Assembly (NCBI RefSeq): GCF_020164585.1
Contig: NZ_JAIQZF010000002.1
Coordinates: 124,001-188,000 of the forward strand
Direction: 5' to 3'
Origin: Psychroflexus curvus
GTDB taxonomy: Bacteria; Bacteroidota; Bacteroidia; Flavobacteriales; Flavobacteriaceae
DNA length: 64,000 nucleotides
Positions 1 through 64,000 of this stretch are shown one piece after another. Position numbers and translations under genes: made by a program. The notes beneath the pieces were generated by a model. That model was not told where the DNA came from. It was given only the letters and a program-made list of their open reading frames with translations, and did no database searches. How positions within the stretch are numbered: the stretch's first letter is position 1; each line of letters opens with the position of its first letter.

Positions 1-1
1 A

Positions 2-379
2 AATAGTCTACTGAATGAAGGTAAGGTGAACCTCATTCTTTTTTACAACACATATTGCTTGGGCTGCACAGGAAGAGCCATTCCATTTGCATATGAATTA
101 TCTCAAGATTTTCCTGGATTGAATTTAATTGTCATTCATAGCAATTTCGGAAATCAGTCGTTTTCTAAAAAAGAAATTTTAGACGTTTTTACCACCAAAA
201 CCTCTCCTTTCGACATTTATATCGACCCAAAGGCAAAGGCTTATCATTACTTTGAGTGTGAAGGCACACCGCATTGGATAGTGTTGGATCAAAAACTAAC
301 TAATTACAGGAGTATTTTTGGCTCTCAGGATCAAGCCCAGCAAAGGCTCTGGTATGCTATAGAGTCGCTAAAAGAATAA
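2..379 (+). CDS. Thioredoxin-like (TlpA-type) redox protein, 5' end cut by window
   Basis: The reading frame is open to the first bases of the window. A GTG at 26 could start it, but the residues before it continue a normal protein sequence, so the gene is probably truncated by the window edge. Counting from the GTG, a CLGC active-site motif (Cys11, Cys14) follows a hydrophobic first strand, and a Thr81-Pro82 pair fits the cis-Pro loop of the thioredoxin fold. Proteins of this type reduce or exchange disulfides, usually at or outside the membrane. Any signal peptide would lie outside the window. The substrate is unknown. A strong hairpin follows the stop, so this is probably the last gene of its transcript. 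Confidence 0.7.
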   Translation, partial: NSLLNEGKVNLILFYNTYCLGCTGRAIPFAYELSQDFPGLNLIVIHSNFGNQSFSKKEILDVFTTKTSPFDIYIDPKAKAYHYFECEGTPHWIVLDQKLTNYRSIFGSQDQAQQRLWYAIESLKE

Positions 380-416
380 AAACACTTTTAAGATAGGTGA
401 TGATCCTAATTCAAAC

Positions 417-454
417 AACACGTGCTGAGTGATTAATCACTAACACGTGTTTTT
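417..454 (+). terminator. Intrinsic terminator after the thioredoxin-like gene
   Basis: An outer 8-bp inverted repeat (417-424 with 444-451) encloses a perfect 14-bp palindrome at 428-441, and a T run follows at 450-454. The nested symmetry is compatible with a terminator hairpin. The inner palindrome could also be an operator for the toxin-antitoxin remnant that starts 15 bp downstream. Confidence 0.6.
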
Positions 455-468
455 GTTAAAAACTTATT

Positions 469-721
469 ATGAATGCCAAGCTGACACTCACTATAGAAAA
501 AAGGTTATTGTAACTGCGAAAGCATATGCTATAGACAAAGGGCAAAGTCTTCCTGAAATGGTTGAAAATCACTTCAAATTCGTTATTGTAAGCCGGAAAA
601 AAATTAAAGAAAAGCAACTTTCTCACAAAGTCAGAAAATTAAGAGAAATAGTCAAAACTGATTTAGACATGGACTACAAAAAATTTTAACCGAGGAATTA
701 TCCAAAAAATATGGTGTTTAA
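469..721 (+). pseudogene. Decayed antitoxin gene (DUF6364-like), two frameshifts
   Basis: From the ATG at 469 the first residues (MNAKLTLTIEK) match the start of DUF6364-type antitoxins, but the frame reaches a stop at 511. The rest of the family pattern, an AxxKGQSLPEMVENHFK-like helix and a late DMDYKK segment, continues in another frame. Adding one A to the A6 run at 497-502 joins the first two parts. Adding one A to the A6 run at 678-683 restores a normal end (ILTEELSKKYGV) with a stop at 719-721. The repaired product would be about 84 aa. It would overlap the toxin ATG at 711 by 11 bp, as in type II toxin-antitoxin operons. Family assignment is from recall of the sequence pattern. Two equal one-base losses could in principle be sequencing errors. 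Confidence 0.65.
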
Positions 722-1071
722 ACTGTTTATAAATCCAGGTGTAGTCATTGACTTTTTTACGCATAGAGCCTCATCCAAATACGGCAAGTCAACTTTTTGA
801 ATTGAATGAAAGGGCCAGTGTCGTCTTGCATTTATCTGCGGTAAGCATCAATAATATTTACTACCTAGTCAGGAAGGTTTTAAGGCACAAGACAACAAAA
901 GAAGGAATCGTCCAAGCTTTGAGCAATGAATTTAAAGATTTCGAGGACTCTATACAATATTCATCAGCCTTGAGCATTCAAGATTTAAATTTCCTGAACT
1001 TAATAGAAATACCAGGGATAATAAGCAAGTATTCGGTGGGCAAACTGCGTGTCGATTTTATAGTGGTATAG
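711..1071 (+). pseudogene. Decayed PIN-domain toxin gene
   Basis: An ATG at 711 overlaps the antitoxin remnant and opens with MVFKLFINPGVVIDFF, which aligns with the LDTNVxxDF start of PIN ribonucleases. The catalytic LDTN stretch has become INPG. The frame stops at 798. From about 766 the next frame continues the family pattern: ASQLFEL, then SAVSINNIYYLVRK, then DFEDSIQYSSAL with the acidic residues typical of PIN toxins. A gain of one or loss of two bases near 766 explains the break. After SSAL the expected C-terminal strand is not recognisable in frame, so there is probably a third lesion. The neighbouring antitoxin is also broken, so the module is judged dead. Confidence 0.65.
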
Positions 1072-1099
1072 TTGGTTAATGAATGTACTTTATACTGAA

Positions 1100-1795
1100 C
1101 TATTCCTCATCCTCAAAATTCATTGCTGTCGTATCAAAATTATCTTCAATTTCATGCATTTGTTCAGGGATGATCCCTCTCAAAATCAAAATGATTCCAA
1201 AAATGATTAGTAAAAAACTGATGCCTTTTTTAAAGAGGGTAATGCGTTTGGGGGTGAGTTTCTTATTCAGTTTTTTAGCCAGAAGTATTTTAAAGATATC
1301 GACGACCAGGTAAGTCACGATAATGCTTGTAAAAAAGATAATGAGTCTGGAGCCTTCCATTTCCAGAGAAGGACCAAAAATAATCAGCAAGCCAAGCCAA
1401 AACCCAAGCACGCCAATGTTGATAAAGTTGAGTAAAAAACCTTTAACGATAATCCCAAAAATATCTTTTCGCTTTAGCTTTTGAACTTCAAAATCTGCTT
1501 TGGTATAAGTAGCTCTTTTGGTTTTAATGTAAGCAATAAGACCGTAAATCGTAAGAATACTTCCACCAAAAATAAAAAGAGCAGGATCGTCTTTGATGCT
1601 TCTCAGCAATTGACTGGTACTGAAATAAGCTATAAAAATAAAGACAACATCAGCAACAATAACCCCTAAGTCAAACGCAAGTGCCGCTCTAAACCCCCGC
1701 ATAGCAGCGGTTTCAAGCAAAACAAAAAAGGCAGGCCCCACCATAAAGGCCAAAAAAAAACCCAATGGAATTCCTGAAAGTATATCTTGTAGCAT
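1100..1795 (-). CDS. LysE/RhtB-family exporter
   Basis: The product is a 231-aa inner-membrane protein with about six hydrophobic segments. It opens with the family-typical GIPLGFFLAFMVGPAFFVLLE, a glycine/proline-rich first helix close to the LysE signature. Members export amino acids or related small molecules using the proton gradient; the substrate cannot be read from the sequence. The ATG at 1795 is preferred over a TTG one codon upstream. It lies 50 bp downstream of recJ in the same direction and may be read with it. The C-terminus is acidic (MNFEDEE). Confidence 0.85.
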   Translation of the reverse strand: MLQDILSGIPLGFFLAFMVGPAFFVLLETAAMRGFRAALAFDLGVIVADVVFIFIAYFSTSQLLRSIKDDPALFIFGGSILTIYGLIAYIKTKRATYTKADFEVQKLKRKDIFGIIVKGFLLNFINIGVLGFWLGLLIIFGPSLEMEGSRLIIFFTSIIVTYLVVDIFKILLAKKLNKKLTPKRITLFKKGISFLLIIFGIILILRGIIPEQMHEIEDNFDTTAMNFEDEE

Positions 1796-1846
1796 CAAGT
1801 CTTGTTCTGTTTTTAAGCCAAAGTTAAGGAATTGTAACCAATCAGA

Positions 1847-3532
1847 TTATTTGATGTCCTTTAGATTAAGCTGAAGGCTTATATCTCCATTCCATTCGTT
1901 TTCTTCTATGGTGAAAACAACATCAAAACTTTTGTTCCCTTCTATAAGTTTCTTTTTATCACCTAAGCCAAATCCAATAGCTGTGATGACGATGTCATTC
2001 TGTGTTAAGTTGGCTTTTAAATGAAGGCCCTCTTCGCCTAAAGCTTTTACAAAGCCCGTGGTCGACACATTTCTAGAAACAAAGGTAGGCTTCATGTTAC
2101 TAGGGCCGAAAGGCGCAAATTGCTTCAGGATTCTGATAAACTTTGGAGTGATATCTTTAAATTGAATTTCAGAATCATAAGCAATCTCCGGTATGAGCAA
2201 ATCAGGATTAATACTTGATTTGACCACCTCTTCAAATTTAGTTTTGAACTTTTCAAAGTTACGTTCTTCCAGGGTTAAACCAGCGGCGTATTTATGACCA
2301 CCAAATTGTTCTATAAATTCTGAAGAACTTTCCAGGGCGTCATACACATCAAAGCCTTTAACTGATCTTGCTGAAGCTGCCAGCTTCTCTCCACTTTTTG
2401 TAAATACAAGGGTGGGCCTGTAATAAGTTTCTGTGAGTCGGGAGGCAACGATGCCAATCACTCCTTTATGCCAGTGGGACTGATACACCACTGTGGTAAA
2501 CCGCTCTTCTTCTTTCTGATCTTTTATGAGCTTTAAGGCCTCTTCGGTGATGCTTCGGTCTGCATCTTTTCTGCTGGCGTTATAGAGTTCGATGTCCTGC
2601 GCCAGAGCTTTTACTTTTTCAAGGTTGGTTTCACAAAGCAGTTCGGTGGCAAGCAGCCCATGCTTCATTCGCCCTGCAGCGTTAATTCTTGGACCAATCA
2701 TAAAGACCACATCGGTGATAGTCAGTTCTTTCTTTTTGGTTTGTTCCAAAATCGCTTTAAAAGCAGGTCGTCTTCTTGAGTTGATCAGCTTTAGTCCATA
2801 ATGAGCAAGAATTCTATTTTCTCCCGTGATAGGGACGATATCTGAGCCAATTGCTGTAGCCACAAGATCCAGGTATTTATAAATTTCCCTTTGCGGTTTC
2901 CCTAATTTCATCTGTAGGGCTTGCAGGAGCTTAAAGCCAACACCACACCCGCAAAGCTCATCAAAAGGATAATCGCAGTCCTCTTGTTTTGGATCTAAAA
3001 CAGCTGTCGCCTCGGGGATTTCATCTCCAGGTCTGTGGTGATCACAAATAATAAAATCTATCCCTAGGTCTTTGGCATACTTTACTTTTTCTATGGCCTT
3101 GATGCCACAGTCCAAAGCAATGATGAGATCTATTCCATTTGCTTTGGCATGATCTATTCCCTGGTAAGAAATACCGTAACCTTCTTCGTATCGATCGGGG
3201 ATGTAACTCAATATCTCAAAACTTAGGTTTCTTAAGTACGTACTCATCAAAGCAACACTTGTTGTTCCATCCACATCATAATCTCCAAAAACCATGATTG
3301 GCTTCTCTTCATTGCGTTTTTGAAGAATAAAATCAGTTGCTTCATGCATGCCTTTCATCAAAAAGGGGTCATGCAGTTTTTCTAAGTCTGGTCTGAAAAA
3401 GTCTTTGGCATCTTCAAAGCTTTCGATGCCTCGTTTCACAAGAAGTTCAGCAATAGATTCATACACTCCAATAGATTTCTGAAGATGATTTATTTTGGAA
3501 GCCTCAGCTTTTTCTATTAAAGTCCAGCGCAT
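1847..3532 (-). CDS. recJ: Single-stranded-DNA-specific exonuclease RecJ
   Basis: The 561-aa product has the normal length and order for bacterial RecJ. The DHH phosphoesterase core carries GDYDVDG (residues 83-89) and CDHHRPGD (DHH at 164-166), then a DHHA1 domain with a GxxGIVASR-like segment, GGHKYAAG, and a C-terminal nucleic-acid-binding OB region. RecJ degrades single-stranded DNA 5' to 3' in recombination and mismatch or base-excision repair, using metal ions bound by the DHH acidic and histidine residues. It starts 14 bp after the stop of a RecB-type nuclease gene, so the two repair genes are probably one transcript. Confidence 0.97.
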   Translation of the reverse strand: MRWTLIEKAEASKINHLQKSIGVYESIAELLVKRGIESFEDAKDFFRPDLEKLHDPFLMKGMHEATDFILQKRNEEKPIMVFGDYDVDGTTSVALMSTYLRNLSFEILSYIPDRYEEGYGISYQGIDHAKANGIDLIIALDCGIKAIEKVKYAKDLGIDFIICDHHRPGDEIPEATAVLDPKQEDCDYPFDELCGCGVGFKLLQALQMKLGKPQREIYKYLDLVATAIGSDIVPITGENRILAHYGLKLINSRRRPAFKAILEQTKKKELTITDVVFMIGPRINAAGRMKHGLLATELLCETNLEKVKALAQDIELYNASRKDADRSITEEALKLIKDQKEEERFTTVVYQSHWHKGVIGIVASRLTETYYRPTLVFTKSGEKLAASARSVKGFDVYDALESSSEFIEQFGGHKYAAGLTLEERNFEKFKTKFEEVVKSSINPDLLIPEIAYDSEIQFKDITPKFIRILKQFAPFGPSNMKPTFVSRNVSTTGFVKALGEEGLHLKANLTQNDIVITAIGFGLGDKKKLIEGNKSFDVVFTIEENEWNGDISLQLNLKDIK

Positions 3533-3546
3533 ACAGTCGTCTTGCT

Positions 3547-6246
3547 TTAAACAGGTTTCTCCGTAAAAGGAATTTCTGAATTTAATATTTCCAAAATTAA
3601 AGCTTCTAATTCAATTTTGAATTCTCCAACCAGCTCTTTTAAGTTGTTTTCTGACTTTGGAACTCCACATTTCATGAAACCAGATTTTAAATTTTTGAAT
3701 GAAATGATGCCTGTTTCTCCATGTTCTCCCAAACTGTCCTCCTTGAGAAGAGCATAAAATAAGACCTGAAATGCTTTGGAATACTGATAGTCTTCAGTAA
3801 AGTCTTGCCATTCTTCTGGAATTTTGAGTTGGTTTAAGTCTACTTTACCGGTTTTGTAATCTATTATTCTTAGTTGATCGTTTAGTAAATCCACCCGATC
3901 CACAGTTCCCTTTAGTTTAACTTTGAAATCTAATCCTTCCACCTCCAGGTATTTTTCATCTTTTTTTTCTAATTCGATAATTTTTAAGGCATGGTCTTTT
4001 ACCAGGTTTTTCTCAAGAATTAGAAAACGTTTGACTTGCTGTTTGGCAATTTCAAAATCGATTAAATTTCTTCCGTGCCGTAAAGCTTCTTCCTGAAATC
4101 TTTCTTCAAAAAGCAAGGTCATGGTTTTAGGGTAAGACTTGAGCATGTGATCAAGGTCAGCTTCATTAAGGAGTTTACCTTTGAAATTTCTGTATAAAAG
4201 ATCTAAGCAGTCATGAATGACAGTTCCCAGAGTTTTGTAAGAAATATCCTCTTCTATTTCATCAACTTCCTGCAATTTTAAAACATACCGGTGGTAAAAA
4301 TCAATTGGATTTCTGATGTAAGTAGTCAGGGCTGAAGGGGAAATTCCGTTGGCAAATAACGATTTCAGCTGAGTCATCATTTCAGGGGTTTTGTCGACAA
4401 CTTCGAGCGAGGTTTTGTTATGACCGGTGTTTGCCGAAACCGCATAATTGGTAATGGAATGCAGAGGCGTCTTAAAAGTTTCCAGCTGAGTTAAAAACCT
4501 GCTCTTTTCGGCTTTTTCTATACCAGAAGTAGAATTGTTATAGATAAAATGACAGCGTTTAGCTCGTTGTATCAGCCTAAAAAAATGATAGGCGTAAACA
4601 GCGTCTTTCTCCTTATAAGTAGGAAGTTTGTAGGCTTTCTTTAAGTCGAAGGGGATAAAGCTATTCTGGGATTTACCTGAAGGTAAAATCCCTTCATTGA
4701 CCGACGTGATGATGATGCTTTCAAAGTCCAGAGCCCTTGTTTCAAGCATTCCCATAATCTGTAAACCTTTGTAAGGCGAGCCTTCAAAATCTAGAGTTTC
4801 AGACGATAAGATGTCCAGATAAATTTGATGGAATACCTTAAACTCTTTAATCAATTCCGTTTTGGATAGCAAATTTTTCAGCTTGATGAACAGCTTTTTA
4901 AAACCATATAAATATTCAAGAGAAAGCTTTTCTTCCTGAAAATGTGGCTTCAGTAATTCAATAATTTCCAGGCATTTAATCAGAAATTCGTTTACTGATG
5001 AATTTGTATTGTTTAAGCTTAGTTTTAATATAGTCAGTAAAGAGCCATCTAATCGATTCCACTTTTTGAAAAAAGCTTCTTTGGATTGAAAGACAATGTT
5101 ATTGTCATTCAAATCTTTACGAATCAAAAACAGTTCTTCCTGATAAGCTTTCTTTAAGATGGGGTGCTCAATCAGTTCAAATAGGATTTTATAATGTAAC
5201 TCTTCTTGGTTCAAAGACCTTATTTTGAAAAGGGTGTCAAATAAGGAAGACAGATTGGTGCTGCTTAGAGGTAAGCCCATTGTAACATTGACCTCGTTTA
5301 TATTTTCGGGCAGAGAATTGAGGATGGGCTGGAGGAGGCTTTCGTCGCCAAGGATCAGGGCTGTTTTTTGAAGCTCGTCCCGGGGCATTTCAGAAAGAAG
5401 GTCACCTACGAGTTTTGCCTGGCCAATCTGTTTTGAAACTCCGTAAAATCTTATGTTTTTTCTATCGGTATAGGTAGTTGTTGTTGCTTTTAAAGCAGAA
5501 TTGGAATGAATAGACCAATTTTTGGAATAATTTCTCATAAACATTCCAGCAGAATGCTCTTCCAAAAGATAGCTGTCTATATCCCAAAAGATTTCACCTC
5601 TTTGTTGTCTTACAATGTATTGAAAGATGTTTTCCTCACAGGTGTTGAGCGCATTAAAACCAATAAAGTAAAACTGGCTGTCGTTGGAATTGGTGAATTT
5701 TTCAAGATTAGAAACAGCCTCCTGATAAGCCATTCCTTGATAAGCTCTGTTCTCAGACTTGAGTTTTGCCTTTAACTCATGATAGTATTTGGGTAAGCTT
5801 TCCCAAAATTCAATATAGTTTTTGACCAGCTCTGTTTTAATATCAGATTTTGACCAATGCTCTAAATCTTTTATAGCTTTCAGATTTCCAAAAAACTGAT
5901 CAGCGTTGATTTGATACCGATCTATTTCATTAAAATCCTGAATAATAGATTGTCCCCAGTTGTAAACCTGATGAAGGGGTTCCTGTTTATTTGGATTTGT
6001 ATGTTCCTGATAAACTTCATAGAACTGAAAGATGGTTTCTAAATTAGTGATAAGCTTAACCTCTGAAACCGTTTCTATAAATTCCTCGATGCTTTGTATA
6101 GGTGGAGCCAGAAAACTCTGGGTTTGAGTTTGAAAGAGTTCTTTTGAAAAAGCTTGTGCTGCTCTTCGGCTTGGGAGAACAAAATGACTTCGGTTAAGGT
6201 CTTTGGCCTCTAATTTTGAAACGACATCGGTTATAAAACTTTCCAT
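3547..6246 (-). CDS. PD-(D/E)XK nuclease family protein (AddB/RecB-nuclease-like)
   Basis: The product is an 899-aa cytoplasmic protein of the AddB-like class. It has a degenerate helicase-like N-terminal and middle part without a clear Walker A motif. The C-terminal RecB-type nuclease carries VDRVDLL and IIDYKTGKVD, whose Asp and Lys are the metal-binding and catalytic residues. By family, it pairs with an AddA-type helicase to process double-strand breaks; a candidate partner lies at 8957-12103. It follows a terminator hairpin and precedes recJ by 14 bp. A [4Fe-4S] cysteine set like that of Bacillus AddB was not found. Confidence 0.85.
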   Translation of the reverse strand: MESFITDVVSKLEAKDLNRSHFVLPSRRAAQAFSKELFQTQTQSFLAPPIQSIEEFIETVSEVKLITNLETIFQFYEVYQEHTNPNKQEPLHQVYNWGQSIIQDFNEIDRYQINADQFFGNLKAIKDLEHWSKSDIKTELVKNYIEFWESLPKYYHELKAKLKSENRAYQGMAYQEAVSNLEKFTNSNDSQFYFIGFNALNTCEENIFQYIVRQQRGEIFWDIDSYLLEEHSAGMFMRNYSKNWSIHSNSALKATTTTYTDRKNIRFYGVSKQIGQAKLVGDLLSEMPRDELQKTALILGDESLLQPILNSLPENINEVNVTMGLPLSSTNLSSLFDTLFKIRSLNQEELHYKILFELIEHPILKKAYQEELFLIRKDLNDNNIVFQSKEAFFKKWNRLDGSLLTILKLSLNNTNSSVNEFLIKCLEIIELLKPHFQEEKLSLEYLYGFKKLFIKLKNLLSKTELIKEFKVFHQIYLDILSSETLDFEGSPYKGLQIMGMLETRALDFESIIITSVNEGILPSGKSQNSFIPFDLKKAYKLPTYKEKDAVYAYHFFRLIQRAKRCHFIYNNSTSGIEKAEKSRFLTQLETFKTPLHSITNYAVSANTGHNKTSLEVVDKTPEMMTQLKSLFANGISPSALTTYIRNPIDFYHRYVLKLQEVDEIEEDISYKTLGTVIHDCLDLLYRNFKGKLLNEADLDHMLKSYPKTMTLLFEERFQEEALRHGRNLIDFEIAKQQVKRFLILEKNLVKDHALKIIELEKKDEKYLEVEGLDFKVKLKGTVDRVDLLNDQLRIIDYKTGKVDLNQLKIPEEWQDFTEDYQYSKAFQVLFYALLKEDSLGEHGETGIISFKNLKSGFMKCGVPKSENNLKELVGEFKIELEALILEILNSEIPFTEKPV

Positions 6247-6259
6247 AGGTAAAAATAAA

Positions 6260-6284
6260 AAAACACCCCAAGCTGGGGTGTTTT
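6260..6284 (-). terminator. Intrinsic terminator between ompA-like and AddB-like genes
   Basis: A perfect inverted repeat (6260-6270 with 6274-6284) has a 4-bp GC core, a 3-nt loop and A/T tracts on both sides. It lies just past the stop of the OmpA gene on the minus strand and 14 bp before the next start codon. The downstream gene therefore needs either read-through or a promoter inside this short space. Confidence 0.8.
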
Positions 6285-6307
6285 AAAAACTTATATTTTG
6301 AAATAGA

Positions 6308-7678
6308 TTACTTTTTCAGGTTAATTTCAACTCTTCTGTTTTTTGCTCTGCCAGAACTAGTGTTGTTACTGGCAACAGGTTTAGTCTCTCCATATCCAGC
6401 AGATGATAATCTAAATTCATCTACACCATTTTCGACCAAGAAAGATTTTACAGAAAGCGCTCTAGCTTCAGAAAGTCTCATATTATTCTCAGCGCTTCCT
6501 ACTTCGTCAGTATGTCCTTCAATAGTAAATTTAGCATTAGGGTATCGTTCTAAAATAGCGATAATTGCTTCTAAGGCATCTCCAGAATCTTCAGAAATGC
6601 TTGTTTTGCCAGTACCGAAATTGATTGTTTTTGCATACTCATTCAATTCTCTTTGAACGTCTTCAGTTACTTCAGGGCAGCCATTGTTAACCACTGTTCC
6701 TGCCATATCCGGACACATATCATCTTTGTCCAACACGCCATCACTATCAGAGTCCGGGTAAGGACATCCGTCATTTGCTTTTGGGCCTGCCTGGCTTGGG
6801 CAGCTATCGTCCTTATTTGCGATTCCGTCATTATCAGCATCTGGACAACCGTTTAACGCTTTAGTTCCAGCTTCATTAGGGCATTCATCTTTTGGATCTG
6901 CAACGCCGTCACCATCGGTATCCGGGCAACCGTTAAATTCTAAAAGTCCTGCAGTATCAGGACACTCATCTTCATTATCAATAATGCCATCACCGTCAGA
7001 GTCAGGACATCCATTAAATTCTGCTAATCCTGGAGTATTAGGGCATTTGTCATTTTTATCATAAACACCATCACCATCGGTATCAGTTCCTCCATAAGAA
7101 AGGGTAAGACCAGCTGAATGTTGGAAGTAGTCATAGGTGTCATTTTCAAAGGCTGTTCTAAAAGATGATTTAATCGTAAATGCAACATTATCATTAAACC
7201 AGAAATTCACACCTAAATCAGTATCAAAAGTTGCACCTCCATTACTGTCCAGCCAATAATAACCAGCACCAACTCCTAAGAAAGGATCGATAACCTGAGC
7301 TTTAAGAATAGTTTTAAAATTATAGTCAACTCCAGCTCCAAGATTGTAAAAACCCAAATCATCAGCAGAAACACTTCCTAATTGATCAATTTGGTTAAAA
7401 GAACCGTTTATTTTTGCCGAAAAACCATCTCCAACATATCGTTTTACTTCAATATAAGATACAGATGGAACGAAGTTCCAATAATCCTTTGCGTTGAAGT
7501 ATTTGTCAAATACTTCACCACTACCTATAACGCCAGAGACATCATCGTTGCCTGCAGCATAAAAATCTACAGCATTTGTACCAATTACAATTGCCCATGG
7601 ATTATTTTCATCTTGTGCTTGTGTACTTACAACACTCAGTGTGAGCGCTAGTAATAATAAAAGTTTGTTTAATTTCAT
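6308..7678 (-). CDS. OmpA-family outer-membrane protein with thrombospondin type 3 repeats
   Basis: The 456-aa product begins with a clear signal peptide ending at TQA-Q. An eight-strand-type beta-barrel region follows to about residue 200. Then come about five calcium-binding thrombospondin type 3 repeats of the form DxDGDGVxDxxDxCP. A C-terminal OmpA peptidoglycan-binding domain carries TIEGHTDEVGSAENN and LSEARA. The architecture links the outer membrane to peptidoglycan through a stiff calcium-dependent rod and is very common in Flavobacteria. A -7 promoter box lies 27-34 bp upstream. A terminator follows. Confidence 0.93.
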   Translation of the reverse strand: MKLNKLLLLLALTLSVVSTQAQDENNPWAIVIGTNAVDFYAAGNDDVSGVIGSGEVFDKYFNAKDYWNFVPSVSYIEVKRYVGDGFSAKINGSFNQIDQLGSVSADDLGFYNLGAGVDYNFKTILKAQVIDPFLGVGAGYYWLDSNGGATFDTDLGVNFWFNDNVAFTIKSSFRTAFENDTYDYFQHSAGLTLSYGGTDTDGDGVYDKNDKCPNTPGLAEFNGCPDSDGDGIIDNEDECPDTAGLLEFNGCPDTDGDGVADPKDECPNEAGTKALNGCPDADNDGIANKDDSCPSQAGPKANDGCPYPDSDSDGVLDKDDMCPDMAGTVVNNGCPEVTEDVQRELNEYAKTINFGTGKTSISEDSGDALEAIIAILERYPNAKFTIEGHTDEVGSAENNMRLSEARALSVKSFLVENGVDEFRLSSAGYGETKPVASNNTSSGRAKNRRVEINLKK

Positions 7679-7704
7679 GTATTTATTTTTAAGTTATGTT
7701 AAAG

Positions 7705-7712
7705 CAAATGTA
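7705..7712 (-). promoter_or_regulatory. Bacteroidota -7 promoter box for the OmpA gene
   Basis: On the minus strand the sequence reads TACATTTG, a full match to the Bacteroidota -7 consensus TAnnTTTG. It lies 27 bp before the start codon. No clear TTG was found at the -33 distance. Confidence 0.55.
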
Positions 7713-7733
7713 TAATTAATATCATTAATTAAG

Positions 7734-8936
7734 TTAACTTTCAATAATTTTTAAGTCTTTTCCTACCTTGATAAAAGCCTGGATTGCTTTATCTAAGTGA
7801 GACTGGTCGTGTGCTGCAGATAATTGTACCCGTATTCTTGCTTTGCCTTTTGGAACTACGGGGTAGAAAAAACCAATAACGTAGATACCCTCTTCAAGAA
7901 GCATTGAAGCCATTTCTTGAGATAGTTTAGCGTCATGTAACATAACTGGAACTATCGCAGATTCACCATCTATAATATCAAAACCAGCTTCTTTGATGTG
8001 TTTTTTAAAATAAGCTGTGTTTTCTGTCAGCTTTTTTCTTAAAGTATCGTCATTTTTTAAAATATCAAATACTTTCAATGAGGCGCCAACTATAGAGGGA
8101 GCTAATGAATTTGAGAACAAATAAGGTCTGGATCTTTGTCTCAACAGGTCGATTATCTCTTTTTTACCGGTGGTGTAACCACCCATTGCTCCACCAAGGG
8201 CTTTACCCAATGTACCAGTGATGATATCAATTCTGTCCAAAACTCCTTTTTCTTCCAAAGTACCAATCCCTTTATCACCAATAAAGCCTGTAGCATGACA
8301 TTCGTCTATCATAACCAAAGCTTCATAATCATCAGCTAAATCACAAATATCATCTAGTGGCGCAACCAGGCCATCCATAGAGAACACACCATCTGTCACT
8401 ATCAGAATGTGCCTGGCTCCATCTTCTCGTGCTTGTTTCAACTGAGTTTCAAGATCATTCATATCCCCATTTTGATATCTGTATCTGGCTGCTTTACACA
8501 ATCTTACACCATCAATCACAGAAGCATGATTAAGGGAATCTGATACAATAGCATCTTCTTTGGTAAGCAAAGGTTCAAACACTCCTCCATTAGCATCAAA
8601 ACAGGCAGCATAGAGAATTGTGTCTTCGGTGCTGTAAAAGTTAGCAATCTCCTGTTCCAGTTGCTTATGGATGTCTTGAGTACCACAGATAAACCTTACA
8701 CTAGACATACCAAATCCGTGACTATCCAAAGTGTCTTTGGCAGCTTTTACCACGTCTGGATGAGAGGACAGACCTAAGTAATTATTGGAACAAAAATTTA
8801 AAACTTTTTCTCCGGAATCTAAAGTGATTTCAGCTCCTTGAGGCGAGGTGATAATGCGCTCCTTTTTATATAGCCCATCGTCTTTTATACTTTGAAGTTC
8901 TTCCGATAGCTGTTTTTGAAATTTATTTGAGTACAT
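7734..8936 (-). CDS. kbl: Glycine C-acetyltransferase (2-amino-3-ketobutyrate CoA ligase)
   Basis: The 400-aa protein is a PLP-dependent alpha-oxoamine synthase. It carries [10 protein letters not shown] near the N-terminus, [10 protein letters not shown], and the Schiff-base lysine in [13 protein letters not shown]. Kbl cleaves 2-amino-3-oxobutyrate with CoA to glycine and acetyl-CoA in threonine breakdown. Paralogues such as 8-amino-7-oxononanoate synthase and serine palmitoyltransferase share the fold, but the length and N-terminal pattern fit Kbl best. The ATG at 8936 was chosen over a TTG 18 bp upstream. The gene begins 20 bp after the AddA-like helicase gene. No threonine dehydrogenase gene is in the window. 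Confidence 0.93.
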
Positions 8937-8956
8937 ATATTTTGTTTTTTGCAAAT

Positions 8957-11900
8957 TTAAACAATCTTTACTTCAATGGAATTGGTAATGTAAACCAAGA
9001 GTTTCTTCTTAACATTATATTGTAAACTACTCAAAGCATCAGCATACTCATTTATTTGACTGATATGCTGATTTGAAGCTGCTCCCGTTTTATAATCGAT
9101 GAGGATAACATCACTTCCTTTTACATTGACTCTGTCTGGTCTTAAAAGTTTGTTTTGATAGTAAATATCCTTTTCTGTCCAGACCTGATAAGCTTCAGTA
9201 AAGAAATCGGATAAACCTTCATGTGTGACAATCGAAGTGAGTAAACTTTGGTAAAAATCTTGATTTTCCTGTTCTATAAATCCATCATCAATATGATGAA
9301 TCATAGAGGATTCCACATCTTTTTTATAGTTGACTTTAGATAATAAAGAGTGGATTAAATTACCTTCTTCCAGGGCTTCTTCCAGCTCTTCACTCCAAAG
9401 TTTGCTTGCTGTGGTGACAAGGTTCAAATCCAAATCTGAAGACGGAGAATGAAAAATCAAATCCTTATTTTTGAGAGCTTCATCTTTAATGATATTCTGT
9501 TCTGGAATCTCACTTTCCCCCCAGTGGTAATCTATATTTGGCTCTATGCTTATATTTTGAGAGCTTTCCAGATAACCCATAAATAATCCTGAAAAGGTAT
9601 TGGGTTTTACGGCTCCGGTTTTACCTCTGTCATCTTCAGAAATGATAAAAAGCTCTTTGGCAGCTCGTGTTAAAGCCACATAAAGAATATTTATATTTTC
9701 CATTTCAAGATTGTTGATCAAATCGAGATAATGTTCAGAATAAAGCGGGTGGTCTATGTCTTTGCTGGGGTAAGTGATTAAAGCCACGGGCAGCTTATAT
9801 TTTTCTGGGAGACTTACCCAAAGGTGGCTTCTTTTAGCATCGTCTATTTGTTGTTTTGCGTAAGGAAAAATGACGACAGGAAACTGCAATCCCTTGCTTT
9901 TATGAACGGTCATGATTTGCACAGCATTCTCATTATCTGTACTGATGATGCTCTTTGTCTCGCCCTGCACATTCCAGTGGTTTAAGAATGCACTTAGGTT
10001 TCCTTCCTTTTTTAATGTGAATTCAAAAATTTCGTCAAGGAAAAACTGAAGATAAGCATTGGCTGTTTTGTCAAGATCAAATTGACCGATGAGGTATTCC
10101 ACAGCATCATAAAAAGGGAGGGTGTGGAAATGGTTAGGGTCGAAAGAAAATCCTAAATCGGTTATAGCTTTCCAAAATACGTCCTTCTCTTTGTTGAGGG
10201 TCTGACTTAGCAGTTTAAATCTCTTTTCATCTGAATGAGATAAGTTCAAGGCTAAAATTTCTAGAACTTTAGCTTTGGAGATTTCGTCAAAATCATCATT
10301 CAGTACATTTAAAAAATCCAGTAGAAACCGAACTTGCTTATCAGAATTAATCAGTAAAGTTTCAGAAGATATGATAGGAATTTCATGCTGGTTAAGAAAT
10401 TCTGCAATGTCAACTCCTTCGCTTTTTTTACGAACCAAAATGCAGATATCTCCAAGTTTAAACCCTTGTTCCTGTTTTTTTTCTATGATGTTTAGAACTT
10501 CCTGGGGGTAAATTTCAGAGCGTTCCTCATTGGTTTTGGCATCCACAAATTTTAAATTCACAAAACCCTTTTCCGATTTATGAGTAGTTTGAATCAGGTG
10601 ATTACCACTGAAAAGTTGTTTTAACTTTTCATCGTTAAGTTGTTGCCCAACATGCTCAAAAAATTCATTATTGAATTTCACAACCGCCTGACTACTTCTG
10701 AAATTCGTCCCCAAAGTTTCCAAACCCGGCTTGATGGGAAAAGGAGATTTTCCGCCAGACAAATCCATAAATTGACGTGCATCGCCACCTCGCCAGGCAT
10801 AAATAGATTGTTTGGCGTCACCTACAAGGGTCAGGGTTCCTTGAGTTTCTCCTTCAAAAAGCGAAGCCAGGGCATTTCCCGTTAAGGGAATCAAATTCTC
10901 CCACTGCAGGCGTGAGGTATCTTGAAATTCATCGATGAAATAATGTTGAAATTTCTCTCCCAAACGTTCAAAAATAAAAGGGGCAGGCTGTTTTTTTATT
11001 TCATCGCTTATCTTTTTGTTGAAATCAGAAATCAGCATGATATTCTGCTCTTTTTTAATCAATTCCATTTCAGAATTTACGGCACTAAGCAGAGATAGCT
11101 GAGTAATGTTCTTACGTATTTTTTCAAAAAACTTACGATTGGAAAACAGCTTTTTGCTCAGTTCAAATTGCTCAATTATAAAATCCTTCATCGAGAAAAC
11201 AAGCTGCTTTTTGTCTTCATCCTGATTTTTGGTGACATAGGACTCTTCACTTTCAATATCTAGTTGCCATTTAGCACCAAAACTAATTCCGGGATGATCT
11301 TCACTCAATTTTTGAAAAAACTTTGGCAACCAACCCCCTTTAAAATCTTTAAATTCTAACCCGTTAGCATCCAGTCTTTTCATAAATTCATCTCCTATAG
11401 ACTTGAGCTTCTCAGCAGTAGAATTTATGTCTTCGTTCAATTTAGCCTTAATGTTTTTGAAATCTTCGAGCCCAAAATCATTCAGGGAATTGACGAAGAC
11501 TTCATCTTTTTCATTCAAAAGCAATTTTGAAGCTTCAAAGATGTCCAGGCTTATATTTCCGCTTTTATCATCATTCACTTTTTCCAGTGCAAAATCAATC
11601 AAAACCTCAGTCAGTTCTTTATCACTGCCAGCCTTTTCAACCACGCGTTCTACCGCCAGCTGTAAGACTTGAACGGTATCCATTTCAATATCAAAATTCA
11701 TGGATAGTCCTAAATCTTTGGCAAAGGTTCTTATGATTCTGTGAGTGAAAGCATCAATGGTCGAAATTTCAAAAGCGGCATAGTTGTCTAAGATTTCTTT
11801 TAATATATAGTAGGATTTCTTCTGAATTTGCTCTGAAGACAGCTTCGTGTTTTCTTTTATTAACTTGAACATGGCATCCTCTTCCAGCTGAGGCTGAGCT

Positions 11901-12103
11901 TTCGAAAAAAGAGTGAGATACTCCAGAATCCTGTATTTCATTTCTCCCACAGCTTTGTTGGTAAAGGTGATGGCTAAAATATTTTGAAAACTTGTGTTTT
12001 TTGGAGAAGAAAGGAGTAAGCTTAAGTAGCGTTCTGCGAGCTTAAAGGTTTTTCCAGAACCTGCAGAAGCATTATATATGGTGAAATTGGACTGTTGAGG
12101 CAT
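8957..12103 (-). CDS. UvrD/RecB-family helicase-nuclease (AddA-like)
   Basis: The 1048-aa product is a superfamily 1 helicase fused to a RecB-type nuclease. Motifs in order are Walker [10 protein letters not shown] (residues 12-20), motif Ia [12 protein letters not shown], motif [11 protein letters not shown], motif [17 protein letters not shown], a late [12 protein letters not shown] and ALTRA, and the C-terminal nuclease VILIDYKTG. It should unwind and resect DNA ends in double-strand-break repair. The likely partner is the AddB-like gene at 3547-6246, separated here by kbl and ompA. No TAnnTTTG box was seen directly before the start. Confidence 0.92.
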
Positions 12104-12178
12104 TCTTCAATTTTAAGGGTAAGTTAATGAATTAAGAATAATAAGGTTCAAAAAAATGAAACCATATTTTGAGTAAAA

Positions 12179-12186
12179 TACCTTTG
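12179..12186 (+). promoter_or_regulatory. Bacteroidota -7 promoter box for sod
   Basis: TACCTTTG matches TAnnTTTG exactly and lies 88 bp upstream of the sod start, implying a leader of about 80 nt. A good TTG at the -33 distance is not evident. Confidence 0.5.
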
Positions 12187-12274
12187 TTTTAAGTAAAAAA
12201 TAACATCAAATAATCCTGTGTGAAAGTCTTAATAGTTATTTTTGATATCAACAAATTAACAAAAAACATAAATT

Positions 12275-12883
12275 ATGGCTTTTGAATTACCAAAATTAGA
12301 CTACGCTCATGATGCTCTTGAGCCACATATCGATAAAAAAACAATGGAAATCCACCATGGAAAGCACCATGCTGGATATACTTCTAAACTGAACAATGCT
12401 ATTGAAGGCACCGATTTAGAAGGAAAAACCATAGAAAATATATTAATCAATCTAGATTTATCAAATACTGCAGTAAGAAATAATGGTGGTGGTTTTTATA
12501 ACCACAGTTTATTTTGGAAAGTGATGTCGCCAAAAGGTGGTGGAAAACCATCAGGTGAGTTAGCAGAAGCAATCGATGAATCTTTTGGTTCTTTTGAAGC
12601 TTTTAAAGAAGCTTTTTCAAAAGCAGCAGCAGGTCAATTTGGATCTGGTTGGGCTTGGTTAACCGTTCATAATGGAGGAAAAGTAGAAGTGACTTCAACT
12701 GCAAACCAAGACAATCCATTGATGCCAAATGTTGGTTCAGGTGGAACTCCTATTTTAGGAATTGATGTTTGGGAGCACGCTTATTACCTCAACTACCAAA
12801 ATAAAAGACCAGAATATATTGAACATTTCTTTGAAGTGATTAACTGGGAAGAAGTTGCGAAACGCTATTCAGAAAACAAATAG
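12275..12883 (+). CDS. Superoxide dismutase, Fe/Mn family
   Basis: The 202-aa protein is of standard length for cytoplasmic Fe/Mn superoxide dismutase. The metal ligands are all present: His in the first helical hairpin (the [17 protein letters not shown] stretch), His in FYNHSLFW, and Asp plus His in [13 protein letters not shown]. It converts superoxide to hydrogen peroxide and oxygen. The choice between iron and manganese cannot be made safely by eye. It is a single-gene unit with its own -7 box and a following terminator. Confidence 0.97.
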
Positions 12884-12903
12884 TTTTTATTCGAAAACTC
12901 TAT

Positions 12904-12930
12904 AAAAACTGCTCTCAAAGGGCAGTTTTT
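12904..12930 (+). terminator. Intrinsic terminator after sod
   Basis: A 9-bp stem (12904-12912 with 12922-12930), a 9-nt loop and a long T run lie 20 bp past the sod stop and just before the convergent glycosyltransferase stop. Confidence 0.8.
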
Positions 12931-12936
12931 TTTGTT

Positions 12937-13977
12937 TTAAAGCAAATTTGATTTTACTTTTCTGATCACATCTTCAGGTCTGATATCATCCATAACCTTT
13001 TTGTATCCAATCACCTTTTTGTTTCCATAAACAGAAGTTGGCAAGAGCGGGTACTTTTCAAGATCTGGTAAAAGTTGCTGTTCCTGGGTCTGGCCGAAAG
13101 GTGCAAAACCTGCATAAGGATGCGTCGCTCCCCAGATGGTGATGACATTTACTCCATACATGGCTGCCAAGTGACCGTTACCACTGTCCATAGATAGCAT
13201 GAGGTCTAGATTCGAAATCAGTTGTAATTCTTCTGGAAAACTAAATTTTCCAGCTACAGATTCGCAGTTGCTGAAATTTTCAGCTATAGCTTTTAACTTC
13301 TTCACCTCCTTTTTTCCACCGCCAAATAACAGGATTTGAGTGTTTTCTTCCTGACTTAGTTTTGAAATGACTTTCTTCATCAACTTCAAAGGATATTGTT
13401 TTGGAGAATGCGCAGCAAAAGGAGCAATACCAATCCACTTTTTAGATTTATTTAAATTGAGGACAGATTCAATTTCCGAAGAAAGTGGGAGTTGAGTTTT
13501 TTCTATTTTGAATTCCTTTTCAAGTGGTAAGCCTAGCTTTTTGAACACATCTGCATAGCGCTGATGCGTGCTTTTAAGAGGTTTTAAAATCTTATTATTA
13601 GACCGTGTTAATGCCTTTTTTTCTGATCTGCCTTTGTCTATTGTATAATATTCGTGGCCGAGGATTTTTAAGAACCCACATAGTATTCGCGATCTCAGGA
13701 CATTGTGCAAATCGGCAATAGTATCAATCTTCAATTTATGAAGTTGTTTTGCCAGTATCCATAAGCCTGGAATTCCTTTATGCCTGATTTTGACTTCAGC
13801 TTTTACAACATTTATTTGTTCTAGATGGTCAAATAAATGAGCAAAAAAAGGCTTTGTAAGCACTGTAATTTTTAGGTTGGGATAAGTGCGCAACAAATGA
13901 GTGAGAACAGGAACGATCAAAGCTACATCGCCCATGGCAGATAACCGTATCACAAGAATGTGGCTCGGACGGCTCAT
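12937..13977 (-). CDS. Glycosyltransferase family 9 (heptosyltransferase-like)
   Basis: The 346-aa GT9 protein has an N-terminal IRLSAMGDVALIVPVL and a C-terminal donor-site segment MDSGNGHLAAMYGVNVITIWGATHP, both typical of ADP-heptose:LPS heptosyltransferases. It probably adds a sugar to the lipopolysaccharide core on the cytoplasmic side of the inner membrane. The exact donor is not proven. The DUF4254 gene ends 1 bp upstream, so the two are almost certainly co-translated, with DUF6427 above them. Confidence 0.88.
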   Translation of the reverse strand: MSRPSHILVIRLSAMGDVALIVPVLTHLLRTYPNLKITVLTKPFFAHLFDHLEQINVVKAEVKIRHKGIPGLWILAKQLHKLKIDTIADLHNVLRSRILCGFLKILGHEYYTIDKGRSEKKALTRSNNKILKPLKSTHQRYADVFKKLGLPLEKEFKIEKTQLPLSSEIESVLNLNKSKKWIGIAPFAAHSPKQYPLKLMKKVISKLSQEENTQILLFGGGKKEVKKLKAIAENFSNCESVAGKFSFPEELQLISNLDLMLSMDSGNGHLAAMYGVNVITIWGATHPYAGFAPFGQTQEQQLLPDLEKYPLLPTSVYGNKKVIGYKKVMDDIRPEDVIRKVKSNLL

Positions 13978-13978
13978 C

Positions 13979-14587
13979 TTAACGTTTACTTCTCAGTACA
14001 GGATTCATTTCATCATCATTATACATTTTCATCTGCTTATACACCTTCATGTATTTATCACCAACCTTGATGTCTTCCAGAAGCTGGTCTATGGCCAGAG
14101 ATAAATCCTTTTGCTGCTCAAGAAGCACATTAAGCTTTGCTTTACAAGCTGCCTGATGTTTTTCTGAGGCATCCGTTCTGTTGGCCTCTTCATTCATATG
14201 ATAAATCTTTAATGCTAAAATGGAAAGTCTGTCGATTCCCCATGCAGGACTTTCAGTATTGATCTTTGCATTGGGTTTTGGCTCGATTGTATCAAAAAGG
14301 TCCAAAAAATAACTGTCTATATATTCTACAGTATTGGTTCTGTCCTGGTTGGAAGCGTCTATCTTTCTTTTCAACACGAGAGCATCTTCAGGAGAAATAT
14401 TAGGATCTCTTATAAGATCTTCATAATGCCACTGAACTGTGTCTATCCAACACTTTCTGTATAACAAATGTTCAATAAGAGTTTCTTTTTTATCAAATGG
14501 ATTTTTGAATTCCTGATCAACATTATCTTTTACATGATAGGTTTCGATGACACTTTGAAATATTCTATTGGCTTTTTCTGAAAACAT
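13979..14587 (-). CDS. DUF4254 domain-containing protein
   Basis: The 202-aa soluble, helical protein is rich in charged residues, with segments such as LLYRKCWIDTVQWHYEDLIRD and a central SPAWGIDRLSILALKIYHM. This pattern is that of DUF4254, a family of unknown biochemistry found in Bacteroidota beside GT9 glycosyltransferases. The 1-bp gap to the GT9 gene suggests a shared role in envelope polysaccharide synthesis, which is inference from context. It has no signal peptide. Confidence 0.85.
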   Translation of the reverse strand: MFSEKANRIFQSVIETYHVKDNVDQEFKNPFDKKETLIEHLLYRKCWIDTVQWHYEDLIRDPNISPEDALVLKRKIDASNQDRTNTVEYIDSYFLDLFDTIEPKPNAKINTESPAWGIDRLSILALKIYHMNEEANRTDASEKHQAACKAKLNVLLEQQKDLSLAIDQLLEDIKVGDKYMKVYKQMKMYNDDEMNPVLRSKR

Positions 14588-14659
14588 GATTTTGTATTTG
14601 GGTGGTTACAAATATAGAAAGTGTTTTTAAAATAGACTTTGCTATTGGCAATGGTCTTT

Positions 14660-15586
14660 TCAATATAAAGCTGAAAATACAATTCCAGATAAAAAAATAA
14701 GGTAGAAAACTTCTTTCGTCCATTTTTTTGTGGACTTCAACTGAAAATAATTCCCTACTAATATTGAAAGCGGCCAAATAAGATAAATGGCGTCCATAGA
14801 TAAAGGTGCACTATTGATTATAATTACTGAAATTGAAATCAGCATAAAAAATATAACCAGACTTAAACTCTCAGTTACATGTAATTTTGCACGATTGTAA
14901 ATGATAGGCAATTGAAAAATGATCCAAACCAAAATTAGTAATAACAGTCCCAGTAAATTGCCATATTTAAAGCTGTCAAAAAAGGAGTCTATACCCGTAA
15001 ACTCTGGTAAATAGTCATAAAAATTAATCCATTTATTTTCAAAAATTAAAAAATAACTAAGGTGAATAACGAAACCTACCGCAAGCCCGACAAAAGGAAT
15101 AATAAAGTGTCTGTAGTTTTGAGAAGCATACATAATAACACCAAAATAAATCACCACTAGAAACAGCCAGTGAAAAGGTTCTAAGATTATTGAAATAGAA
15201 AGCAATACACTAGAATCAAAAATCTTCTGTTTGAAGTTAGTATTGGTTTTTAGGCTGAGAATTCTTCTAAAAGCAAGAAGCAAAAAGAAATAGCTTATAA
15301 TAAATTCTGAAGATCTTAATACCTCTGGAAATGCAATGATCAAAAGTGCAAAACTCGACACAGCATAGGTATGTTGTTTGTGAATTTTATTTCGTTTTAC
15401 TATAAAATTAAGCAGAAATAAAATCAGAAGAAAAACGATTAAAACACCGATTTTTTTTATTAAAAATGAGACATTGAAATTTATCGTAGTTGATAAAAAA
15501 TTTTCAATAAAAAAGGCCACAGCAAATAAAATGCTCAGAATGGCAAAAGCAATGGGTTTTGAATGACTAAAAAGTCTTGTTAACAT
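14660..15586 (-). CDS. DUF6427-like polytopic membrane protein
   Basis: The 308-aa product has about eight to ten hydrophobic segments and no soluble domain. Its start (MLTRLFSHSKPIAFAILSILF) and placement upstream of DUF4254 and GT9 and opposite DUF6341 agree with the flavobacterial DUF6427 family. The shape resembles polysaccharide polymerase or ligase membrane proteins, but no motif proves a function. The first codons overlap the -33 element of the divergent DUF6341 promoter. Confidence 0.75.
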   Translation of the reverse strand: MLTRLFSHSKPIAFAILSILFAVAFFIENFLSTTINFNVSFLIKKIGVLIVFLLILFLLNFIVKRNKIHKQHTYAVSSFALLIIAFPEVLRSSEFIISYFFLLLAFRRILSLKTNTNFKQKIFDSSVLLSISIILEPFHWLFLVVIYFGVIMYASQNYRHFIIPFVGLAVGFVIHLSYFLIFENKWINFYDYLPEFTGIDSFFDSFKYGNLLGLLLLILVWIIFQLPIIYNRAKLHVTESLSLVIFFMLISISVIIINSAPLSMDAIYLIWPLSILVGNYFQLKSTKKWTKEVFYLIFLSGIVFSALY

Positions 15587-15606
15587 GGTCTAATTTATTA
15601 CTTTTG
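15577..15606 (+). promoter_or_regulatory. Complete Bacteroidota promoter for the DUF6341 gene
   Basis: TTG at 15577-15579, a 19-nt spacer and TACTTTTG at 15599-15606 give an almost ideal Bacteroidota vegetative promoter, 26 bp upstream of the ATG at 15633. The -33 part lies inside the first codons of the divergent DUF6427 gene. Confidence 0.75.
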
Positions 15607-15632
15607 CAAAGTAAATATAATATATCAGAGAC

Positions 15633-15881
15633 ATGAAGGATTTTTTTGAAGGTATTGCTAGTTTATTTGAAGATGTTTTGTTTTTACCCTTAGATGCTCT
15701 TAGAGAACTACAAGATGATTCATGGTTAGCTGCCAACGGTTTGAACTTTGTTTTTGTACTCATTGCCTTCGTTGCGTTTTTTTACTGGATGAAACAGTTA
15801 AAAACCTTTGATGAAAGCGGTGAAGAAGATAAAAGCGTGAAAGCACATCCATTTTTAGGAAAAAATGCAGATTTAGACTAA
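15633..15881 (+). CDS. DUF6341 family small membrane protein
   Basis: The 82-aa protein has an amphipathic N-terminal part (FFEGIASLFEDVLFLPLDALREL), one transmembrane segment around residues 38-52 (FVFVLIAFVAFFYW) and a short charged tail. Sequence and position between DUF6427 and purD fit the flavobacterial DUF6341 family; related entries are sometimes mislabelled uracil phosphoribosyltransferase. The function is unknown. Its stop overlaps the convergent purD stop by 9 bp. Confidence 0.8.
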   Translation: MKDFFEGIASLFEDVLFLPLDALRELQDDSWLAANGLNFVFVLIAFVAFFYWMKQLKTFDESGEEDKSVKAHPFLGKNADLD

Positions 15882-17156
15882 GTCTTTTCCCAGGTCTTTT
15901 CTATAGTACATCCCTTTAAAATTTATGTGATTCACATTTTCATAAGCTTTTTCCAAAGCCCTTTGAAAGGTATCCCCAAAAGCAGTTACAGCAATGACAC
16001 GACCTCCGTTTGTTAAAACCTGGTCGTTTTCTTTTTTGGTGCCAGCATGACAAACAAAGACCTTTTCGTCTTCCTCAGTTTTATCTAAACCAGAAACAAC
16101 TTTCCCCTTTTCGTAAGTCCCAGGATAACCACCAGAAACAAGCATAACTGTAGCCGCATGTTGTGCATCAATCTCAAGTTGAACTTCCTGTATTTTACCT
16201 TCAGTTGTTTTGGATAAGACGTCCAGCAAGTCATTTTTGATTCTCGGAATGACAACTTCGGTTTCCGGGTCACCCATTCTGACGTTATATTCTACCACAA
16301 ACGGTTCGTCGCCAACTTTCATCAAACCTATAAACAAAAAGCCTGTAAAGTCGATATCTTCCTTGTAAAGCCCGTCAATACTTGGTTTGATGATCTTTTC
16401 ATCTACTTTTCTCATGAAGGCTTCATCTGCAAAAGGCACTGGAGAGATAGCACCCATACCCCCAGTATTCAGGCCTGTATCGGCCTCGCCAATACGTTTG
16501 TAATCCTTGGCGTTGGGAAGTGTTATGTAATTCTTTCCATCTGTCAGTACGAAAACACTAAGTTCAATTCCGTTTAAAAATTCTTCTATGACAACTTTTT
16601 CTGAAGCTATTCCAAACTTGCTGTTGGTTAACATATTTTCAAGTTCGTCCTGTGCTTCTTTTAAATGTGTTAAAATCAAAACGCCTTTTCCGCCTGCAAG
16701 CCCGTCTGCTTTGAGTACATAAGGGGGATGCATTGTTTTTAAAAATTCCTTTCCGGCTTCCAGTGTTTTTTCACTGAAACTTTGATAAGCTGCAGTTGGA
16801 ACCTGGTGTGATTTCATAAACTCCTTAGCACGTTCTTTACTACCTTCCAGTAAGGCTCCGCGTTTGGAAGGACCGACGATTTTTAAGTCTGAAAATTCTT
16901 CTCTCTCATCAAAATAATCCTTGATGCCTTCCACAAGAGGGGCTTCCGGACCAACAATTAACATTTGAATTTCATGCGTTTTGATGCTCTTGGCAACCTC
17001 TTCAAAATTGAGAATATCCAGCTTCAGGTTAGTAGCACATGATGAGGTACCCGCATTTCCTGGGGCTACAAATAAAGTATTGCAACCTGGACTTTTGGAA
17101 ATCTGATGTGCTATGGTATGTTCACGTCCGCCACTTCCAAGTATCAATACATTCAT
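15873..17156 (-). CDS. purD: Phosphoribosylamine--glycine ligase
   Basis: The 427-aa enzyme has normal length and the full ATP-grasp layout: N-terminal MNVLILGSGGREHTIAHQI, the ATP loop KADGLAGGKGV, and VVEYNVRMGDPETE with the metal-binding Glu and Asn. It joins glycine to phosphoribosylamine with ATP, the second step of purine synthesis. A TACTTTTG box lies 26-33 bp upstream on the minus strand (17182-17189). The stop overlaps that of the convergent DUF6341 gene. Confidence 0.97.
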   Translation of the reverse strand: MNVLILGSGGREHTIAHQISKSPGCNTLFVAPGNAGTSSCATNLKLDILNFEEVAKSIKTHEIQMLIVGPEAPLVEGIKDYFDEREEFSDLKIVGPSKRGALLEGSKERAKEFMKSHQVPTAAYQSFSEKTLEAGKEFLKTMHPPYVLKADGLAGGKGVLILTHLKEAQDELENMLTNSKFGIASEKVVIEEFLNGIELSVFVLTDGKNYITLPNAKDYKRIGEADTGLNTGGMGAISPVPFADEAFMRKVDEKIIKPSIDGLYKEDIDFTGFLFIGLMKVGDEPFVVEYNVRMGDPETEVVIPRIKNDLLDVLSKTTEGKIQEVQLEIDAQHAATVMLVSGGYPGTYEKGKVVSGLDKTEEDEKVFVCHAGTKKENDQVLTNGGRVIAVTAFGDTFQRALEKAYENVNHINFKGMYYRKDLGKDLV

Positions 17157-17181
17157 GAGATTTTGTTCTAATGTTAGGCAT

Positions 17182-17189
17182 CAAAAGTA
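17182..17189 (-). promoter_or_regulatory. -7 promoter box for purD
   Basis: The minus strand reads TACTTTTG, an exact TAnnTTTG match 25 bp before the purD ATG. No TTG is found at the expected -33 position. Confidence 0.45.
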
Positions 17190-17231
17190 AATGTTTGTAA
17201 ATTGCTTTTCTAATGAAAACCTAGAAATTCT

Positions 17232-18545
17232 GTGAACCGGTTCAAAAAAATTTTAAGTTTAAAGGGGTTTCCAATACAAAAGGCTCAAAAAGACCTTGAA
17301 TCTATTCTTAGCATCTCTGATGCTGATTTTCAAAATTATAATGAAAATAGGCGAGATCAGATTCTTAACTTCCACGTGAAGAATAATTCTAACTATTCTA
17401 GTTTTATAAAAAAGACCCATTATAATTCCTGGAATGAAATTCCTATAATGACAAAGGCGGATTTACAAAAGCCTCTTGTGGACCGCCTAAGCAAGGGCTA
17501 CAAGCTTCCAAAGGTTTTCGTCAATAAAACGTCAGGCTCCAGCGGACATCCTTTTATCCTTGCCAAGGATAAATATGCTCATGCACTGACCTGGGCTCAT
17601 ACGATTTGGTTGTATAAACAACACGGAATCGATATGAATTTTTCCTACGAAGCCCGTTTTTATGGTATTCCCAGAGATTTTGTAGGTCATCAAAAAGAAC
17701 GCTTCAAAGACATTTTAGCCAACAGGCACCGCTTTGATATTTTTGATTTATCTGAAACTAATCTGCATAAGTTTTTGAATTTATTTCAGGAAAAACCTTT
17801 TGATTACATCAATGGATACACAAGTTCTATCGTTCTTTTTGCCAAGTTTCTGAAAGAACAGCAGGTTGTTTTAAAATCGATTTGTCCAACCCTAAAATTG
17901 TGTATTGCGACTAGCGAAATGCTTTTTGACGAAGACAGAGCGCTTCTCGAAAGTCAGTTTGGTGTTGCGGTTGTGAATGAATATGGTGCCAGTGAATTAG
18001 GGATTATTGCTTTTGAAAATCCGAAAGGCGATTGGCAGCTCAACAACCAAACGATTTATGTTGAAGTGGTGGATCAGGATGGTTATGCATTGCCCAATGG
18101 ACAAGAAGGGGATATTGTCATTACATCCCTGTATAATAAAGCACATCCGTTTATACGCTATCAAATTGGCGACAGGGGTGTGATCGATGAAAAGTCAACC
18201 CCTCAAAATCAAATTCTAAAATCGCTCACAGGGAGAACCAATGAGTTTGCGATTTTACCAAGCGGTAAAAAAGTACCTGCTTTAAGTTTTTACTATGTCA
18301 CCAAGTCTGTCATTGAAGATGCAGGACTGGTGAAAGAAATCAAAATCGTACAGGAAGAGCTATCTAAATTCGTCATTTACTACAAAGCTGAAAGTGAACT
18401 GAATCAAGATCAAAAGCAATCTATCCATAAGGCTGTTGACACCTATTTAGAAAAAGGTCTGTTGCTAATTTTTGAAAGAAAAGAAGAGTTGGAACGCTCA
18501 GAAAGCGGAAAACTAAAACAGTTCACTTCCAAACTGGAGAGTTGA
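17232..18545 (+). CDS. Phenylacetate-CoA ligase family protein (CapK-like adenylating enzyme)
   Basis: The 437-aa protein has AMP-forming acyl-CoA ligase signatures of the PaaK/CapK branch: the phosphate loop NKTSGSSGHPF (about residues 100-110), YGASELG as the adenine motif, and IRYQIGDRG. It should activate a carboxylic acid as an adenylate. CapK-type members often act in polysaccharide or cell-surface modification rather than phenylacetate breakdown, and no other paa gene is present. The GTG at 17232 is the most upstream start giving the conserved N-terminus. It is divergent from purD. Confidence 0.82.
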   Translation: MNRFKKILSLKGFPIQKAQKDLESILSISDADFQNYNENRRDQILNFHVKNNSNYSSFIKKTHYNSWNEIPIMTKADLQKPLVDRLSKGYKLPKVFVNKTSGSSGHPFILAKDKYAHALTWAHTIWLYKQHGIDMNFSYEARFYGIPRDFVGHQKERFKDILANRHRFDIFDLSETNLHKFLNLFQEKPFDYINGYTSSIVLFAKFLKEQQVVLKSICPTLKLCIATSEMLFDEDRALLESQFGVAVVNEYGASELGIIAFENPKGDWQLNNQTIYVEVVDQDGYALPNGQEGDIVITSLYNKAHPFIRYQIGDRGVIDEKSTPQNQILKSLTGRTNEFAILPSGKKVPALSFYYVTKSVIEDAGLVKEIKIVQEELSKFVIYYKAESELNQDQKQSIHKAVDTYLEKGLLLIFERKEELERSESGKLKQFTSKLES

Positions 18546-18608
18546 GGCCAACGGCTACAATTTCCATTATTTAGCAGTTTTAATTTCAGAATATAAACAC
18601 AATAATTT

Positions 18609-19238
18609 TTGCAACTTAATTACGGACGTCACGATTTTATAATGCACCCGAGTGGGTGCCTGTATTGGCCATCCCAAAACTCAGTTTTAATTGCTGATGT
18701 ACATTTTGGAAAGATAGATCATTTTAGAAAAAATGGGAGTGCTTTACCAGCTCAGGTTGGGTTGGAAAACTTCCGTAAACTGAATCAAATCCTTGATGAA
18801 TTTGAGCCGGATAAGCTGATATTTCTAGGAGATCTATTCCATTCTACCCAAAATAAAGACTGGGAAAGATTTACAGCCTGGGTGAAATTACAAAAAGTGA
18901 AAATGACACTCATCATCGGTAATCACGATATCATTCCGCAGTACTGTTTTGAAGATCTTGGAATTGAAGTGCTGCCGCAACTCACTTACGAGGCTTTGTT
19001 TTTGACTCATCATCCCTTGGAAAAAGAGGGCTTTTTTAATATTTGTGGGCATTTGCATCCTGGCTACAGGTTGAGAGGAGAAGGACGACAACAATTGAAA
19101 CTGTCTTGTTTTTACAGGAAAAAGCAGCAACTTATTTTACCAGCTTTCGGGACGTTTACGGGTCATTTTCTGATAGAGCCAGAAGAGGATGAAGATGTGT
19201 TTGTCCTGTCTGAAGACTTGGTGCTTTCCATCAGGTAA
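18609..19238 (+). CDS. pdeM: PdeM-type metallophosphoesterase (ligase-associated DNA damage response)
   Basis: The 209-aa calcineurin-like phosphoesterase carries ADVHFGK, FLGDLFHS, IGNHD and a late GHLHPG, the full set of metal ligands. Sequence and length fit PdeM, a nuclease or phosphoesterase associated with LigD-type ligase and an Lhr helicase in other genomes; none of those partners is here. A TTG at 18609 is taken as start because an in-frame stop lies just upstream and the next ATG (18642) would delete the first strand. The stop is 2 bp from the convergent HD-domain gene. Confidence 0.85.
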   Translation: MQLNYGRHDFIMHPSGCLYWPSQNSVLIADVHFGKIDHFRKNGSALPAQVGLENFRKLNQILDEFEPDKLIFLGDLFHSTQNKDWERFTAWVKLQKVKMTLIIGNHDIIPQYCFEDLGIEVLPQLTYEALFLTHHPLEKEGFFNICGHLHPGYRLRGEGRQQLKLSCFYRKKQQLILPAFGTFTGHFLIEPEEDEDVFVLSEDLVLSIR

Positions 19239-19240
19239 AC

Positions 19241-19894
19241 TCAAAGCTCACCTTCCCACTCTTTGTAAAACTGGTCTAAGAATGTTTCCATGAACTCATG
19301 GCGCTTGGTGGCAATCTCTTTAGCGGTCTCTGTATTCATTTTGTCTTTCAGAAGCAGTAGTTTTTCATAAAAATGATTGATAGTGGGAGACCTGGATTTC
19401 TTGTATTCTTTTTTGCTTTGGTTCGGATTTGCAGGTATCTCCGGATCGTAAAGGGGGTTGTTTTTGAAACCGCCAAAGTTGAAGGTTCGCGCAATTCCTA
19501 TAGCACCTATGGCATCCAGTCGGTCTGCATCCTGAACGATATCCAACTCAATCGAATGAAAATCTGAAGACTTATGACCGCCTTTGTAGGATATATTTTC
19601 GATGATGCTCACCACATGATTGATCACTTCCGGATCTACGGCTTGCGTTTCTAAAAAGGCTTTTGCTTTTTGCGGGCCTATCTCTTCATTGCCTTTGTGA
19701 AACTTGGAGTCGGCAATGTCGTGAAGTAAACTGGCTAGTTCTACTATAAATGTATCAGCAGTTTCTTTGGATAAAATATGCCTGGCATTGTTATAAACTC
19801 TTAAAATATGGAACCAGTCGTGTCCACCTTCTGCATCTTTAAGGGTTTCCTGGACAAAGATTTTAGTGTTTGAAATGATTTCTGGTTGCGTCAT
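19241..19894 (-). CDS. HD-domain phosphohydrolase
   Basis: The 217-aa protein has the H...HD...D metal set: HDWFHILRV, LLHDIADSKFH and DADRLDAIGAIGI. This is the subgroup often annotated as a predicted HD hydrolase. HD proteins hydrolyse phosphate esters of nucleotides or similar molecules; the substrate is unknown. The plsC-like gene ends 5 bp upstream, so they are probably co-transcribed. Confidence 0.85.
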   Translation of the reverse strand: MTQPEIISNTKIFVQETLKDAEGGHDWFHILRVYNNARHILSKETADTFIVELASLLHDIADSKFHKGNEEIGPQKAKAFLETQAVDPEVINHVVSIIENISYKGGHKSSDFHSIELDIVQDADRLDAIGAIGIARTFNFGGFKNNPLYDPEIPANPNQSKKEYKKSRSPTINHFYEKLLLLKDKMNTETAKEIATKRHEFMETFLDQFYKEWEGEL

Positions 19895-19899
19895 AAGCT

Positions 19900-20637
19900 T
19901 TACTCCAATTGAACGTTTTCTGTAATAATCTTCTCGATAAGTTGAATCAATTCTGGAATTTCAAAATCTTTCACTTGCAGGGGTTGTAAGACTTCGAGCT
20001 TTAAAAAAGCGCCTACGCCTAAAGGGAACATCCCGTATCGCTGAAGTTTCCAGGAGTTGTTAATGCAAACAGGGACAACAACGGCATCTGGACAGGCTTC
20101 AAATAAAGTTTTGAGTCCATTGAAAGCAAATTGTTTTGGAACCCCTGTTTTGCTTCGTGTTCCCTCAGGAAAAATAACGGCAGCTCGTTTGGTTTCAGAA
20201 ATGTAATGGCCTAGTTTTTTGATCTGACCAAGAGCTTGTCCAGCGTTTTTCCTATCGATTAACACAGAACCTCCATGCCTTAAATTATAAGAGATACTAG
20301 GAATGCCTTTTGCCAGTTCTTTTTTACTGATGAATTTGGGATGTAACTGCCTCATGTACCAGATAATTGGGGGAATATCGAACATGCTTTGGTGATTGGA
20401 AACAATGATATGGGGGCGGTTTTTTTCAAATGAAAAAGAGTTCTTGAATTGAAACCTGGTCCCTACAAGGTTTAGGCAGCGCAACAGGAAAAAGTTAAAA
20501 ACGTCAACACTTTTTTTGTGGGCCTGATAACCGAAAAGATTGAACGAAATCCATTGTAAAACATGAAAAATAAGAAGTGTTAATCCAAAAAAGAGATAAA
20601 AAATAACAGAAAGCGGATATGAAATAATTTTCTTCAT
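19900..20637 (-). CDS. plsC: 1-acyl-sn-glycerol-3-phosphate acyltransferase
   Basis: The 245-aa inner-membrane protein has an N-terminal hydrophobic helix. It carries the acyltransferase motifs NHQSMFDIP (the HX4D catalytic pair) and FPEGTRSK (phosphate binding). PlsC acylates lysophosphatidic acid to phosphatidic acid in phospholipid synthesis. An ornithine-lipid acyltransferase of the same family is a less likely alternative. It is the first gene of a two-gene unit with the HD hydrolase. Confidence 0.88.
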   Translation of the reverse strand: MKKIISYPLSVIFYLFFGLTLLIFHVLQWISFNLFGYQAHKKSVDVFNFFLLRCLNLVGTRFQFKNSFSFEKNRPHIIVSNHQSMFDIPPIIWYMRQLHPKFISKKELAKGIPSISYNLRHGGSVLIDRKNAGQALGQIKKLGHYISETKRAAVIFPEGTRSKTGVPKQFAFNGLKTLFEACPDAVVVPVCINNSWKLQRYGMFPLGVGAFLKLEVLQPLQVKDFEIPELIQLIEKIITENVQLE

Positions 20638-20721
20638 GTGGTGGATTTCTTGAAAGTAATTTACACGTCAAAATTACATTTTACTGCTTATTTTTAAGCT
20701 GCATCTGAAGTTTTCAATTAA

Positions 20722-20755
20722 AAAAAGCCGCTTTTTATTTAAAAAGCGGCTTTTT
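20722..20755 (-). terminator. Intrinsic terminator after bacilliredoxin gene
   Basis: A perfect 15-bp inverted repeat (20722-20736 with 20741-20755) has a 4-nt loop, a GC-rich centre and A/T flanks, 15 bp past the bacilliredoxin stop on the minus strand. Confidence 0.85.
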
Positions 20756-20770
20756 CGATGTTTTTAATTT

Positions 20771-21181
20771 TTAGCAATGCTCGTTATAAGCATCCATAAG
20801 GTTATCTGCAATCATTTCTGCAGGTCTGCCTTCGATGTGATGTCTTTCCAGCATGTGAACCAATTCTCCATCCTTGAAAAGGGCCATAGAGGGCGAACTT
20901 GGAGGGAAAGGTATCATTTTGGCTCTTGCTTCATCGGTAGCTTCTTTATCTACTCCTGCGAAAACAGTGACCAGATGATCTGGTGTCTTGGCATTCTGAA
21001 GTGATTTTATAGCTCCTGGTCTTGCGTTTGCAGCTGCACAGCCACAAACTGAATTGACGACTACCAATGTTGTTCCTTCCTTAGCCAAAGCAACATCAAC
21101 ATCAGCTTTGCTTCTTAACTCATCGAAACCTACAGCGGTTAATTCCTGCTGCATTGGTTTTACTAATTCTGGTGGATACAT
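20771..21181 (-). CDS. Bacilliredoxin (BrxA/BrxB family)
   Basis: The 136-aa protein has the family-specific CGC active site in NSVCGCAAANARPGA (Cys46, Cys48) within a thioredoxin-like fold. It ends in a conserved ERHHIEGRPAEMIADNL segment. Bacilliredoxins remove bacillithiol from proteins after oxidative stress, and Bacteroidota can make bacillithiol. The gene is a single-gene unit with a -7 box upstream and a strong terminator. Confidence 0.92.
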   Translation of the reverse strand: MYPPELVKPMQQELTAVGFDELRSKADVDVALAKEGTTLVVVNSVCGCAAANARPGAIKSLQNAKTPDHLVTVFAGVDKEATDEARAKMIPFPPSSPSMALFKDGELVHMLERHHIEGRPAEMIADNLMDAYNEHC

Positions 21182-21215
21182 ATATCTTGATTTTTATTTA
21201 AACTGAATTTAAATA

Positions 21216-21223
21216 CAAATGTA
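21216..21223 (-). promoter_or_regulatory. -7 promoter box for the bacilliredoxin gene
   Basis: The minus strand reads TACATTTG, an exact TAnnTTTG match, 34 bp upstream of the start codon. The -33 element is not clear. Confidence 0.5.
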
Positions 21224-21336
21224 TAAAATTGTCTTTTATCTCGTTAGTTCTTAACACAATGATTTTAATTCTGTTGTCTATTGTTCAATCTTCTTAAAAA
21301 AGCTTCAGATTTCTGAATTATACCATGTGATGCTTA

Positions 21337-21344
21337 TATATTTG
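21337..21344 (+). promoter_or_regulatory. -7 promoter box that decides the start of the TerB-DnaJ gene
   Basis: TATATTTG matches TAnnTTTG exactly. Transcription from it would begin near 21350, after the ATG at 21330, so translation would have to begin later, at TTG 21363. Confidence 0.45.
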
Positions 21345-21362
21345 CATTCAAAATTATTTGAT

Positions 21363-22106
21363 TTGAAGTGGATTGGTGCCATTCTTGGCTTTTATGTTAG
21401 AGGTTTTGTAGGAGCTGTAATAGGATTTATAATTGGTTCTATTTTAGATAGGATTTTTAGAAGTTCTTCGTCCACTACTGGCGGAGGATTTGGGAAAATT
21501 TTCCAGGAACAAGGTGGGCAGGTTTCGCCTGGAGATTTTGAACTCAATCTCCTTTCTTTGTCCTCTTTGGTCATTAAAGCCGATGGCAAAGTAAGTCAGC
21601 AGGAGATGGATTTCGTGAGAATGTACTTTGTACAGGCCTATGGTAAAGAAAGAGCCAACGCAACCTTTAGAACATTCAACGATGTTATTAAAAACCGTGA
21701 AATTTCGGTAGATAAAATATGCAACTATCTAAGGCCTAGAGTACGCTATGAAGTCAGGCTTCAAATTCTACATTTCCTTTTTAATATTTCGAATGCAGAT
21801 GGTCATGTTTCAGAAGCAGAACTCAGAGTTTTATTAGAGATATCTCAAAATCTTCAGTTGGCAAATTCAGATTTTGAAAGCATTAAAGCGATGTTCTTTA
21901 AATCTGCGGATAATGCCTATAAAATTCTAGAAATTGAGAAGTCTGCAAGCGATTCTGAAGTTAAAAAAGCGTACAGATCCATGGCCAAAAAATTTCATCC
22001 CGATAAACTTCAGCATATGGATGAAGCCTATCAAAAAGGGGCTCAGGAAAAATTTAATAAAGTTCAGGAAGCCTATGAGCAAATTCAGAAGGAAAGGGGA
22101 CTATAG
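21363..22106 (+). CDS. TerB-like and DnaJ-domain protein (DjlA-like)
   Basis: The product of about 247 aa begins with a glycine-rich membrane segment (KWIGAILGF to IIGSILDRIF). A TerB-like helical domain follows in the middle. A C-terminal J domain carries the HPD motif (FHPDKL). It resembles DjlA, a membrane-anchored co-chaperone that recruits DnaK. TTG at 21363 is preferred because homologues start at KWIG and because a promoter box lies between the ATG at 21330 and this TTG; the ATG start would give 258 aa. The stop abuts the convergent recO stop. Confidence 0.82.
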   Translation: MKWIGAILGFYVRGFVGAVIGFIIGSILDRIFRSSSSTTGGGFGKIFQEQGGQVSPGDFELNLLSLSSLVIKADGKVSQQEMDFVRMYFVQAYGKERANATFRTFNDVIKNREISVDKICNYLRPRVRYEVRLQILHFLFNISNADGHVSEAELRVLLEISQNLQLANSDFESIKAMFFKSADNAYKILEIEKSASDSEVKKAYRSMAKKFHPDKLQHMDEAYQKGAQEKFNKVQEAYEQIQKERGL

Positions 22107-22826
22107 CTAAAAAATTTGCTGAAGGATTTCAAGAGATTTAGGTTTTCTAAAGCCCTGTAGGTGTAACTCATAATATAACATCATAAAGTCCAGAAAGCTT
22201 TTTCTTCGGTCCTGATTGAGTTTGATTTGGTTGGCTTCGCTGTATTCCGAATAGTTCATCAGCTCCTTTAGCAATTCTGAATTTGCATTATTAAACGAAT
22301 AGGAGTTGTATTCTTTAAGCTGGAAAATGCCATTAAGCATATCGAAATAAGGAAAAGCTATACTATGACTATCAGGATAAAAACCAAGGAACTGAGTTAG
22401 TTTTACGACAAAATGCAGGTGAAAGTTTTTAATAGATTCAGCTTCGTCCAGATACACAAAACTCTCTTCTAGAAATTTAAATAAAGCTTCATTTTTTTCT
22501 TCCTCCTGAATGCAGCTTTTCAAAACCTCAGCCAGAAACATCACCATTGTAGATTTATAAACATTGGATTGCAAGCTTTGGTAAGGGTGAAAAACTCTAA
22601 CTTCTTTTAAATACTGAAGGCTTTTATTGTCTTTATGAAAAGTTTCAATTTCTAACAGAGAGAGCTGCTGAAACATAGACATTCTTAATTTTCCTCTTTT
22701 GGATTTGCGAATGCCTTTCAGAATATAAGACACCAGACCCTTTTCTTCAGTAAAGCATTTGGCGATGAGGTTTGCTTCTCCATACTTTATGCTGGAAATG
22801 ACAACGGCTTTTGTTTTGATTTGCAT
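22107..22826 (-). CDS. recO: DNA repair protein RecO
   Basis: The 239-aa protein has the RecO order: an N-terminal OB fold (KAVVISSIKYGEANLIAKCFTEEKG) and a helical C-terminal part without the zinc cysteines, as usual in Flavobacteria. RecO helps load RecA onto SSB-coated single-stranded DNA in the RecFOR pathway. Its ATG overlaps the porZ stop in a TGATG junction, so the two are translationally coupled. Confidence 0.93.
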   Translation of the reverse strand: MQIKTKAVVISSIKYGEANLIAKCFTEEKGLVSYILKGIRKSKRGKLRMSMFQQLSLLEIETFHKDNKSLQYLKEVRVFHPYQSLQSNVYKSTMVMFLAEVLKSCIQEEEKNEALFKFLEESFVYLDEAESIKNFHLHFVVKLTQFLGFYPDSHSIAFPYFDMLNGIFQLKEYNSYSFNNANSELLKELMNYSEYSEANQIKLNQDRRKSFLDFMMLYYELHLQGFRKPKSLEILQQIF

Positions 22827-25126
22827 CAGCGTATGATCATTAATTTACCCACTTTATTTTCAATTTGATCTTCTCCTGTGACAATAATTAAGTAGACTCC
22901 AGAGGCGACTTTGTGCTTTCCAAAAGCTCTGGTATCCCATTGCAAAGTGCCACCATCTGCAAAATCTTCAAATACTAAATTACCTGTAACATCCGTAATC
23001 TTTACGTTTGCACCATCAGTAAGCCCATCTATGGTCACAAGCCCGTTATAGTGAGGCCTTACAGGATTTGGGAAAGCTCTTAAATTTTCAAGAGTTTCAT
23101 TGCCTGAAGTTATAAGACTAGAGTAGGAAAGCAAACCATTAGTTGTTCCCAAAAACACCTCCCCTGTAACTTGATTTACAGCAATGGTTTTCACGCTGTT
23201 GGTGGGTAGGGGAGAGTTATCCTTATTGAAAATATTGAGAATTTCTCTTCCATTTGGAGAGACTTGGAACACACCGGAATCTGCTGTAGCAATCCATTTG
23301 TTATTGGCTCCATCTGTCGCTATATCTGTAATAAACTGCTCAAATAGGAGTTCCTGAGGCAGACCATCGATATCTCCTATGATGATAGGAGACACGTTTA
23401 CTCCAGCATTTTCATCGAGAATAGAGTTTGGATTGGGCATCACTCTTAAACCTGCTTCTGTACCTATCCATAGACGAGAATCCTGATCTATTTCTAAAGC
23501 TGTAATATTGGGGTTTACATTAAACGTATCTGGAAAATCTACCCCCTGAACATTACTCGTTATGAGACCTGACTGGTTGTTGGTAGTATTAAAAACTACA
23601 ATCCCGTCTTTTAAGGTGGCAATAAAAAGAACACCGCTTTGGTTTATAACCAATTTACCTGTATTGGTTTCAGTAGGGGTGAGGAATCCATCTTCAGCCT
23701 CAAATTTTTGTATGTTTCCACTAGGGGTTAATCTTTTCACAGGGGTGGGAGAATTCGAATCAACGAAATAGAGATTATTCTCACTGTCAAACGCACTGGA
23801 AGCAATTCTGTTATTATCTGGAAAGCCGTCAACGCCCTCTATATTGCTATTTGAATTATCGTAACTATTGATAAGTTCATTATTTTCAATTTCAAGAAGT
23901 CCATCAAAATAACTATTCACAAATATATGCTCAGGATTTTGAGGGTCTATTGTAACTTCAGATAATTCTGCAGCATTTCCAAGATTCTCTACCTGGATAT
24001 TAACCCAGCTTTGAGGAGTCATACGGCTCAAGCCTCTATAGTTTAACGGATAGGGATTCAGGAATTGACTATATTCTCCGAAGGTTATCCAAAGATCTGT
24101 GGGTGTAGCATTCAGGCTAAATATTCTATTCAATAAAGGCCCCTTCGGGCTTAGTTCTGAATAGGTTTCGAGTTCTCTCGAATTAAAATTCAATAAACCT
24201 AAACGGGTATGTCCCAAAAAATACTGGCCATTGCTTGCCACGGAGGTGTTAATATCAAACTCTGCTTCCTGAACTTGATTGATAAACGCCTGAAGATTCA
24301 GTTCTGAATTGTAAGCCAAAACTCGGTTGGAAGCAGTAATGACGAGTTGATCACCACTTACATTGAATCCTGACACCTCAGAATCAATAGCATTAAAAAC
24401 TGAAGCTGAACCGTTTTCTAATTCATAAATACTGTTGTTATTTCTTAAGCCAAATATTCTATCAGAAAACGAAAGAACACCTTTCCAGTTTCCGGGATAT
24501 TCAGTTTGCCAGTTCTGAAAATCAATAAGATTCGGGTTATCAATTGCTGCCGTTTTTATCCCTTGTATTGTGGTAGCAGCGTAAATCTTTCCTTCAGCAA
24601 TTGTGATTTGGTTGATTTGTATTTGTTCACCATTGTTACCGATAAAGAAAGATTCTTCAAACTCTAAGCTCTCTAAGTTATATTTAGCTATACCGAAATC
24701 TGTAGAGATGTAAAGAACACCTTCAAACTCAAAAAAATTATTGATTTGTTTATCATTTGGAGAAATTGAAACCTTGTCTCTTATATCAACTACTGTAAAT
24801 ATATTCTGATTGTTATCCATCACTATTTGCAGAAGCCCGTTTTTATATCCTATACAAGTTAACCCGTAAGCTTCTGAGTGATAAATTTTTGAGATTTGTT
24901 CTCCAGACAGACCCTGAATAGAGGTGACGGTTTCAACAGTTTGAGAAGGAATATCATAAACAAAATAAACGTTTTCTGCTGCTGCATATATTTTGTTTTT
25001 GCTTTCATATAAATCTGTGATGTTGTAATATGAATAATAACTTTCCCAGCGCTCAGAAAAGTTTTGAGCTAAAAGAAAGCAGGGGAAAAGTAAAATCAAA
25101 AGCGAAAAATTTTTCATGTACATCAT
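22826..25126 (-). CDS. porZ: Type IX secretion system protein PorZ
   Basis: The product is about 766 aa, with a signal peptide (LLILLFPCFLLAQ) followed by two beta-propeller domains with repeats such as IWIGTEAGLRVM and WIATADSGVFQVS. It ends in a type A sorting domain (AFPNPVRP to KLMIIR). Length, layout and coupling to recO match PorZ, a surface component of the T9SS attachment complex that works with PorU and PorV. ATGs at 25126, 25123 and 25117 are all possible; the last gives the tidiest signal peptide. Confidence 0.9.
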   Translation of the reverse strand: MMYMKNFSLLILLFPCFLLAQNFSERWESYYSYYNITDLYESKNKIYAAAENVYFVYDIPSQTVETVTSIQGLSGEQISKIYHSEAYGLTCIGYKNGLLQIVMDNNQNIFTVVDIRDKVSISPNDKQINNFFEFEGVLYISTDFGIAKYNLESLEFEESFFIGNNGEQIQINQITIAEGKIYAATTIQGIKTAAIDNPNLIDFQNWQTEYPGNWKGVLSFSDRIFGLRNNNSIYELENGSASVFNAIDSEVSGFNVSGDQLVITASNRVLAYNSELNLQAFINQVQEAEFDINTSVASNGQYFLGHTRLGLLNFNSRELETYSELSPKGPLLNRIFSLNATPTDLWITFGEYSQFLNPYPLNYRGLSRMTPQSWVNIQVENLGNAAELSEVTIDPQNPEHIFVNSYFDGLLEIENNELINSYDNSNSNIEGVDGFPDNNRIASSAFDSENNLYFVDSNSPTPVKRLTPSGNIQKFEAEDGFLTPTETNTGKLVINQSGVLFIATLKDGIVVFNTTNNQSGLITSNVQGVDFPDTFNVNPNITALEIDQDSRLWIGTEAGLRVMPNPNSILDENAGVNVSPIIIGDIDGLPQELLFEQFITDIATDGANNKWIATADSGVFQVSPNGREILNIFNKDNSPLPTNSVKTIAVNQVTGEVFLGTTNGLLSYSSLITSGNETLENLRAFPNPVRPHYNGLVTIDGLTDGANVKITDVTGNLVFEDFADGGTLQWDTRAFGKHKVASGVYLIIVTGEDQIENKVGKLMIIR

Positions 25127-25184
25127 CTGTTTTCTTAAAACTATATTTGGGTCGAATTTATTGTAAAAAATAGGCTTAAACCTA

Positions 25185-25220
25185 AAAAAGCCAGTTGAAT
25201 ATGATTACAACTGGCTTTTT
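25185..25220 (-). terminator. Intrinsic terminator after gdhA
   Basis: A 13-bp perfect inverted repeat (25185-25197 with 25208-25220) with a 10-nt loop and flanking A/T tracts lies 20 bp beyond the gdhA stop on the minus strand. Confidence 0.85.
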
Positions 25221-25240
25221 GGAAATTTTATAGAGATAAT

Positions 25241-26590
25241 TTATACTGCACCCTGAGCAATCATAGCGTCTGCTACTTTTACAAAACCTGCGATATTGGC
25301 TCCCTTTACATAATCCACATGACCGCTTTTATCTTTTCCATAAGTGACACATGCTTCATGAATATCATTCATGATTTGTTTTAATTTACTATCAACTTCT
25401 TCTGATGTCCAGTTATATCTCATCGAGTTTTGAGACATTTCAAGTCCTGAAACACTCACACCTCCTGCGTTAGATGCTTTTCCTGGAGCAAAAATTACGC
25501 CTTTCTTATGGAAGTACTCAACAGCTTCTGGAGTACATGGCATGTTAGCACCTTCAGCTACAAATCTGACTTTCTTGTTAACCAGCTTATAGGCATCGTC
25601 TTCATTCAATTCGTTTTGGGTAGCACATGGCAGAGCAATGTCTATAGGTGTACCAACATCCCATGGTTTTTTACCTTCAAAATATTCAACATGTTCAAAT
25701 TTGTCTGCCATTTCATGGATTCTACCACGTCTTTCGTTTTTTAGTTCCTGTAAGAAATCAAATTCTTTTGAATGGAAACCGTTTTGACTATAGACAAATC
25801 CTGAAGAATCTGATAAAGTTACTACAACAGCACCAAGATGTATGGCTTTTTGGAAAGCATACTGTGCAACATTTCCTGAGCCAGAAATAGCCACTTTTTT
25901 ACCGCTAAAATCCTCATTGTTGCGTTCAAGCATATCTTTAGTAAAATACACTACGCCATAACCTGTCGCTTCCGGACGAATAAGAGACCCTCCAAAAGAC
26001 GGCCCTTTTCCTGTCAAAATGCCTGTAAATTCATTTTGAATTCGCTTGTATTGACCAAAGAGATAACCAATTTCACGACCACCAACTCCAATGTCTCCAG
26101 CGGGCACATCTTTATCGTTTCCTATATGTCGGTACAACTCAGTCATAAAGCTTTGGCAGAATCGCATCACTTCATTATCAGACTTACCTTTAGGATCAAA
26201 GTCTGAACCTCCTTTGCCGCCACCCATTGGAAGGGTAGTCAAACTGTTTTTGAAAACTTGCTCAAAGGCTAAAAACTTCAAAATACTTAAGTTTACAGAA
26301 GGGTGAAACCTTAACCCGCCTTTATAGGGCCCGATTGCTGAATTCATTTGAACTCGGTATCCTCTATTTACCTGTATTTCGCCATTGTCATCTACCCAGG
26401 TCACTCTAAACATAACCACACGCTCTGGCTCTACCATACGCTCCAATAACTTATGGTTTTTATACTTCGGATTTTCTTCCATGAAAGGAATGATAGTTTC
26501 TGCTACTTCATCAACTGCTTGTAAAAATTCAGGCTGATTTGGATTCTTTTCTGAAACTGTATCTAAAAATTTTTTTATCTCTTCACTCAT
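25241..26590 (-). CDS. gdhA: NADP-type glutamate dehydrogenase
   Basis: The 449-aa hexameric-type enzyme carries the substrate-binding stretch GPYKGGLRFHPSV, the catalytic-lysine segment PMGGGKGGSDFDPKGKS, and a Rossmann nucleotide fold (VAISGSGNVAQYA). It makes glutamate from 2-oxoglutarate and ammonium. The length and KGGSDFDP motif fit the NADPH-dependent 450-residue class. A perfect -7 box lies 42-49 bp upstream and a terminator follows. Confidence 0.96.
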   Translation of the reverse strand: MSEEIKKFLDTVSEKNPNQPEFLQAVDEVAETIIPFMEENPKYKNHKLLERMVEPERVVMFRVTWVDDNGEIQVNRGYRVQMNSAIGPYKGGLRFHPSVNLSILKFLAFEQVFKNSLTTLPMGGGKGGSDFDPKGKSDNEVMRFCQSFMTELYRHIGNDKDVPAGDIGVGGREIGYLFGQYKRIQNEFTGILTGKGPSFGGSLIRPEATGYGVVYFTKDMLERNNEDFSGKKVAISGSGNVAQYAFQKAIHLGAVVVTLSDSSGFVYSQNGFHSKEFDFLQELKNERRGRIHEMADKFEHVEYFEGKKPWDVGTPIDIALPCATQNELNEDDAYKLVNKKVRFVAEGANMPCTPEAVEYFHKKGVIFAPGKASNAGGVSVSGLEMSQNSMRYNWTSEEVDSKLKQIMNDIHEACVTYGKDKSGHVDYVKGANIAGFVKVADAMIAQGAV

Positions 26591-26631
26591 TTTATTATTC
26601 TTATTTATTGGTTATTTTTTTATTGGTTCCG

Positions 26632-26639
26632 CAAAGATA
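26632..26639 (-). promoter_or_regulatory. -7 promoter box for gdhA
   Basis: The minus strand reads TATCTTTG, an exact TAnnTTTG match, 41 bp before the gdhA ATG. No convincing -33 TTG is present. Confidence 0.5.
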
Positions 26640-26748
26640 TAATTTCGATTTTAGAGATACCTTAAAAATTGATTAATATTTGCTTGAGTCCTAATTGCTT
26701 ACAGCCTCATATTTCAAGATTATAAGCTGGTTTATTTTTTTGTTTTTC

Positions 26749-26756
26749 TATATTTG
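26749..26756 (+). promoter_or_regulatory. -7 promoter box for the outer-membrane protein at 26775
   Basis: TATATTTG matches TAnnTTTG exactly and ends 18 bp before the ATG, which gives a very short leader. Confidence 0.5.
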
Positions 26757-26774
26757 TCCAATTAATTCCTTTTC

Positions 26775-27575
26775 ATGAAGTTCAAGCATTATATCGTCAT
26801 TGCTTTCTTATGTTTTACAGTACTAGGGATTAAAACGGAAGCTCTCGCTCAAATCACTCACGAAATTTCGGTAATGGCTGGACCAGTTTCCTTTAGGGGT
26901 GACTATGGGTTACGATATGATGTCGAATCCAATCTAAAAAATTCAGGACTTGGTGTTGGAGTGAATCATTATTTGTATTTTGGATGTGGAAATTGCTATT
27001 CAAACAAACCACTTTTAGGACCGTATTTCAATGAGCATTTTACCGTCAGAACTACTATATCCTATCATTCCACTAATAAAAATCACTACGGTGTTTGGGC
27101 AGAAAAAAATAGTCAGGGAGGTTTGCAACTGCGATCCATGTTTGGCAATGCGAGTGTTCTTGAGGCTGGGACAGGCCTAGAGTATTATTTGATGAGGATT
27201 ATTGAGTTTGATAGAAGATCGCGTGCTTTGACACCCTATGCTGGTGTAGGTTTCAACTTTGTATATTATTCACCACTTGCCGATACTACTCTAGAGGGGG
27301 GCCTTGGTTTACCAGGCACTACTTTCCCCACATTTCTTGCAGGACCTGGAGAAGAGCCTGCGTTTACAAATAATCCAAATGTCACAACGTCTATAAATCT
27401 TCATGTTGGCTTAAAATATAATTATTCACGGAAGTCTGATCTTTTTGTTGAGTTCAGATGGCATCGTTATTTTTCAGATTTTGTCGACGGGCTTAGACCC
27501 ATTGGTCCCCAGAATAAATATGATGACTGGATGTTCTGGCTGGCTGTTGGTTATATCTTTAATCTGGAGTGGTAG
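26775..27575 (+). CDS. Outer-membrane beta-barrel protein (THC0290_0291-like)
   Basis: The 266-aa protein has a signal peptide ending near TEALAQ and alternating aromatic strands through to a C-terminal aromatic strand (LAVGYIFNLEW), as in outer-membrane barrels. The N-terminal ITHEISVMAGPVSFRGDYG agrees with the flavobacterial family named after THC0290_0291, whose function is unknown. Two cysteines (FGCGNC) could form a disulfide. It is divergent from gdhA and stands alone. Confidence 0.75.
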   Translation: MKFKHYIVIAFLCFTVLGIKTEALAQITHEISVMAGPVSFRGDYGLRYDVESNLKNSGLGVGVNHYLYFGCGNCYSNKPLLGPYFNEHFTVRTTISYHSTNKNHYGVWAEKNSQGGLQLRSMFGNASVLEAGTGLEYYLMRIIEFDRRSRALTPYAGVGFNFVYYSPLADTTLEGGLGLPGTTFPTFLAGPGEEPAFTNNPNVTTSINLHVGLKYNYSRKSDLFVEFRWHRYFSDFVDGLRPIGPQNKYDDWMFWLAVGYIFNLEW

Positions 27576-27612
27576 CCTGATATTTTTAAATGCTACAGAT
27601 AGGCATTTAGTC

Positions 27613-28755
27613 TTAGCCTAATGCTTGTTTCAAGTCCCCAAGCAAATCTTCCTCATCTTCAATACCTACACTTAATCGGATTAAAGAATCTATGACTCCA
27701 GTTTTTTCACGCTCTTTTTTAGGAACACTCGCATGAGTCATACTCGCTGGATGTCCAGCCAGGGATTCAACTCCTCCAAGGGATTCTGCTAGGGTAAAGA
27801 CCTTCAATTTCTCCACAAATTTTATAGCCTCTTCATAAGAATTGCCTTTGGTTGTGAACGACACCATTCCTCCAAAATCTTTCATTTGCTTTTTAGCGAC
27901 TTCATGATTTGGATGACTTTCAAGACCGGGCCAGAACACGTTCTCAACTTTAGGATGATTCTGTAAATATTCTGCTACCGCTTTTCCGTTTTCAGAGTGG
28001 CGTTGCATCCTTAGATGAAGGGTTTTGATACCCCTTAACACCAAAAAACTATCCATAGGTCCAGGAATTGCTCCACTGGCATTTTGAATAAAATATAACT
28101 GCTCCGCTAGCTTATCCTTGTTCACCACTACAGATCCTAAGACAACATCGCTATGCCCGCCAAGGTATTTGGTTGCACTGTGCATAACTATATCCGCTCC
28201 CAAATCCAGAGGCTGTTGTAGATAAGCTGTTGCAAATGTATTATCGACTGCAAGAAGAAGACTGTGTTTTTTAGCTACTTTGGAAACAGCTTCAATATCG
28301 ATGACATTCATTATTGGGTTGGTAGGAGTTTCAACCCATATTAATTTTGTTTTATCATTGATATAGGACTCAATAGTTTCAACAGTCTGCATTCCTATAA
28401 AGTGAAATTTAATCCCAAAATCCTTATAAATCCCGTTGAATAATCTGTAAGTACCACCATAAAGATCATTGGTAGAAATCACCTCGTCACCAGACTTTAA
28501 TGTTTTGAGTATAGCATCTATTGCTGCAAGCCCGGAACCAAAAGCCAGTCCATGCTTTCCGTTTTCTATAGAAGCAAGAGATTTTTCGAGTGCAGATCTT
28601 GTAGGATTACCGCTTCTGGAATATTCAAAACCTTTATGACTCCCTGGTGTAGTTTGAGTATAAGTAGTTGTTTGATAGATTGGAGTCATTACCGATCCAT
28701 AAGCTGGATCTATATTGTGCTGACCGCCATGTATAGCCTTAGTATTGAATTTCAT
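27613..28755 (-). CDS. metB: Cystathionine gamma-synthase / PLP-dependent trans-sulfuration enzyme
   Basis: The 380-aa Cys/Met-metabolism enzyme carries YSRSGNPTRSALEKSLASIE and the PLP lysine in SATKYLGGHSDVVLG. It ends with the family-typical SLGGVESLAGHPASMTHA. It joins an activated homoserine with cysteine to cystathionine, or acts as a cystathionine gamma-lyase; the two are hard to separate by sequence. A TACTTTAG stretch shortly upstream is one base off the -7 consensus. It is a single-gene unit. Confidence 0.88.
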   Translation of the reverse strand: MKFNTKAIHGGQHNIDPAYGSVMTPIYQTTTYTQTTPGSHKGFEYSRSGNPTRSALEKSLASIENGKHGLAFGSGLAAIDAILKTLKSGDEVISTNDLYGGTYRLFNGIYKDFGIKFHFIGMQTVETIESYINDKTKLIWVETPTNPIMNVIDIEAVSKVAKKHSLLLAVDNTFATAYLQQPLDLGADIVMHSATKYLGGHSDVVLGSVVVNKDKLAEQLYFIQNASGAIPGPMDSFLVLRGIKTLHLRMQRHSENGKAVAEYLQNHPKVENVFWPGLESHPNHEVAKKQMKDFGGMVSFTTKGNSYEEAIKFVEKLKVFTLAESLGGVESLAGHPASMTHASVPKKEREKTGVIDSLIRLSVGIEDEEDLLGDLKQALG

Positions 28756-28894
28756 AAGAAAATGTTTAGAACTAAAGTACGATGTTGTTTCATCTATTCA
28801 TCATCAGAGTTTTTAGTTTATCCTATTCTTAACAAAATCAATAACTGAAGCTTTTAAAAAGCCTTATTTTTACATTTATATTGATAGTATTATT

Positions 28895-29797
28895 ATGAGA
28901 GACAAATTTTATAAATATATAGAGCAACTTCAAGATACAATCACTGATAAACTTGAATCTATTGACGAAACAGCCTCTTTTTCCCAGGATCTCTGGGAAA
29001 GAAAAGAGGGAGGGGGAGGCAGAACCAGAGTTATAGAAAATGGTTCTGTCTTTGAGAAAGGGGGTGTTAATATTTCAGCTGTTCATGGTGATTTACCTGA
29101 AGCCATGCAGAACTATTTCAATGTGCAAGATTGTGATTTTTTTGCCTGTGGAATAAGTCTGGTTTTACACCCTAAAAATCCGATGGTTCCAACCGTGCAT
29201 GCGAATTTCAGATATTTCGAAATGTATAACAGACTGGGAAAAATCATTGACCAGTGGTTTGGAGGAGGACAAGACCTTACGCCCTATTATCTTTTTGAAG
29301 AAGATGCCAAACATTTCCACACTGTTTCTAAAGAAGCGTGTGACCCTTTTGGGGAAAATCTATATTCTGATTACAAGGCAAACTGTGATCGTTACTTTTG
29401 GAACTCACATCGAGAAGAAGCCAGAGGTTTAGGAGGGCTGTTTTTCGATTATTTAAAGCCTACCTCTGAAAGAAGTCTGGAAGATATTTATGATTTTGTG
29501 ACACATGTTGGTGACAGCTTTTTAGAGGCTTATGTGCCAATAGTTGAAAAACGAAAAAATTTAGATTACTCTCAAGAGCAACGAAACTGGCAGGAAATAA
29601 GACGCGGTCGTTATGTTGAATTCAACCTTGTTCATGACAAGGGAACCTTATTTGGTTTAAAAACGAATGGTAGAATTGAAAGCATACTTATGAGCCTTCC
29701 TCCACACGTTCAGTGGCAATATAATTACCATCCAGATACAGACTCAGAAGAAGAGAAACTGGTGAATGCATTACGAAAACCTAAAGACTGGGTATAA
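28895..29797 (+). CDS. hemF: Oxygen-dependent coproporphyrinogen III oxidase
   Basis: The 300-aa HemF has the family signatures HANFRYFE, WFGGGQDLTPYY, and the C-terminal RRGRYVEFNLVHDKGTLFGL with ESILMSLPP. It oxidatively decarboxylates coproporphyrinogen III to protoporphyrinogen IX with O2 in haem synthesis, so the organism lives with oxygen at least part of the time. It is followed by a two-way terminator shared with accC. Confidence 0.97.
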   Translation: MRDKFYKYIEQLQDTITDKLESIDETASFSQDLWERKEGGGGRTRVIENGSVFEKGGVNISAVHGDLPEAMQNYFNVQDCDFFACGISLVLHPKNPMVPTVHANFRYFEMYNRLGKIIDQWFGGGQDLTPYYLFEEDAKHFHTVSKEACDPFGENLYSDYKANCDRYFWNSHREEARGLGGLFFDYLKPTSERSLEDIYDFVTHVGDSFLEAYVPIVEKRKNLDYSQEQRNWQEIRRGRYVEFNLVHDKGTLFGLKTNGRIESILMSLPPHVQWQYNYHPDTDSEEEKLVNALRKPKDWV

Positions 29798-29837
29798 ATT
29801 AAAACGGCTGGTTTTGAAAAAAACCAGCCGTTTTAAT
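29798..29837. terminator. Bidirectional terminator between hemF and accC
   Basis: A perfect 17-bp inverted repeat (29798-29814 with 29821-29837) has a GC-rich core, a 6-nt loop and A/T tracts on both sides, placed between convergent genes. Confidence 0.88.
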
Positions 29838-29859
29838 ATTAGATTTCAATTTTAATGAT

Positions 29860-31221
29860 TTACTCATCATCTTCATCTTCTACTTCCTGAAGAACGAAGT
29901 CTTCCATGAATTTTGTGGTATAATTACCTTCCACATAATCCGGATGATCCATCAATTGTAAATGAAATGGTATTGTAGTTTTGACACCCTCTACGACAAA
30001 TTCACTTAAAGCTCGTTTCATTTTGCTAATAGCCTCCGGTCTGGTTCGAGCAGTTGTTATAAGTTTAGCGATCATTGAATCGTAGTTAGGTGGGATAATA
30101 TATCCGCTATAAACATGAGTATCTACCCTTACTCCATGACCTCCTGGTAAATGTAGAGTTTCGATTCTCCCTGGGGAGGGTCTGAAATTATGAAAAGGAT
30201 CTTCAGCATTAATCCTACATTCTATTGAATGTAATTTTGGATAGTAGTTTTTTCCAGAAATTGGAACCCCAGCAGCTACCAAGATTTGCTCTCTTATCAA
30301 GTCATGGTCTACTACTTCATCTGTAATAGGATGCTCAACTTGTATCCGGGTATTCATCTCCATGAAATAAAAGTCTCTATGCTTATCTACCAAAAATTCA
30401 ATAGTACCGGCGCCTTCATATTTGATAAACTCTGCAGCCTTTACAGCGGCATTACCCATTTTTTCACGAAGTTCATCGGTCATAAATGGGGATGGAGTCT
30501 CTTCGGTAAGTTTTTGGTGTCTTCTTTGTACAGAGCAGTCCCTTTCAGACAAATGGCAAGCTTTGCCTGTTTGGTCTCCAACGATTTGTATTTCGATATG
30601 GCGAGGCTCTTCTATGAGCTTTTCCATATACATGTCGTTATTACCAAATCCAGCTTTGGCTTCTTGTCTTGCAGATTCCCAGGCAGCTTCAAGTTTATCT
30701 TCGCTTTTTACGGCGCGCATACCTTTTCCACCACCACCAGCTGTAGCTTTTAGCATAACAGGGTACCCGATTTCTTTGGCTACTTTCTTACAGTCCTGGA
30801 AGTCTTTCAGAATCCCTTCAGATCCTGGAACACAGGGAACACCTGCAGCCTTCATTGTAGCTTTGGCACTCGCTTTATCTCCCATTTTACTTATCATTTC
30901 AGGGCTGGCTCCAATAAACTTGATATCGTGTTCTTCACAAATTTTTGAAAACGCAGCATTTTCAGATAAAAATCCATACCCAGGATGAATAGCATCTGCG
31001 TTGGTGATTTCTGCTGCCGAAATGATATTAGGTATTTTAAGATAGGATTCACTGCTTTGTGGAGGCCCTATGCAAACAGCTTCATCTGCAAATCTTACGT
31101 GTAAGCTTTCTTTATCTGCTGTAGAGTAAACAGCAACCGTCTTAATGCCCATTTCTTTACAGGTACGAATAATTCGTAAGGCAATTTCTCCACGATTGGC
31201 AATGAGTATTTTTTTAAACAT
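29860..31221 (-). CDS. accC: Acetyl-CoA carboxylase, biotin carboxylase subunit
   Basis: The 453-aa ATP-grasp enzyme carries [32 protein letters not shown] and [18 protein letters not shown]. It carboxylates biotin on the carrier protein, the first half of malonyl-CoA formation. accB lies 45 bp upstream in the same direction, giving the usual accB-accC order. The long acidic tail ([13 protein letters not shown]) is common in this phylum. Subunits of propionyl-CoA carboxylase look similar, but the adjacent short BCCP argues for acetyl-CoA carboxylase. Confidence 0.95.
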
Positions 31222-31266
31222 GAACGTTTGTTTTGGTTAAAGAAAAATCTAAAACATCTGACTTCC

Positions 31267-31761
31267 TTAAGAAGGGTCTACTAAGAAAAGAGGTTGATCA
31301 TACTCTACTGGTGAGGAATCGTCCACTAAGACTTTTACTATTTTTCCAGAAACTTCACTTTCAATTTCATTGAAAAGTTTCATGGCCTCAATAGTACAAA
31401 GTACATCACCTTCTTTTATTTCACTACCCACTTCAACATAGGTTTCCTTGTCTGGAGAAGGTTTTCTATAAAAAGTTCCAATAATTGGAGATTTTATAGT
31501 GACGTATTTGTCATTATCATTTGCCTTCGGAGCAGGACTCTCTTCAGAAGCCGGGGCTTGAGGCTGTTGCTGATTCTGAACTGGAGCTTGTTGCATTTGT
31601 TGCTGAGGCATGTTCATTGGAATTTGCTGAACATAAGTCTTGCCATCGTCTTCACTACCAGTTTTGATGGTGATTTTAACATCGTCCATTTCAAGCTTTA
31701 CTTCGCTTGCACCAGACTTTGCAACAAATTTAATCAAATTTTGAATTTCCTTTAAATCCAT
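31267..31761 (-). CDS. accB: Biotin carboxyl carrier protein of acetyl-CoA carboxylase
   Basis: The 164-aa protein has an N-terminal helix-strand piece, a Gln/Pro-rich linker (about residues 45-75) and a C-terminal biotinyl domain. The biotinylated lysine is Lys128 in EAMKLFNEI. It carries CO2 between AccC and the carboxyltransferase. In many relatives fabH lies directly upstream; here about 300 bp without a gene precede it, so the unit is accB-accC alone. Confidence 0.96.
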   Translation of the reverse strand: MDLKEIQNLIKFVAKSGASEVKLEMDDVKITIKTGSEDDGKTYVQQIPMNMPQQQMQQAPVQNQQQPQAPASEESPAPKANDNDKYVTIKSPIIGTFYRKPSPDKETYVEVGSEIKEGDVLCTIEAMKLFNEIESEVSGKIVKVLVDDSSPVEYDQPLFLVDPS

Positions 31762-32016
31762 AGTTTTTAGTTTTTAAGGGTGAAGAATTATAAGCCCATT
31801 TCAAATACATGGAGCTCTTTGAGAAGCAACCACCAAATTGTAAATATAATATTATCTCCCTTTTTATTTATTTTTCGTAATCACTAAATATAATGATGCA
31901 AATTAAGTGGTTTTTTCATTGCCAACAAAAAACTACACCAACATTTAATTAACAGCTATATAACTGTGTAAGCTTTTTTGAAGTCTTGATTGAATTGTTC
32001 TTCAGTTTAAACTTAA
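31762..32016. other. Gene-free interval upstream of accB
   Basis: About 255 bp of AT-rich sequence lie between accB and the terminator of the aldehyde dehydrogenase gene. It must hold the accB-accC promoter, but no exact TAnnTTTG box was found at a suitable distance. No conserved small reading frame was recognised. Confidence 0.5.
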
Positions 32017-32057
32017 AATCCCTTTAAAGTCGAAAATAAATTGACTTTAAAGGGATT
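32017..32057 (-). terminator. Intrinsic terminator after the aldehyde dehydrogenase gene
   Basis: A perfect 15-bp inverted repeat (32017-32031 with 32043-32057) with an 11-nt loop lies 8 bp past the stop. On the minus strand it is followed by a short T-rich tract. Confidence 0.8.
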
Positions 32058-32064
32058 CTGTAAT

Positions 32065-33618
32065 TTATAAATCGAATTTTATCCCTTGAGCAAGAGGAAG
32101 ATCTTTGGTGTAATTGATGGTGTTGGTTTGTCGTCTCATATAGACTTTCCAAGCATCAGAGCCAGATTCTCTTCCTCCTCCGGTGTCTTTTTCTCCTCCA
32201 AAAGCACCACCAATTTCCGCTCCAGAAGTACCGATGTTCACGTTGGCAATACCACAATCCGATCCTTCTACAGATAAGAATTTTTCAGCTTCTCTAAGAT
32301 TATTGGTCATAATCGCAGAAGATAAACCTTGTACCACTCCATTTTGAAGATCGAGGGCATTATCTACTTCACCAGAATATTTCATAATATATAGGACAGG
32401 AGCAAACGTTTCATGCTGAACAATATCAAACTGATTTTCTGCCTCAGCAATAGCTGGTTTTACATAGCAGCCACTTTCATAGCCTTTTCCTTCTAATACG
32501 CCACCTTCAACTAAAATCTTACCCCCTTCTTTTTTTACTTCCTCCAAGGCATGTAGGTAATTTTTAACCGCATCTTTATCGATGAGAGGACCTACGTGAT
32601 TGTTTTCGTCTAATGGATTTCCAATGCGGATTTGCTGATAAGCATCAACAATGGCATTTTTTACCTTATCGTAGATAGATTCATGTATGATGATTCTTCT
32701 GGTTGAGGTACAACGTTGTCCACACGTTCCAACAGCTCCAAAGACAGCTCCAATCACCGTGTTTTTGATATCCGCATCTGGAGTTACGATGATGGCGTTG
32801 TTACCTCCAAGTTCCAATAGAGATTTGCCAAGACGTTTGGCAACTTCCTGAGCTACAATACGTCCCATTCTTATGGAGCCTGTTGCAGAAATTAAAGGCA
32901 CACGCTTATCCTGGGTCATGTATTCGCCAACTTTATAATCTCCTGTGATGAGGGATGAAATACCATCAGGAACATCATTTTCTTTAAAAACCCGTGCCGC
33001 TATTTTTTGGCAGGCCACAGAGGTTAGTGGTGTTTTTTCAGATCCTTTCCAAATGCAGGCATCGCCACAAACCCATGCCAGAGCCGTATTCCAGGACCAT
33101 ACGGCTACTGGAAAATTGAAGGCTGAAATAATTCCAACCACACCCAAAGGATGCCATTGTTCATACATGCGGTGTCCCGGACGCTCGGAGTGCATAGTTA
33201 ATCCATGCAATTGTCTGGAAAGACCTACTGCAAAATCGCAGATGTCTATCATTTCCTGAACTTCTCCAAGTCCTTCCTGGTAAGATTTTCCCATTTCATA
33301 GGACACCAGTTTACCAAGCGGTGCTTTGAGTCTTCTTAACTCATCGTTGAACTGACGAACAACTTCGCCTCTGGCAGGAGCTGGCCAGGTTCTCCATTCT
33401 TTAAAGCCTTTGTGAGCCGTGCTCGCCACTTTCTCGTAATCGTCCTTAGTGGTAGCTTGCACTTTACCAATCAAAGCGCCATCTACCGGCGAGTAGGATT
33501 CTATAAACTCTCCGCTTGAGAAAAAGTCTTCTCCAACAGAGGTTCCTTTATTTTCGGTTTGAATGTCGAGTTGCTTTAAAGCATCGTCGATTCCAAATTC
33601 TTTAGAAATATCACTCAT
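32065..33618 (-). CDS. ALDH7-type aldehyde dehydrogenase (antiquitin / aminoadipate-semialdehyde dehydrogenase-like)
   Basis: The 517-aa protein matches the ALDH7 class along its length. LELGGNNAIIV includes the base glutamate region, GQRCTSTRR includes the catalytic cysteine, and the C-terminus is rich in ALDH7-specific residues (SGAEIGGAFGGEK, SGSDAWK, INYTKDLPLAQGI). Family members oxidise alpha-aminoadipate semialdehyde in lysine breakdown, along with other aldehydes. It lies 54 bp downstream of 3-hydroxyanthranilate dioxygenase and is probably in its transcript. A role in kynurenine-derived aldehyde oxidation is possible but not shown. Confidence 0.88.
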   Translation of the reverse strand: MSDISKEFGIDDALKQLDIQTENKGTSVGEDFFSSGEFIESYSPVDGALIGKVQATTKDDYEKVASTAHKGFKEWRTWPAPARGEVVRQFNDELRRLKAPLGKLVSYEMGKSYQEGLGEVQEMIDICDFAVGLSRQLHGLTMHSERPGHRMYEQWHPLGVVGIISAFNFPVAVWSWNTALAWVCGDACIWKGSEKTPLTSVACQKIAARVFKENDVPDGISSLITGDYKVGEYMTQDKRVPLISATGSIRMGRIVAQEVAKRLGKSLLELGGNNAIIVTPDADIKNTVIGAVFGAVGTCGQRCTSTRRIIIHESIYDKVKNAIVDAYQQIRIGNPLDENNHVGPLIDKDAVKNYLHALEEVKKEGGKILVEGGVLEGKGYESGCYVKPAIAEAENQFDIVQHETFAPVLYIMKYSGEVDNALDLQNGVVQGLSSAIMTNNLREAEKFLSVEGSDCGIANVNIGTSGAEIGGAFGGEKDTGGGRESGSDAWKVYMRRQTNTINYTKDLPLAQGIKFDL

Positions 33619-33672
33619 TGTTTTAATGTTTTAATTTGAAACGAATTTATAAAAATTAAACTAGTTAAAAGC

Positions 33673-34206
33673 TTAAGCGGTAAATCGTTCGTCTACCGGC
33701 ATCACTTCACCACACTTATCGCAGGTTCTTAATTCTTTATCAGAATAAAACTCTTCAAAGTGCTTTAGAAAATCCTTTTCAATATCATGGAGAGGAAAAT
33801 AAACTTCATGCAACTTATGATTGCAATTGTCGCAATACCACAGCAACCCGTCCTTTACATCGAGATGACTCCTTTTACGCTCTATTACAAGTCCTATAGA
33901 ACCTTCTTTTCTCACTGGAGAATGTGGAACTTTTGCGGGATGCAGGTACATGTCACCAGGCCCCAAAGTCATGGTTTTCTTTTTGCCATCTTCCTGAATG
34001 TGAACTTCGATTTCACCTTCCAGCTGGTAAAATAATTCTTCGGTTTCGTTATAGTGATAATCTTTGCGAGCGTTGGGTCCACCTACAATCATGACAATAT
34101 AATCGCCTGCATCTTTGTAGAGGTTTTTATTACCAACTGGTGGCTTTAGTAAATCTCGATTTTCTGTTATCCACTGATTTAGATTGAAGGGTTTTTGAAT
34201 TGCCAT
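33673..34206 (-). CDS. 3-hydroxyanthranilate 3,4-dioxygenase
   Basis: The 177-aa cupin enzyme is of bacterial type. The iron ligands lie in the DYHYNETEELFYQLEGE stretch and HPAKVPHSP. The C-terminal rubredoxin-like site has two CxxC motifs (WYCDNCNH and RTCDKCGE) that bind a second metal. It opens 3-hydroxyanthranilate on the kynurenine route to quinolinate/NAD or to full breakdown of tryptophan. No other kynurenine gene is in the window. Confidence 0.93.
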   Translation of the reverse strand: MAIQKPFNLNQWITENRDLLKPPVGNKNLYKDAGDYIVMIVGGPNARKDYHYNETEELFYQLEGEIEVHIQEDGKKKTMTLGPGDMYLHPAKVPHSPVRKEGSIGLVIERKRSHLDVKDGLLWYCDNCNHKLHEVYFPLHDIEKDFLKHFEEFYSDKELRTCDKCGEVMPVDERFTA

Positions 34207-34548
34207 AAATTTTGATTTTAGTTTTAAATCAGATTTCGATTAATCTTGTTTCAGTTAGTTAGGTACTTAGCTTAGTGTTTTCCGTTTCTTTGTCTTCCTA
34301 AGTGAAACGCTGGCAGGTTAATGCTTATTAGCTCACCACGTAGTCAAAAAGAACACAGAGTTTTATATGTACTTCATATTATTTTTGTCAGCATAACAAT
34401 TGAAAAGTTTTTAAGAGCAGAACTCATTACTTTTATTGATAAAAACCATGGTTAAAAGTACTAAAAAGCTTAAAATATATACTTCAGCTTAAGTTTTGAT
34501 TAGCATTAGTTATTCCAGCTTGAGAATTTATTATAACTGAAATTCTCA
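34207..34548. other. Gene-free interval, part of an accessory scar
   Basis: These 342 bp of AT-rich sequence have no open frame of note. They must hold the promoter for 3-hydroxyanthranilate dioxygenase, but no exact TAnnTTTG box was found. The segment around 34270-34370 contains phrases (such as one near 34354 with AGAACACAGAG) that look like degenerate dispersed repeats. The assignment is weak. Confidence 0.4.
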
Positions 34549-35190
34549 TTATTTTTTGAAAACAACAGGATTTATATAAAAAACTGTATCTATAAAGTAA
34601 AGAATACCATTTTGGGTTAAAACATTTTCATCGTGTAAATCCTCTAAAATGACTCCTAATTCAGGATTGTAATAATCGTGATTTTTGGTATTTTCATAAC
34701 CGTTGTTTATTAAAAAGGATTTTACTTCAGAAAGCTTAGTTAACTTGTCTGAATTGATGTAACGTTGTTTAACTACTGCAAAAAGGGTATTCTCATTTTT
34801 GTAAAAACCTAATAACTGATAGGCTGTATCTGAAAAAAAATAATTGTGTAGCAACAAATTAATAAAGTAATCCTCCCAAGAGGCATAATAAATGGCATCA
34901 TTGAGCTTAATTACATATTGGTTATCATTTATATATACCTTTTGCTCAGCACCTTCAGATATAAACTTTTCTTCATCAATGTAATCGATGAATAAATTAT
35001 TTTAATCAGCAAATTCAATTAAACTTTTTGTTTCTTTTGATTTGTTCTGGTGTTTTTCTTCAGCCATTGGGCTTGCTCTCTGGCTTGTTCTAATGTGGTT
35101 GGCAACTGCTTGGATAACTGCATCATAGCTAGCGCTGCTCGTTCCCGAAAGGATAGTTTGTAGTTTATTTTTTATTTGTTTTTGATTCAT
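34549..35190 (-). pseudogene. Nonsense-split gene, polyvalent-protein-kinase-like, mobile-element associated
   Basis: From ATG 35190 a 62-aa piece (MNQKQIKNKLQTILSGTS to LIEFAD) ends at a TAA at 35002-35004. The same frame then continues without a break for 150 codons: FIDYIDEEKFISEGAEQKVYIN, YVIKLNDAIYYASWEDYFI, LLLHNYFFSDTAYQLLGFY, then GVILEDLHDENVLTQNGILYFIDTVFYI. The second part resembles the kinase fold of polyvalent proteins found on phages and conjugative elements: a GAEQKVY nucleotide loop, a VIKLN lysine, DLHDENVL like the catalytic HxDxxxxN loop, and FIDTV like DFG. GAA to TAA at one codon explains the split. Family assignment is by recalled pattern. Confidence 0.65.
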
Positions 35191-35268
35191 CAAGTCAATA
35201 AAATAGATTGATAAAATGCTTATTTTCTAAAGTTTTAAATATACAAAATCTATGCCTTTAACGTAGAG

Positions 35269-35324
35269 AGCACACTTCCCTTATATGCTATATGGTTTTC
35301 ATAATATCTATAAAATAGTGTGCT
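35269..35324. repeat. Short inverted repeat, MITE-like or hairpin
   Basis: The arms AGCACACT (35269-35276) and AGTGTGCT (35317-35324) are perfect reverse complements 40 bp apart and enclose AT-rich DNA. No coding potential was found. It may be a remnant of a tiny mobile element or chance. Confidence 0.35.
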
Positions 35325-35419
35325 TCTTATCAACTTATTAGCTTGATTTTGTCACCTTGAGTCCTTGAATAGATCAGATAAGCTAAAGTAGAATGGGTGA
35401 CAACAACATCTCTACTAAG

Positions 35420-35443
35420 CCTGTCTTGAGCGAAGTCGAAAGG
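35420..35443 (+). repeat. Dispersed REP-like sequence, copy A
   Basis: A 24-bp phrase reads CCTGTCTTGAGCGAAGTCG then AAAGG. It agrees at 19 of 24 positions with the reverse complement of 62863-62886. Phrases of this shape are common intergenic repeats in Flavobacteria by recollection. It ends 12 bp from the carboxypeptidase stop. Confidence 0.55.
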
Positions 35444-35455
35444 CTCGATGGAACA

Positions 35456-37189
35456 TTATTCCCTCCAACTTACTTTCCCCCCTTTTTCAGAATCCACATT
35501 AATGGTATAGTTTCCTTTGCCAGAGACAATCCATCTTACCTTTACGGTTCCCATGCCTGGAATACTTGGAACCCTTAGGGTTTCTGGATTGTGAACTTGC
35601 TCTTTCACTTTATTAAAATCTTCGTCTTCCACAATCATTCCTGTTACGACATCGACATTGGAAATGCTTACAAGGTCTGGTCGTTCAATATTGTATTTTA
35701 AATCCTGGCTGCTATGGGTTGGCATTAAGCGTTCATTATAAATAGTAGCTGTTATTTCCTTAAGGCCACCACCTATAGATTTTTCTTCTACATCCAAAAT
35801 GCTAAGCTTCGGGGTTTGATAAGCATGATATATGGTGAAGGCCATATTTCTATGGGCATCTTGTTCCAAAAGAAATCCGGGATGAGCACGGCCGAAGTTC
35901 TTTTTGAACCCCCCAACCTCAATAGTACCATATTGAGGATGCTTGTATTCTTCCCAATCCACAAAAGCATCTCCAAAAGTCAAATACTTATCGACTTTCA
36001 ACTCTTCTTCCTGATTGCCTCTTCCTTCATTTTTATGAAAATAAAGATAGGAAACCATCAATTCATTGGTATAGGTATAAATCCCTCTTCCCCCATAAAA
36101 CCAGTCGAGCTCACCACCAAAAACTGAGTATAAATCCTTATAAACAGTGAGGTACCTGTAGCCAGGAATCATTTCTTCCCCCTTTTCTGCTATGGCATCG
36201 TAGATGCGAATGTCTTCTCTGTTATAGGTGTCAACATCTTCTTCTGCCCCAGGACCTCTTAAAATCATACCACCGTAGTTGTGGTAACTTTGCGCACCGG
36301 CAATATTGGGGTGTTTTATCACAAAATCTGCCACAGCTCTACTTTCAGGCAAGCTAAATGGGTATTTGTAAGCCCCACGTTGCACATAGTCTGGTTGCCA
36401 TTTCCAGCCCCAGTCTCTGTTGGGGTCGTAGTAACCAATCCCATCTTCGTTAACTTCTCCATCCCTATCAGTATCGATGCCCTCATAGCCAAGCAGTTCA
36501 TAGTTGCCTTGTTCTTCCATAGAAACCCTTATCAAGCGTCTTTCATCCTGAGGATCCTTTATGTATTGCCCCGTCGGCGATTTCCGAATCATATAAGTAA
36601 TATGATTGTCATCGTTGAGGTCATTAAATCCATCTTCTCCTGCTTCCCCATCGCCATCGTTGTCAAGGACTATCATTCCAGATCTTGGGGAATGTGGCGT
36701 ATTGGGTTCTTTCATATAATTATCTCTCGCATCTGGATTGATGGTTGGGACTATATAAAAGGTTTTATCTTTCAGTAACTGATTGATAAAGTCTAATTCC
36801 CCAAACATTTCCGTAAGATACCAGGCCGTGTAAAGGGAAAATTCTGCGCCTTGTATTTCGTTGGAATGAATATTACCATCTATGTACATCGCTGGTTTTT
36901 CATCTGGATTTCCTGTGTTAAAATCAGAAATCGTTAGCATATAAATATCCTTTCCTTGGTAGGACTTACCGATGCTCTCTAGTCGAGATAACTTCGGGTA
37001 GGCGTCTGCAATTTTTTCCATCAGATCTACAATTCCGGCGTAGGTGTTGTAGCGGTTCCAGCTGGCTTCCACTTCGGGTTCGTGAGGCGTACCAATTGCT
37101 CTGAAAAATTTTTCCTGAGCCTGAGTTAAGGAGCCAGACATCAACAAGAGCGCAAGGCAAAAAAGTGAAGTATAATTGACTGTTTTCAT
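35456..37189 (-). CDS. M14-family zinc carboxypeptidase, secreted
   Basis: The 577-aa protein has a signal peptide ending near LTQAQ. The M14 catalytic set is complete: GNIHSNEIQGAE (zinc ligands His108 and Glu111), SYHNYGG for the third zinc histidine, and the general-base glutamate in YTYTNELM. Acidic DxDGDG stretches around FNDLNDDNH and DTDRDGEVNED look like calcium-binding loops. A C-terminal beta domain (about residues 440-577) follows. It removes C-terminal residues from peptides outside the cytoplasm. It starts 3 bp after a paralogue that lacks these residues. Confidence 0.88.
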   Translation of the reverse strand: MKTVNYTSLFCLALLLMSGSLTQAQEKFFRAIGTPHEPEVEASWNRYNTYAGIVDLMEKIADAYPKLSRLESIGKSYQGKDIYMLTISDFNTGNPDEKPAMYIDGNIHSNEIQGAEFSLYTAWYLTEMFGELDFINQLLKDKTFYIVPTINPDARDNYMKEPNTPHSPRSGMIVLDNDGDGEAGEDGFNDLNDDNHITYMIRKSPTGQYIKDPQDERRLIRVSMEEQGNYELLGYEGIDTDRDGEVNEDGIGYYDPNRDWGWKWQPDYVQRGAYKYPFSLPESRAVADFVIKHPNIAGAQSYHNYGGMILRGPGAEEDVDTYNREDIRIYDAIAEKGEEMIPGYRYLTVYKDLYSVFGGELDWFYGGRGIYTYTNELMVSYLYFHKNEGRGNQEEELKVDKYLTFGDAFVDWEEYKHPQYGTIEVGGFKKNFGRAHPGFLLEQDAHRNMAFTIYHAYQTPKLSILDVEEKSIGGGLKEITATIYNERLMPTHSSQDLKYNIERPDLVSISNVDVVTGMIVEDEDFNKVKEQVHNPETLRVPSIPGMGTVKVRWIVSGKGNYTINVDSEKGGKVSWRE

Positions 37190-37192
37190 GGC

Positions 37193-38803
37193 TTATAAGT
37201 TTATGTTTAATTCTGCAAAACCAGTGTGTGGAGCACCAGCTTTTACGTTTAGTTTTCCGTTTCCTTTTACGATCCAAGATAAAGACTTGGTTTCCAAAGC
37301 CTGCAACCTGTCGAGTAATTCTATTTTATGACCTGCCACAATATCGTTTTTGGAGGCGCTGATGTCTATTCTGATTTTTCGAAGCCATCTCGAACGTTGT
37401 CCAAGTTCAGAATGGGTAGGTAAATTGGCGTTATTGAGCAAGTCCACGCTTATTCGTTTGAGCCCTCCTTTTAGATTTTCAACTTTTAAATTATGAAACT
37501 CCAGCTTAGGTTGTTGCTGTGCCAATTTCAGAATAAAATCAGTGTGTTCTATGGCGATGCTATCCACTTTTGTAAACGGAGGGTTTTCCATGACAAAGGG
37601 CTTTACACCTCCTACTTCCACAGTTTGGTTTGCAAAGTCGGGGTGATCGATCTTTTCCCAATCCACGAAAACATCATCCCTATTTTCTTGGTCTGCCCAT
37701 TTCATGAAGTTGAAGAGTTTAGTGTCTTTTATCTTTTCATCTGAAGTGGATGTCGTGTCCTTTTCTGCTTCCGGAATCCACCAGCCTGGGGTGCTAAAAC
37801 TCAACCTCCCAAAATGAAAATACGCCCACTGAAAGAAATCGCCATCGGTTCCCATATTATCCTGCATAAATGGCTTTTGGGAGATGCTTTCGTTATATAG
37901 ATCCGAAATCATTTTATTGATGGCAACGTCACCTTCCAAAGGTGAAGAAACGATTCTCTTTTTGGCTTCCTGAGCATTGTATTTAAGTGGAGAAGACAAG
38001 TTATTCGCAGGTCCAAAAGTCACAAAGGCATAAATATTCCATTGTTTAAAAAGATAATCGAGTAAGGCCCTGCTTTCTTTTTGTGACACTGCATAATTTC
38101 CTGCAAGTGGCTCAAAAGCAGGAAAATTATAGGTAAAACTCTTATTGAAGGCAACACCTTCCTTTAAACCCTCATTGAATTTACCGTCTTTATCGTTATC
38201 GATGCCCTCAGAATACACTAGATAGCGTGTTGCCTTTGAAGAGGTTGTATCCACTTCAATTAAAATCTTTTCATTTTCAGGATGAGGGATGTGTTTTCCA
38301 AGAGGGCTTTTGACACGAATCTTGGTGATATAGCCATCCTTATTTAAGTCTTCGAAAGGATCTTCATTTAGTCTGCCGTCACGATCATGGTCTAGATTTG
38401 CTGCATTTCCTCTGCGCTCGTATTTCAGTTGGTGATGGTACTGAGCGTAAGCTTCCGGGGACATGTTAGGAAAGACGTAAAAAGTGGTTTTGTCCAGAGC
38501 TTCCTCATCCGTTGCAATCCGCTCTGCAAATTGTAAAGCCAGCTCTACGCTTAATACATGGTAGCCTTCCACACCGCCAAGAACAGCGATAGCGGGTTTA
38601 TAATTCACATCTCCTTTGCCAATTTTTAAAACCTGAATGTCATTCCCTCCAATAGTTTCGGTTAAAGTAGAGAGGTTAACATTTGAGTTTTTATCTAAGG
38701 ATTTTAGGCGTTTGGATATCTGATTAAGGTCTGGATAATCATCCTGGGCATAAGCTAAGCTTTGAGCCAATATCAACAATAAAATTACTGGGATTTGCTT
38801 CAT
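37193..38803 (-). CDS. Inactive paralogue of M14 carboxypeptidase (pseudo-peptidase), secreted
   Basis: The 536-aa protein has a signal peptide ending at SLAYAQ and is collinear with the next gene: the same NMSPEAYAQYHH-like core, acidic DHDRDGRLNEDPFEDLNKDG loops and the C-terminal beta domain. Where the partner has GNIHSNEIQGAE this one has GGVEGYHVLSVE. The third zinc histidine region reads FVTFGPANN, and the catalytic-glutamate region reads LSFSTPGWW. All zinc and catalytic positions are therefore lost while the frame is intact. It may bind peptides or regulate or help fold the active partner, 3 bp downstream in the same transcript; that is inference. Confidence 0.8.
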   Translation of the reverse strand: MKQIPVILLLILAQSLAYAQDDYPDLNQISKRLKSLDKNSNVNLSTLTETIGGNDIQVLKIGKGDVNYKPAIAVLGGVEGYHVLSVELALQFAERIATDEEALDKTTFYVFPNMSPEAYAQYHHQLKYERRGNAANLDHDRDGRLNEDPFEDLNKDGYITKIRVKSPLGKHIPHPENEKILIEVDTTSSKATRYLVYSEGIDNDKDGKFNEGLKEGVAFNKSFTYNFPAFEPLAGNYAVSQKESRALLDYLFKQWNIYAFVTFGPANNLSSPLKYNAQEAKKRIVSSPLEGDVAINKMISDLYNESISQKPFMQDNMGTDGDFFQWAYFHFGRLSFSTPGWWIPEAEKDTTSTSDEKIKDTKLFNFMKWADQENRDDVFVDWEKIDHPDFANQTVEVGGVKPFVMENPPFTKVDSIAIEHTDFILKLAQQQPKLEFHNLKVENLKGGLKRISVDLLNNANLPTHSELGQRSRWLRKIRIDISASKNDIVAGHKIELLDRLQALETKSLSWIVKGNGKLNVKAGAPHTGFAELNINL

Positions 38804-38928
38804 TTTTAAAATTTTTTATAAAAATAACTATATTTAATACTTATAAAAATGAATTTTTGAACTTAATTTGAAAAAGCAAGTTTGTAACATTTTAGCAATC
38901 TTTAGACTAACCTAAGAAACTTCACGGG

Positions 38929-40404
38929 ATGACTACTAAGCGATTCTTAAGCCTTGAGTGGAAACAATTCAGGCGTTCTTCTTTTTTTGAAAAAGGACTG
39001 GCTATTAAGATCTTAATGCTTTTAGGGGCACTTTATTTTGCAAGCATAGCCGTTTTAGCTGGTATTGGGGTGTTTTTTATTTTTAAGACGTCTGTTCCCG
39101 ATCAGGATCCTTTTGCCCTCATTAATAATTATTTGATTTATTGGGTGCTGGGCGATCTCGCCCTGAGGTACTTTATGCAACAGCTGCCAGTGATGAACAT
39201 CAAACCTATGTTGTTGCTTCCCATCAAAAGACAGTCGGTTATTCAGTTTTTACTTTTGAAAACATCGTTTTCGTTTTTCAATATTTTACCCTTGTTGTTT
39301 TTTATACCCTTAGCTGTTGTGTTGATGGTTCAAGGTTATCATCCAGTCATGGTCTTGCTGTGGTTTATAAGTATTCTGTCCATCAGTTTTTCAATTAACT
39401 TTCTGAATTTTATTCTGAATAAAAACAAGACAGTATTTTTTGTCGTCATCGCTTTATTAGCTGCGTTTGTTGGCTTGCAGTATTTTAACGTGTTTGATAT
39501 AACGCCTTATACTGGAGTCTTCTTTAATTCATTTTACAAAGTCGGTTATACCGTTGTTCTTCCTTTAGCTTTGGTTATTTTCTTATTCAAAATGAATTAT
39601 AGGTTACTAAGAGCCAATTTTTATGTGGATGGTGCTGTCCAGGCCAAAAAAGAAAAATTCAAAAATTATAATCTTGAATTTTTAAATCGATTTGGAACCT
39701 TAGCTACGTTTTTGAAAAACGATGTCAAAATGATTACCAGAAACGCAAGGCCCAAGCAGGTTTTAATAATGTCTTTTTTGTTTTTGTTTTATGGCCTACT
39801 CATTTTTACACAGGATATATATAAAGATATGCCTGTTTTTTTAGCCTTTGCTGCCATGTTTGTCACAGGGGGGTTTCTAATGACCTTTGGGCAGTTGGTG
39901 CCTTCCTGGGATAGTGAGTATTACAAATTGATGATGAGCCAGAATGTTTCGTATAAACAATACCTGGAGTCCAAATGGTTACTGATGGCTATTGGCTGCG
40001 CGGTGTCTTTTATCTTAAGTACGCCTTACATTTATTTTGGCTGGGATATTTTTGCGATGATTGCTGCTGGCGCATCTTTTAATATTGGTCTGAATTCATT
40101 TATTACTTTGTATGGTGGTGCGCTGAATAGAGTGCCAATTGAACTCAACCAAAAGGCAAAAGCCTTTAGTAATACTCAGGGTTTCAATCCAACTCAGCTG
40201 CTTATCGCCTTGCCCAAAATTCTTGGTCCGATGCTTATTTTCTATGTGCCTTATAAACTTATCAATTTCAATGCAGGTATTATTGTTCTGGCATTGAGCG
40301 GAGTTTTAGGCTTAATTTTTAAATCCTACTTCCTCAAACTCATAGAGAACCTGTATCAAAAGACAAAATACAAGACCATTTCAGCCTTTTCAGAAAAAAA
40401 ATAA
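38929..40404 (+). CDS. DUF5687 family ABC-transporter membrane protein
   Basis: The 491-aa protein has about twelve hydrophobic segments in two halves and a cytoplasmic middle (YYVDGAVQAKKEKFKNYN-like). It matches DUF5687, a Bacteroidota permease family always found with an ABC ATPase. The ATPase gene follows 9 bp later. The pair should form an ABC-2-like exporter; the substrate is unknown. It is divergent from the carboxypeptidase pair. Confidence 0.8.
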   Translation: MTTKRFLSLEWKQFRRSSFFEKGLAIKILMLLGALYFASIAVLAGIGVFFIFKTSVPDQDPFALINNYLIYWVLGDLALRYFMQQLPVMNIKPMLLLPIKRQSVIQFLLLKTSFSFFNILPLLFFIPLAVVLMVQGYHPVMVLLWFISILSISFSINFLNFILNKNKTVFFVVIALLAAFVGLQYFNVFDITPYTGVFFNSFYKVGYTVVLPLALVIFLFKMNYRLLRANFYVDGAVQAKKEKFKNYNLEFLNRFGTLATFLKNDVKMITRNARPKQVLIMSFLFLFYGLLIFTQDIYKDMPVFLAFAAMFVTGGFLMTFGQLVPSWDSEYYKLMMSQNVSYKQYLESKWLLMAIGCAVSFILSTPYIYFGWDIFAMIAAGASFNIGLNSFITLYGGALNRVPIELNQKAKAFSNTQGFNPTQLLIALPKILGPMLIFYVPYKLINFNAGIIVLALSGVLGLIFKSYFLKLIENLYQKTKYKTISAFSEKK

Positions 40405-40413
40405 CGACACCTT

Positions 40414-41118
40414 ATGGAAACGATTATTCAAGTTCAAAATTTATCCAAGAGTTATAATGCCGGTAAAGTTTTAGATATAGAAGCTCTTGACATCCCGAAA
40501 GGTCAAAGTTTTGGCTTAGTAGGAAATAATGGAGCAGGGAAAACCACGTTTTTTAGCCTGCTTTTGGATCTTATTCTGCCTACAACAGGGCAGATAGAAA
40601 ACAAAGGAATTGTGGTGAGTCAAAGCGAAGAATGGAAACCGTTCACGTCCTCATTTATAGACGAAAGTTTTTTGATAGGCTACCTTACTGCTGAAGAATA
40701 CTTTTATTTCATTGGAGATTTGCGAAACACGTCTAAAGCTGAGGTAGATGAACTTTTGGCAGAGTTTGAAGATTTTTTTCATGGAGAAATCCTGAATCAA
40801 AAAAAATATTTGAGAGATTTATCCAAAGGAAATCAAAAGAAAGTAGGAATCGTCGCCACCCTCATCGGCAATCCTGAAGTTGTTATTTTAGACGAGCCTT
40901 TTGCCAATCTCGATCCAACCACTCAAATCCGACTTAAAAAAATCATCAAAGAATTGTCTTCTCAAAAACATGTTACGGTTTTGGTTTCTAGTCATGATCT
41001 GATGCACGTCACAGAGGTTTGTGAGCGTATTGTGGTTTTGGACAAAGGAGAAGTTGTAAAAGATATTTATACCAGTGAAGCCACCTTGAAAGAGCTGGAG
41101 CTTTATTTTGAAAGGTGA
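40414..41118 (+). CDS. ABC transporter ATP-binding protein
   Basis: The 234-aa ATPase carries Walker A GNNGAGKTT (residues 37-45), signature LSKGNQKKVG, Walker B VVILDEPFANLDP and an H-loop SSHD. It belongs to the drug/lipid-export type of ABC ATPases and would power the DUF5687 permease upstream. Confidence 0.93.
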   Translation: METIIQVQNLSKSYNAGKVLDIEALDIPKGQSFGLVGNNGAGKTTFFSLLLDLILPTTGQIENKGIVVSQSEEWKPFTSSFIDESFLIGYLTAEEYFYFIGDLRNTSKAEVDELLAEFEDFFHGEILNQKKYLRDLSKGNQKKVGIVATLIGNPEVVILDEPFANLDPTTQIRLKKIIKELSSQKHVTVLVSSHDLMHVTEVCERIVVLDKGEVVKDIYTSEATLKELELYFER

Positions 41119-41224
41119 TTTTTCATTTTTTGAATTGAAAAGCCAGAATTTATAAAATCTGCCTATTTTTACATTTACATACTTTCACTTAAATTTTTCA
41201 GTTATAATGGCTAGATTGTTATAG

Positions 41225-43771
41225 ATGCGCATAAAATTTTTACTCGTACTTATTCTTGGGGTGAGTCTGATTACTGCCTGTTCAAGAAAAAAAGATAAAT
41301 TCTTGAATAGGAATTTTCATGCCATGACAACCTATTATAACATCGTTTATAATGGCAATCTTGCTCTTGATCAAGGCAAAAAAGAAGTTCAAAACGCTTA
41401 TAATGAAGATTACTGGGCGGTTTTGCCAATTGAAAGAATGGCTATAAAAGAAACGCCTTCACCAAACAGAGGACAAAATTCTGAGGATTCTGAGAATACG
41501 CCCTTTCAAAAAGCAGAAGAGAAAGCAACGAAAGCTATCCAAAAACATTCGATGTTTATAGAGGGTGAAGAATTCAATCCACAGATAGACGAAGCTTTTT
41601 TGCTTTTGGGAAAAGCCCGTTATTTCGATCAGCGGTTTATCCCTGCCAAAGATGCCTTTAGCTTTATCCTGAATCATTATCCGGAAAGCTCTACCATTAA
41701 TGAAGCTAAAATCTGGGCTGAAAAAACCAATTTGAGACTTGAAAATACCGATGTAGTTATTCAAAACCTGGATTCGCTAATTCAGACTACGGAATTATCA
41801 GCATCAGAACAACATGAAGCATCTTCAACTCTGGCGCAGGCTTATATCTTTGAAGATGAAAAGAAATTAGCTATTTCTCCTTTAAGAACAGCCATAGAAA
41901 CTGCGCCAGACGACGAAAAGAAAGGAAGGTTGCTTTTCATCAAAGGTCAGTTATTTTCTTTATTAGGAGAAAAAGACAGTGCCAGAGTAAGTTTTGATGC
42001 CGTGATTGCTTTGAATAGAAAGTCGCCACGCCGTTATATGATTCATTCAAAACTGGAAAAACTGAGGCTTAAAGATCTTGAAAACACACTTTGGGATGAG
42101 ACCGAATTGGTTTTTCAGGAAATGATAGAAAACCGAGAAAATCGCCCTTTTTTAGACTTTATACACTACGATAATGCAGTTTTCAGGTTAGCAAAAGATT
42201 CTGTAGAACTGGCCATAGATAAATTCAATGCATCTCTTAGAGAGGAGCCTCGCGATAAGTATTTGAAAAGCAGAAATTATTTTAATCTTGGTGAGATCTT
42301 TTTTGGCAAAGCGTCTTACGAAACCGCTGGTAAATATTATGACAGCACGTTGACCAATTTATCGGAGACTACTTTAGAGCATATTCAGATTAAAAGGAAA
42401 AGGGACAATCTGGAAGAGGTTATTAGATTTGAAAGAATTGTAAAGGAAAATGACAGCATTTTAGATTTAGTGAGTGCTTCAGACGAAGAACGCATTAACA
42501 TATTCACCGCTTACATAAAAGAACTTAAGGAAGAAGAAAAAAGTGTCTTCGCCAGCGAAACCGCTTCTAAATTAGCCAATTCTAGATTTGGTCAACAGAA
42601 GAGTAAAATTGGAGCAGGAAAAACCAGTACCAGTAACTTTTATTTTTATGACAGCAGTGAACTACAAAAGGGGGAGCAGGCGTTTAAGAAGATTTGGGGG
42701 GATATACAGCTAACGGATGATTGGAGAAGGAATCCTGTCAGAAACACCGGACTTGAAAATGAAAGCGAAGAAGCTATTGTAGATGAGGAACCTTTAAAAG
42801 CAGAATACGATCCCGAAACCTATATCGCAAAAATCCCTGATGATGAAAAAATAATCGATAGTATTTCTGCTGAGAGAAACTTCGCGAATTATCAACTCGG
42901 TATCATCTACAAGGATAAATTCAGAAAATATAATCTAGCTATTTCAAATTTGACTAATCTGCTGGAGAGTAATCCAGAGGAGCGTCTTATTTTGCCTTCC
43001 AAATATTACCTCTATAAAATCTATGATGAGATTGGTGATGATGTGATGGCCAACCAATGGAAATCGGATATATTGAACCAGCATCCGGATTCCAGATATG
43101 CTAGTATATTAAGAAATCCTGAAGCCTATAGAACTGCAGCCAATAATCCTCAAAATATTTATAACGTGTTGTACAGGGATTACAAAGCTGGGAATTATGA
43201 AGACGTTTTTGAAGAAATTGAAACTTATACACATGTTTTTGTAGGAAATTCGATTCTGCCAAAATTAGAACTTCTCAAAGCCCGGGTCATTGCCAAACTT
43301 GAAGGAATAGAAGCTTACACAGAAGCGCTTAATTACGTAGCTTTAACTTACCCTCAATCTAAAGAAGGTAAATATGCTCAGGAAAAATACAGGGAATTAA
43401 AGAATGCCTCTTTTTCGGCTGAATTTGATATGGAGCCAGATCCTGATGCTGAATATATATTGGTATTTAATTTTAACAGAAAAGCTATACAAGAGTCTGA
43501 AATTGAAGAAGTTAAGAAAAATTTATCTGCTGCTATACAAAAAGAGGAAGATCTTGAGTTGTCCCTTAGGGAAGATGTTTATAACCAGAATCAAACTTTG
43601 GTCACTATCGATGGTCTTAAAAGTGAATCAAGTGCCGAAACTTTAGTTAAAAAGCTTATTAATAATGCTATTATTGACAAAAATTTCACTTATTTTGCGA
43701 TATCACAAGAAAATTACAAGATTGTTCAGATCAATAAAAACCTTGATGATTATTTAGAAAATTATAGATAA
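41225..43771 (+). CDS. sprE: Type IX secretion / gliding lipoprotein SprE (PorW)
   Basis: The 848-aa lipoprotein has a lipobox at SLITAC, then FHAMTTYYNIVYNGNLALDQG, the characteristic start of PorW/SprE. The rest is mostly TPR-like helical repeats. SprE/PorW is needed for type IX secretion and gliding and is thought to link the PorKN ring with the SprA translocon. The bactofilin gene begins 2 bp after its stop, so expression is tied to that gene and perhaps the atp operon. Confidence 0.92.
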   Translation: MRIKFLLVLILGVSLITACSRKKDKFLNRNFHAMTTYYNIVYNGNLALDQGKKEVQNAYNEDYWAVLPIERMAIKETPSPNRGQNSEDSENTPFQKAEEKATKAIQKHSMFIEGEEFNPQIDEAFLLLGKARYFDQRFIPAKDAFSFILNHYPESSTINEAKIWAEKTNLRLENTDVVIQNLDSLIQTTELSASEQHEASSTLAQAYIFEDEKKLAISPLRTAIETAPDDEKKGRLLFIKGQLFSLLGEKDSARVSFDAVIALNRKSPRRYMIHSKLEKLRLKDLENTLWDETELVFQEMIENRENRPFLDFIHYDNAVFRLAKDSVELAIDKFNASLREEPRDKYLKSRNYFNLGEIFFGKASYETAGKYYDSTLTNLSETTLEHIQIKRKRDNLEEVIRFERIVKENDSILDLVSASDEERINIFTAYIKELKEEEKSVFASETASKLANSRFGQQKSKIGAGKTSTSNFYFYDSSELQKGEQAFKKIWGDIQLTDDWRRNPVRNTGLENESEEAIVDEEPLKAEYDPETYIAKIPDDEKIIDSISAERNFANYQLGIIYKDKFRKYNLAISNLTNLLESNPEERLILPSKYYLYKIYDEIGDDVMANQWKSDILNQHPDSRYASILRNPEAYRTAANNPQNIYNVLYRDYKAGNYEDVFEEIETYTHVFVGNSILPKLELLKARVIAKLEGIEAYTEALNYVALTYPQSKEGKYAQEKYRELKNASFSAEFDMEPDPDAEYILVFNFNRKAIQESEIEEVKKNLSAAIQKEEDLELSLREDVYNQNQTLVTIDGLKSESSAETLVKKLINNAIIDKNFTYFAISQENYKIVQINKNLDDYLENYR

Positions 43772-43773
43772 AT

Positions 43774-44184
43774 ATGTTTTCAGAAAAAAAAAGACCAGTG
43801 AATTCAGACTTAACCAAGGAGCAAAATAAAATAGCTCAAGGAACTACTTTTACAGGAAATATTGAGTCACAGGGGAGTTTCCGAATAGAAGGAAAATTGA
43901 TAGGAAATATCAAAACGCCCGGAAAAATTGTTGTAGGTAAAACAGGTTACATCGAAGGTCAGATCGAGTGTGAAAACGCAGATTTTGAAGGAGAGTTTAA
44001 AGGAGAATTAAAAGTGAGTAAATTTTTGACCTTACGAGCTACTGCCAAAATTGAAGGGGAAGTGTTTACGGATAAACTCTCTATAGAACCTGGGGCTGCG
44101 CTAAATGCGACTTGTAATATGAAAGGCAATGTAAAATCTCTGTCCAGAAAAGAGCAAGCAACTATAACCAAAAAAAGAGCCTAA
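43774..44184 (+). CDS. Bactofilin (polymer-forming cytoskeletal protein)
   Basis: The 136-aa protein consists of a central bactofilin beta-helix (GNIESQGSFRIEGKLIGNIKT and repeats) with short disordered ends. Bactofilins polymerise into filaments that organise cell-wall or envelope processes. It lies between sprE (2 bp) and the ATP synthase accessory gene atpZ (5 bp), a conserved flavobacterial order by recollection. Confidence 0.93.
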   Translation: MFSEKKRPVNSDLTKEQNKIAQGTTFTGNIESQGSFRIEGKLIGNIKTPGKIVVGKTGYIEGQIECENADFEGEFKGELKVSKFLTLRATAKIEGEVFTDKLSIEPGAALNATCNMKGNVKSLSRKEQATITKKRA

Positions 44185-44189
44185 AGATA

Positions 44190-44405
44190 GTGTCCAAAAG
44201 GAACAATAAGCCTAATCCCTGGTTGTACTTTACCGGACTGGGTTTGCAAATGGCTATTGTTATTGCTGGTTCTGTTTTCTTAGGGATCTGGCTGGATAAA
44301 ACTTACACAGATTCTTCCAGAGTATTTACTATTGTTTTATCCCTTCTTGGTATTTTCGTTGCCCTGATACAGGTCATTACTTCACTAAAAAATTTTAAGG
44401 AATAA
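44190..44405 (+). CDS. AtpZ/AtpI family protein
   Basis: The 71-aa protein has two transmembrane helices (LQMAIVIAGSVFLGIWLD and VFTIVLSLLGIFVALIQV), the AtpZ/AtpI layout. These proteins help c-ring assembly or magnesium supply for F-type ATP synthase. The GTG at 44190 is the start; it lies 5 bp after the bactofilin stop. Confidence 0.88.
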   Translation: MSKRNNKPNPWLYFTGLGLQMAIVIAGSVFLGIWLDKTYTDSSRVFTIVLSLLGIFVALIQVITSLKNFKE

Positions 44406-44439
44406 AACATGTGGCCATTAAAACATTAAAAACAAACAC

Positions 44440-44829
44440 ATGAAAAAGAGTTTTCAGAATCCTTATATCTCGATATTAATTTTTTCTTTAGTTGTCTTTC
44501 TAATTCACTGGGGGCTAGATTCAGCATTATCCATAATTACTTACTATTCTATCAGCTCAATTTATCTATTTCATGTTATTTCCGCATTAGCTGTAGCAGG
44601 AATTATACACCTGGTTTATGTAAATTCCAAAGACTATGCTGGCTATGCTTTTATGGGGACGAGTTTACTGAAGATGCTGGCAGCTATACTTTTTTTACTT
44701 CCAGGATTTCTTTCAGAAGAAAAGCCCTCGTTCGCTAATATCTTGAACTTTTTTGTGCCTTACTTTTTGTTTTTAATTTTTGAAGCTATACAGGTCATCA
44801 AACTCATCAACCCAAAAGAGGAAAACTAA
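44440..44829 (+). CDS. DUF6168-like small membrane protein of the atp operon
   Basis: The 129-aa protein has four hydrophobic segments. Its position between atpZ and atpB and its shape fit DUF6168 of Flavobacteria, perhaps the local counterpart of AtpI. No catalytic motif is seen. The family name is from position and recalled pattern. Confidence 0.65.
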   Translation: MKKSFQNPYISILIFSLVVFLIHWGLDSALSIITYYSISSIYLFHVISALAVAGIIHLVYVNSKDYAGYAFMGTSLLKMLAAILFLLPGFLSEEKPSFANILNFFVPYFLFLIFEAIQVIKLINPKEEN

Positions 44830-44922
44830 ACTGAATAGTTTCACAAAAATGTAAAAATTATTTTTACGTTAAAGAAGAAATATTTTTTTGAAGCTTTCAT
44901 TTAAAATTAGAAAGTAAAAACA

Positions 44923-44930
44923 TACATTTG
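44923..44930 (+). promoter_or_regulatory. -7 promoter box upstream of atpB
   Basis: TACATTTG matches TAnnTTTG exactly, 35 bp before the atpB ATG. It would let the structural atp genes be made apart from sprE, bactofilin and atpZ. No TTG lies at the usual -33 spacing. Confidence 0.5.
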
Positions 44931-44965
44931 CACGAAATTTTGAATTGATATTAAGTCAACTATTT

Positions 44966-46054
44966 ATGGCAACACACAAATCTTCTAAGATTACAGTGGC
45001 TTTCATGCTCATGCTTGTTTTGAATTCCTTTTCTTCTTTCGCTCAGCTAGACACTGAAGAAGTGATCGACGAAAGTTTCAATCCTACTGAAATGATTATG
45101 CACCATATTGGTGACTCTCACGAATGGCATTTTTTTGGGGAAGGTGAGGACTCTTTTACGCTACCATTGCCTGTCATCTTGTGGACAGATAAAGGAATGG
45201 TGTCGTTTATGTCAAGTGAATTCCATCATGATACTGAAGGAGAACATATAGTTGAGGCCAACGGTCAGAAATTTGTCAATTATCACGGTAAAATTTACGT
45301 TTTAAACGAAGGGGAGTCCGAATTAGACTACAATGAAGAAGCGCATGCGGCTTTAAATGCTGACCACCCATTTGATATTTCCATAACTAAGAACGTAGCG
45401 TCCATGCTTTTAACATCAGTCTTGATGTTTATTCTTTTTATGGGTCTGGCAAAGCATTATAAAAAATCTAAAAAAGCCCCAAAAGGCTTTAAAAATATAC
45501 TGGAAACCTTAGTCATTTTTGTGAGAGATGAAATTGCAAAACCTCAGATAGGCGAAAAGAAATATATGAAATTTATGCCGTTTTTGTTAACGGTCTTTTT
45601 CTTCATCTGGATTGCTAACCTGATGGGTTTATTGCCAGGAGCAGCTAATTTAACCGGGAATATTTCTGTGACCGTTGCTTTAGGACTGTTTACATTAGCG
45701 CTTATCCTGATGAATGGTAATAAGGATTACTGGCAACACGTTTTCTGGATGCCAGGCATTCCTACACCGGTGAAACCAATCTTAGCGATTGTAGAAATCC
45801 TTGGGGTATTCATCAAGCCGATTGCACTTATGATTCGTTTGTTTGCGAACATCACAGCAGGTCATATTATTATTTTGAGTTTAATAGGATTGATTTTTAT
45901 TCTGGAAACAGCAGGTGTTGCAGCTATTTCGGTTCCTTTTGCATTGTTTATTACAGTTTTAGAATTATTAGTTGCATTTTTGCAAGCATTTATATTTACC
46001 TTATTGTCGGCTCTATTTATAGGGATGGCAGTACAAGAACATGAACATCATTAA
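44966..46054 (+). CDS. atpB: F-type ATP synthase subunit a
   Basis: The 362-aa protein has a signal-like N-terminal helix ending near SSFAQ and a long extracytoplasmic domain of about 100 residues typical of Bacteroidota. The membrane core follows, with the essential arginine in IALMIRLFANITAGHI. Subunit a forms the proton half-channels against the c-ring. ATG 44966 is preferred over a TTG at 44945, which would lie too close to the promoter box. Confidence 0.94.
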   Translation: MATHKSSKITVAFMLMLVLNSFSSFAQLDTEEVIDESFNPTEMIMHHIGDSHEWHFFGEGEDSFTLPLPVILWTDKGMVSFMSSEFHHDTEGEHIVEANGQKFVNYHGKIYVLNEGESELDYNEEAHAALNADHPFDISITKNVASMLLTSVLMFILFMGLAKHYKKSKKAPKGFKNILETLVIFVRDEIAKPQIGEKKYMKFMPFLLTVFFFIWIANLMGLLPGAANLTGNISVTVALGLFTLALILMNGNKDYWQHVFWMPGIPTPVKPILAIVEILGVFIKPIALMIRLFANITAGHIIILSLIGLIFILETAGVAAISVPFALFITVLELLVAFLQAFIFTLLSALFIGMAVQEHEHH

Positions 46055-46068
46055 TCTTTAATTTTTAA

Positions 46069-46305
<237 letters not shown>

Positions 46306-46312
46306 AATGATG

Positions 46313-46358
46313 AAAACCCTCATAACCAACGGTTGGTTGGATGAGGGTTTTATTTTTT
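46313..46358 (+). terminator. Terminator-like hairpin between atpE and atpF
   Basis: An 11-bp stem (46313-46323 with 46341-46351) continues after a GG bulge with a 6-bp inner stem (46324-46329 with 46333-46338). A T-rich tract to 46358 follows. By shape it is an intrinsic terminator in the middle of the atp operon. It could lower read-through into atpF and the genes after it, giving extra subunit c. Confidence 0.8.
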
Positions 46359-46382
46359 AGAACCAAAAACTAGTTATCATAT

Positions 46383-46877
46383 ATGGATTTAATTACTCCT
46401 GAATACGGATTATTTGTGTGGCAAGTTGTTGTCATGATTATTCTTATAGTCTTGTTGACAAAGTTCGCCTGGAAACCTGTCATGAAAGCTGTTGGTGAAA
46501 GAGAAGCTTCGATCAATGATGCTTTAGCTTCTGCTGAAAAAGCCAAGGAAGAAATGGCAAACCTGAAAGCTGACAATGAAAAAATGCTTCAACAGGCCAG
46601 AACCGAAAGAGATGAAATGCTAAAGGAAGCTCAGCAAATGAAGAAAAACATCATGGCTGAAGCTACGGAAGATGCCAATCAAAAAGCTGAACAAATTCTT
46701 GAAAAAGCACAGGCGGCTATTCAGAATGAAAAGAAAACAGCTTTAGCAGAAATCAAGTCTCAAGTGGCTGAATTATCAGTTCAGATTGCTGAAACTGTCG
46801 TTAAAAAACAGTTGGATGATAAGAAAGAACAGATGGATTTAGTGAACAAAATGCTTGACGACGTCAAACTTAACTAA
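46383..46877 (+). CDS. atpF: F-type ATP synthase subunit b
   Basis: The 164-aa protein has one N-terminal membrane helix (LFVWQVVVMIILIVLLTKFAW) and a long charged coiled coil, the stator stalk. Length is normal. It follows the mid-operon hairpin and is 8 bp from atpH. Confidence 0.95.
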   Translation: MDLITPEYGLFVWQVVVMIILIVLLTKFAWKPVMKAVGEREASINDALASAEKAKEEMANLKADNEKMLQQARTERDEMLKEAQQMKKNIMAEATEDANQKAEQILEKAQAAIQNEKKTALAEIKSQVAELSVQIAETVVKKQLDDKKEQMDLVNKMLDDVKLN

Positions 46878-46885
46878 GAAGACAC

Positions 46886-47413
46886 ATGGGAAGTAGAGCA
46901 GGAAAAAGGTACGCGAAAGCCATTATTGAATTGGCTCAGGATGAAAAGCTGGAAGATAAACTTCTGGAGAACTTCAATTCTATACAGTCTACCATTTCCA
47001 ACAATAAAAATCTTAGACTGATGCTTGCTAGCCCGTTAATTGAAGTAAGCAAAAAAGAGGCTGTGCTTCTAGAAGTTTTTGATAGTGTTGAGACTTTAGT
47101 CAAAAAACTTATCAAAACTCTGGCTGACAATAATCGTGTTGAATTATTGGAAGACGTATCGCAGGCCTATATCGAACTTTACAATTCTATACACCACATT
47201 CAATCGGCCACTGTTATTACAGCAGTTGAGATGAATAAAGAGTTAGAAGAAAAAGTTCAATCAAAAATTAAAGAAATTACTGGTTACACAGCAAATCTCA
47301 CAAACCAAGTCGATGAATCCATTCTTGGTGGTTTTATACTCAGATTGAAAGACCTTCAATTTGATGGAAGTGTATCCAGCAGTCTTAACCGATTCAAAAG
47401 ACAATTATCATAA
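46886..47413 (+). CDS. atpH: F-type ATP synthase subunit delta
   Basis: The 175-aa soluble protein has the helical N-terminal domain (RAGKRYAKAIIELAQ) and a conserved C-terminal DESILGGFILRLKDLQFDGS. It links the b-subunit stalk to the top of F1. Confidence 0.94.
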   Translation: MGSRAGKRYAKAIIELAQDEKLEDKLLENFNSIQSTISNNKNLRLMLASPLIEVSKKEAVLLEVFDSVETLVKKLIKTLADNNRVELLEDVSQAYIELYNSIHHIQSATVITAVEMNKELEEKVQSKIKEITGYTANLTNQVDESILGGFILRLKDLQFDGSVSSSLNRFKRQLS

Positions 47414-47454
47414 TACTAAACGGTATGTACTTACCATTTAATGCAAAATAAATT

Positions 47455-49035
47455 ATGGCTGAAGTAAACTCTGCTGAAGTTTCAGCAATCTTAAAAAAAC
47501 AAATCTCTGGTTTCGAATCTGAAACCTCTCTGGATGAAGTAGGAACGGTACTAAGAGTTGGTGATGGTATCGCCAACGTGTATGGTCTGACCAATGCACA
47601 ACTCGGTGAACTTGTTGAATTTGAAGGAGGACTAAATGGGATGGTACTTAACCTTGAGGAAGACACTGTAGGTGTGGTGCTTTTAGGAAAGTCCAATGAC
47701 ATTAATGAAGGAGATTCTGTTAAGAGAACCAAGAAGATCTCTTCTATCCAGGTAGGAGAAGGAATCGTTGGTCGTGTCGTGAATACGTTAGGTGAAACTA
47801 TCGATGGAAAAGGCGACATAGATGGAGAAACTTTCCTCATGCCTATCGAAAGAAAAGCTCCCGGGGTTATTTACAGACAACCCGTTACTGAACCTATGCA
47901 GACTGGTATTAAATCTATCGATGCCATGGTTCCTGTAGGAAGAGGACAAAGAGAATTGGTGATTGGTGACAGACAGACAGGTAAAACCTCTGTATGTATC
48001 GATACTATTTTAAATCAAAAAGAATTTTTCGACAAAGGAGAGCCAGTTTACTGTATCTATGTAGCGATTGGTCAAAAGGCCTCTACGGTTGCCGGTATTG
48101 CTAACCTTTTGGAAGAAAGAGGAGCCTTGGCTTATACAACTATCGTCGCTGCAAATGCATCTGATCCTGCTGCTATGCAGGTGTACGCTCCGCTAGCTGG
48201 TGCTGCAATTGGTGAGTATTTCAGAGATACAGGAAGACCAGCACTTATTATTTATGATGATTTATCAAAGCAGGCTGTGGCTTACCGTGAAGTCTCTTTA
48301 TTATTGAGAAGACCTCCAGGTCGTGAAGCTTATCCTGGTGATGTATTTTACCTTCACTCCAGATTGCTGGAGCGTTCAGCAAAAATCATAGACGACGATG
48401 GCATTGCTCAACAAATGAATGACTTGCCAGAAGCTTTAAAAGGAAAAGTAAAAGGAGGTGGATCTTTGACTGCTTTACCGATTATTGAAACACAGGCAGG
48501 TGACGTTTCTGCCTATATTCCTACCAACGTGATTTCGATTACGGATGGACAGATTTTCTTAACCTCAGATCTATTTAACTCTGGTGTAAGACCAGCTATT
48601 GACGTAGGTATTTCTGTATCACGTGTTGGAGGATCTGCTCAGATTAAATCGATGAAGAAAGTGGCGGGTACATTAAAACTTGACCAGGCACAATACAGAG
48701 AGCTTGAAGCTTTTGCTAAATTTGGATCCGATTTGGATGCTTCTACTCAAAACACCATTGAAAAAGGTAAACGTAACGTTGAAATTTTAAAGCAGGCAGA
48801 AGCCAATCCATTTGCTGTTGAAGACCAAATTGCAATCGTTTATGCCGGAACCAAAAATTTAATGAGAAATGTTCCTGTAGACAAAATCAAAGAATTTGAA
48901 AAAGATTACCTGTCTTACCTGAACTCTAAGCATCGTGATGTTTTAGACCAGCTTAAAGCAGGTAAATATAATGACGAACTTACAGATACGCTTGAAAGTG
49001 CTGCAAAAGAAATCTCAGCAAAATACCAAGCATAA
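47455..49035 (+). CDS. atpA: F-type ATP synthase subunit alpha
   Basis: The 526-aa protein is of standard length. It carries the nucleotide P-loop GDRQTGKTS, the VYVAIGQK strand and the arginine-finger segment [12 protein letters not shown]. It forms the non-catalytic sites of F1; the catalytic beta subunit (atpD) and epsilon (atpC) are not in this window, as is common in this phylum. Confidence 0.97.
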
Positions 49036-49045
49036 AGCTTAATTT

Positions 49046-49915
49046 ATGGCTAATTTAAAGGAATTAAGAAGTAGGATTACATCGGTATCATCTACGATGC
49101 AGATTACCAGTGCCATGAAAATGGTATCTGCTGCAAAGTTGAATCGTGCTCAAAATGCAATTGAGGATATGCGTCCTTATGCAGAAAAGCTTACTGAACT
49201 TTTACAAGGCCTGAGCGCGTCTATGGATAAGGATACGGACAGCCCTTATTCTGATCAAAGAGAAATTAAGAACGTTCTAGTTATTGCTATATCTTCTAAC
49301 AGAGGACTGGCTGGAGCTTTCAATACGAACATTGTTAAGCGGGTAAGAAACCTTATGCAGGAAACCTATGCTGACAATTCGGTAGATATTATCGCTATTG
49401 GGAAAAAAGCTGGCGATGTTTTAAGAAAAAACAATGACATAAAAGAATCTTACACTGATATTTATGATGATTTGTCCTATGAAGATGTAGCTGAAATTGC
49501 TGAGCATCTGATGGAATTATTCAAGTCTGGTAACTATGACAAGATTGAATTGGTTTACAACAGTTTCAAAAATGCTGCGACACAAATCGTAACTACTGAG
49601 CAGTTTTTACCAATCAAACCTGCAAGTGAAAAGGAAGGTGAAGGCATGTCTTCTGACTATATTTTTGAACCTAATAAAATTGAAATTGTAGAGGATTTAA
49701 TTCCAAAGTCTTTGAAAATCCAATTGTTTAAGGCGATTAGAGATTCTGTAGCATCAGAACACGGAGCGAGGATGACTGCGATGCATAAAGCTACAGACAA
49801 TGCTACCGAGTTAAGAGATGATTTAAAATTATCTTACAACAAAGCAAGACAAGCTTCTATTACCAATGAAATTTTGGAAATTGTGGCAGGTGCAGAAGCT
49901 TTGGCAGATAGCTAA
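49046..49915 (+). CDS. atpG: F-type ATP synthase subunit gamma
   Basis: The 289-aa protein has N- and C-terminal helices that form the rotor shaft (LKELRSRITSVSSTMQIT and the late SYNKARQASITNEILEIV). It lies 10 bp after atpA and is the last gene of the operon, closed by a strong terminator. Confidence 0.96.
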   Translation: MANLKELRSRITSVSSTMQITSAMKMVSAAKLNRAQNAIEDMRPYAEKLTELLQGLSASMDKDTDSPYSDQREIKNVLVIAISSNRGLAGAFNTNIVKRVRNLMQETYADNSVDIIAIGKKAGDVLRKNNDIKESYTDIYDDLSYEDVAEIAEHLMELFKSGNYDKIELVYNSFKNAATQIVTTEQFLPIKPASEKEGEGMSSDYIFEPNKIEIVEDLIPKSLKIQLFKAIRDSVASEHGARMTAMHKATDNATELRDDLKLSYNKARQASITNEILEIVAGAEALADS

Positions 49916-49940
49916 TTTAGAACGATTGCAAAAAATTAAA

Positions 49941-49977
49941 ATAAGAAAAGTCTCTTTTTGAGACTTTTCTTATTTTA
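49941..49977 (+). terminator. Intrinsic terminator of the atp operon
   Basis: A 14-bp perfect stem (49941-49954 with 49960-49973), a T5 loop and a following T tract lie 25 bp past the atpG stop. Confidence 0.88.
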
Positions 49978-50001
49978 GATAATTCTACCCAAAAATCGGT
50001 A

Positions 50002-50030
50002 TTGACTTCTTATAATAAAGCGTATTTTTG
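50002..50030 (+). promoter_or_regulatory. Complete promoter for the M23 lipoprotein gene
   Basis: TTG at 50002-50004, an 18-nt spacer and TATTTTTG at 50023-50030 fit the Bacteroidota consensus. The box overlaps a possible TTG start at 50028, which rules that start out and supports ATG 50052. Confidence 0.7.
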
Positions 50031-50051
50031 GCGTTTTTAACAAAGACCTTT

Positions 50052-51305
50052 ATGTTCAGATTTTTCAACTTTCGTCTTCTCTCTTTGTTACTGGGTATTC
50101 TCGTTATATCCTGTAATGATGATGTTGAAACTACTCCAGAAAAGGAAATAGAAACTATTAAAGTTGAAAAAATACCAGAGCCCAAAATATTTGGCTTTAA
50201 CCTCAACGATTATGAAGTTGTTTTTGATACTGTAAGGCGCGGCGATACGTTTGGAACCATCATGGACAGCCATGGCGTTTCTCCAGGAAAAGTGTATCAG
50301 CTTACCCAGAGTATCCCGGATTCTGTGATGAATTTCAGAAGAATAAATCCTGGCAAACCTTATGCGGTTTTTAAAAGCAAAGATTCCACACAACGCGTAG
50401 AGCACTTCGTTTATCAAAATTCAGTTATTAATTATGCGGTTATTAGTCTGGACAGCGTAAAGGGGACTGCCAAGTCTAAACCTGTTACTATCAAACAGAA
50501 AACCACATCAGGTGTGATTTCTTCGTCGCTTTCAGCAGCGATAGATGAAGCAGGTCTGGATTATTTACTGACCAACAGATTTGCTGATATTTATCAGTGG
50601 AGTGTTGACTTTTTTAAACTTCAGGAAGGTGATCAGTTTAAGCTGATTTACAAAGAAAAATATATAGATGATACCATCTATGCTGGACTTGAAAGTATAG
50701 ATGCCGCTGTTTTAAAACACAGAGGTCGTGAGTTTTATGCGTTTGAATTTGAAATGGATTCTTTAACAGGTCGTACAGATTACTTTGATGAGGAGGCTAA
50801 AACGCTTAGAAAGTTTTTCCTGAAGGCACCTTTGCAGTTTAGCAGAATATCTTCTCGCTACACAAGACGTCGTTTTCACCCTGTGCAGAGACGCTGGAAA
50901 GCTCATAAAGGAACAGATTATGCTGCAGGTACAGGAACTCCCATTTGGTCTACGGCCGATGGTGTCGTGACAAAAGCCAGCTATACCAGGGGAAATGGCA
51001 ATTATGTGAAAGTGAGACATACCAGTAAATACTCTACACAATATTTACACATGTCCAGACGTGCTGTTAAAGTAGGTCAATACGTAAAGCAGGGAGAGAT
51101 CATTGGCTACGTCGGGCAAACGGGTTTAGCCACTGGTCCTCACGTTTGCTACAGGTTTTGGGTTAATGGGAGACAGGTAGATCCCTACAAGGAGGATTTA
51201 CCCGAAGCTGAACCTATGAAAGAAGAACTCAAACCTTCTTATTTTGAATTTATGGCCCCTTTAAAAGTTCAACTTGATAATGTTGAGTACAAAGAAATTA
51301 TGTAA
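50052..51305 (+). CDS. M23-family peptidoglycan endopeptidase, lipoprotein
   Basis: The 417-aa protein has a lipobox (GILVISC), a LysM-like or OapA-like middle (RRGDTFGTIMDSHGVS) and a C-terminal LytM domain. Zinc-site residues are His285 and Asp289 in HKGTDYAAG, and His333 in YLHMS is present. The last motif, normally HxH, reads GPHVCYRF, with Cys366 in place of the second histidine. M23 enzymes cut peptide cross-links in the cell wall. The HxC form may be usual in the flavobacterial subgroup, so activity should not be assumed lost. Confidence 0.9.
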   Translation: MFRFFNFRLLSLLLGILVISCNDDVETTPEKEIETIKVEKIPEPKIFGFNLNDYEVVFDTVRRGDTFGTIMDSHGVSPGKVYQLTQSIPDSVMNFRRINPGKPYAVFKSKDSTQRVEHFVYQNSVINYAVISLDSVKGTAKSKPVTIKQKTTSGVISSSLSAAIDEAGLDYLLTNRFADIYQWSVDFFKLQEGDQFKLIYKEKYIDDTIYAGLESIDAAVLKHRGREFYAFEFEMDSLTGRTDYFDEEAKTLRKFFLKAPLQFSRISSRYTRRRFHPVQRRWKAHKGTDYAAGTGTPIWSTADGVVTKASYTRGNGNYVKVRHTSKYSTQYLHMSRRAVKVGQYVKQGEIIGYVGQTGLATGPHVCYRFWVNGRQVDPYKEDLPEAEPMKEELKPSYFEFMAPLKVQLDNVEYKEIM

Positions 51306-51440
51306 TTCACCTTTTGAAGTTATTATTGGCAATAATTTAAAGCACTTAGCATACTGTATCCTAACAAATTAACAACTCAAGATATTTGATCCCGATTGAG
51401 TAGTCTTCCACGGTTTTAAAATTTAATTTTTTAACAGGTA

Positions 51441-51469
51441 TTCTTAACCTTGTCTTAATATTAGAACTT
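51441..51469 (+). promoter_or_regulatory. Shared upstream element, copy 1 (PHO-box-like direct repeat)
   Basis: A 29-bp stretch is identical to 55022-55050. It contains CTTAACC (51443-51449) and CTTAATA (51454-51460), a direct repeat with an 11-bp period. A -7-like box TTTCTTTG at 51481-51488 follows 11 bp after the element. This geometry is that of PhoB-family activators beside a promoter. The regulator is inferred, not shown. Confidence 0.6.
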
Positions 51470-51512
51470 TCCATCTAGGCTTTCTTTGCATAAAAAATAA
51501 AAAAAAAATCAA

Positions 51513-54500
51513 ATGAAAAAATTACTACTTGGCTTATTCTTTATCATGGGAATAGGCGTTTATGCCCAAGGGGTGACAACCTCATCGATGAGCGGTAAGA
51601 TTACAGACAGTACAGGAGAACCATTGCCTGGAGCAAATGTTCTTGCTGTACACACGCCAACTGGAACTCAGTATGGTGTTGTAACAGATTTTGATGGTTT
51701 TTACCGTATCTCAAACATGAGAGTTGGTGGACCATATACTTTTAAGATTACCTATGTTGGTTTTGAAAACATTGAATTAGAAGGAATTTACCTTAACTTA
51801 GGTGATACTGAAAGAATCAGCAGACAAATGTCTGAGTCCTCTAATGCTTTAGACGAAGTTGTTATTTCAGCGTCAAGAAACGGAATTTTTGATTCTGGAC
51901 AAACAGGTTCAAACACGAATATATCTCAAAGACAAGTTGCAAACCTTCCTTCTGCAACACGTTCGTTAGGAGATTTTATTAGAACAACTCCAGAAGCTCA
52001 AGTAGGTGAGAATGGAAGTATTTCCTTAGGTGGTCAAAACAACAGATACAACGCTATTTATGTGGATGGTGCGGTTAGTAATGATGCCTTTGGTCTTGCT
52101 GGTTCAGGAACCAACGGAGGACAGACAGGTGTAAGCCCAATCTCAATTGACGCGATTGAGTCTTTCCAGGTTAATCTAGCTCCATTTGATGTAAGACAAT
52201 CTGGTTTTGCAGGTGGGTCTATCAATGCGATTACACGTTCTGGCTCAAATAACACAGAAGGGTCTGCTTATTATTACTTAAGAAATCAGGATTTAGCTGG
52301 TAAGACACCGACTGCGATAAATGAAGATGAAAGGGAAAAATTGACTGACTTCACTGCAGAGCTTTTTGGTGCTCGAATAGGTGGTGCTATTGTAAAAGAT
52401 AAATTATTTTATTTTATCAATTATGAAAGACAAGACGAGGTAACTCCACAGCCATTTAATTTTGATCGTTATCAAGGTGATGCATCTAGACAAGACATTT
52501 CTAACTTAAAGCAGGGTTTGATTGATAACTATGGTTATAATCCTGGTGTTTTTGAAAATAATCCTTCAAAACTTGTAAGTGATAAACTTATTACTAGAAT
52601 TGACTGGAATATTAACGATAAAAATAGCATCACATTTAAAAATTCTTATGTAAATGCTGAAAATACAAATCCAAGACAAAGTAATGCCAGAAACCTAAAC
52701 TTCACTGGTAGGGGTGTATTTTTTCCTTCAAGAACTAACTCAACAACTTTGGAGTGGAGTACAACTAATGGTTCTGATATGTCTAATAACCTTCTTATTG
52801 CATATACAGATGTTTTAGATGACAGAAACCCAACAGGAAACCCATTCCCAGCTGTACAGATCTTCGATGGTTCGGGAAGTATTTATTTTGGTTCTGAGCC
52901 ATTTTCAACGGCTAACTTATTAGAGCAAAAAGTATTGAATATTACTAATAACTTTGAATACTATACTGGTCGTCATAAATTAACATTCGGTGTTAACTTT
53001 GAACATTTTGATGCTAAGAATGTATTTTTTAGACAAAATTTTGGTCAATATAGATTTTCTTCACTTTCTGATTTTAACACTTATCTTGACGGTGTTAGCG
53101 GAAATGAGGAGCCTGCAAGATTTTTCGATAGAGGATACTCTCTTATAGGCGGCACAGGAGACAACTCAGCTGGGGCTGCAGAATTTACTTACTCTCAACT
53201 AGGGTTCTACGCACAAGATGATGTAGATGTAACAGATGATTTGAAAGTGAGTTTAGGATTGCGTATCGATATGCCGTACTTTAGTGATGGTTTAGTAAAT
53301 GATGATTTTAATACCAGAACTGTTCAGCTTTTAGAAGCCAACGGTAAAGACTTGCAGGGAGCAAGAGTTGGACAGGGTATCGATACTCAGGTACACTTTT
53401 CTCCAAGATTAGGATTTTCATGGGATGTTGGTGGAAATAAAACAACTCAAGTACGAGGTGGGGTTGGTGTATTTACTTCTAGAATTCCTCTGGTTTGGCC
53501 AGGTGGCGCATACAATAATAACGGTTTAACTGCAGGATTTGTTGATGAAAGGGCTATTAATGGAGATGTATTCTTTAATCCAGATCCATTTGACCAGCCA
53601 GTTCAGCCAGGAGCTGAACCAGGTACCGGATCTACAGGTGGACAAATTGACATATTTGCTCCAGACTTTAAGTTACCTCAGGTTGCTAAATACAACATCG
53701 CTGTTGATCAAAAGTTACCAATTTGGAATTTAATAGCTTCGGGAGAGTTTTTATACAACGACATTTTAAATAACGTTTTTTATGAAAACGTAAATTTAAG
53801 AGGACCAGTAGGAACACTCAACGGAGCGGATAATAGACCTTATTACAACCGTAGAGATTTGATAGATGACAACTATTCTAGTATCTTTTTAGGAACGAAT
53901 ACTAGTGAAGGTTATGCTTACAACGCTACTTTCAAGCTGACAAAGCCATTTCAAAATGGATTTGCTGGACAGATAGCTTATACTTACGGTGAATCTTACA
54001 ATATTTTTGAAGGGACATCATCGCAAAACTCATCACAGTGGAGAGGACTTGAAACTGTAAATGGTAAAAATGCTAATCCAGGTATTCAGCGTTCTAACTT
54101 TTCTTTAGGTTCAAGAATTTCTGCAAATGCATCTTATGAGTACGAGTGGAATGATAATGTAAAAAGTACACTATCTTTATTTTATGCAGGTGAAGAAGGA
54201 TCTCCTTTCACTTACTTGTACAACAATAGACAAGCTAACATCTTAAATGATGATTCCAGAGATAATGCTTTGATCTATATCCCTAGAGATGCAAGTGAAA
54301 TCACTTTTGCTGGGACTCCAGTAGAGCAACAAGAGCAGTGGGAAGCATTTAACAGTTTTATTAATAGAAGCGATTATCTAAGTGAGAGAAGAGGGCAATA
54401 TTCTGAGCGTAACGGCGAGAGAGGGCCTTGGAGTCACATCGTCGACTTGAAGTTTTTACAGGATTTCAGTCTTAATTTAAATAGCAAAAAACACACGTTC

Positions 54501-54737
54501 CAATTATCATTCGATATTTTCAACTTCACAAATCTTATCAATAAAGATTGGGGACGTAGACCATTTATTCCTGGAAGTGTAGGAATCTTAGATGTTGAAG
54601 AGGGTGGACCAGATCCTGTGTTTAGCTTTAATTCAGACAGATTTGGATCAGAGGAAGATCTTGAGATTTTCGATGACTCAGGAATCCTTTCGTCAAGATG
54701 GCAAATGCAAATTGGTTTAAGATATATCTTTAAATAA
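51513..54737 (+). CDS. TonB-dependent receptor with carboxypeptidase-like regulatory domain
   Basis: The 1074-aa outer-membrane receptor has a signal peptide ending at VYAQ, a CarboxypepD_reg-like domain (GKITDSTGEPLPGANVLAV to about residue 110) and a plug (NLPSATRSLGDFIRTTPEAQV, then NAIYVDGAVSNDAFG). A large barrel follows, ending in WQMQIGLRYIFK. It is of the oar-like type without a neighbouring SusD. It imports a bulky or scarce nutrient by TonB energy; the ligand is unknown. It is a single-gene unit with its own terminator, and shares its upstream element and signal-peptide codons with the receptor at 55099. Confidence 0.92.
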   Translation: MKKLLLGLFFIMGIGVYAQGVTTSSMSGKITDSTGEPLPGANVLAVHTPTGTQYGVVTDFDGFYRISNMRVGGPYTFKITYVGFENIELEGIYLNLGDTERISRQMSESSNALDEVVISASRNGIFDSGQTGSNTNISQRQVANLPSATRSLGDFIRTTPEAQVGENGSISLGGQNNRYNAIYVDGAVSNDAFGLAGSGTNGGQTGVSPISIDAIESFQVNLAPFDVRQSGFAGGSINAITRSGSNNTEGSAYYYLRNQDLAGKTPTAINEDEREKLTDFTAELFGARIGGAIVKDKLFYFINYERQDEVTPQPFNFDRYQGDASRQDISNLKQGLIDNYGYNPGVFENNPSKLVSDKLITRIDWNINDKNSITFKNSYVNAENTNPRQSNARNLNFTGRGVFFPSRTNSTTLEWSTTNGSDMSNNLLIAYTDVLDDRNPTGNPFPAVQIFDGSGSIYFGSEPFSTANLLEQKVLNITNNFEYYTGRHKLTFGVNFEHFDAKNVFFRQNFGQYRFSSLSDFNTYLDGVSGNEEPARFFDRGYSLIGGTGDNSAGAAEFTYSQLGFYAQDDVDVTDDLKVSLGLRIDMPYFSDGLVNDDFNTRTVQLLEANGKDLQGARVGQGIDTQVHFSPRLGFSWDVGGNKTTQVRGGVGVFTSRIPLVWPGGAYNNNGLTAGFVDERAINGDVFFNPDPFDQPVQPGAEPGTGSTGGQIDIFAPDFKLPQVAKYNIAVDQKLPIWNLIASGEFLYNDILNNVFYENVNLRGPVGTLNGADNRPYYNRRDLIDDNYSSIFLGTNTSEGYAYNATFKLTKPFQNGFAGQIAYTYGESYNIFEGTSSQNSSQWRGLETVNGKNANPGIQRSNFSLGSRISANASYEYEWNDNVKSTLSLFYAGEEGSPFTYLYNNRQANILNDDSRDNALIYIPRDASEITFAGTPVEQQEQWEAFNSFINRSDYLSERRGQYSERNGERGPWSHIVDLKFLQDFSLNLNSKKHTFQLSFDIFNFTNLINKDWGRRPFIPGSVGILDVEEGGPDPVFSFNSDRFGSEEDLEIFDDSGILSSRWQMQIGLRYIFK

Positions 54738-54760
54738 ATTAAATTTCATCTTTTATATTG

Positions 54761-54796
54761 AAAAAGAGATCCGCCCAGGCGGATCTCTTTTTTTTA
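54761..54796 (+). terminator. Intrinsic terminator after first TonB receptor
   Basis: A 15-bp perfect stem (54761-54775 with 54778-54792), GC-rich at the tip, is followed by a T run, 23 bp past the stop. Confidence 0.88.
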
Positions 54797-55021
54797 ACAA
54801 TTAATTTAAGATTACTCTAAATTAAGCTGAGTGTTTTATAGAATATAGTATTTGCTCCGTGTTGCAATCGACTTCACTCTTAAGCTCTATTGATTTCGTC
54901 AATCCCAGTAAATACTAGCTATTCACGTATTAGTCTTAACTTTTTCAGGTCAAACAAGAGATAATCCGGGGCTATACCTGCTAATTCAGCTTTAGATAAA
55001 CTTTCTTTTTTTCCCAATACT
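54797..55021. other. Gene-free interval between the two TonB receptor units
   Basis: About 225 bp without a reading frame of note. The first 41 bp (54797-54837) match 58834-58874, the tail after the next terminator, at about 30 of 41 positions. The last part leads into the shared upstream element. Confidence 0.4.
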
Positions 55022-55050
55022 TTCTTAACCTTGTCTTAATATTAGAACTT
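55022..55050 (+). promoter_or_regulatory. Shared upstream element, copy 2 (PHO-box-like direct repeat)
   Basis: Identical over 29 bp to 51441-51469, with CTTAA at 55024-55028 and 55035-55039 (11-bp period). TTTCTTTG at 55061-55068 follows after 10 bp. Sequences just outside the element differ, so the 29 bp appear selectively conserved. Confidence 0.6.
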
Positions 55051-55098
55051 ATTATCTGTGTTTCTTTGCATCAAAATATAAACAAAAAACATTTTCAA

Positions 55099-57636
55099 AT
55101 GAAAAAAATGCTACTTGGCTTATTCTTAATTATGGGAGTAAGTATTTATGCGCAAAACACTGTAACTGGAACAGTTTTAGACGGTAACATGGGATCTCCA
55201 TTACCTGGAGCCAATGTTATTGTAGACGGCACTAGTAACGGTACAACAACCAATTTTGATGGTGAGTTTACTTTGAATGTCAACGCTACATCAGGTAAAT
55301 TAAAAGTTTCTTATGTTGGTTTTAAGTCAACTACCGTTGAGTTTAACATCGTCAATGGAAGTCAGGTTGACATTGGTGAAATCACGCTAGAAGAAGACGA
55401 TAACGCACTTGAAGAAATTGTAATTACAACGTATTCATTGGCAATCGATCGTCAGACTCCTGTAGCAGTTTCTACTTTAAAGTCTAAAGAAATCGAAACT
55501 CAGATAAGTAGCCAGGAATTTCCAGAGATTTTAAAATCTACTCCAGGGGTGTATGTCACCAAACAAGGTGGAGGTTACGGAGATGCTAATCTAAGATTAA
55601 GAGGTTTCAATTCTGAAAACATTGCTGTGATGATTAACGGTGTTCCTGTTAATGACATGGAAAATGGACGTGTGTACTGGTCTAACTGGGCTGGTTTATC
55701 GGATGTGACTCGTTTTATGCAGGTTCAGAGAGGTTTGGGTGCTTCTAAGGTTGCTGTCCCTTCTATCGGAGGAACGATCAACATTGTGACAAAAACTACA
55801 GATGCCGAAGAAGGAGGAAACTTTTTTGCGACGACTGGTAACGATGGCTACCAGAAATTTGGTGGTACAGTTTCGACTGGACGTATGGACAATGGCTGGG
55901 CAGCTACAATTTCAGCTTCCAAAACAACGGGTAATGGTTTTGTTGATGGAACCTGGTTTGAGGGCTACTCTTACTTTATAAATGTAGCTAAAGATTTAGG
56001 CGAAGATCATCAACTCTCTTTTACAGCTTTTGGTGCGCCACAAAAACACGGTCAACGCCAAAACAGAGAATTAATCAGAACTTTCCAAAGAAGTGAAAGA
56101 GAAATCAAATTCAACCGTGACTGGGGTTACAAAGATGGTCAGGTTACTAGTGTTGAGGACAACTTTTACCACAAGCCTCAAATGTCTTTAAATCACTATT
56201 GGGATATCAGTGATAAAACACAATTATCTACTGCGGTTTATGCCTCGTTTGGTACTGGTGGTGGCGGAGGTTTCTCTGGTGTCAATAAATTTGGTTTAGA
56301 TTCTGATTACAGAGATGGCTTTGCTCAACCTGTCAACTTTGATAAGATCGTAGATGAGAATGTTGCACAGGGCGCTTTAGGATCTGAGACGATTTTGAGA
56401 GATTCAAGAAACGACCACTCTTGGTTTGGTGGCTTGTCTACGTTAACGACAGACTTAACCGATGATATCAAATTATTAGCAGGTCTTGACCTTAGATATT
56501 ATGAGGGAAAACACTTCCAGGAAGTAAAAGATTTATTAGGAGGTCAGTTTTATTTTGATGACTCTAACATAAACAACCCGGTAAATACTGCTGAAGTTGG
56601 AGATAAAATCAACTACTGGAATGATGGAATCGTGCTTTGGGAAGGTGGCTTCGTACAGGCTGAGTACTCAACTAACGAACTATCAGCATTTATTTCTCTA
56701 GCAGCTTCAAACACGTCTTATAAGCGTATTGATTATTTCAATTACGCAGATTCTGACCCAGAACGAGAAACTGACTTTCAAAACTTTTTTGGATATTCAG
56801 CAAAAGGGGGAGCCAACTTCAATATAGACGACAATCAAAACGTTTTTGCTAACATTGGTTATTTTGAAAGAGCACCGTTCTTCAGAGCAGCATTCTTAAA
56901 TTTTAGAAATGACATCAATGAAGGTGCGGAAAACCAAAAAATATTTAGTGCAGAACTTGGCTATGGTTTCAGATCAAGCAAATTTTCCGGAAACTTAAAT
57001 ATTTACCATACACGTTGGAATGATAGAACTTTAACTCAAGGTTTCCAAAACCAGGACGGTACGTTTGGTTCAGCAAACATTTTGGGTGTAAATGCAATCC
57101 ATCAGGGTATTGAATTGGATTTTAGATATAAGGCCACCAATCGTTTAACATTCACAGGTATGGTGTCTTTAGGAGACTGGACCTGGGATAACAATGTAAC
57201 TGATGTTCAAATCTTTGATGATGAACAAAATCTGGTAAGAACTATTGATCTTTATATCGAAGATTTAAAAGTGGGTGATGCTGCTCAAACAACCTTTGCT
57301 TTAGGTTCTCGATACGAAGTGTTTCCTGGAACAAACGTTCGTTTAGATTACAATTTTGCAGGAGACTTCTACGCAGATTTTGATCCAAACTCAAGAACTA
57401 CGCCAGATGCACCACAGTCCTGGAAGGCGCCAGAATTTGGTCTTTTCGATTTCGGCTTAACGCATAACTATAAAATAGGTACATTAAACGGTACTATTAT
57501 CGGAAATGTCAATAACTTATTTAACACTGAATATATTGCTGATGCAAGAAACGGCGCTACTGCAACTGCTTCAGACGCTCTTGTATGGTACGGTTTTGGT
57601 AGAACTTATACAATCGGAACTAAAATTAACTTTTAA
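55099..57636 (+). CDS. TonB-dependent receptor, second unit
   Basis: The 845-aa receptor starts at ATG 55099, where the signal peptide (KMLLGLFLIMGVSIYAQ) nearly copies that of the first receptor. A carboxypeptidase-like regulatory domain follows. The plug has PEILKSTPGVYVTKQGGGYGDANLRLRG split across about residues 145-175, with MINGVPVNDMENG. The barrel ends in WYGFGRTYTIGTKINF. The plug resembles siderophore- and metal-type receptors more than SusC. A lipoprotein gene follows 11 bp later and is probably its surface partner. The substrate is unknown. Confidence 0.92.
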   Translation: MKKMLLGLFLIMGVSIYAQNTVTGTVLDGNMGSPLPGANVIVDGTSNGTTTNFDGEFTLNVNATSGKLKVSYVGFKSTTVEFNIVNGSQVDIGEITLEEDDNALEEIVITTYSLAIDRQTPVAVSTLKSKEIETQISSQEFPEILKSTPGVYVTKQGGGYGDANLRLRGFNSENIAVMINGVPVNDMENGRVYWSNWAGLSDVTRFMQVQRGLGASKVAVPSIGGTINIVTKTTDAEEGGNFFATTGNDGYQKFGGTVSTGRMDNGWAATISASKTTGNGFVDGTWFEGYSYFINVAKDLGEDHQLSFTAFGAPQKHGQRQNRELIRTFQRSEREIKFNRDWGYKDGQVTSVEDNFYHKPQMSLNHYWDISDKTQLSTAVYASFGTGGGGGFSGVNKFGLDSDYRDGFAQPVNFDKIVDENVAQGALGSETILRDSRNDHSWFGGLSTLTTDLTDDIKLLAGLDLRYYEGKHFQEVKDLLGGQFYFDDSNINNPVNTAEVGDKINYWNDGIVLWEGGFVQAEYSTNELSAFISLAASNTSYKRIDYFNYADSDPERETDFQNFFGYSAKGGANFNIDDNQNVFANIGYFERAPFFRAAFLNFRNDINEGAENQKIFSAELGYGFRSSKFSGNLNIYHTRWNDRTLTQGFQNQDGTFGSANILGVNAIHQGIELDFRYKATNRLTFTGMVSLGDWTWDNNVTDVQIFDDEQNLVRTIDLYIEDLKVGDAAQTTFALGSRYEVFPGTNVRLDYNFAGDFYADFDPNSRTTPDAPQSWKAPEFGLFDFGLTHNYKIGTLNGTIIGNVNNLFNTEYIADARNGATATASDALVWYGFGRTYTIGTKINF

Positions 57637-57647
57637 AACAAATTAAA

Positions 57648-58778
57648 ATGAAAAAAATATCTCTCTTAGCAGGCTTATTTTTTAGCTTATTCATCATAAG
57701 CTGTGAGCCAGTAGAAGACATTGAAAACGAAATCAATGCTGAACTTGACAGCGAGCCTGTTGTTGGTGCTGTGGACTACACATTAGTCGAAGAAGATTAT
57801 ACAGATGTTCTGGACCGTAGATTTCCTAATTTTGATAATACAGACCAGGCCAAAGAACTTGTTCCTGTCTTACTTGACGACATGTTCCCATTCTGGGGAA
57901 AGGGTTCTCAGGCATTAGTGACTTACGATTTATATTCACCACAGTTAAGAGTTAGAGACGAAACCACAAGGTATGAGTTGTCCAGAGAAGAATACGATCC
58001 CTATTCAAGATATGGCAACTTTGATGATTACTCTGATATCAAAGATTTCTTAAGCACTAAGTACCCTGATGCTGCAGATGACGATCTCGTTTTATTGACC
58101 TTCAAGTTTTATGATGGTTCTGTAAATACATGGACTCAGGGCTTCATATTTGACGGTTCAAAGTGGAATGAAACCATGAGAGTAACAGATGCTCAGTATG
58201 AAGAAATGGGGCACGGTAGATTCTATAATTTCAATAGTCAGGATCAGGCTGAAACTAAACTTCAAATTCTACTTAACAACTCTGTTTTTTATGAGGAAGA
58301 GATAGTGGAAGGTACAGTTAAAAACATCCTTTACAAGTACTACGATGGCAATGTTAATTTCCAGTTTGCTAATTACATTTATAAAGACAACACGTGGACT
58401 TTATTGACTAACGTAGTTCCAGAAACGCTTCAGTTCGGTCATGATGGTGATACCTGGGTTCCGGATAATACTATTAAGTATGAATTAACTGCAGATGATT
58501 TCAACTTAATAGCTAATGCTTTATCAAGTCAGTACCCTGGCCCAACATCAAGTGCAGGTAACTACGGTAACTTCGACCGTAGACCGGGCAACTCTAATTT
58601 CTGGAGTGATGAGATGATCTTGGAAGCGATGAATGTTGTATTAGAGAGCAAAAATCCTGATGCTGAAAATGGGCAGAAGTATGTCATTACTTATGCTATT
58701 TATAACGGTACTTCTGGTACAGAAACCGTTTACTTAATCAAGGAAGAGGGAAGCTGGATCTACAATCCGGATGCCTAA
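57648..58778 (+). CDS. Modular lipoprotein, likely partner of the TonB receptor
   Basis: The 376-aa protein has a lipobox at LFIISC and an acidic linker. It then has three or four related modules, each with an NFxxxDxAxxxL-like helix and a strand pair containing YYDG or YNG and ending in W (YDGSVNTWTQGFIF, YYDGNVNFQFANYIY, AIYNGTSGTETVYLI). YxLTxxDF phrases precede two modules. No family is assigned with confidence; DUF5017-type proteins have similar phrases. Placement 11 bp after a TonB receptor suggests a surface lid or capture protein, as SusD is for SusC, but it is not SusD-like. Confidence 0.8.
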   Translation: MKKISLLAGLFFSLFIISCEPVEDIENEINAELDSEPVVGAVDYTLVEEDYTDVLDRRFPNFDNTDQAKELVPVLLDDMFPFWGKGSQALVTYDLYSPQLRVRDETTRYELSREEYDPYSRYGNFDDYSDIKDFLSTKYPDAADDDLVLLTFKFYDGSVNTWTQGFIFDGSKWNETMRVTDAQYEEMGHGRFYNFNSQDQAETKLQILLNNSVFYEEEIVEGTVKNILYKYYDGNVNFQFANYIYKDNTWTLLTNVVPETLQFGHDGDTWVPDNTIKYELTADDFNLIANALSSQYPGPTSSAGNYGNFDRRPGNSNFWSDEMILEAMNVVLESKNPDAENGQKYVITYAIYNGTSGTETVYLIKEEGSWIYNPDA

Positions 58779-58800
58779 TATAAATTCAAGCTTATTTTTT

Positions 58801-58833
58801 AAACGAGACTCATTTTGGGTCTCGTTTTTTTTT
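58801..58833 (+). terminator. Intrinsic terminator after the lipoprotein gene
   Basis: A 9-bp stem (58801-58809 with 58819-58827), a 9-nt loop and a T run to 58833 lie 23 bp past the stop. Confidence 0.82.
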
Positions 58834-58895
58834 ACAATTAATTCAAACTTGTCTGAAGTTAAGTTGAGTTTTTTCTTGTAATTTTAGCCAAATCT

Positions 58896-60035
58896 ATGAT
58901 TAACAAGCGCCTTCTTATCAAAAACCTTCTCGCCCATAGTGGCGAGAATAGTTTCTACGACAAGAAACTACGTGTAGATATTGGTTCTAAAGAGGGTAAG
59001 GCCAAATTCTTAAAACACGTTTGCTCCCTTTCCAACACCAACCCAGAAAGCAATGGTTACATCGTTATAGGGGTTGAAGATGAAAACAACCGCATTGTTG
59101 GGGTAGACTTTTTCGATGACAGTAAGATTCAAAATCTGGTCAATGCCTATCTGGAGAATCCACCCGTTGTTTCTTACGAGAATATCCAGTTTCCACACTT
59201 GCCAGAAGACAAGGTGGTGGGATTAGTATCCATACGACCCAAAAGAGACAACAGCATTTGTGCGTTGAGAAAGAACATCTGGAAGTACTGGGGAGGAACT
59301 GTTTTTATGCGGGAAGGCAGCATAAGCAAACCCAAGGTGTTTGACATTGAAATAAAAGATATCAATTCTGAAATTGTCGCTGCTATAGAACAAAACTCTC
59401 AGAATAATATTGAATTAACCCTGGATGGCTTTCATGATTTCATTTTGAAAAGCAGGGATTTCAATCCCAAATACAAAGTCTTTAAAGAATACTTTGTACT
59501 ATGCTGGGCAGCTAAACCGAAATCAGTAGGAGACAAAACCTTTTATTCCAGAGTCAATATCCAATTGATTAACGAGCAGGTCAAGCTCTTTTATTCCGAT
59601 CTTGATGAAGTCGAAATCCAGTACGATGATGATAAATTCGAAATTTTAGAATACGTACAATTAGGACTTCAAAATAAGTTTAAGTACTATCCTTTAGAAA
59701 AAGTGTCGATTCAGTTTAAAGACAATATGCATTACGACATCGAATCGCAACTGGTCTTTCAGCCACCGCAATTCGATCAAAAAACGCTGAGACACTATCT
59801 TAACCATAACGATAGTTTATTGAAAAAGCTTAAAAAGAAGTTAGCCCTGAATTCAGCAGAAAAAAAAGAACTGGTCAATATGTCCACGATATACCTCATC
59901 GCCTATCTTAATGGCTTCGAGAGTTCCCTGGAAAAGCTGGAGGAAGCCAAACCTTTACTGAAACAGATTCAGAAAAAAGCCTATGAACGGCTAAAAGACA
60001 ATATGAGAATTTTACGAAAAATAAAATACAATTAA
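58896..60035 (+). CDS. AlbA_2 (Schlafen-type) domain protein
   Basis: The 379-aa soluble protein has an N-terminal AlbA_2/Schlafen-like domain to about residue 150: an EGKAKFLKHVCSLSNT helix, GYIVIGVEDENNRIVGVD and GGTVFMREGS. The C-terminal part is helical and strongly basic (LKKLKKKLALNSAEKKEL), with no recognised domain. Annotation pipelines often call such genes ATP-binding protein, but no Walker motif was found. AlbA_2 proteins bind nucleic acid and some cut RNA. The stop is 1 bp before the ATG of a phosphatase gene, implying coupled translation. Confidence 0.82.
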   Translation: MINKRLLIKNLLAHSGENSFYDKKLRVDIGSKEGKAKFLKHVCSLSNTNPESNGYIVIGVEDENNRIVGVDFFDDSKIQNLVNAYLENPPVVSYENIQFPHLPEDKVVGLVSIRPKRDNSICALRKNIWKYWGGTVFMREGSISKPKVFDIEIKDINSEIVAAIEQNSQNNIELTLDGFHDFILKSRDFNPKYKVFKEYFVLCWAAKPKSVGDKTFYSRVNIQLINEQVKLFYSDLDEVEIQYDDDKFEILEYVQLGLQNKFKYYPLEKVSIQFKDNMHYDIESQLVFQPPQFDQKTLRHYLNHNDSLLKKLKKKLALNSAEKKELVNMSTIYLIAYLNGFESSLEKLEEAKPLLKQIQKKAYERLKDNMRILRKIKYN

Positions 60036-60036
60036 G

Positions 60037-60771
60037 ATGAGCAGAACATTAGCAATTGGTGATATACACGGAGGTTTTCGCGCTTTGGAACAGGTTTTGG
60101 AACGTGCAGAAGTAACAAAGGATGACCAGTTGATTTTCCTTGGCGATTATGTTGATGGATGGAGCGGAACCCCCGAGTTGCTGTCGTATCTCATTCAGCT
60201 TAAAGAAGAACAGGAATGCATGTTTATAAGAGGCAATCACGACGATTTAGTACTGGACTGGTTTCGCACCGGCGAGTCCAATCCCAAATGGCTGGAACAC
60301 GGTGGGAAAAGTACGATGAAAGCTTATAAAGAAGTGAGTTCAACTGTTAAGAGTCTGCATCGTCAGTTTTTGGAAAATCTGACGAACTATCATATCGATA
60401 AGCAAAACCGACTGTTTTTACACGCTGGATTTGCCAATCTGCATGGACCCGCAGCAGAGTTTTATCCCAACACCGTGTATTGGGACAGATCGCTTTGGGA
60501 AATGGTGAAAGCCATGGACAAGTCACTTTCTCCTGAGGATGATTTTTATCCAACCAGGCTAAAGCTATTCAACGAAATCTATATCGGTCACACACCGACC
60601 ACCCGCATGGGAAAGACCGAGCCGGTAAACTTAGCCAACGTTTGGAACATCGATACTGGCGCTGCCTTTAAAGGGCCTGTCAGCCTTATTGATGTCGATA
60701 CTAAAAAAGTCTGGCAAAGCGATGCTGTGTATGAATTGTATCCCGATGAATCAGGTCGAAATCAGGATTAG
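60037..60771 (+). CDS. PPP-type metallophosphoesterase / Ser-Thr phosphatase
   Basis: The 244-aa protein has the full PPP set: GDIHGG, GDYVDGW, RGNHDD, HAGF and a late GHTPTTR. It resembles bacterial diadenosine-tetraphosphatase or serine/threonine phosphatases of the PrpA type. The substrate (phosphoprotein, Ap4A or RNA cap) cannot be told. It is coupled to the AlbA_2 gene. Its stop codon shares bases with the convergent dxs stop (TTAG at 60768-60771). Confidence 0.9.
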   Translation: MSRTLAIGDIHGGFRALEQVLERAEVTKDDQLIFLGDYVDGWSGTPELLSYLIQLKEEQECMFIRGNHDDLVLDWFRTGESNPKWLEHGGKSTMKAYKEVSSTVKSLHRQFLENLTNYHIDKQNRLFLHAGFANLHGPAAEFYPNTVYWDRSLWEMVKAMDKSLSPEDDFYPTRLKLFNEIYIGHTPTTRMGKTEPVNLANVWNIDTGAAFKGPVSLIDVDTKKVWQSDAVYELYPDESGRNQD

Positions 60772-62651
60772 TGAAGAATTGAAAGAATCTTTTCTTTAAT
60801 TTTTTCTGAAGAAATGCCTGCGATTTCATATAATTCTTGAGTGTCACCGTGTTCAATAAACTGGTCTGGAATCCCTAGTTTGTGTATTTTACCGGTGTAG
60901 TTTCGAGTTTGAGCAAATTCTAAAACCCCATCGCCAAAGCCACCTTTTACAGTGCCATCTTCAATGGTGATGATATGACTGAATTTTTCAAATATGGACT
61001 GAAGCAGGTCTTCATCCAGAGGTTTCAAAAAACGCAAATCGTAATGAGCTATGCTGAACCCGCCTGCATGATTCAGTCGGGCAGGCCCGCCTGCATGATC
61101 CAGTCGGGCAGGCTTGCCTGCATGATTCAGTCGGGCAGGCTTGCCTGCATGATTCAGTCGGGCAGGCCTGCTACCGATAGCTTCAATGCTTTTAGAGACA
61201 TTGCCTGATATACTTCCCAGGCTTAAGACAGCCAGTTCTTCGCCTTCTAAAAGGCATCTTCCCTTGCCTATGTCCAGCTTTTCGAAAGGCATTTTCCAAT
61301 CTTTAATTTCTCCGCGTCCTCTCGGATAACGGATCGCCATCGGCTGTTGTAAATCCTGAGTGGCAGTATAAAGAAGTTGTCTCAGTTCTATAGCATCTGC
61401 CGGAGCAGCGACGATTAAATTAGGAATACAGCGCAAAAATGCCAGATCAAACACGCCGTGGTGAGTGGCGCCGTCATTGCCTACCAGTCCGGCTCGGTCA
61501 ATGCAAAACACAACTGGCAGGTTTTGTATAGCCACATCATGGATCACCTGGTCGTAGGCGCGTTGCAGAAAGGTGGAATAAATAGCACAAAAGACTTTAT
61601 GGCCCTGAGTGGCCATACCCGCCGCAAGCGTGACGGCGTGCTGTTCGGCAATGCCAACATCAAACGCACGGTCTGGAAATTCGCCCATCATGTATTTTAG
61701 CGAACTTCCGGTGGGCATGGCAGGCGTAATGCCAACGATAGCCTCATCTTTTCGAGCCAGTTCCAGTAAAGTCAGGCCAAACACATCCTGAAACTTGGGA
61801 GCTAAGTCTTTGTTGTTTTTTGGAATGACCTCGCCTGTGAATTTATCAAACTTTCCGGGGGCATGGTATTTCACCTGATCCTCCTCCGCCTGTTTTAAAC
61901 CCTTGCCTTTTTTGGTAATGACATGCAGAAGTTTTGGGCCTTTTTTGGTTTTCAGCTTCTCGAATGCTTTTAAAAGTTCAGGTAAATCGTGCCCGTCGAT
62001 GGGGCCTTCGTAGTGAAAGTTAAGCGCTTCAATGATATTATCCTGAGTCGGTTTTTTACCGATTTTAGCTTTGGTCAGATAGGTTTTAAGAGCGCCAACG
62101 CTGGGGTCAATGCCGATGGCATTATCGTTGAGCACAATCAAAAGGTTAGCTTTGGTCACTCCGGCATGATTCAGGCCTTCAAACGCCATCCCGGAGGCTA
62201 TGGAGGCATCACCAATCACAGCGATGTGTTGTTTGTTGAAATCGCCTTTCAACTGAGAAGAAATAGCCATGCCCAATGCAGCTGAGATGGAGGTGGAGCT
62301 GTGACCGGTACCAAAGGTGTCGTAGATGCTTTCTTCACGTTTTGGAAAACCAGAGATGCCGTTAAGCTTTCTGTTGGTTTCAAAACTATCCCGTCGACCG
62401 GTTAAGATTTTATGACCGTAAGCCTGGTGGCCTACGTCCCAGACCAGCAGGTCTTTTGGAGTTTCAAAGCAGTAGTGAAGGGCAATGGTGAGTTCCACCA
62501 CGCCCAGGCTGGCACCCAGATGGCCTTCCTTGGTCGAAACGATGTCTATGATAAACTCCCTTAGCTCCCGGGCTAATTGCTGCAACTGTTGAGTTTCAAG
62601 CTCACGTAAGTCTTCCGGAGAATTTATGTTGGAAAGCAAATCTAAAGTCAT
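60768..62651 (-). CDS. dxs: 1-deoxy-D-xylulose-5-phosphate synthase with an in-frame repeat insertion
   Basis: The 627-aa thiamine-diphosphate enzyme makes DXP from pyruvate and glyceraldehyde 3-phosphate, the entry step of the MEP isoprenoid path. Seen motifs include WDVGHQAYGHKILTGR, GDASIASGMAFEGLNH, and VGIAEQHAVTLAAGMA with the catalytic glutamate. Flavobacterial Dxs is about 590 aa. The excess is a run of four nine-residue units (consensus ARLNHAGKP, about residues 495-530) between EAIG and FSIAHYDLRF, in the linker between the second and third domains. The rest looks intact, so the enzyme is likely active. TAACTTTG sits at 62656-62663, only 4 bp before the ATG. Confidence 0.95.
   Translation of the reverse strand: MTLDLLSNINSPEDLRELETQQLQQLARELREFIIDIVSTKEGHLGASLGVVELTIALHYCFETPKDLLVWDVGHQAYGHKILTGRRDSFETNRKLNGISGFPKREESIYDTFGTGHSSTSISAALGMAISSQLKGDFNKQHIAVIGDASIASGMAFEGLNHAGVTKANLLIVLNDNAIGIDPSVGALKTYLTKAKIGKKPTQDNIIEALNFHYEGPIDGHDLPELLKAFEKLKTKKGPKLLHVITKKGKGLKQAEEDQVKYHAPGKFDKFTGEVIPKNNKDLAPKFQDVFGLTLLELARKDEAIVGITPAMPTGSSLKYMMGEFPDRAFDVGIAEQHAVTLAAGMATQGHKVFCAIYSTFLQRAYDQVIHDVAIQNLPVVFCIDRAGLVGNDGATHHGVFDLAFLRCIPNLIVAAPADAIELRQLLYTATQDLQQPMAIRYPRGRGEIKDWKMPFEKLDIGKGRCLLEGEELAVLSLGSISGNVSKSIEAIGSRPARLNHAGKPARLNHAGKPARLDHAGGPARLNHAGGFSIAHYDLRFLKPLDEDLLQSIFEKFSHIITIEDGTVKGGFGDGVLEFAQTRNYTGKIHKLGIPDQFIEHGDTQELYEIAGISSEKIKEKILSILH
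61062..61169 (-). repeat. Four tandem 27-bp repeats inside dxs
   Basis: Units start at 61062, 61089, 61116 and 61143. Each begins GCCTGCATGAT and ends with a GGGCAGGC phrase, so each forms a hairpin of GCCTGC with GCAGGC. Units differ by one to three bases. The sequence looks like a REP-type palindrome that entered the gene and expanded in multiples of three. Confidence 0.92.
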
Positions 62652-62655
62652 GAGA

Positions 62656-62663
62656 CAAAGTTA
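62656..62663 (-). promoter_or_regulatory. Possible -7 box directly before dxs
   Basis: The minus strand reads TAACTTTG, an exact TAnnTTTG match, ending 4 bp before the ATG. If used, the transcript would start at or next to the ATG. No TTG is seen at -33, so the match may be chance. Confidence 0.3.
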
Positions 62664-62666
62664 CCA

Positions 62667-62761
62667 ATAGTCTGTGAGTTTTTGAGCGATGAGAGAGAAG
62701 TAAAAGTAAGTAAATTTAAAATCTATAGTCTGTGAGTCTTTGAGTTTTTGAGTGATGAGAG
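62667..62761. repeat. Imperfect direct repeat upstream of dxs
   Basis: A 29-bp phrase starting ATAGTCTGTGAGT at 62667 recurs at 62725-62761 with an 8-bp internal expansion (a repeated GAGTCTTT-like word). Copies are 58 bp apart. No coding potential was found. Confidence 0.65.
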
Positions 62762-62862
62762 GTGAGTGAATTATGCGTCATACTAAAGCTGTTTTATTGA
62801 TCTAAAGAAATTTGTTAAGCATAACCATTGGCTAACTTATTAAGATTTTTTTAATGTCATCA

Positions 62863-62886
62863 CCCTTCGATTACACTCAGGACAGG
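62863..62886 (-). repeat. Dispersed REP-like sequence, copy B
   Basis: On the plus strand CCCTTCGATTACACTCAGG then ACAGG. Its reverse complement matches the copy at 35420-35443 at 19 of 24 positions. It lies in the 400-bp interval between the divergent dxs and tonB genes, which otherwise shows only the direct repeat and AT-rich DNA. Confidence 0.55.
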
Positions 62887-63056
62887 CAGAGGAACGGAGG
62901 TCACGAAGAGGACACAAGGTACTACTCACGAATTGAAATCAGCAGGTTTAAAATTTGCTGTCTTTACATTGAAACTATTTTAAGCAGACCTGATTTCTGT
63001 CATAAATTTAAAATTGAGTTTTTCTTAAATTAGTAACAGTTCTAATGCCTAGGATC

Positions 63057-63815
63057 ATGAAAATTAAAAAGTATCCCAAAAAAGACCTTTCCAAGTATAG
63101 TCTTATTTTTTTTCAAATAGGTCTTATCATATCCCTTTCGTTCTCACTTATAATGATAGAACGTAAAACTTACAGAAATGAACACACCGAAACAGAAGTC
63201 TTATATCTCAATTTAATAGAAAAAGAATCTGCACCTATAACAGAAATAAAAAATACTCCACCACCTCCACCTCCAGCCCCGCCGGCGCCTGTTCCTGAGG
63301 TCATTAGGATTGTTGATAATGATTTAGACATACAGGAGGTAAACATAAAATCTACAGAAACCAATCAAAATGAGAGTGTTAACGTAAAAACAACTCAAAA
63401 AACAGGTGAAATTGTGAGCGTGGGAGAAGTGGAAGATGTAGAAGAGGTGATAGAAGACGTGCCTTTTTCAGTGATTGAAACCGTGCCGGTGTTTCCTGGG
63501 TGTGAGGGTCTGAAAAGCAATGAAGAAAGAAAAGAATGCATGAACCGGAAAGTAAATGAATTTATGCATGAAAAATTTGACATGGACATTGCAAGCGATT
63601 TAAAACTCAGCGGAACACATCGTGTATTCATAGGCTTCAAGATCGATCATACAGGATCTATCGTTGACATTGCGGCCAGGGCACCTCACCCAAAATTAGA
63701 GTCTGAAGGTATAAGAGTTGTTAAAATGCTACCTGACATGAAGCCTGGCGAACAACGTGGTCGACCGGTGGGTGTATTATTCTCTTTATCTGTGATTATT
63801 AAAATAATTGATTGA
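63057..63815 (+). CDS. tonB: Energy transducer TonB
   Basis: The product is about 252 aa. It has one N-terminal membrane helix (SLIFFQIGLIISLSFSLIM), a proline-rich spacer (PPPPPPAPPAPVP) and a C-terminal TonB domain (FIGFKIDHTGSIVDIAARAPHPKLESEG). TonB passes proton-motive energy from ExbB/ExbD to outer-membrane receptors such as the two upstream in this window. ATG 63057 gives the family-typical MKIKKYPKKDLSKYS start; an ATG at 63045 is also in frame. exbB and exbD are not present here. Confidence 0.9.
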   Translation: MKIKKYPKKDLSKYSLIFFQIGLIISLSFSLIMIERKTYRNEHTETEVLYLNLIEKESAPITEIKNTPPPPPPAPPAPVPEVIRIVDNDLDIQEVNIKSTETNQNESVNVKTTQKTGEIVSVGEVEDVEEVIEDVPFSVIETVPVFPGCEGLKSNEERKECMNRKVNEFMHEKFDMDIASDLKLSGTHRVFIGFKIDHTGSIVDIAARAPHPKLESEGIRVVKMLPDMKPGEQRGRPVGVLFSLSVIIKIID

Positions 63816-64000
63816 ATCCTATTTTATTAAAGCCTGACTTCTTCAATTGTTGTTTATCAGGTTTCGGAGGTAGGGCTGTGGTTTTTTATTACCCTTAGAT
63901 CATATCAGGACAGACTTGGGCCAAGAGATACAAAAGCTCGCGGAGTAATTTCATTTAAGTCAAATCCCATTAGGAATCGCTTCAATAAGTTGTTTTGTGT
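63816..64000. other. Right edge, no gene assigned
   Basis: A weak inverted repeat (near 63833 with 63858) may end the tonB transcript. A minus-strand frame is open from the right edge to a stop at 63905 (31 codons), too short to judge. Confidence 0.3.

Follow-up and report, generated by a model that had tools for sequence, protein, structure and literature searches.

The window, by which we mean the whole stretch of 64,000 nucleotides that was analyzed, carries a dxs gene, encoding 1-deoxy-D-xylulose-5-phosphate synthase, on the reverse strand (positions 60768-62651; 627 aa including an insert). The 627-aa ORF matched the NCBIfam equivalog model TIGR00204 with an E value of 1e-211 and 704.7 bits (cut-off 465.95), identifying it as dxs, and Pfam detected DXP_synthase_N, Transket_pyr and Transketolase_C in the protein. 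Within the gene, TRF reported an array at 61059-61168 with a period of 27, 4.1 copies, 93% matches and a score of 185, which was by a wide margin the top of the 11 TRF rows in the window (runner-up score 59). TRF and a model of the repeat, R1, together delimited a tandem array of four 27-bp units at 61059-61166, corresponding on the reverse strand to Dxs residues 496-531. In the orientation of the element, which here is the forward strand, the units lie at 61059-61085 (unit 1, CCCGCCTGCATGATTCAGTCGGGCAGG; R1 43.7 bits, E 3.1e-8), 61086-61112 (unit 2; 41.5 bits), 61113-61139 (unit 3; 38.5 bits) and 61140-61166 (unit 4; 38.5 bits), the first three being scored by a model in whose training set they were included. 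Aligned by codon on the coding strand, the array reads PARLNHAGK-PARLNHAGK-PARLDHAGG-PARLNHAGG, and the near-identical units differ by a few bases. The flank of the insertion site is at 61050-61058 on the reverse strand, where codon alignments and the sequence itself place TTCAGC directly after the insert. The G+C content is 63% for the array, 47% for dxs and 37% for the window, and the dxs unit can be read without a stop codon in four of six frames, in tandem reading too. TRF, the ORF and R1 all bear out the four in-frame units that a preliminary description of this DNA had noted, and the array is confirmed as real, with exactly 36 added residues (627 aa compared with 591 aa in congeners), matching the excess over an ordinary Dxs of about 590 aa that had been suggested. 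The array had been placed correctly, except that it starts at 61059, three bases before the 61062 given originally.

We then asked where in the protein the insert falls. In two insert-free congeneric Dxs proteins, Pfam matched Transketolase_C at residues 462-582 and 462-581 (profile 1-124 and 1-123), whereas in the Dxs of the window, where Transket_pyr ends at residue 445, the same domain was matched at profile 35-124 only, starting at residue 531. Since Transketolase_C starts at 462 in the insert-free proteins and is matched only from 531 here, the 36-residue insert (496-531) splits domain III, ~34 residues past the start of the domain. Alignments to two solved Dxs structures were interrupted at the insert (query 490 to 535 and 482 to 536), and to judge from the flanking sequence the insertion site looks like a turn between the first helix and the next strand of domain III. 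The linker between domains II and III, where the insert had been assumed to sit, is ruled out by the Pfam control on the insert-free congeners. A PDB search with a 43-residue stretch containing the repeat peptide returned nothing meaningful.

For dxs in relatives, 60 genomes including that of the window (G000) were searched for Dxs, 59 of them matched, and the DNA of 29 relatives was aligned. The unit is absent from dxs in 27 of the 29. A single unit, PARLNHEGE, is present in the congener G001 and a truncated one, ARLDHAGG, in the congener G004, both at the same site, immediately before FS-AH; the site is empty in G024, the sister of G004, and in G008. Among the six empty relatives that are closest, Dxs is 591 aa long in four and 592-593 aa in two. 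The number of units in dxs therefore differs between species (4, 1, a truncated 1 and 0, with one genome per species), and the array is no ordinary insertion of the lineage. In a FastTree phylogeny of three proteins, the history of the site can be written as one gain and two losses or as two gains and one loss, three events each, and two events may suffice should the poorly supported branches (0.42 and 0.71) be incorrect. Repeated gain at the dxs site and an older insertion lost in some species cannot be told apart on this tree. No plasmid copies of the array were found by distant blastn.

The unit is also found well beyond dxs. Its pattern was matched in 11 of the 27 genus genomes (that of the window included) and a second form in 9 of the 27, while a reversed control gave 0 in all. 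R1 was built from 48 genus units, dxs units among them; with up to 150 candidates scored per genome, such that the counts are possibly lower bounds, R1 at E 0.1 gave at least 36 matches in G000, at least 32 in G001 and at least 21 in G024, with matches in at least 15 of the 27 genus genomes, again including G000. If a copy is called extragenic when no ORF of 100 aa or more overlaps it, 22 of the 32 G000 matches that were placed are extragenic and 10 overlap such an ORF: four are the dxs units, four lie one each in other conserved genes, one is N-terminal in an ORF for an S1/P1 nuclease and one is in another ORF, so that 8 of the 10 fall in five conserved genes. Head-to-tail arrays with a 27-bp period occur outside genes as well (8 and 3 units on contig C4 of G001; 2-3 and 2 units on C23 and 2 units on C32 of G000; 2 units on C30 of G024). 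As these extragenic arrays also have a period of 27, the period belongs to the element and not to the reading frame. A short imperfect palindrome with many dispersed, chiefly extragenic copies is what is generally called REP-like, the covariation of the palindrome being modest. We conclude that the dxs array is best explained, on the whole evidence and with a probability of roughly 0.86, as copies of a dispersed 27-bp REP-like palindromic element with the consensus CCCGCCTGAATGAnnnnGTCGGGCAGG. The preliminary description had named one outcome that would speak against a repeat turned into coding sequence, namely the same insertion at fixed length in all relatives with no related repeat elsewhere; the alignment of close relatives and the search outside genes that it proposed gave the opposite on both counts.

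The palindrome was examined by covariation. Pairing of CCCG with CGGG together with an inner CTG with CAG was formed in 85.7% of cells, and its covariation score was reached by 8 of 500 shuffles; in this structure one pair is changed on both sides, which 451 of 500 shuffles also reach. The best-supported stem, 4+3 pairs with a mismatch between them, encloses a loop of ~7 nt, the tail being CAGG, and covariation lends this putative hairpin modest support. The hairpin first proposed for the unit, GCCTGC with GCAGGC, showed no covariation among the 48 family members and was rejected as a conserved structure. Rfam had no match in 60700-62700, and a literature text search for the unit DNA or its peptides found neither in print within the library searched.

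Several other repeats were seen in G000. A 28-nt variant, CCCGCCTGACTGACGCTAGTCGGGCAGG, is repeated on the small contigs C3, C4 and C6 (loci L147-L151), inside longer GACCAG/TTGACC-rich stretches without ORFs, and a 36-bp tandem pair is present at L149:5477-5554, where the adjacent ORFs resemble P-loop ATPases by eye. At 2096-2122 of contig C30 (L096) lies the unit that overlaps the S1/P1 nuclease ORF at its extended N-terminus. The true start of this ORF is probably downstream of the unit, which is likely a leader element.

To compare genes with and without the element, we made codon alignments for a KMO-like FAD monooxygenase, TrpC, a family-2 glycosyltransferase (GT2) and an alpha/beta hydrolase, using 14 genomes fetched for each gene out of 27, 25, 20 and 20 with a match. 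The KMO-like gene has nine extra codons in G000, G024 and G015 (3 of 14), is empty in 10 and is two codons below the empty form in G004, where a deletion is probable. For trpC, nine extra codons were found only in G008, and the other 13 of the 14 are without them. A clear insert in GT2 is present in G000 (1 of 14); the genes of G024 and G004 are of equal length but diverged or decayed, that of G005 has nine residues of unclear origin at the insert site, and the other 10 are short of nine codons or more. The alpha/beta hydrolase has ~18 extra codons in G000, shorter or diverged extras in G004, G005, G017, G021 and G025, and none in eight genomes. The loop of this hydrolase (G000 contig C33, 155882-156709; L157), with extras of varied length in five congeners besides G000, behaves as if it were a hotspot of gain and decay of the element. 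Two further genes in the genus carry a unit: in a short-chain fatty-acid transporter of G000 (contig C30) it lies within SCFA_trans (4-458), and on contig C5 of G001 it is in a small secreted protein.

The empty sites show the joints. Where the unit is missing, the sequence reads TCAAA^TTCAGAA (KMO-like, G008), TCAAT^TTCAGAA (GT2, G001) and GCAAG^TTCAGAA (TrpC, G004), and a target duplication is absent. Some empty sites read GCAGG^TTC, and these could mark places where a unit has been lost, not sites that never had one. In dxs and the six other genes a T(T)C(A/C)G-type sequence lies 3´ of the insert on the coding strand, either directly or, in the hydrolase, after four bases, and the TTCAGC behind the dxs insert resembles the T(T)C(A/C)GAA behind the inserts of other genes. 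In-frame insertion into a conserved gene, the mark of an intragenic element of the type of the Rickettsia palindromic elements (RPE), was found against uninserted orthologues for the KMO-like gene, trpC, GT2, the hydrolase and dxs. dxs is one of five G000 genes found with the element, four of which were compared with orthologues. In dxs a dispersed palindromic element of nine codons, which enters genes without loss of frame, has undergone expansion.

The family is not confined to the genus. In a collection of 84,980 genomes, an exact search for a pattern of 21 fixed bases gave at least 115 stretches with at least 120 units, compared with a chance expectation of ~0.1 for the whole collection if equal base use is assumed. 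By taxonomy, the stretches listed belong to Bacteroidota (at least 84), Planctomycetota (at least 11), Fidelibacterota (at least 10), Elusimicrobiota (at least 3), Chlorobiota (at least 2, from one assembly), Ignavibacteriota (at least 1) and Minisyncoccota (at least 1), with at least 3 unplaced; among the matches listed, the pattern is thus seen in records of at least seven phyla. Many of the unit-bearing records are metagenome-assembled, and the phyla with a single record could be binning errors; for Bacteroidota isolates, Scalindua and Marinimicrobia the unit recurs across several separate records. An even sample of the phylum gave an exact match in 3 of 395 genomes and 2 of 171 genera, as for a patchy family.

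We inspected 22 unit-overlapping ORFs from this search and ran 20 against Pfam (L266 and L294 were left out). For 11 of the 20, the unit falls within the stretch matched by a Pfam domain: GH2, alpha-L-fucosidase, GT9, penicillin amidase, PheT, FAD-dependent oxidoreductase, acyl-CoA dehydrogenase, class II ribonucleotide reductase, TsaD, inositol phosphatase and the Por tail. Two more ORFs, for a proton-pumping NADH dehydrogenase-like protein and RibD, have it between domains; in one (L307) it has an M23 peptidase domain on one side and a match under the cut-off on the other, a weak case that is kept apart; and in six its position is terminal or unsupported. Where the unit is N-terminal (L242, L272, L291, L308 and L096 of G000), the ORF was not counted as an insertion, because the true start may be downstream. 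L320, which has no family, and L322, a repeat protein with the unit close to its end, were not counted either. Eleven of the 14 domain-associated units read RLNDxVGQ or a close form and three read LPDxVxQAG. The closest solved structures of TsaD and acyl-CoA dehydrogenase align with gaps of 12 and 9 residues, respectively, at or beside the unit; for TrpC the best PDB alignment begins just past the unit, which is therefore outside the aligned part. The in-frame units inside PheT (L301), TsaD (L251) and class II ribonucleotide reductase (L339) come from a Bacteroidota, a Paceibacterota and a Chitinophagaceae metagenome-assembled genome, respectively, and the genes for these three proteins are expected to be essential.

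Dispersed palindromes of similar size have been described before. GTAG and CGTC REPs, imperfect hairpins of 20-40 bp that are mostly intergenic with some copies in ORFs, are reported from eight phyla, CGTC repeats also from Bacteroidetes and Chlorobi; where they cluster in ORFs, 43-82 residues may be encoded, some families are nested in other palindromes, and CGTC REPs are presented there as having no known transposase (Di Nocera et al., 2013, PMC3733652). The dxs units might accordingly be members of such a class, either RAYT-mobilized GTAG-REPs or CGTC-REPs, lying in an ORF by chance as in R. conorii (RPE-4, a CGTC-4 REP, and RPE-6, a CGTC-1 REP) or O. terrae. The likeness in behavior, a short imperfect palindrome that is dispersed, mostly extragenic and at times found in ORFs (PMC3733652), speaks for this, as do the CGTCATTC on the reverse strand of the cross-phylum consensus and the Y1-transposase matches in 24 of the 27 genus genomes. 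The terminal tags are another matter. With unit boundaries fixed by the empty sites, GTAG immediately precedes the unit, whichever strand is read, in 0 of the 120 listed exact units and 0 of the 48 genus units; CGTC is there in 1 of the 120 (CCTC in 1, TGTC in 0), and none of the three in the 48. The CGTC of the unit sits within the loop, on the reverse strand of the cross-phylum consensus. The geometry also differs, since the loop of ~7 nt and the stem with a fixed mismatch, itself modestly supported, do not fit the 8-9-bp stem, 4-5-nt loop and CCA-fitting tail of CGTC REPs. Copies of the unit are often head-to-tail, whereas CGTC REPs are described as chiefly head-to-head dimers (PMC3733652), and no association with RAYT genes was seen at the loci examined. 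Compared with the published description of GTAG and CGTC REPs rather than with a consensus of theirs, the 27-bp unit differs in the lack of terminal tags, the head-to-tail arrays and the lack of a RAYT link. On balance we consider membership in one of these classes unlikely, although it is the strongest of the alternatives.

Two other systems invite comparison. Like the 27-bp unit, the RPEs are short dispersed palindromes retained as extra residues within genes of known function, RPE-1 likewise (PMC3733652); unlike the RPEs as they are portrayed there, the unit has no terminal CGTC, has another stem-loop, is exactly nine codons long, forms head-to-tail arrays of codon-sized period and is present in Bacteroidota and in records of at least six other phyla. 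PARCELs (palindromic amphipathic repeat coding elements) share with it coding tandem repeats with dyad symmetry and a sporadic presence in distant taxa; they are described as 25-residue domains in ORFs without assigned function, in contrast to the nine-residue inserts in conserved enzymes seen here (PMC2996958). REPs inside genes are thus a known phenomenon, from which the 27-bp family differs in lacking their terminal tags.

RAYTs were the one kind of mobilizing enzyme sought, and they were rejected as candidates: no association was seen at the RAYT loci of G000 and its relatives or at the unit loci of the cross-phylum search. The unit, allowing 6 mismatches, was absent at 19 RAYT loci (12 of relatives, and 7 more comprising 2 of G000 and 5 of relatives), and a model made from the RAYTs of this genus only found just two RAYT-like ORFs in the 115 listed unit-bearing loci (838 kb), 585 and 2287 bp from the unit. 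The two clear RAYT genes of G000 (contig C30, 18528-18866, L124; contig C23, 219997-220341, L125) are each amid a palindrome family of their own, one a 66-bp-spaced array of CATCAGGCG..CCTGATG and the other TGCGACCCCTGTCGGGGTCGAA, both distinct from the 27-bp unit. With regard to the hosts of the unit, the mean longest complementary run around units was 4.47, compared with 4.07 on permutation (largest permuted mean 4.29), and a complementary run of at least 7 flanked 11 of 117 units, compared with a mean of 2.5% and a maximum of 7.7% in 200 permutations.

We propose the following course of events. A single 27-bp unit was inserted precisely, without target duplication, beside a TTCAG-type sequence, as is shown by empty and filled sites in sister genes and, for dxs, by comparison with the empty congeners. 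The dxs frame stayed open, with a gain of nine residues, because 27 bp are nine codons and four of the six frames are stop-free. Slippage or unequal recombination may then have multiplied the single unit head-to-tail, 27 bp at a time, to the four near-identical units seen here, whereas sister species keep one, a truncated one or none. The array would persist because the turn in domain III tolerates the extra length. As to the mover, joints free of target duplication, the hairpin shape of the element and the mild excess of inverted repeats in the host sequence suggest, as a conjecture, a single-strand route acting in trans, of HUH type or by template switching; precise joints, no duplication and hairpin hosts would fit such a route.

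It could also be supposed that the array is adaptive and tunes Dxs, the first step of the MEP pathway, through its length or through hairpins in the mRNA. The variation of copy number among close relatives agrees with this, and the RNA of the array folds better than 200 shuffles (z -2.83), a figure that concerns folding and is silent on any effect. The element is, however, present in many unrelated proteins, as would be the case for a tolerated passenger, and no trend or assay ties the array to Dxs; we regard an adaptive role as improbable. Least credible of all is an ordinary minisatellite in coding sequence, formed by slippage from a stretch native to dxs and unrelated to any mobile or dispersed repeat, which would account for the head-to-tail, near-identical units of equal length and for the length differences of dxs between species but not for the lack of an ancestral unit there in 27 of the 29 relatives that were aligned, the dozens of matching copies elsewhere in the own and sister genomes or the insertion of the element at unrelated places of other genes.

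Copies of a dispersed palindromic element thus remain the preferred source of the dxs array. The original idea of a REP-like repeat turned into coding sequence is supported by a unit that is dispersed, mostly extragenic and also in dxs, yet it was too narrow, given that more genes are involved and the family crosses phyla. A wider proposal, which we put forward tentatively and with less than even confidence, is that this is a previously undescribed cross-phylum element whose 27-bp size and four stop-free frames would let it enter genes again and again, each time supplying a ready-made nonapeptide (RLNDxVGQ, LPDxVIQAG or PARLxHxGG, depending on frame). It might be moved in trans by a single-strand-acting enzyme favoring hairpins or TTCAG-type targets and be a continuing source of new segments in central enzymes, with dxs as a secondary expansion.

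Rickettsia and some other bacteria are already known to carry selfish palindromes in working genes. What is added here is another element, for which sister species have empty sites and which behaves in the same way in Bacteroidota and records of at least six other phyla, reaching genes as central as dxs, trpC, pheT, tsaD and that of class II ribonucleotide reductase. The dxs array itself is a candidate locus for strain typing. Two questions are made testable by the family, through simple experiments and comparisons: how such an element moves without a known transposase, and how often it supplies proteins with new segments.
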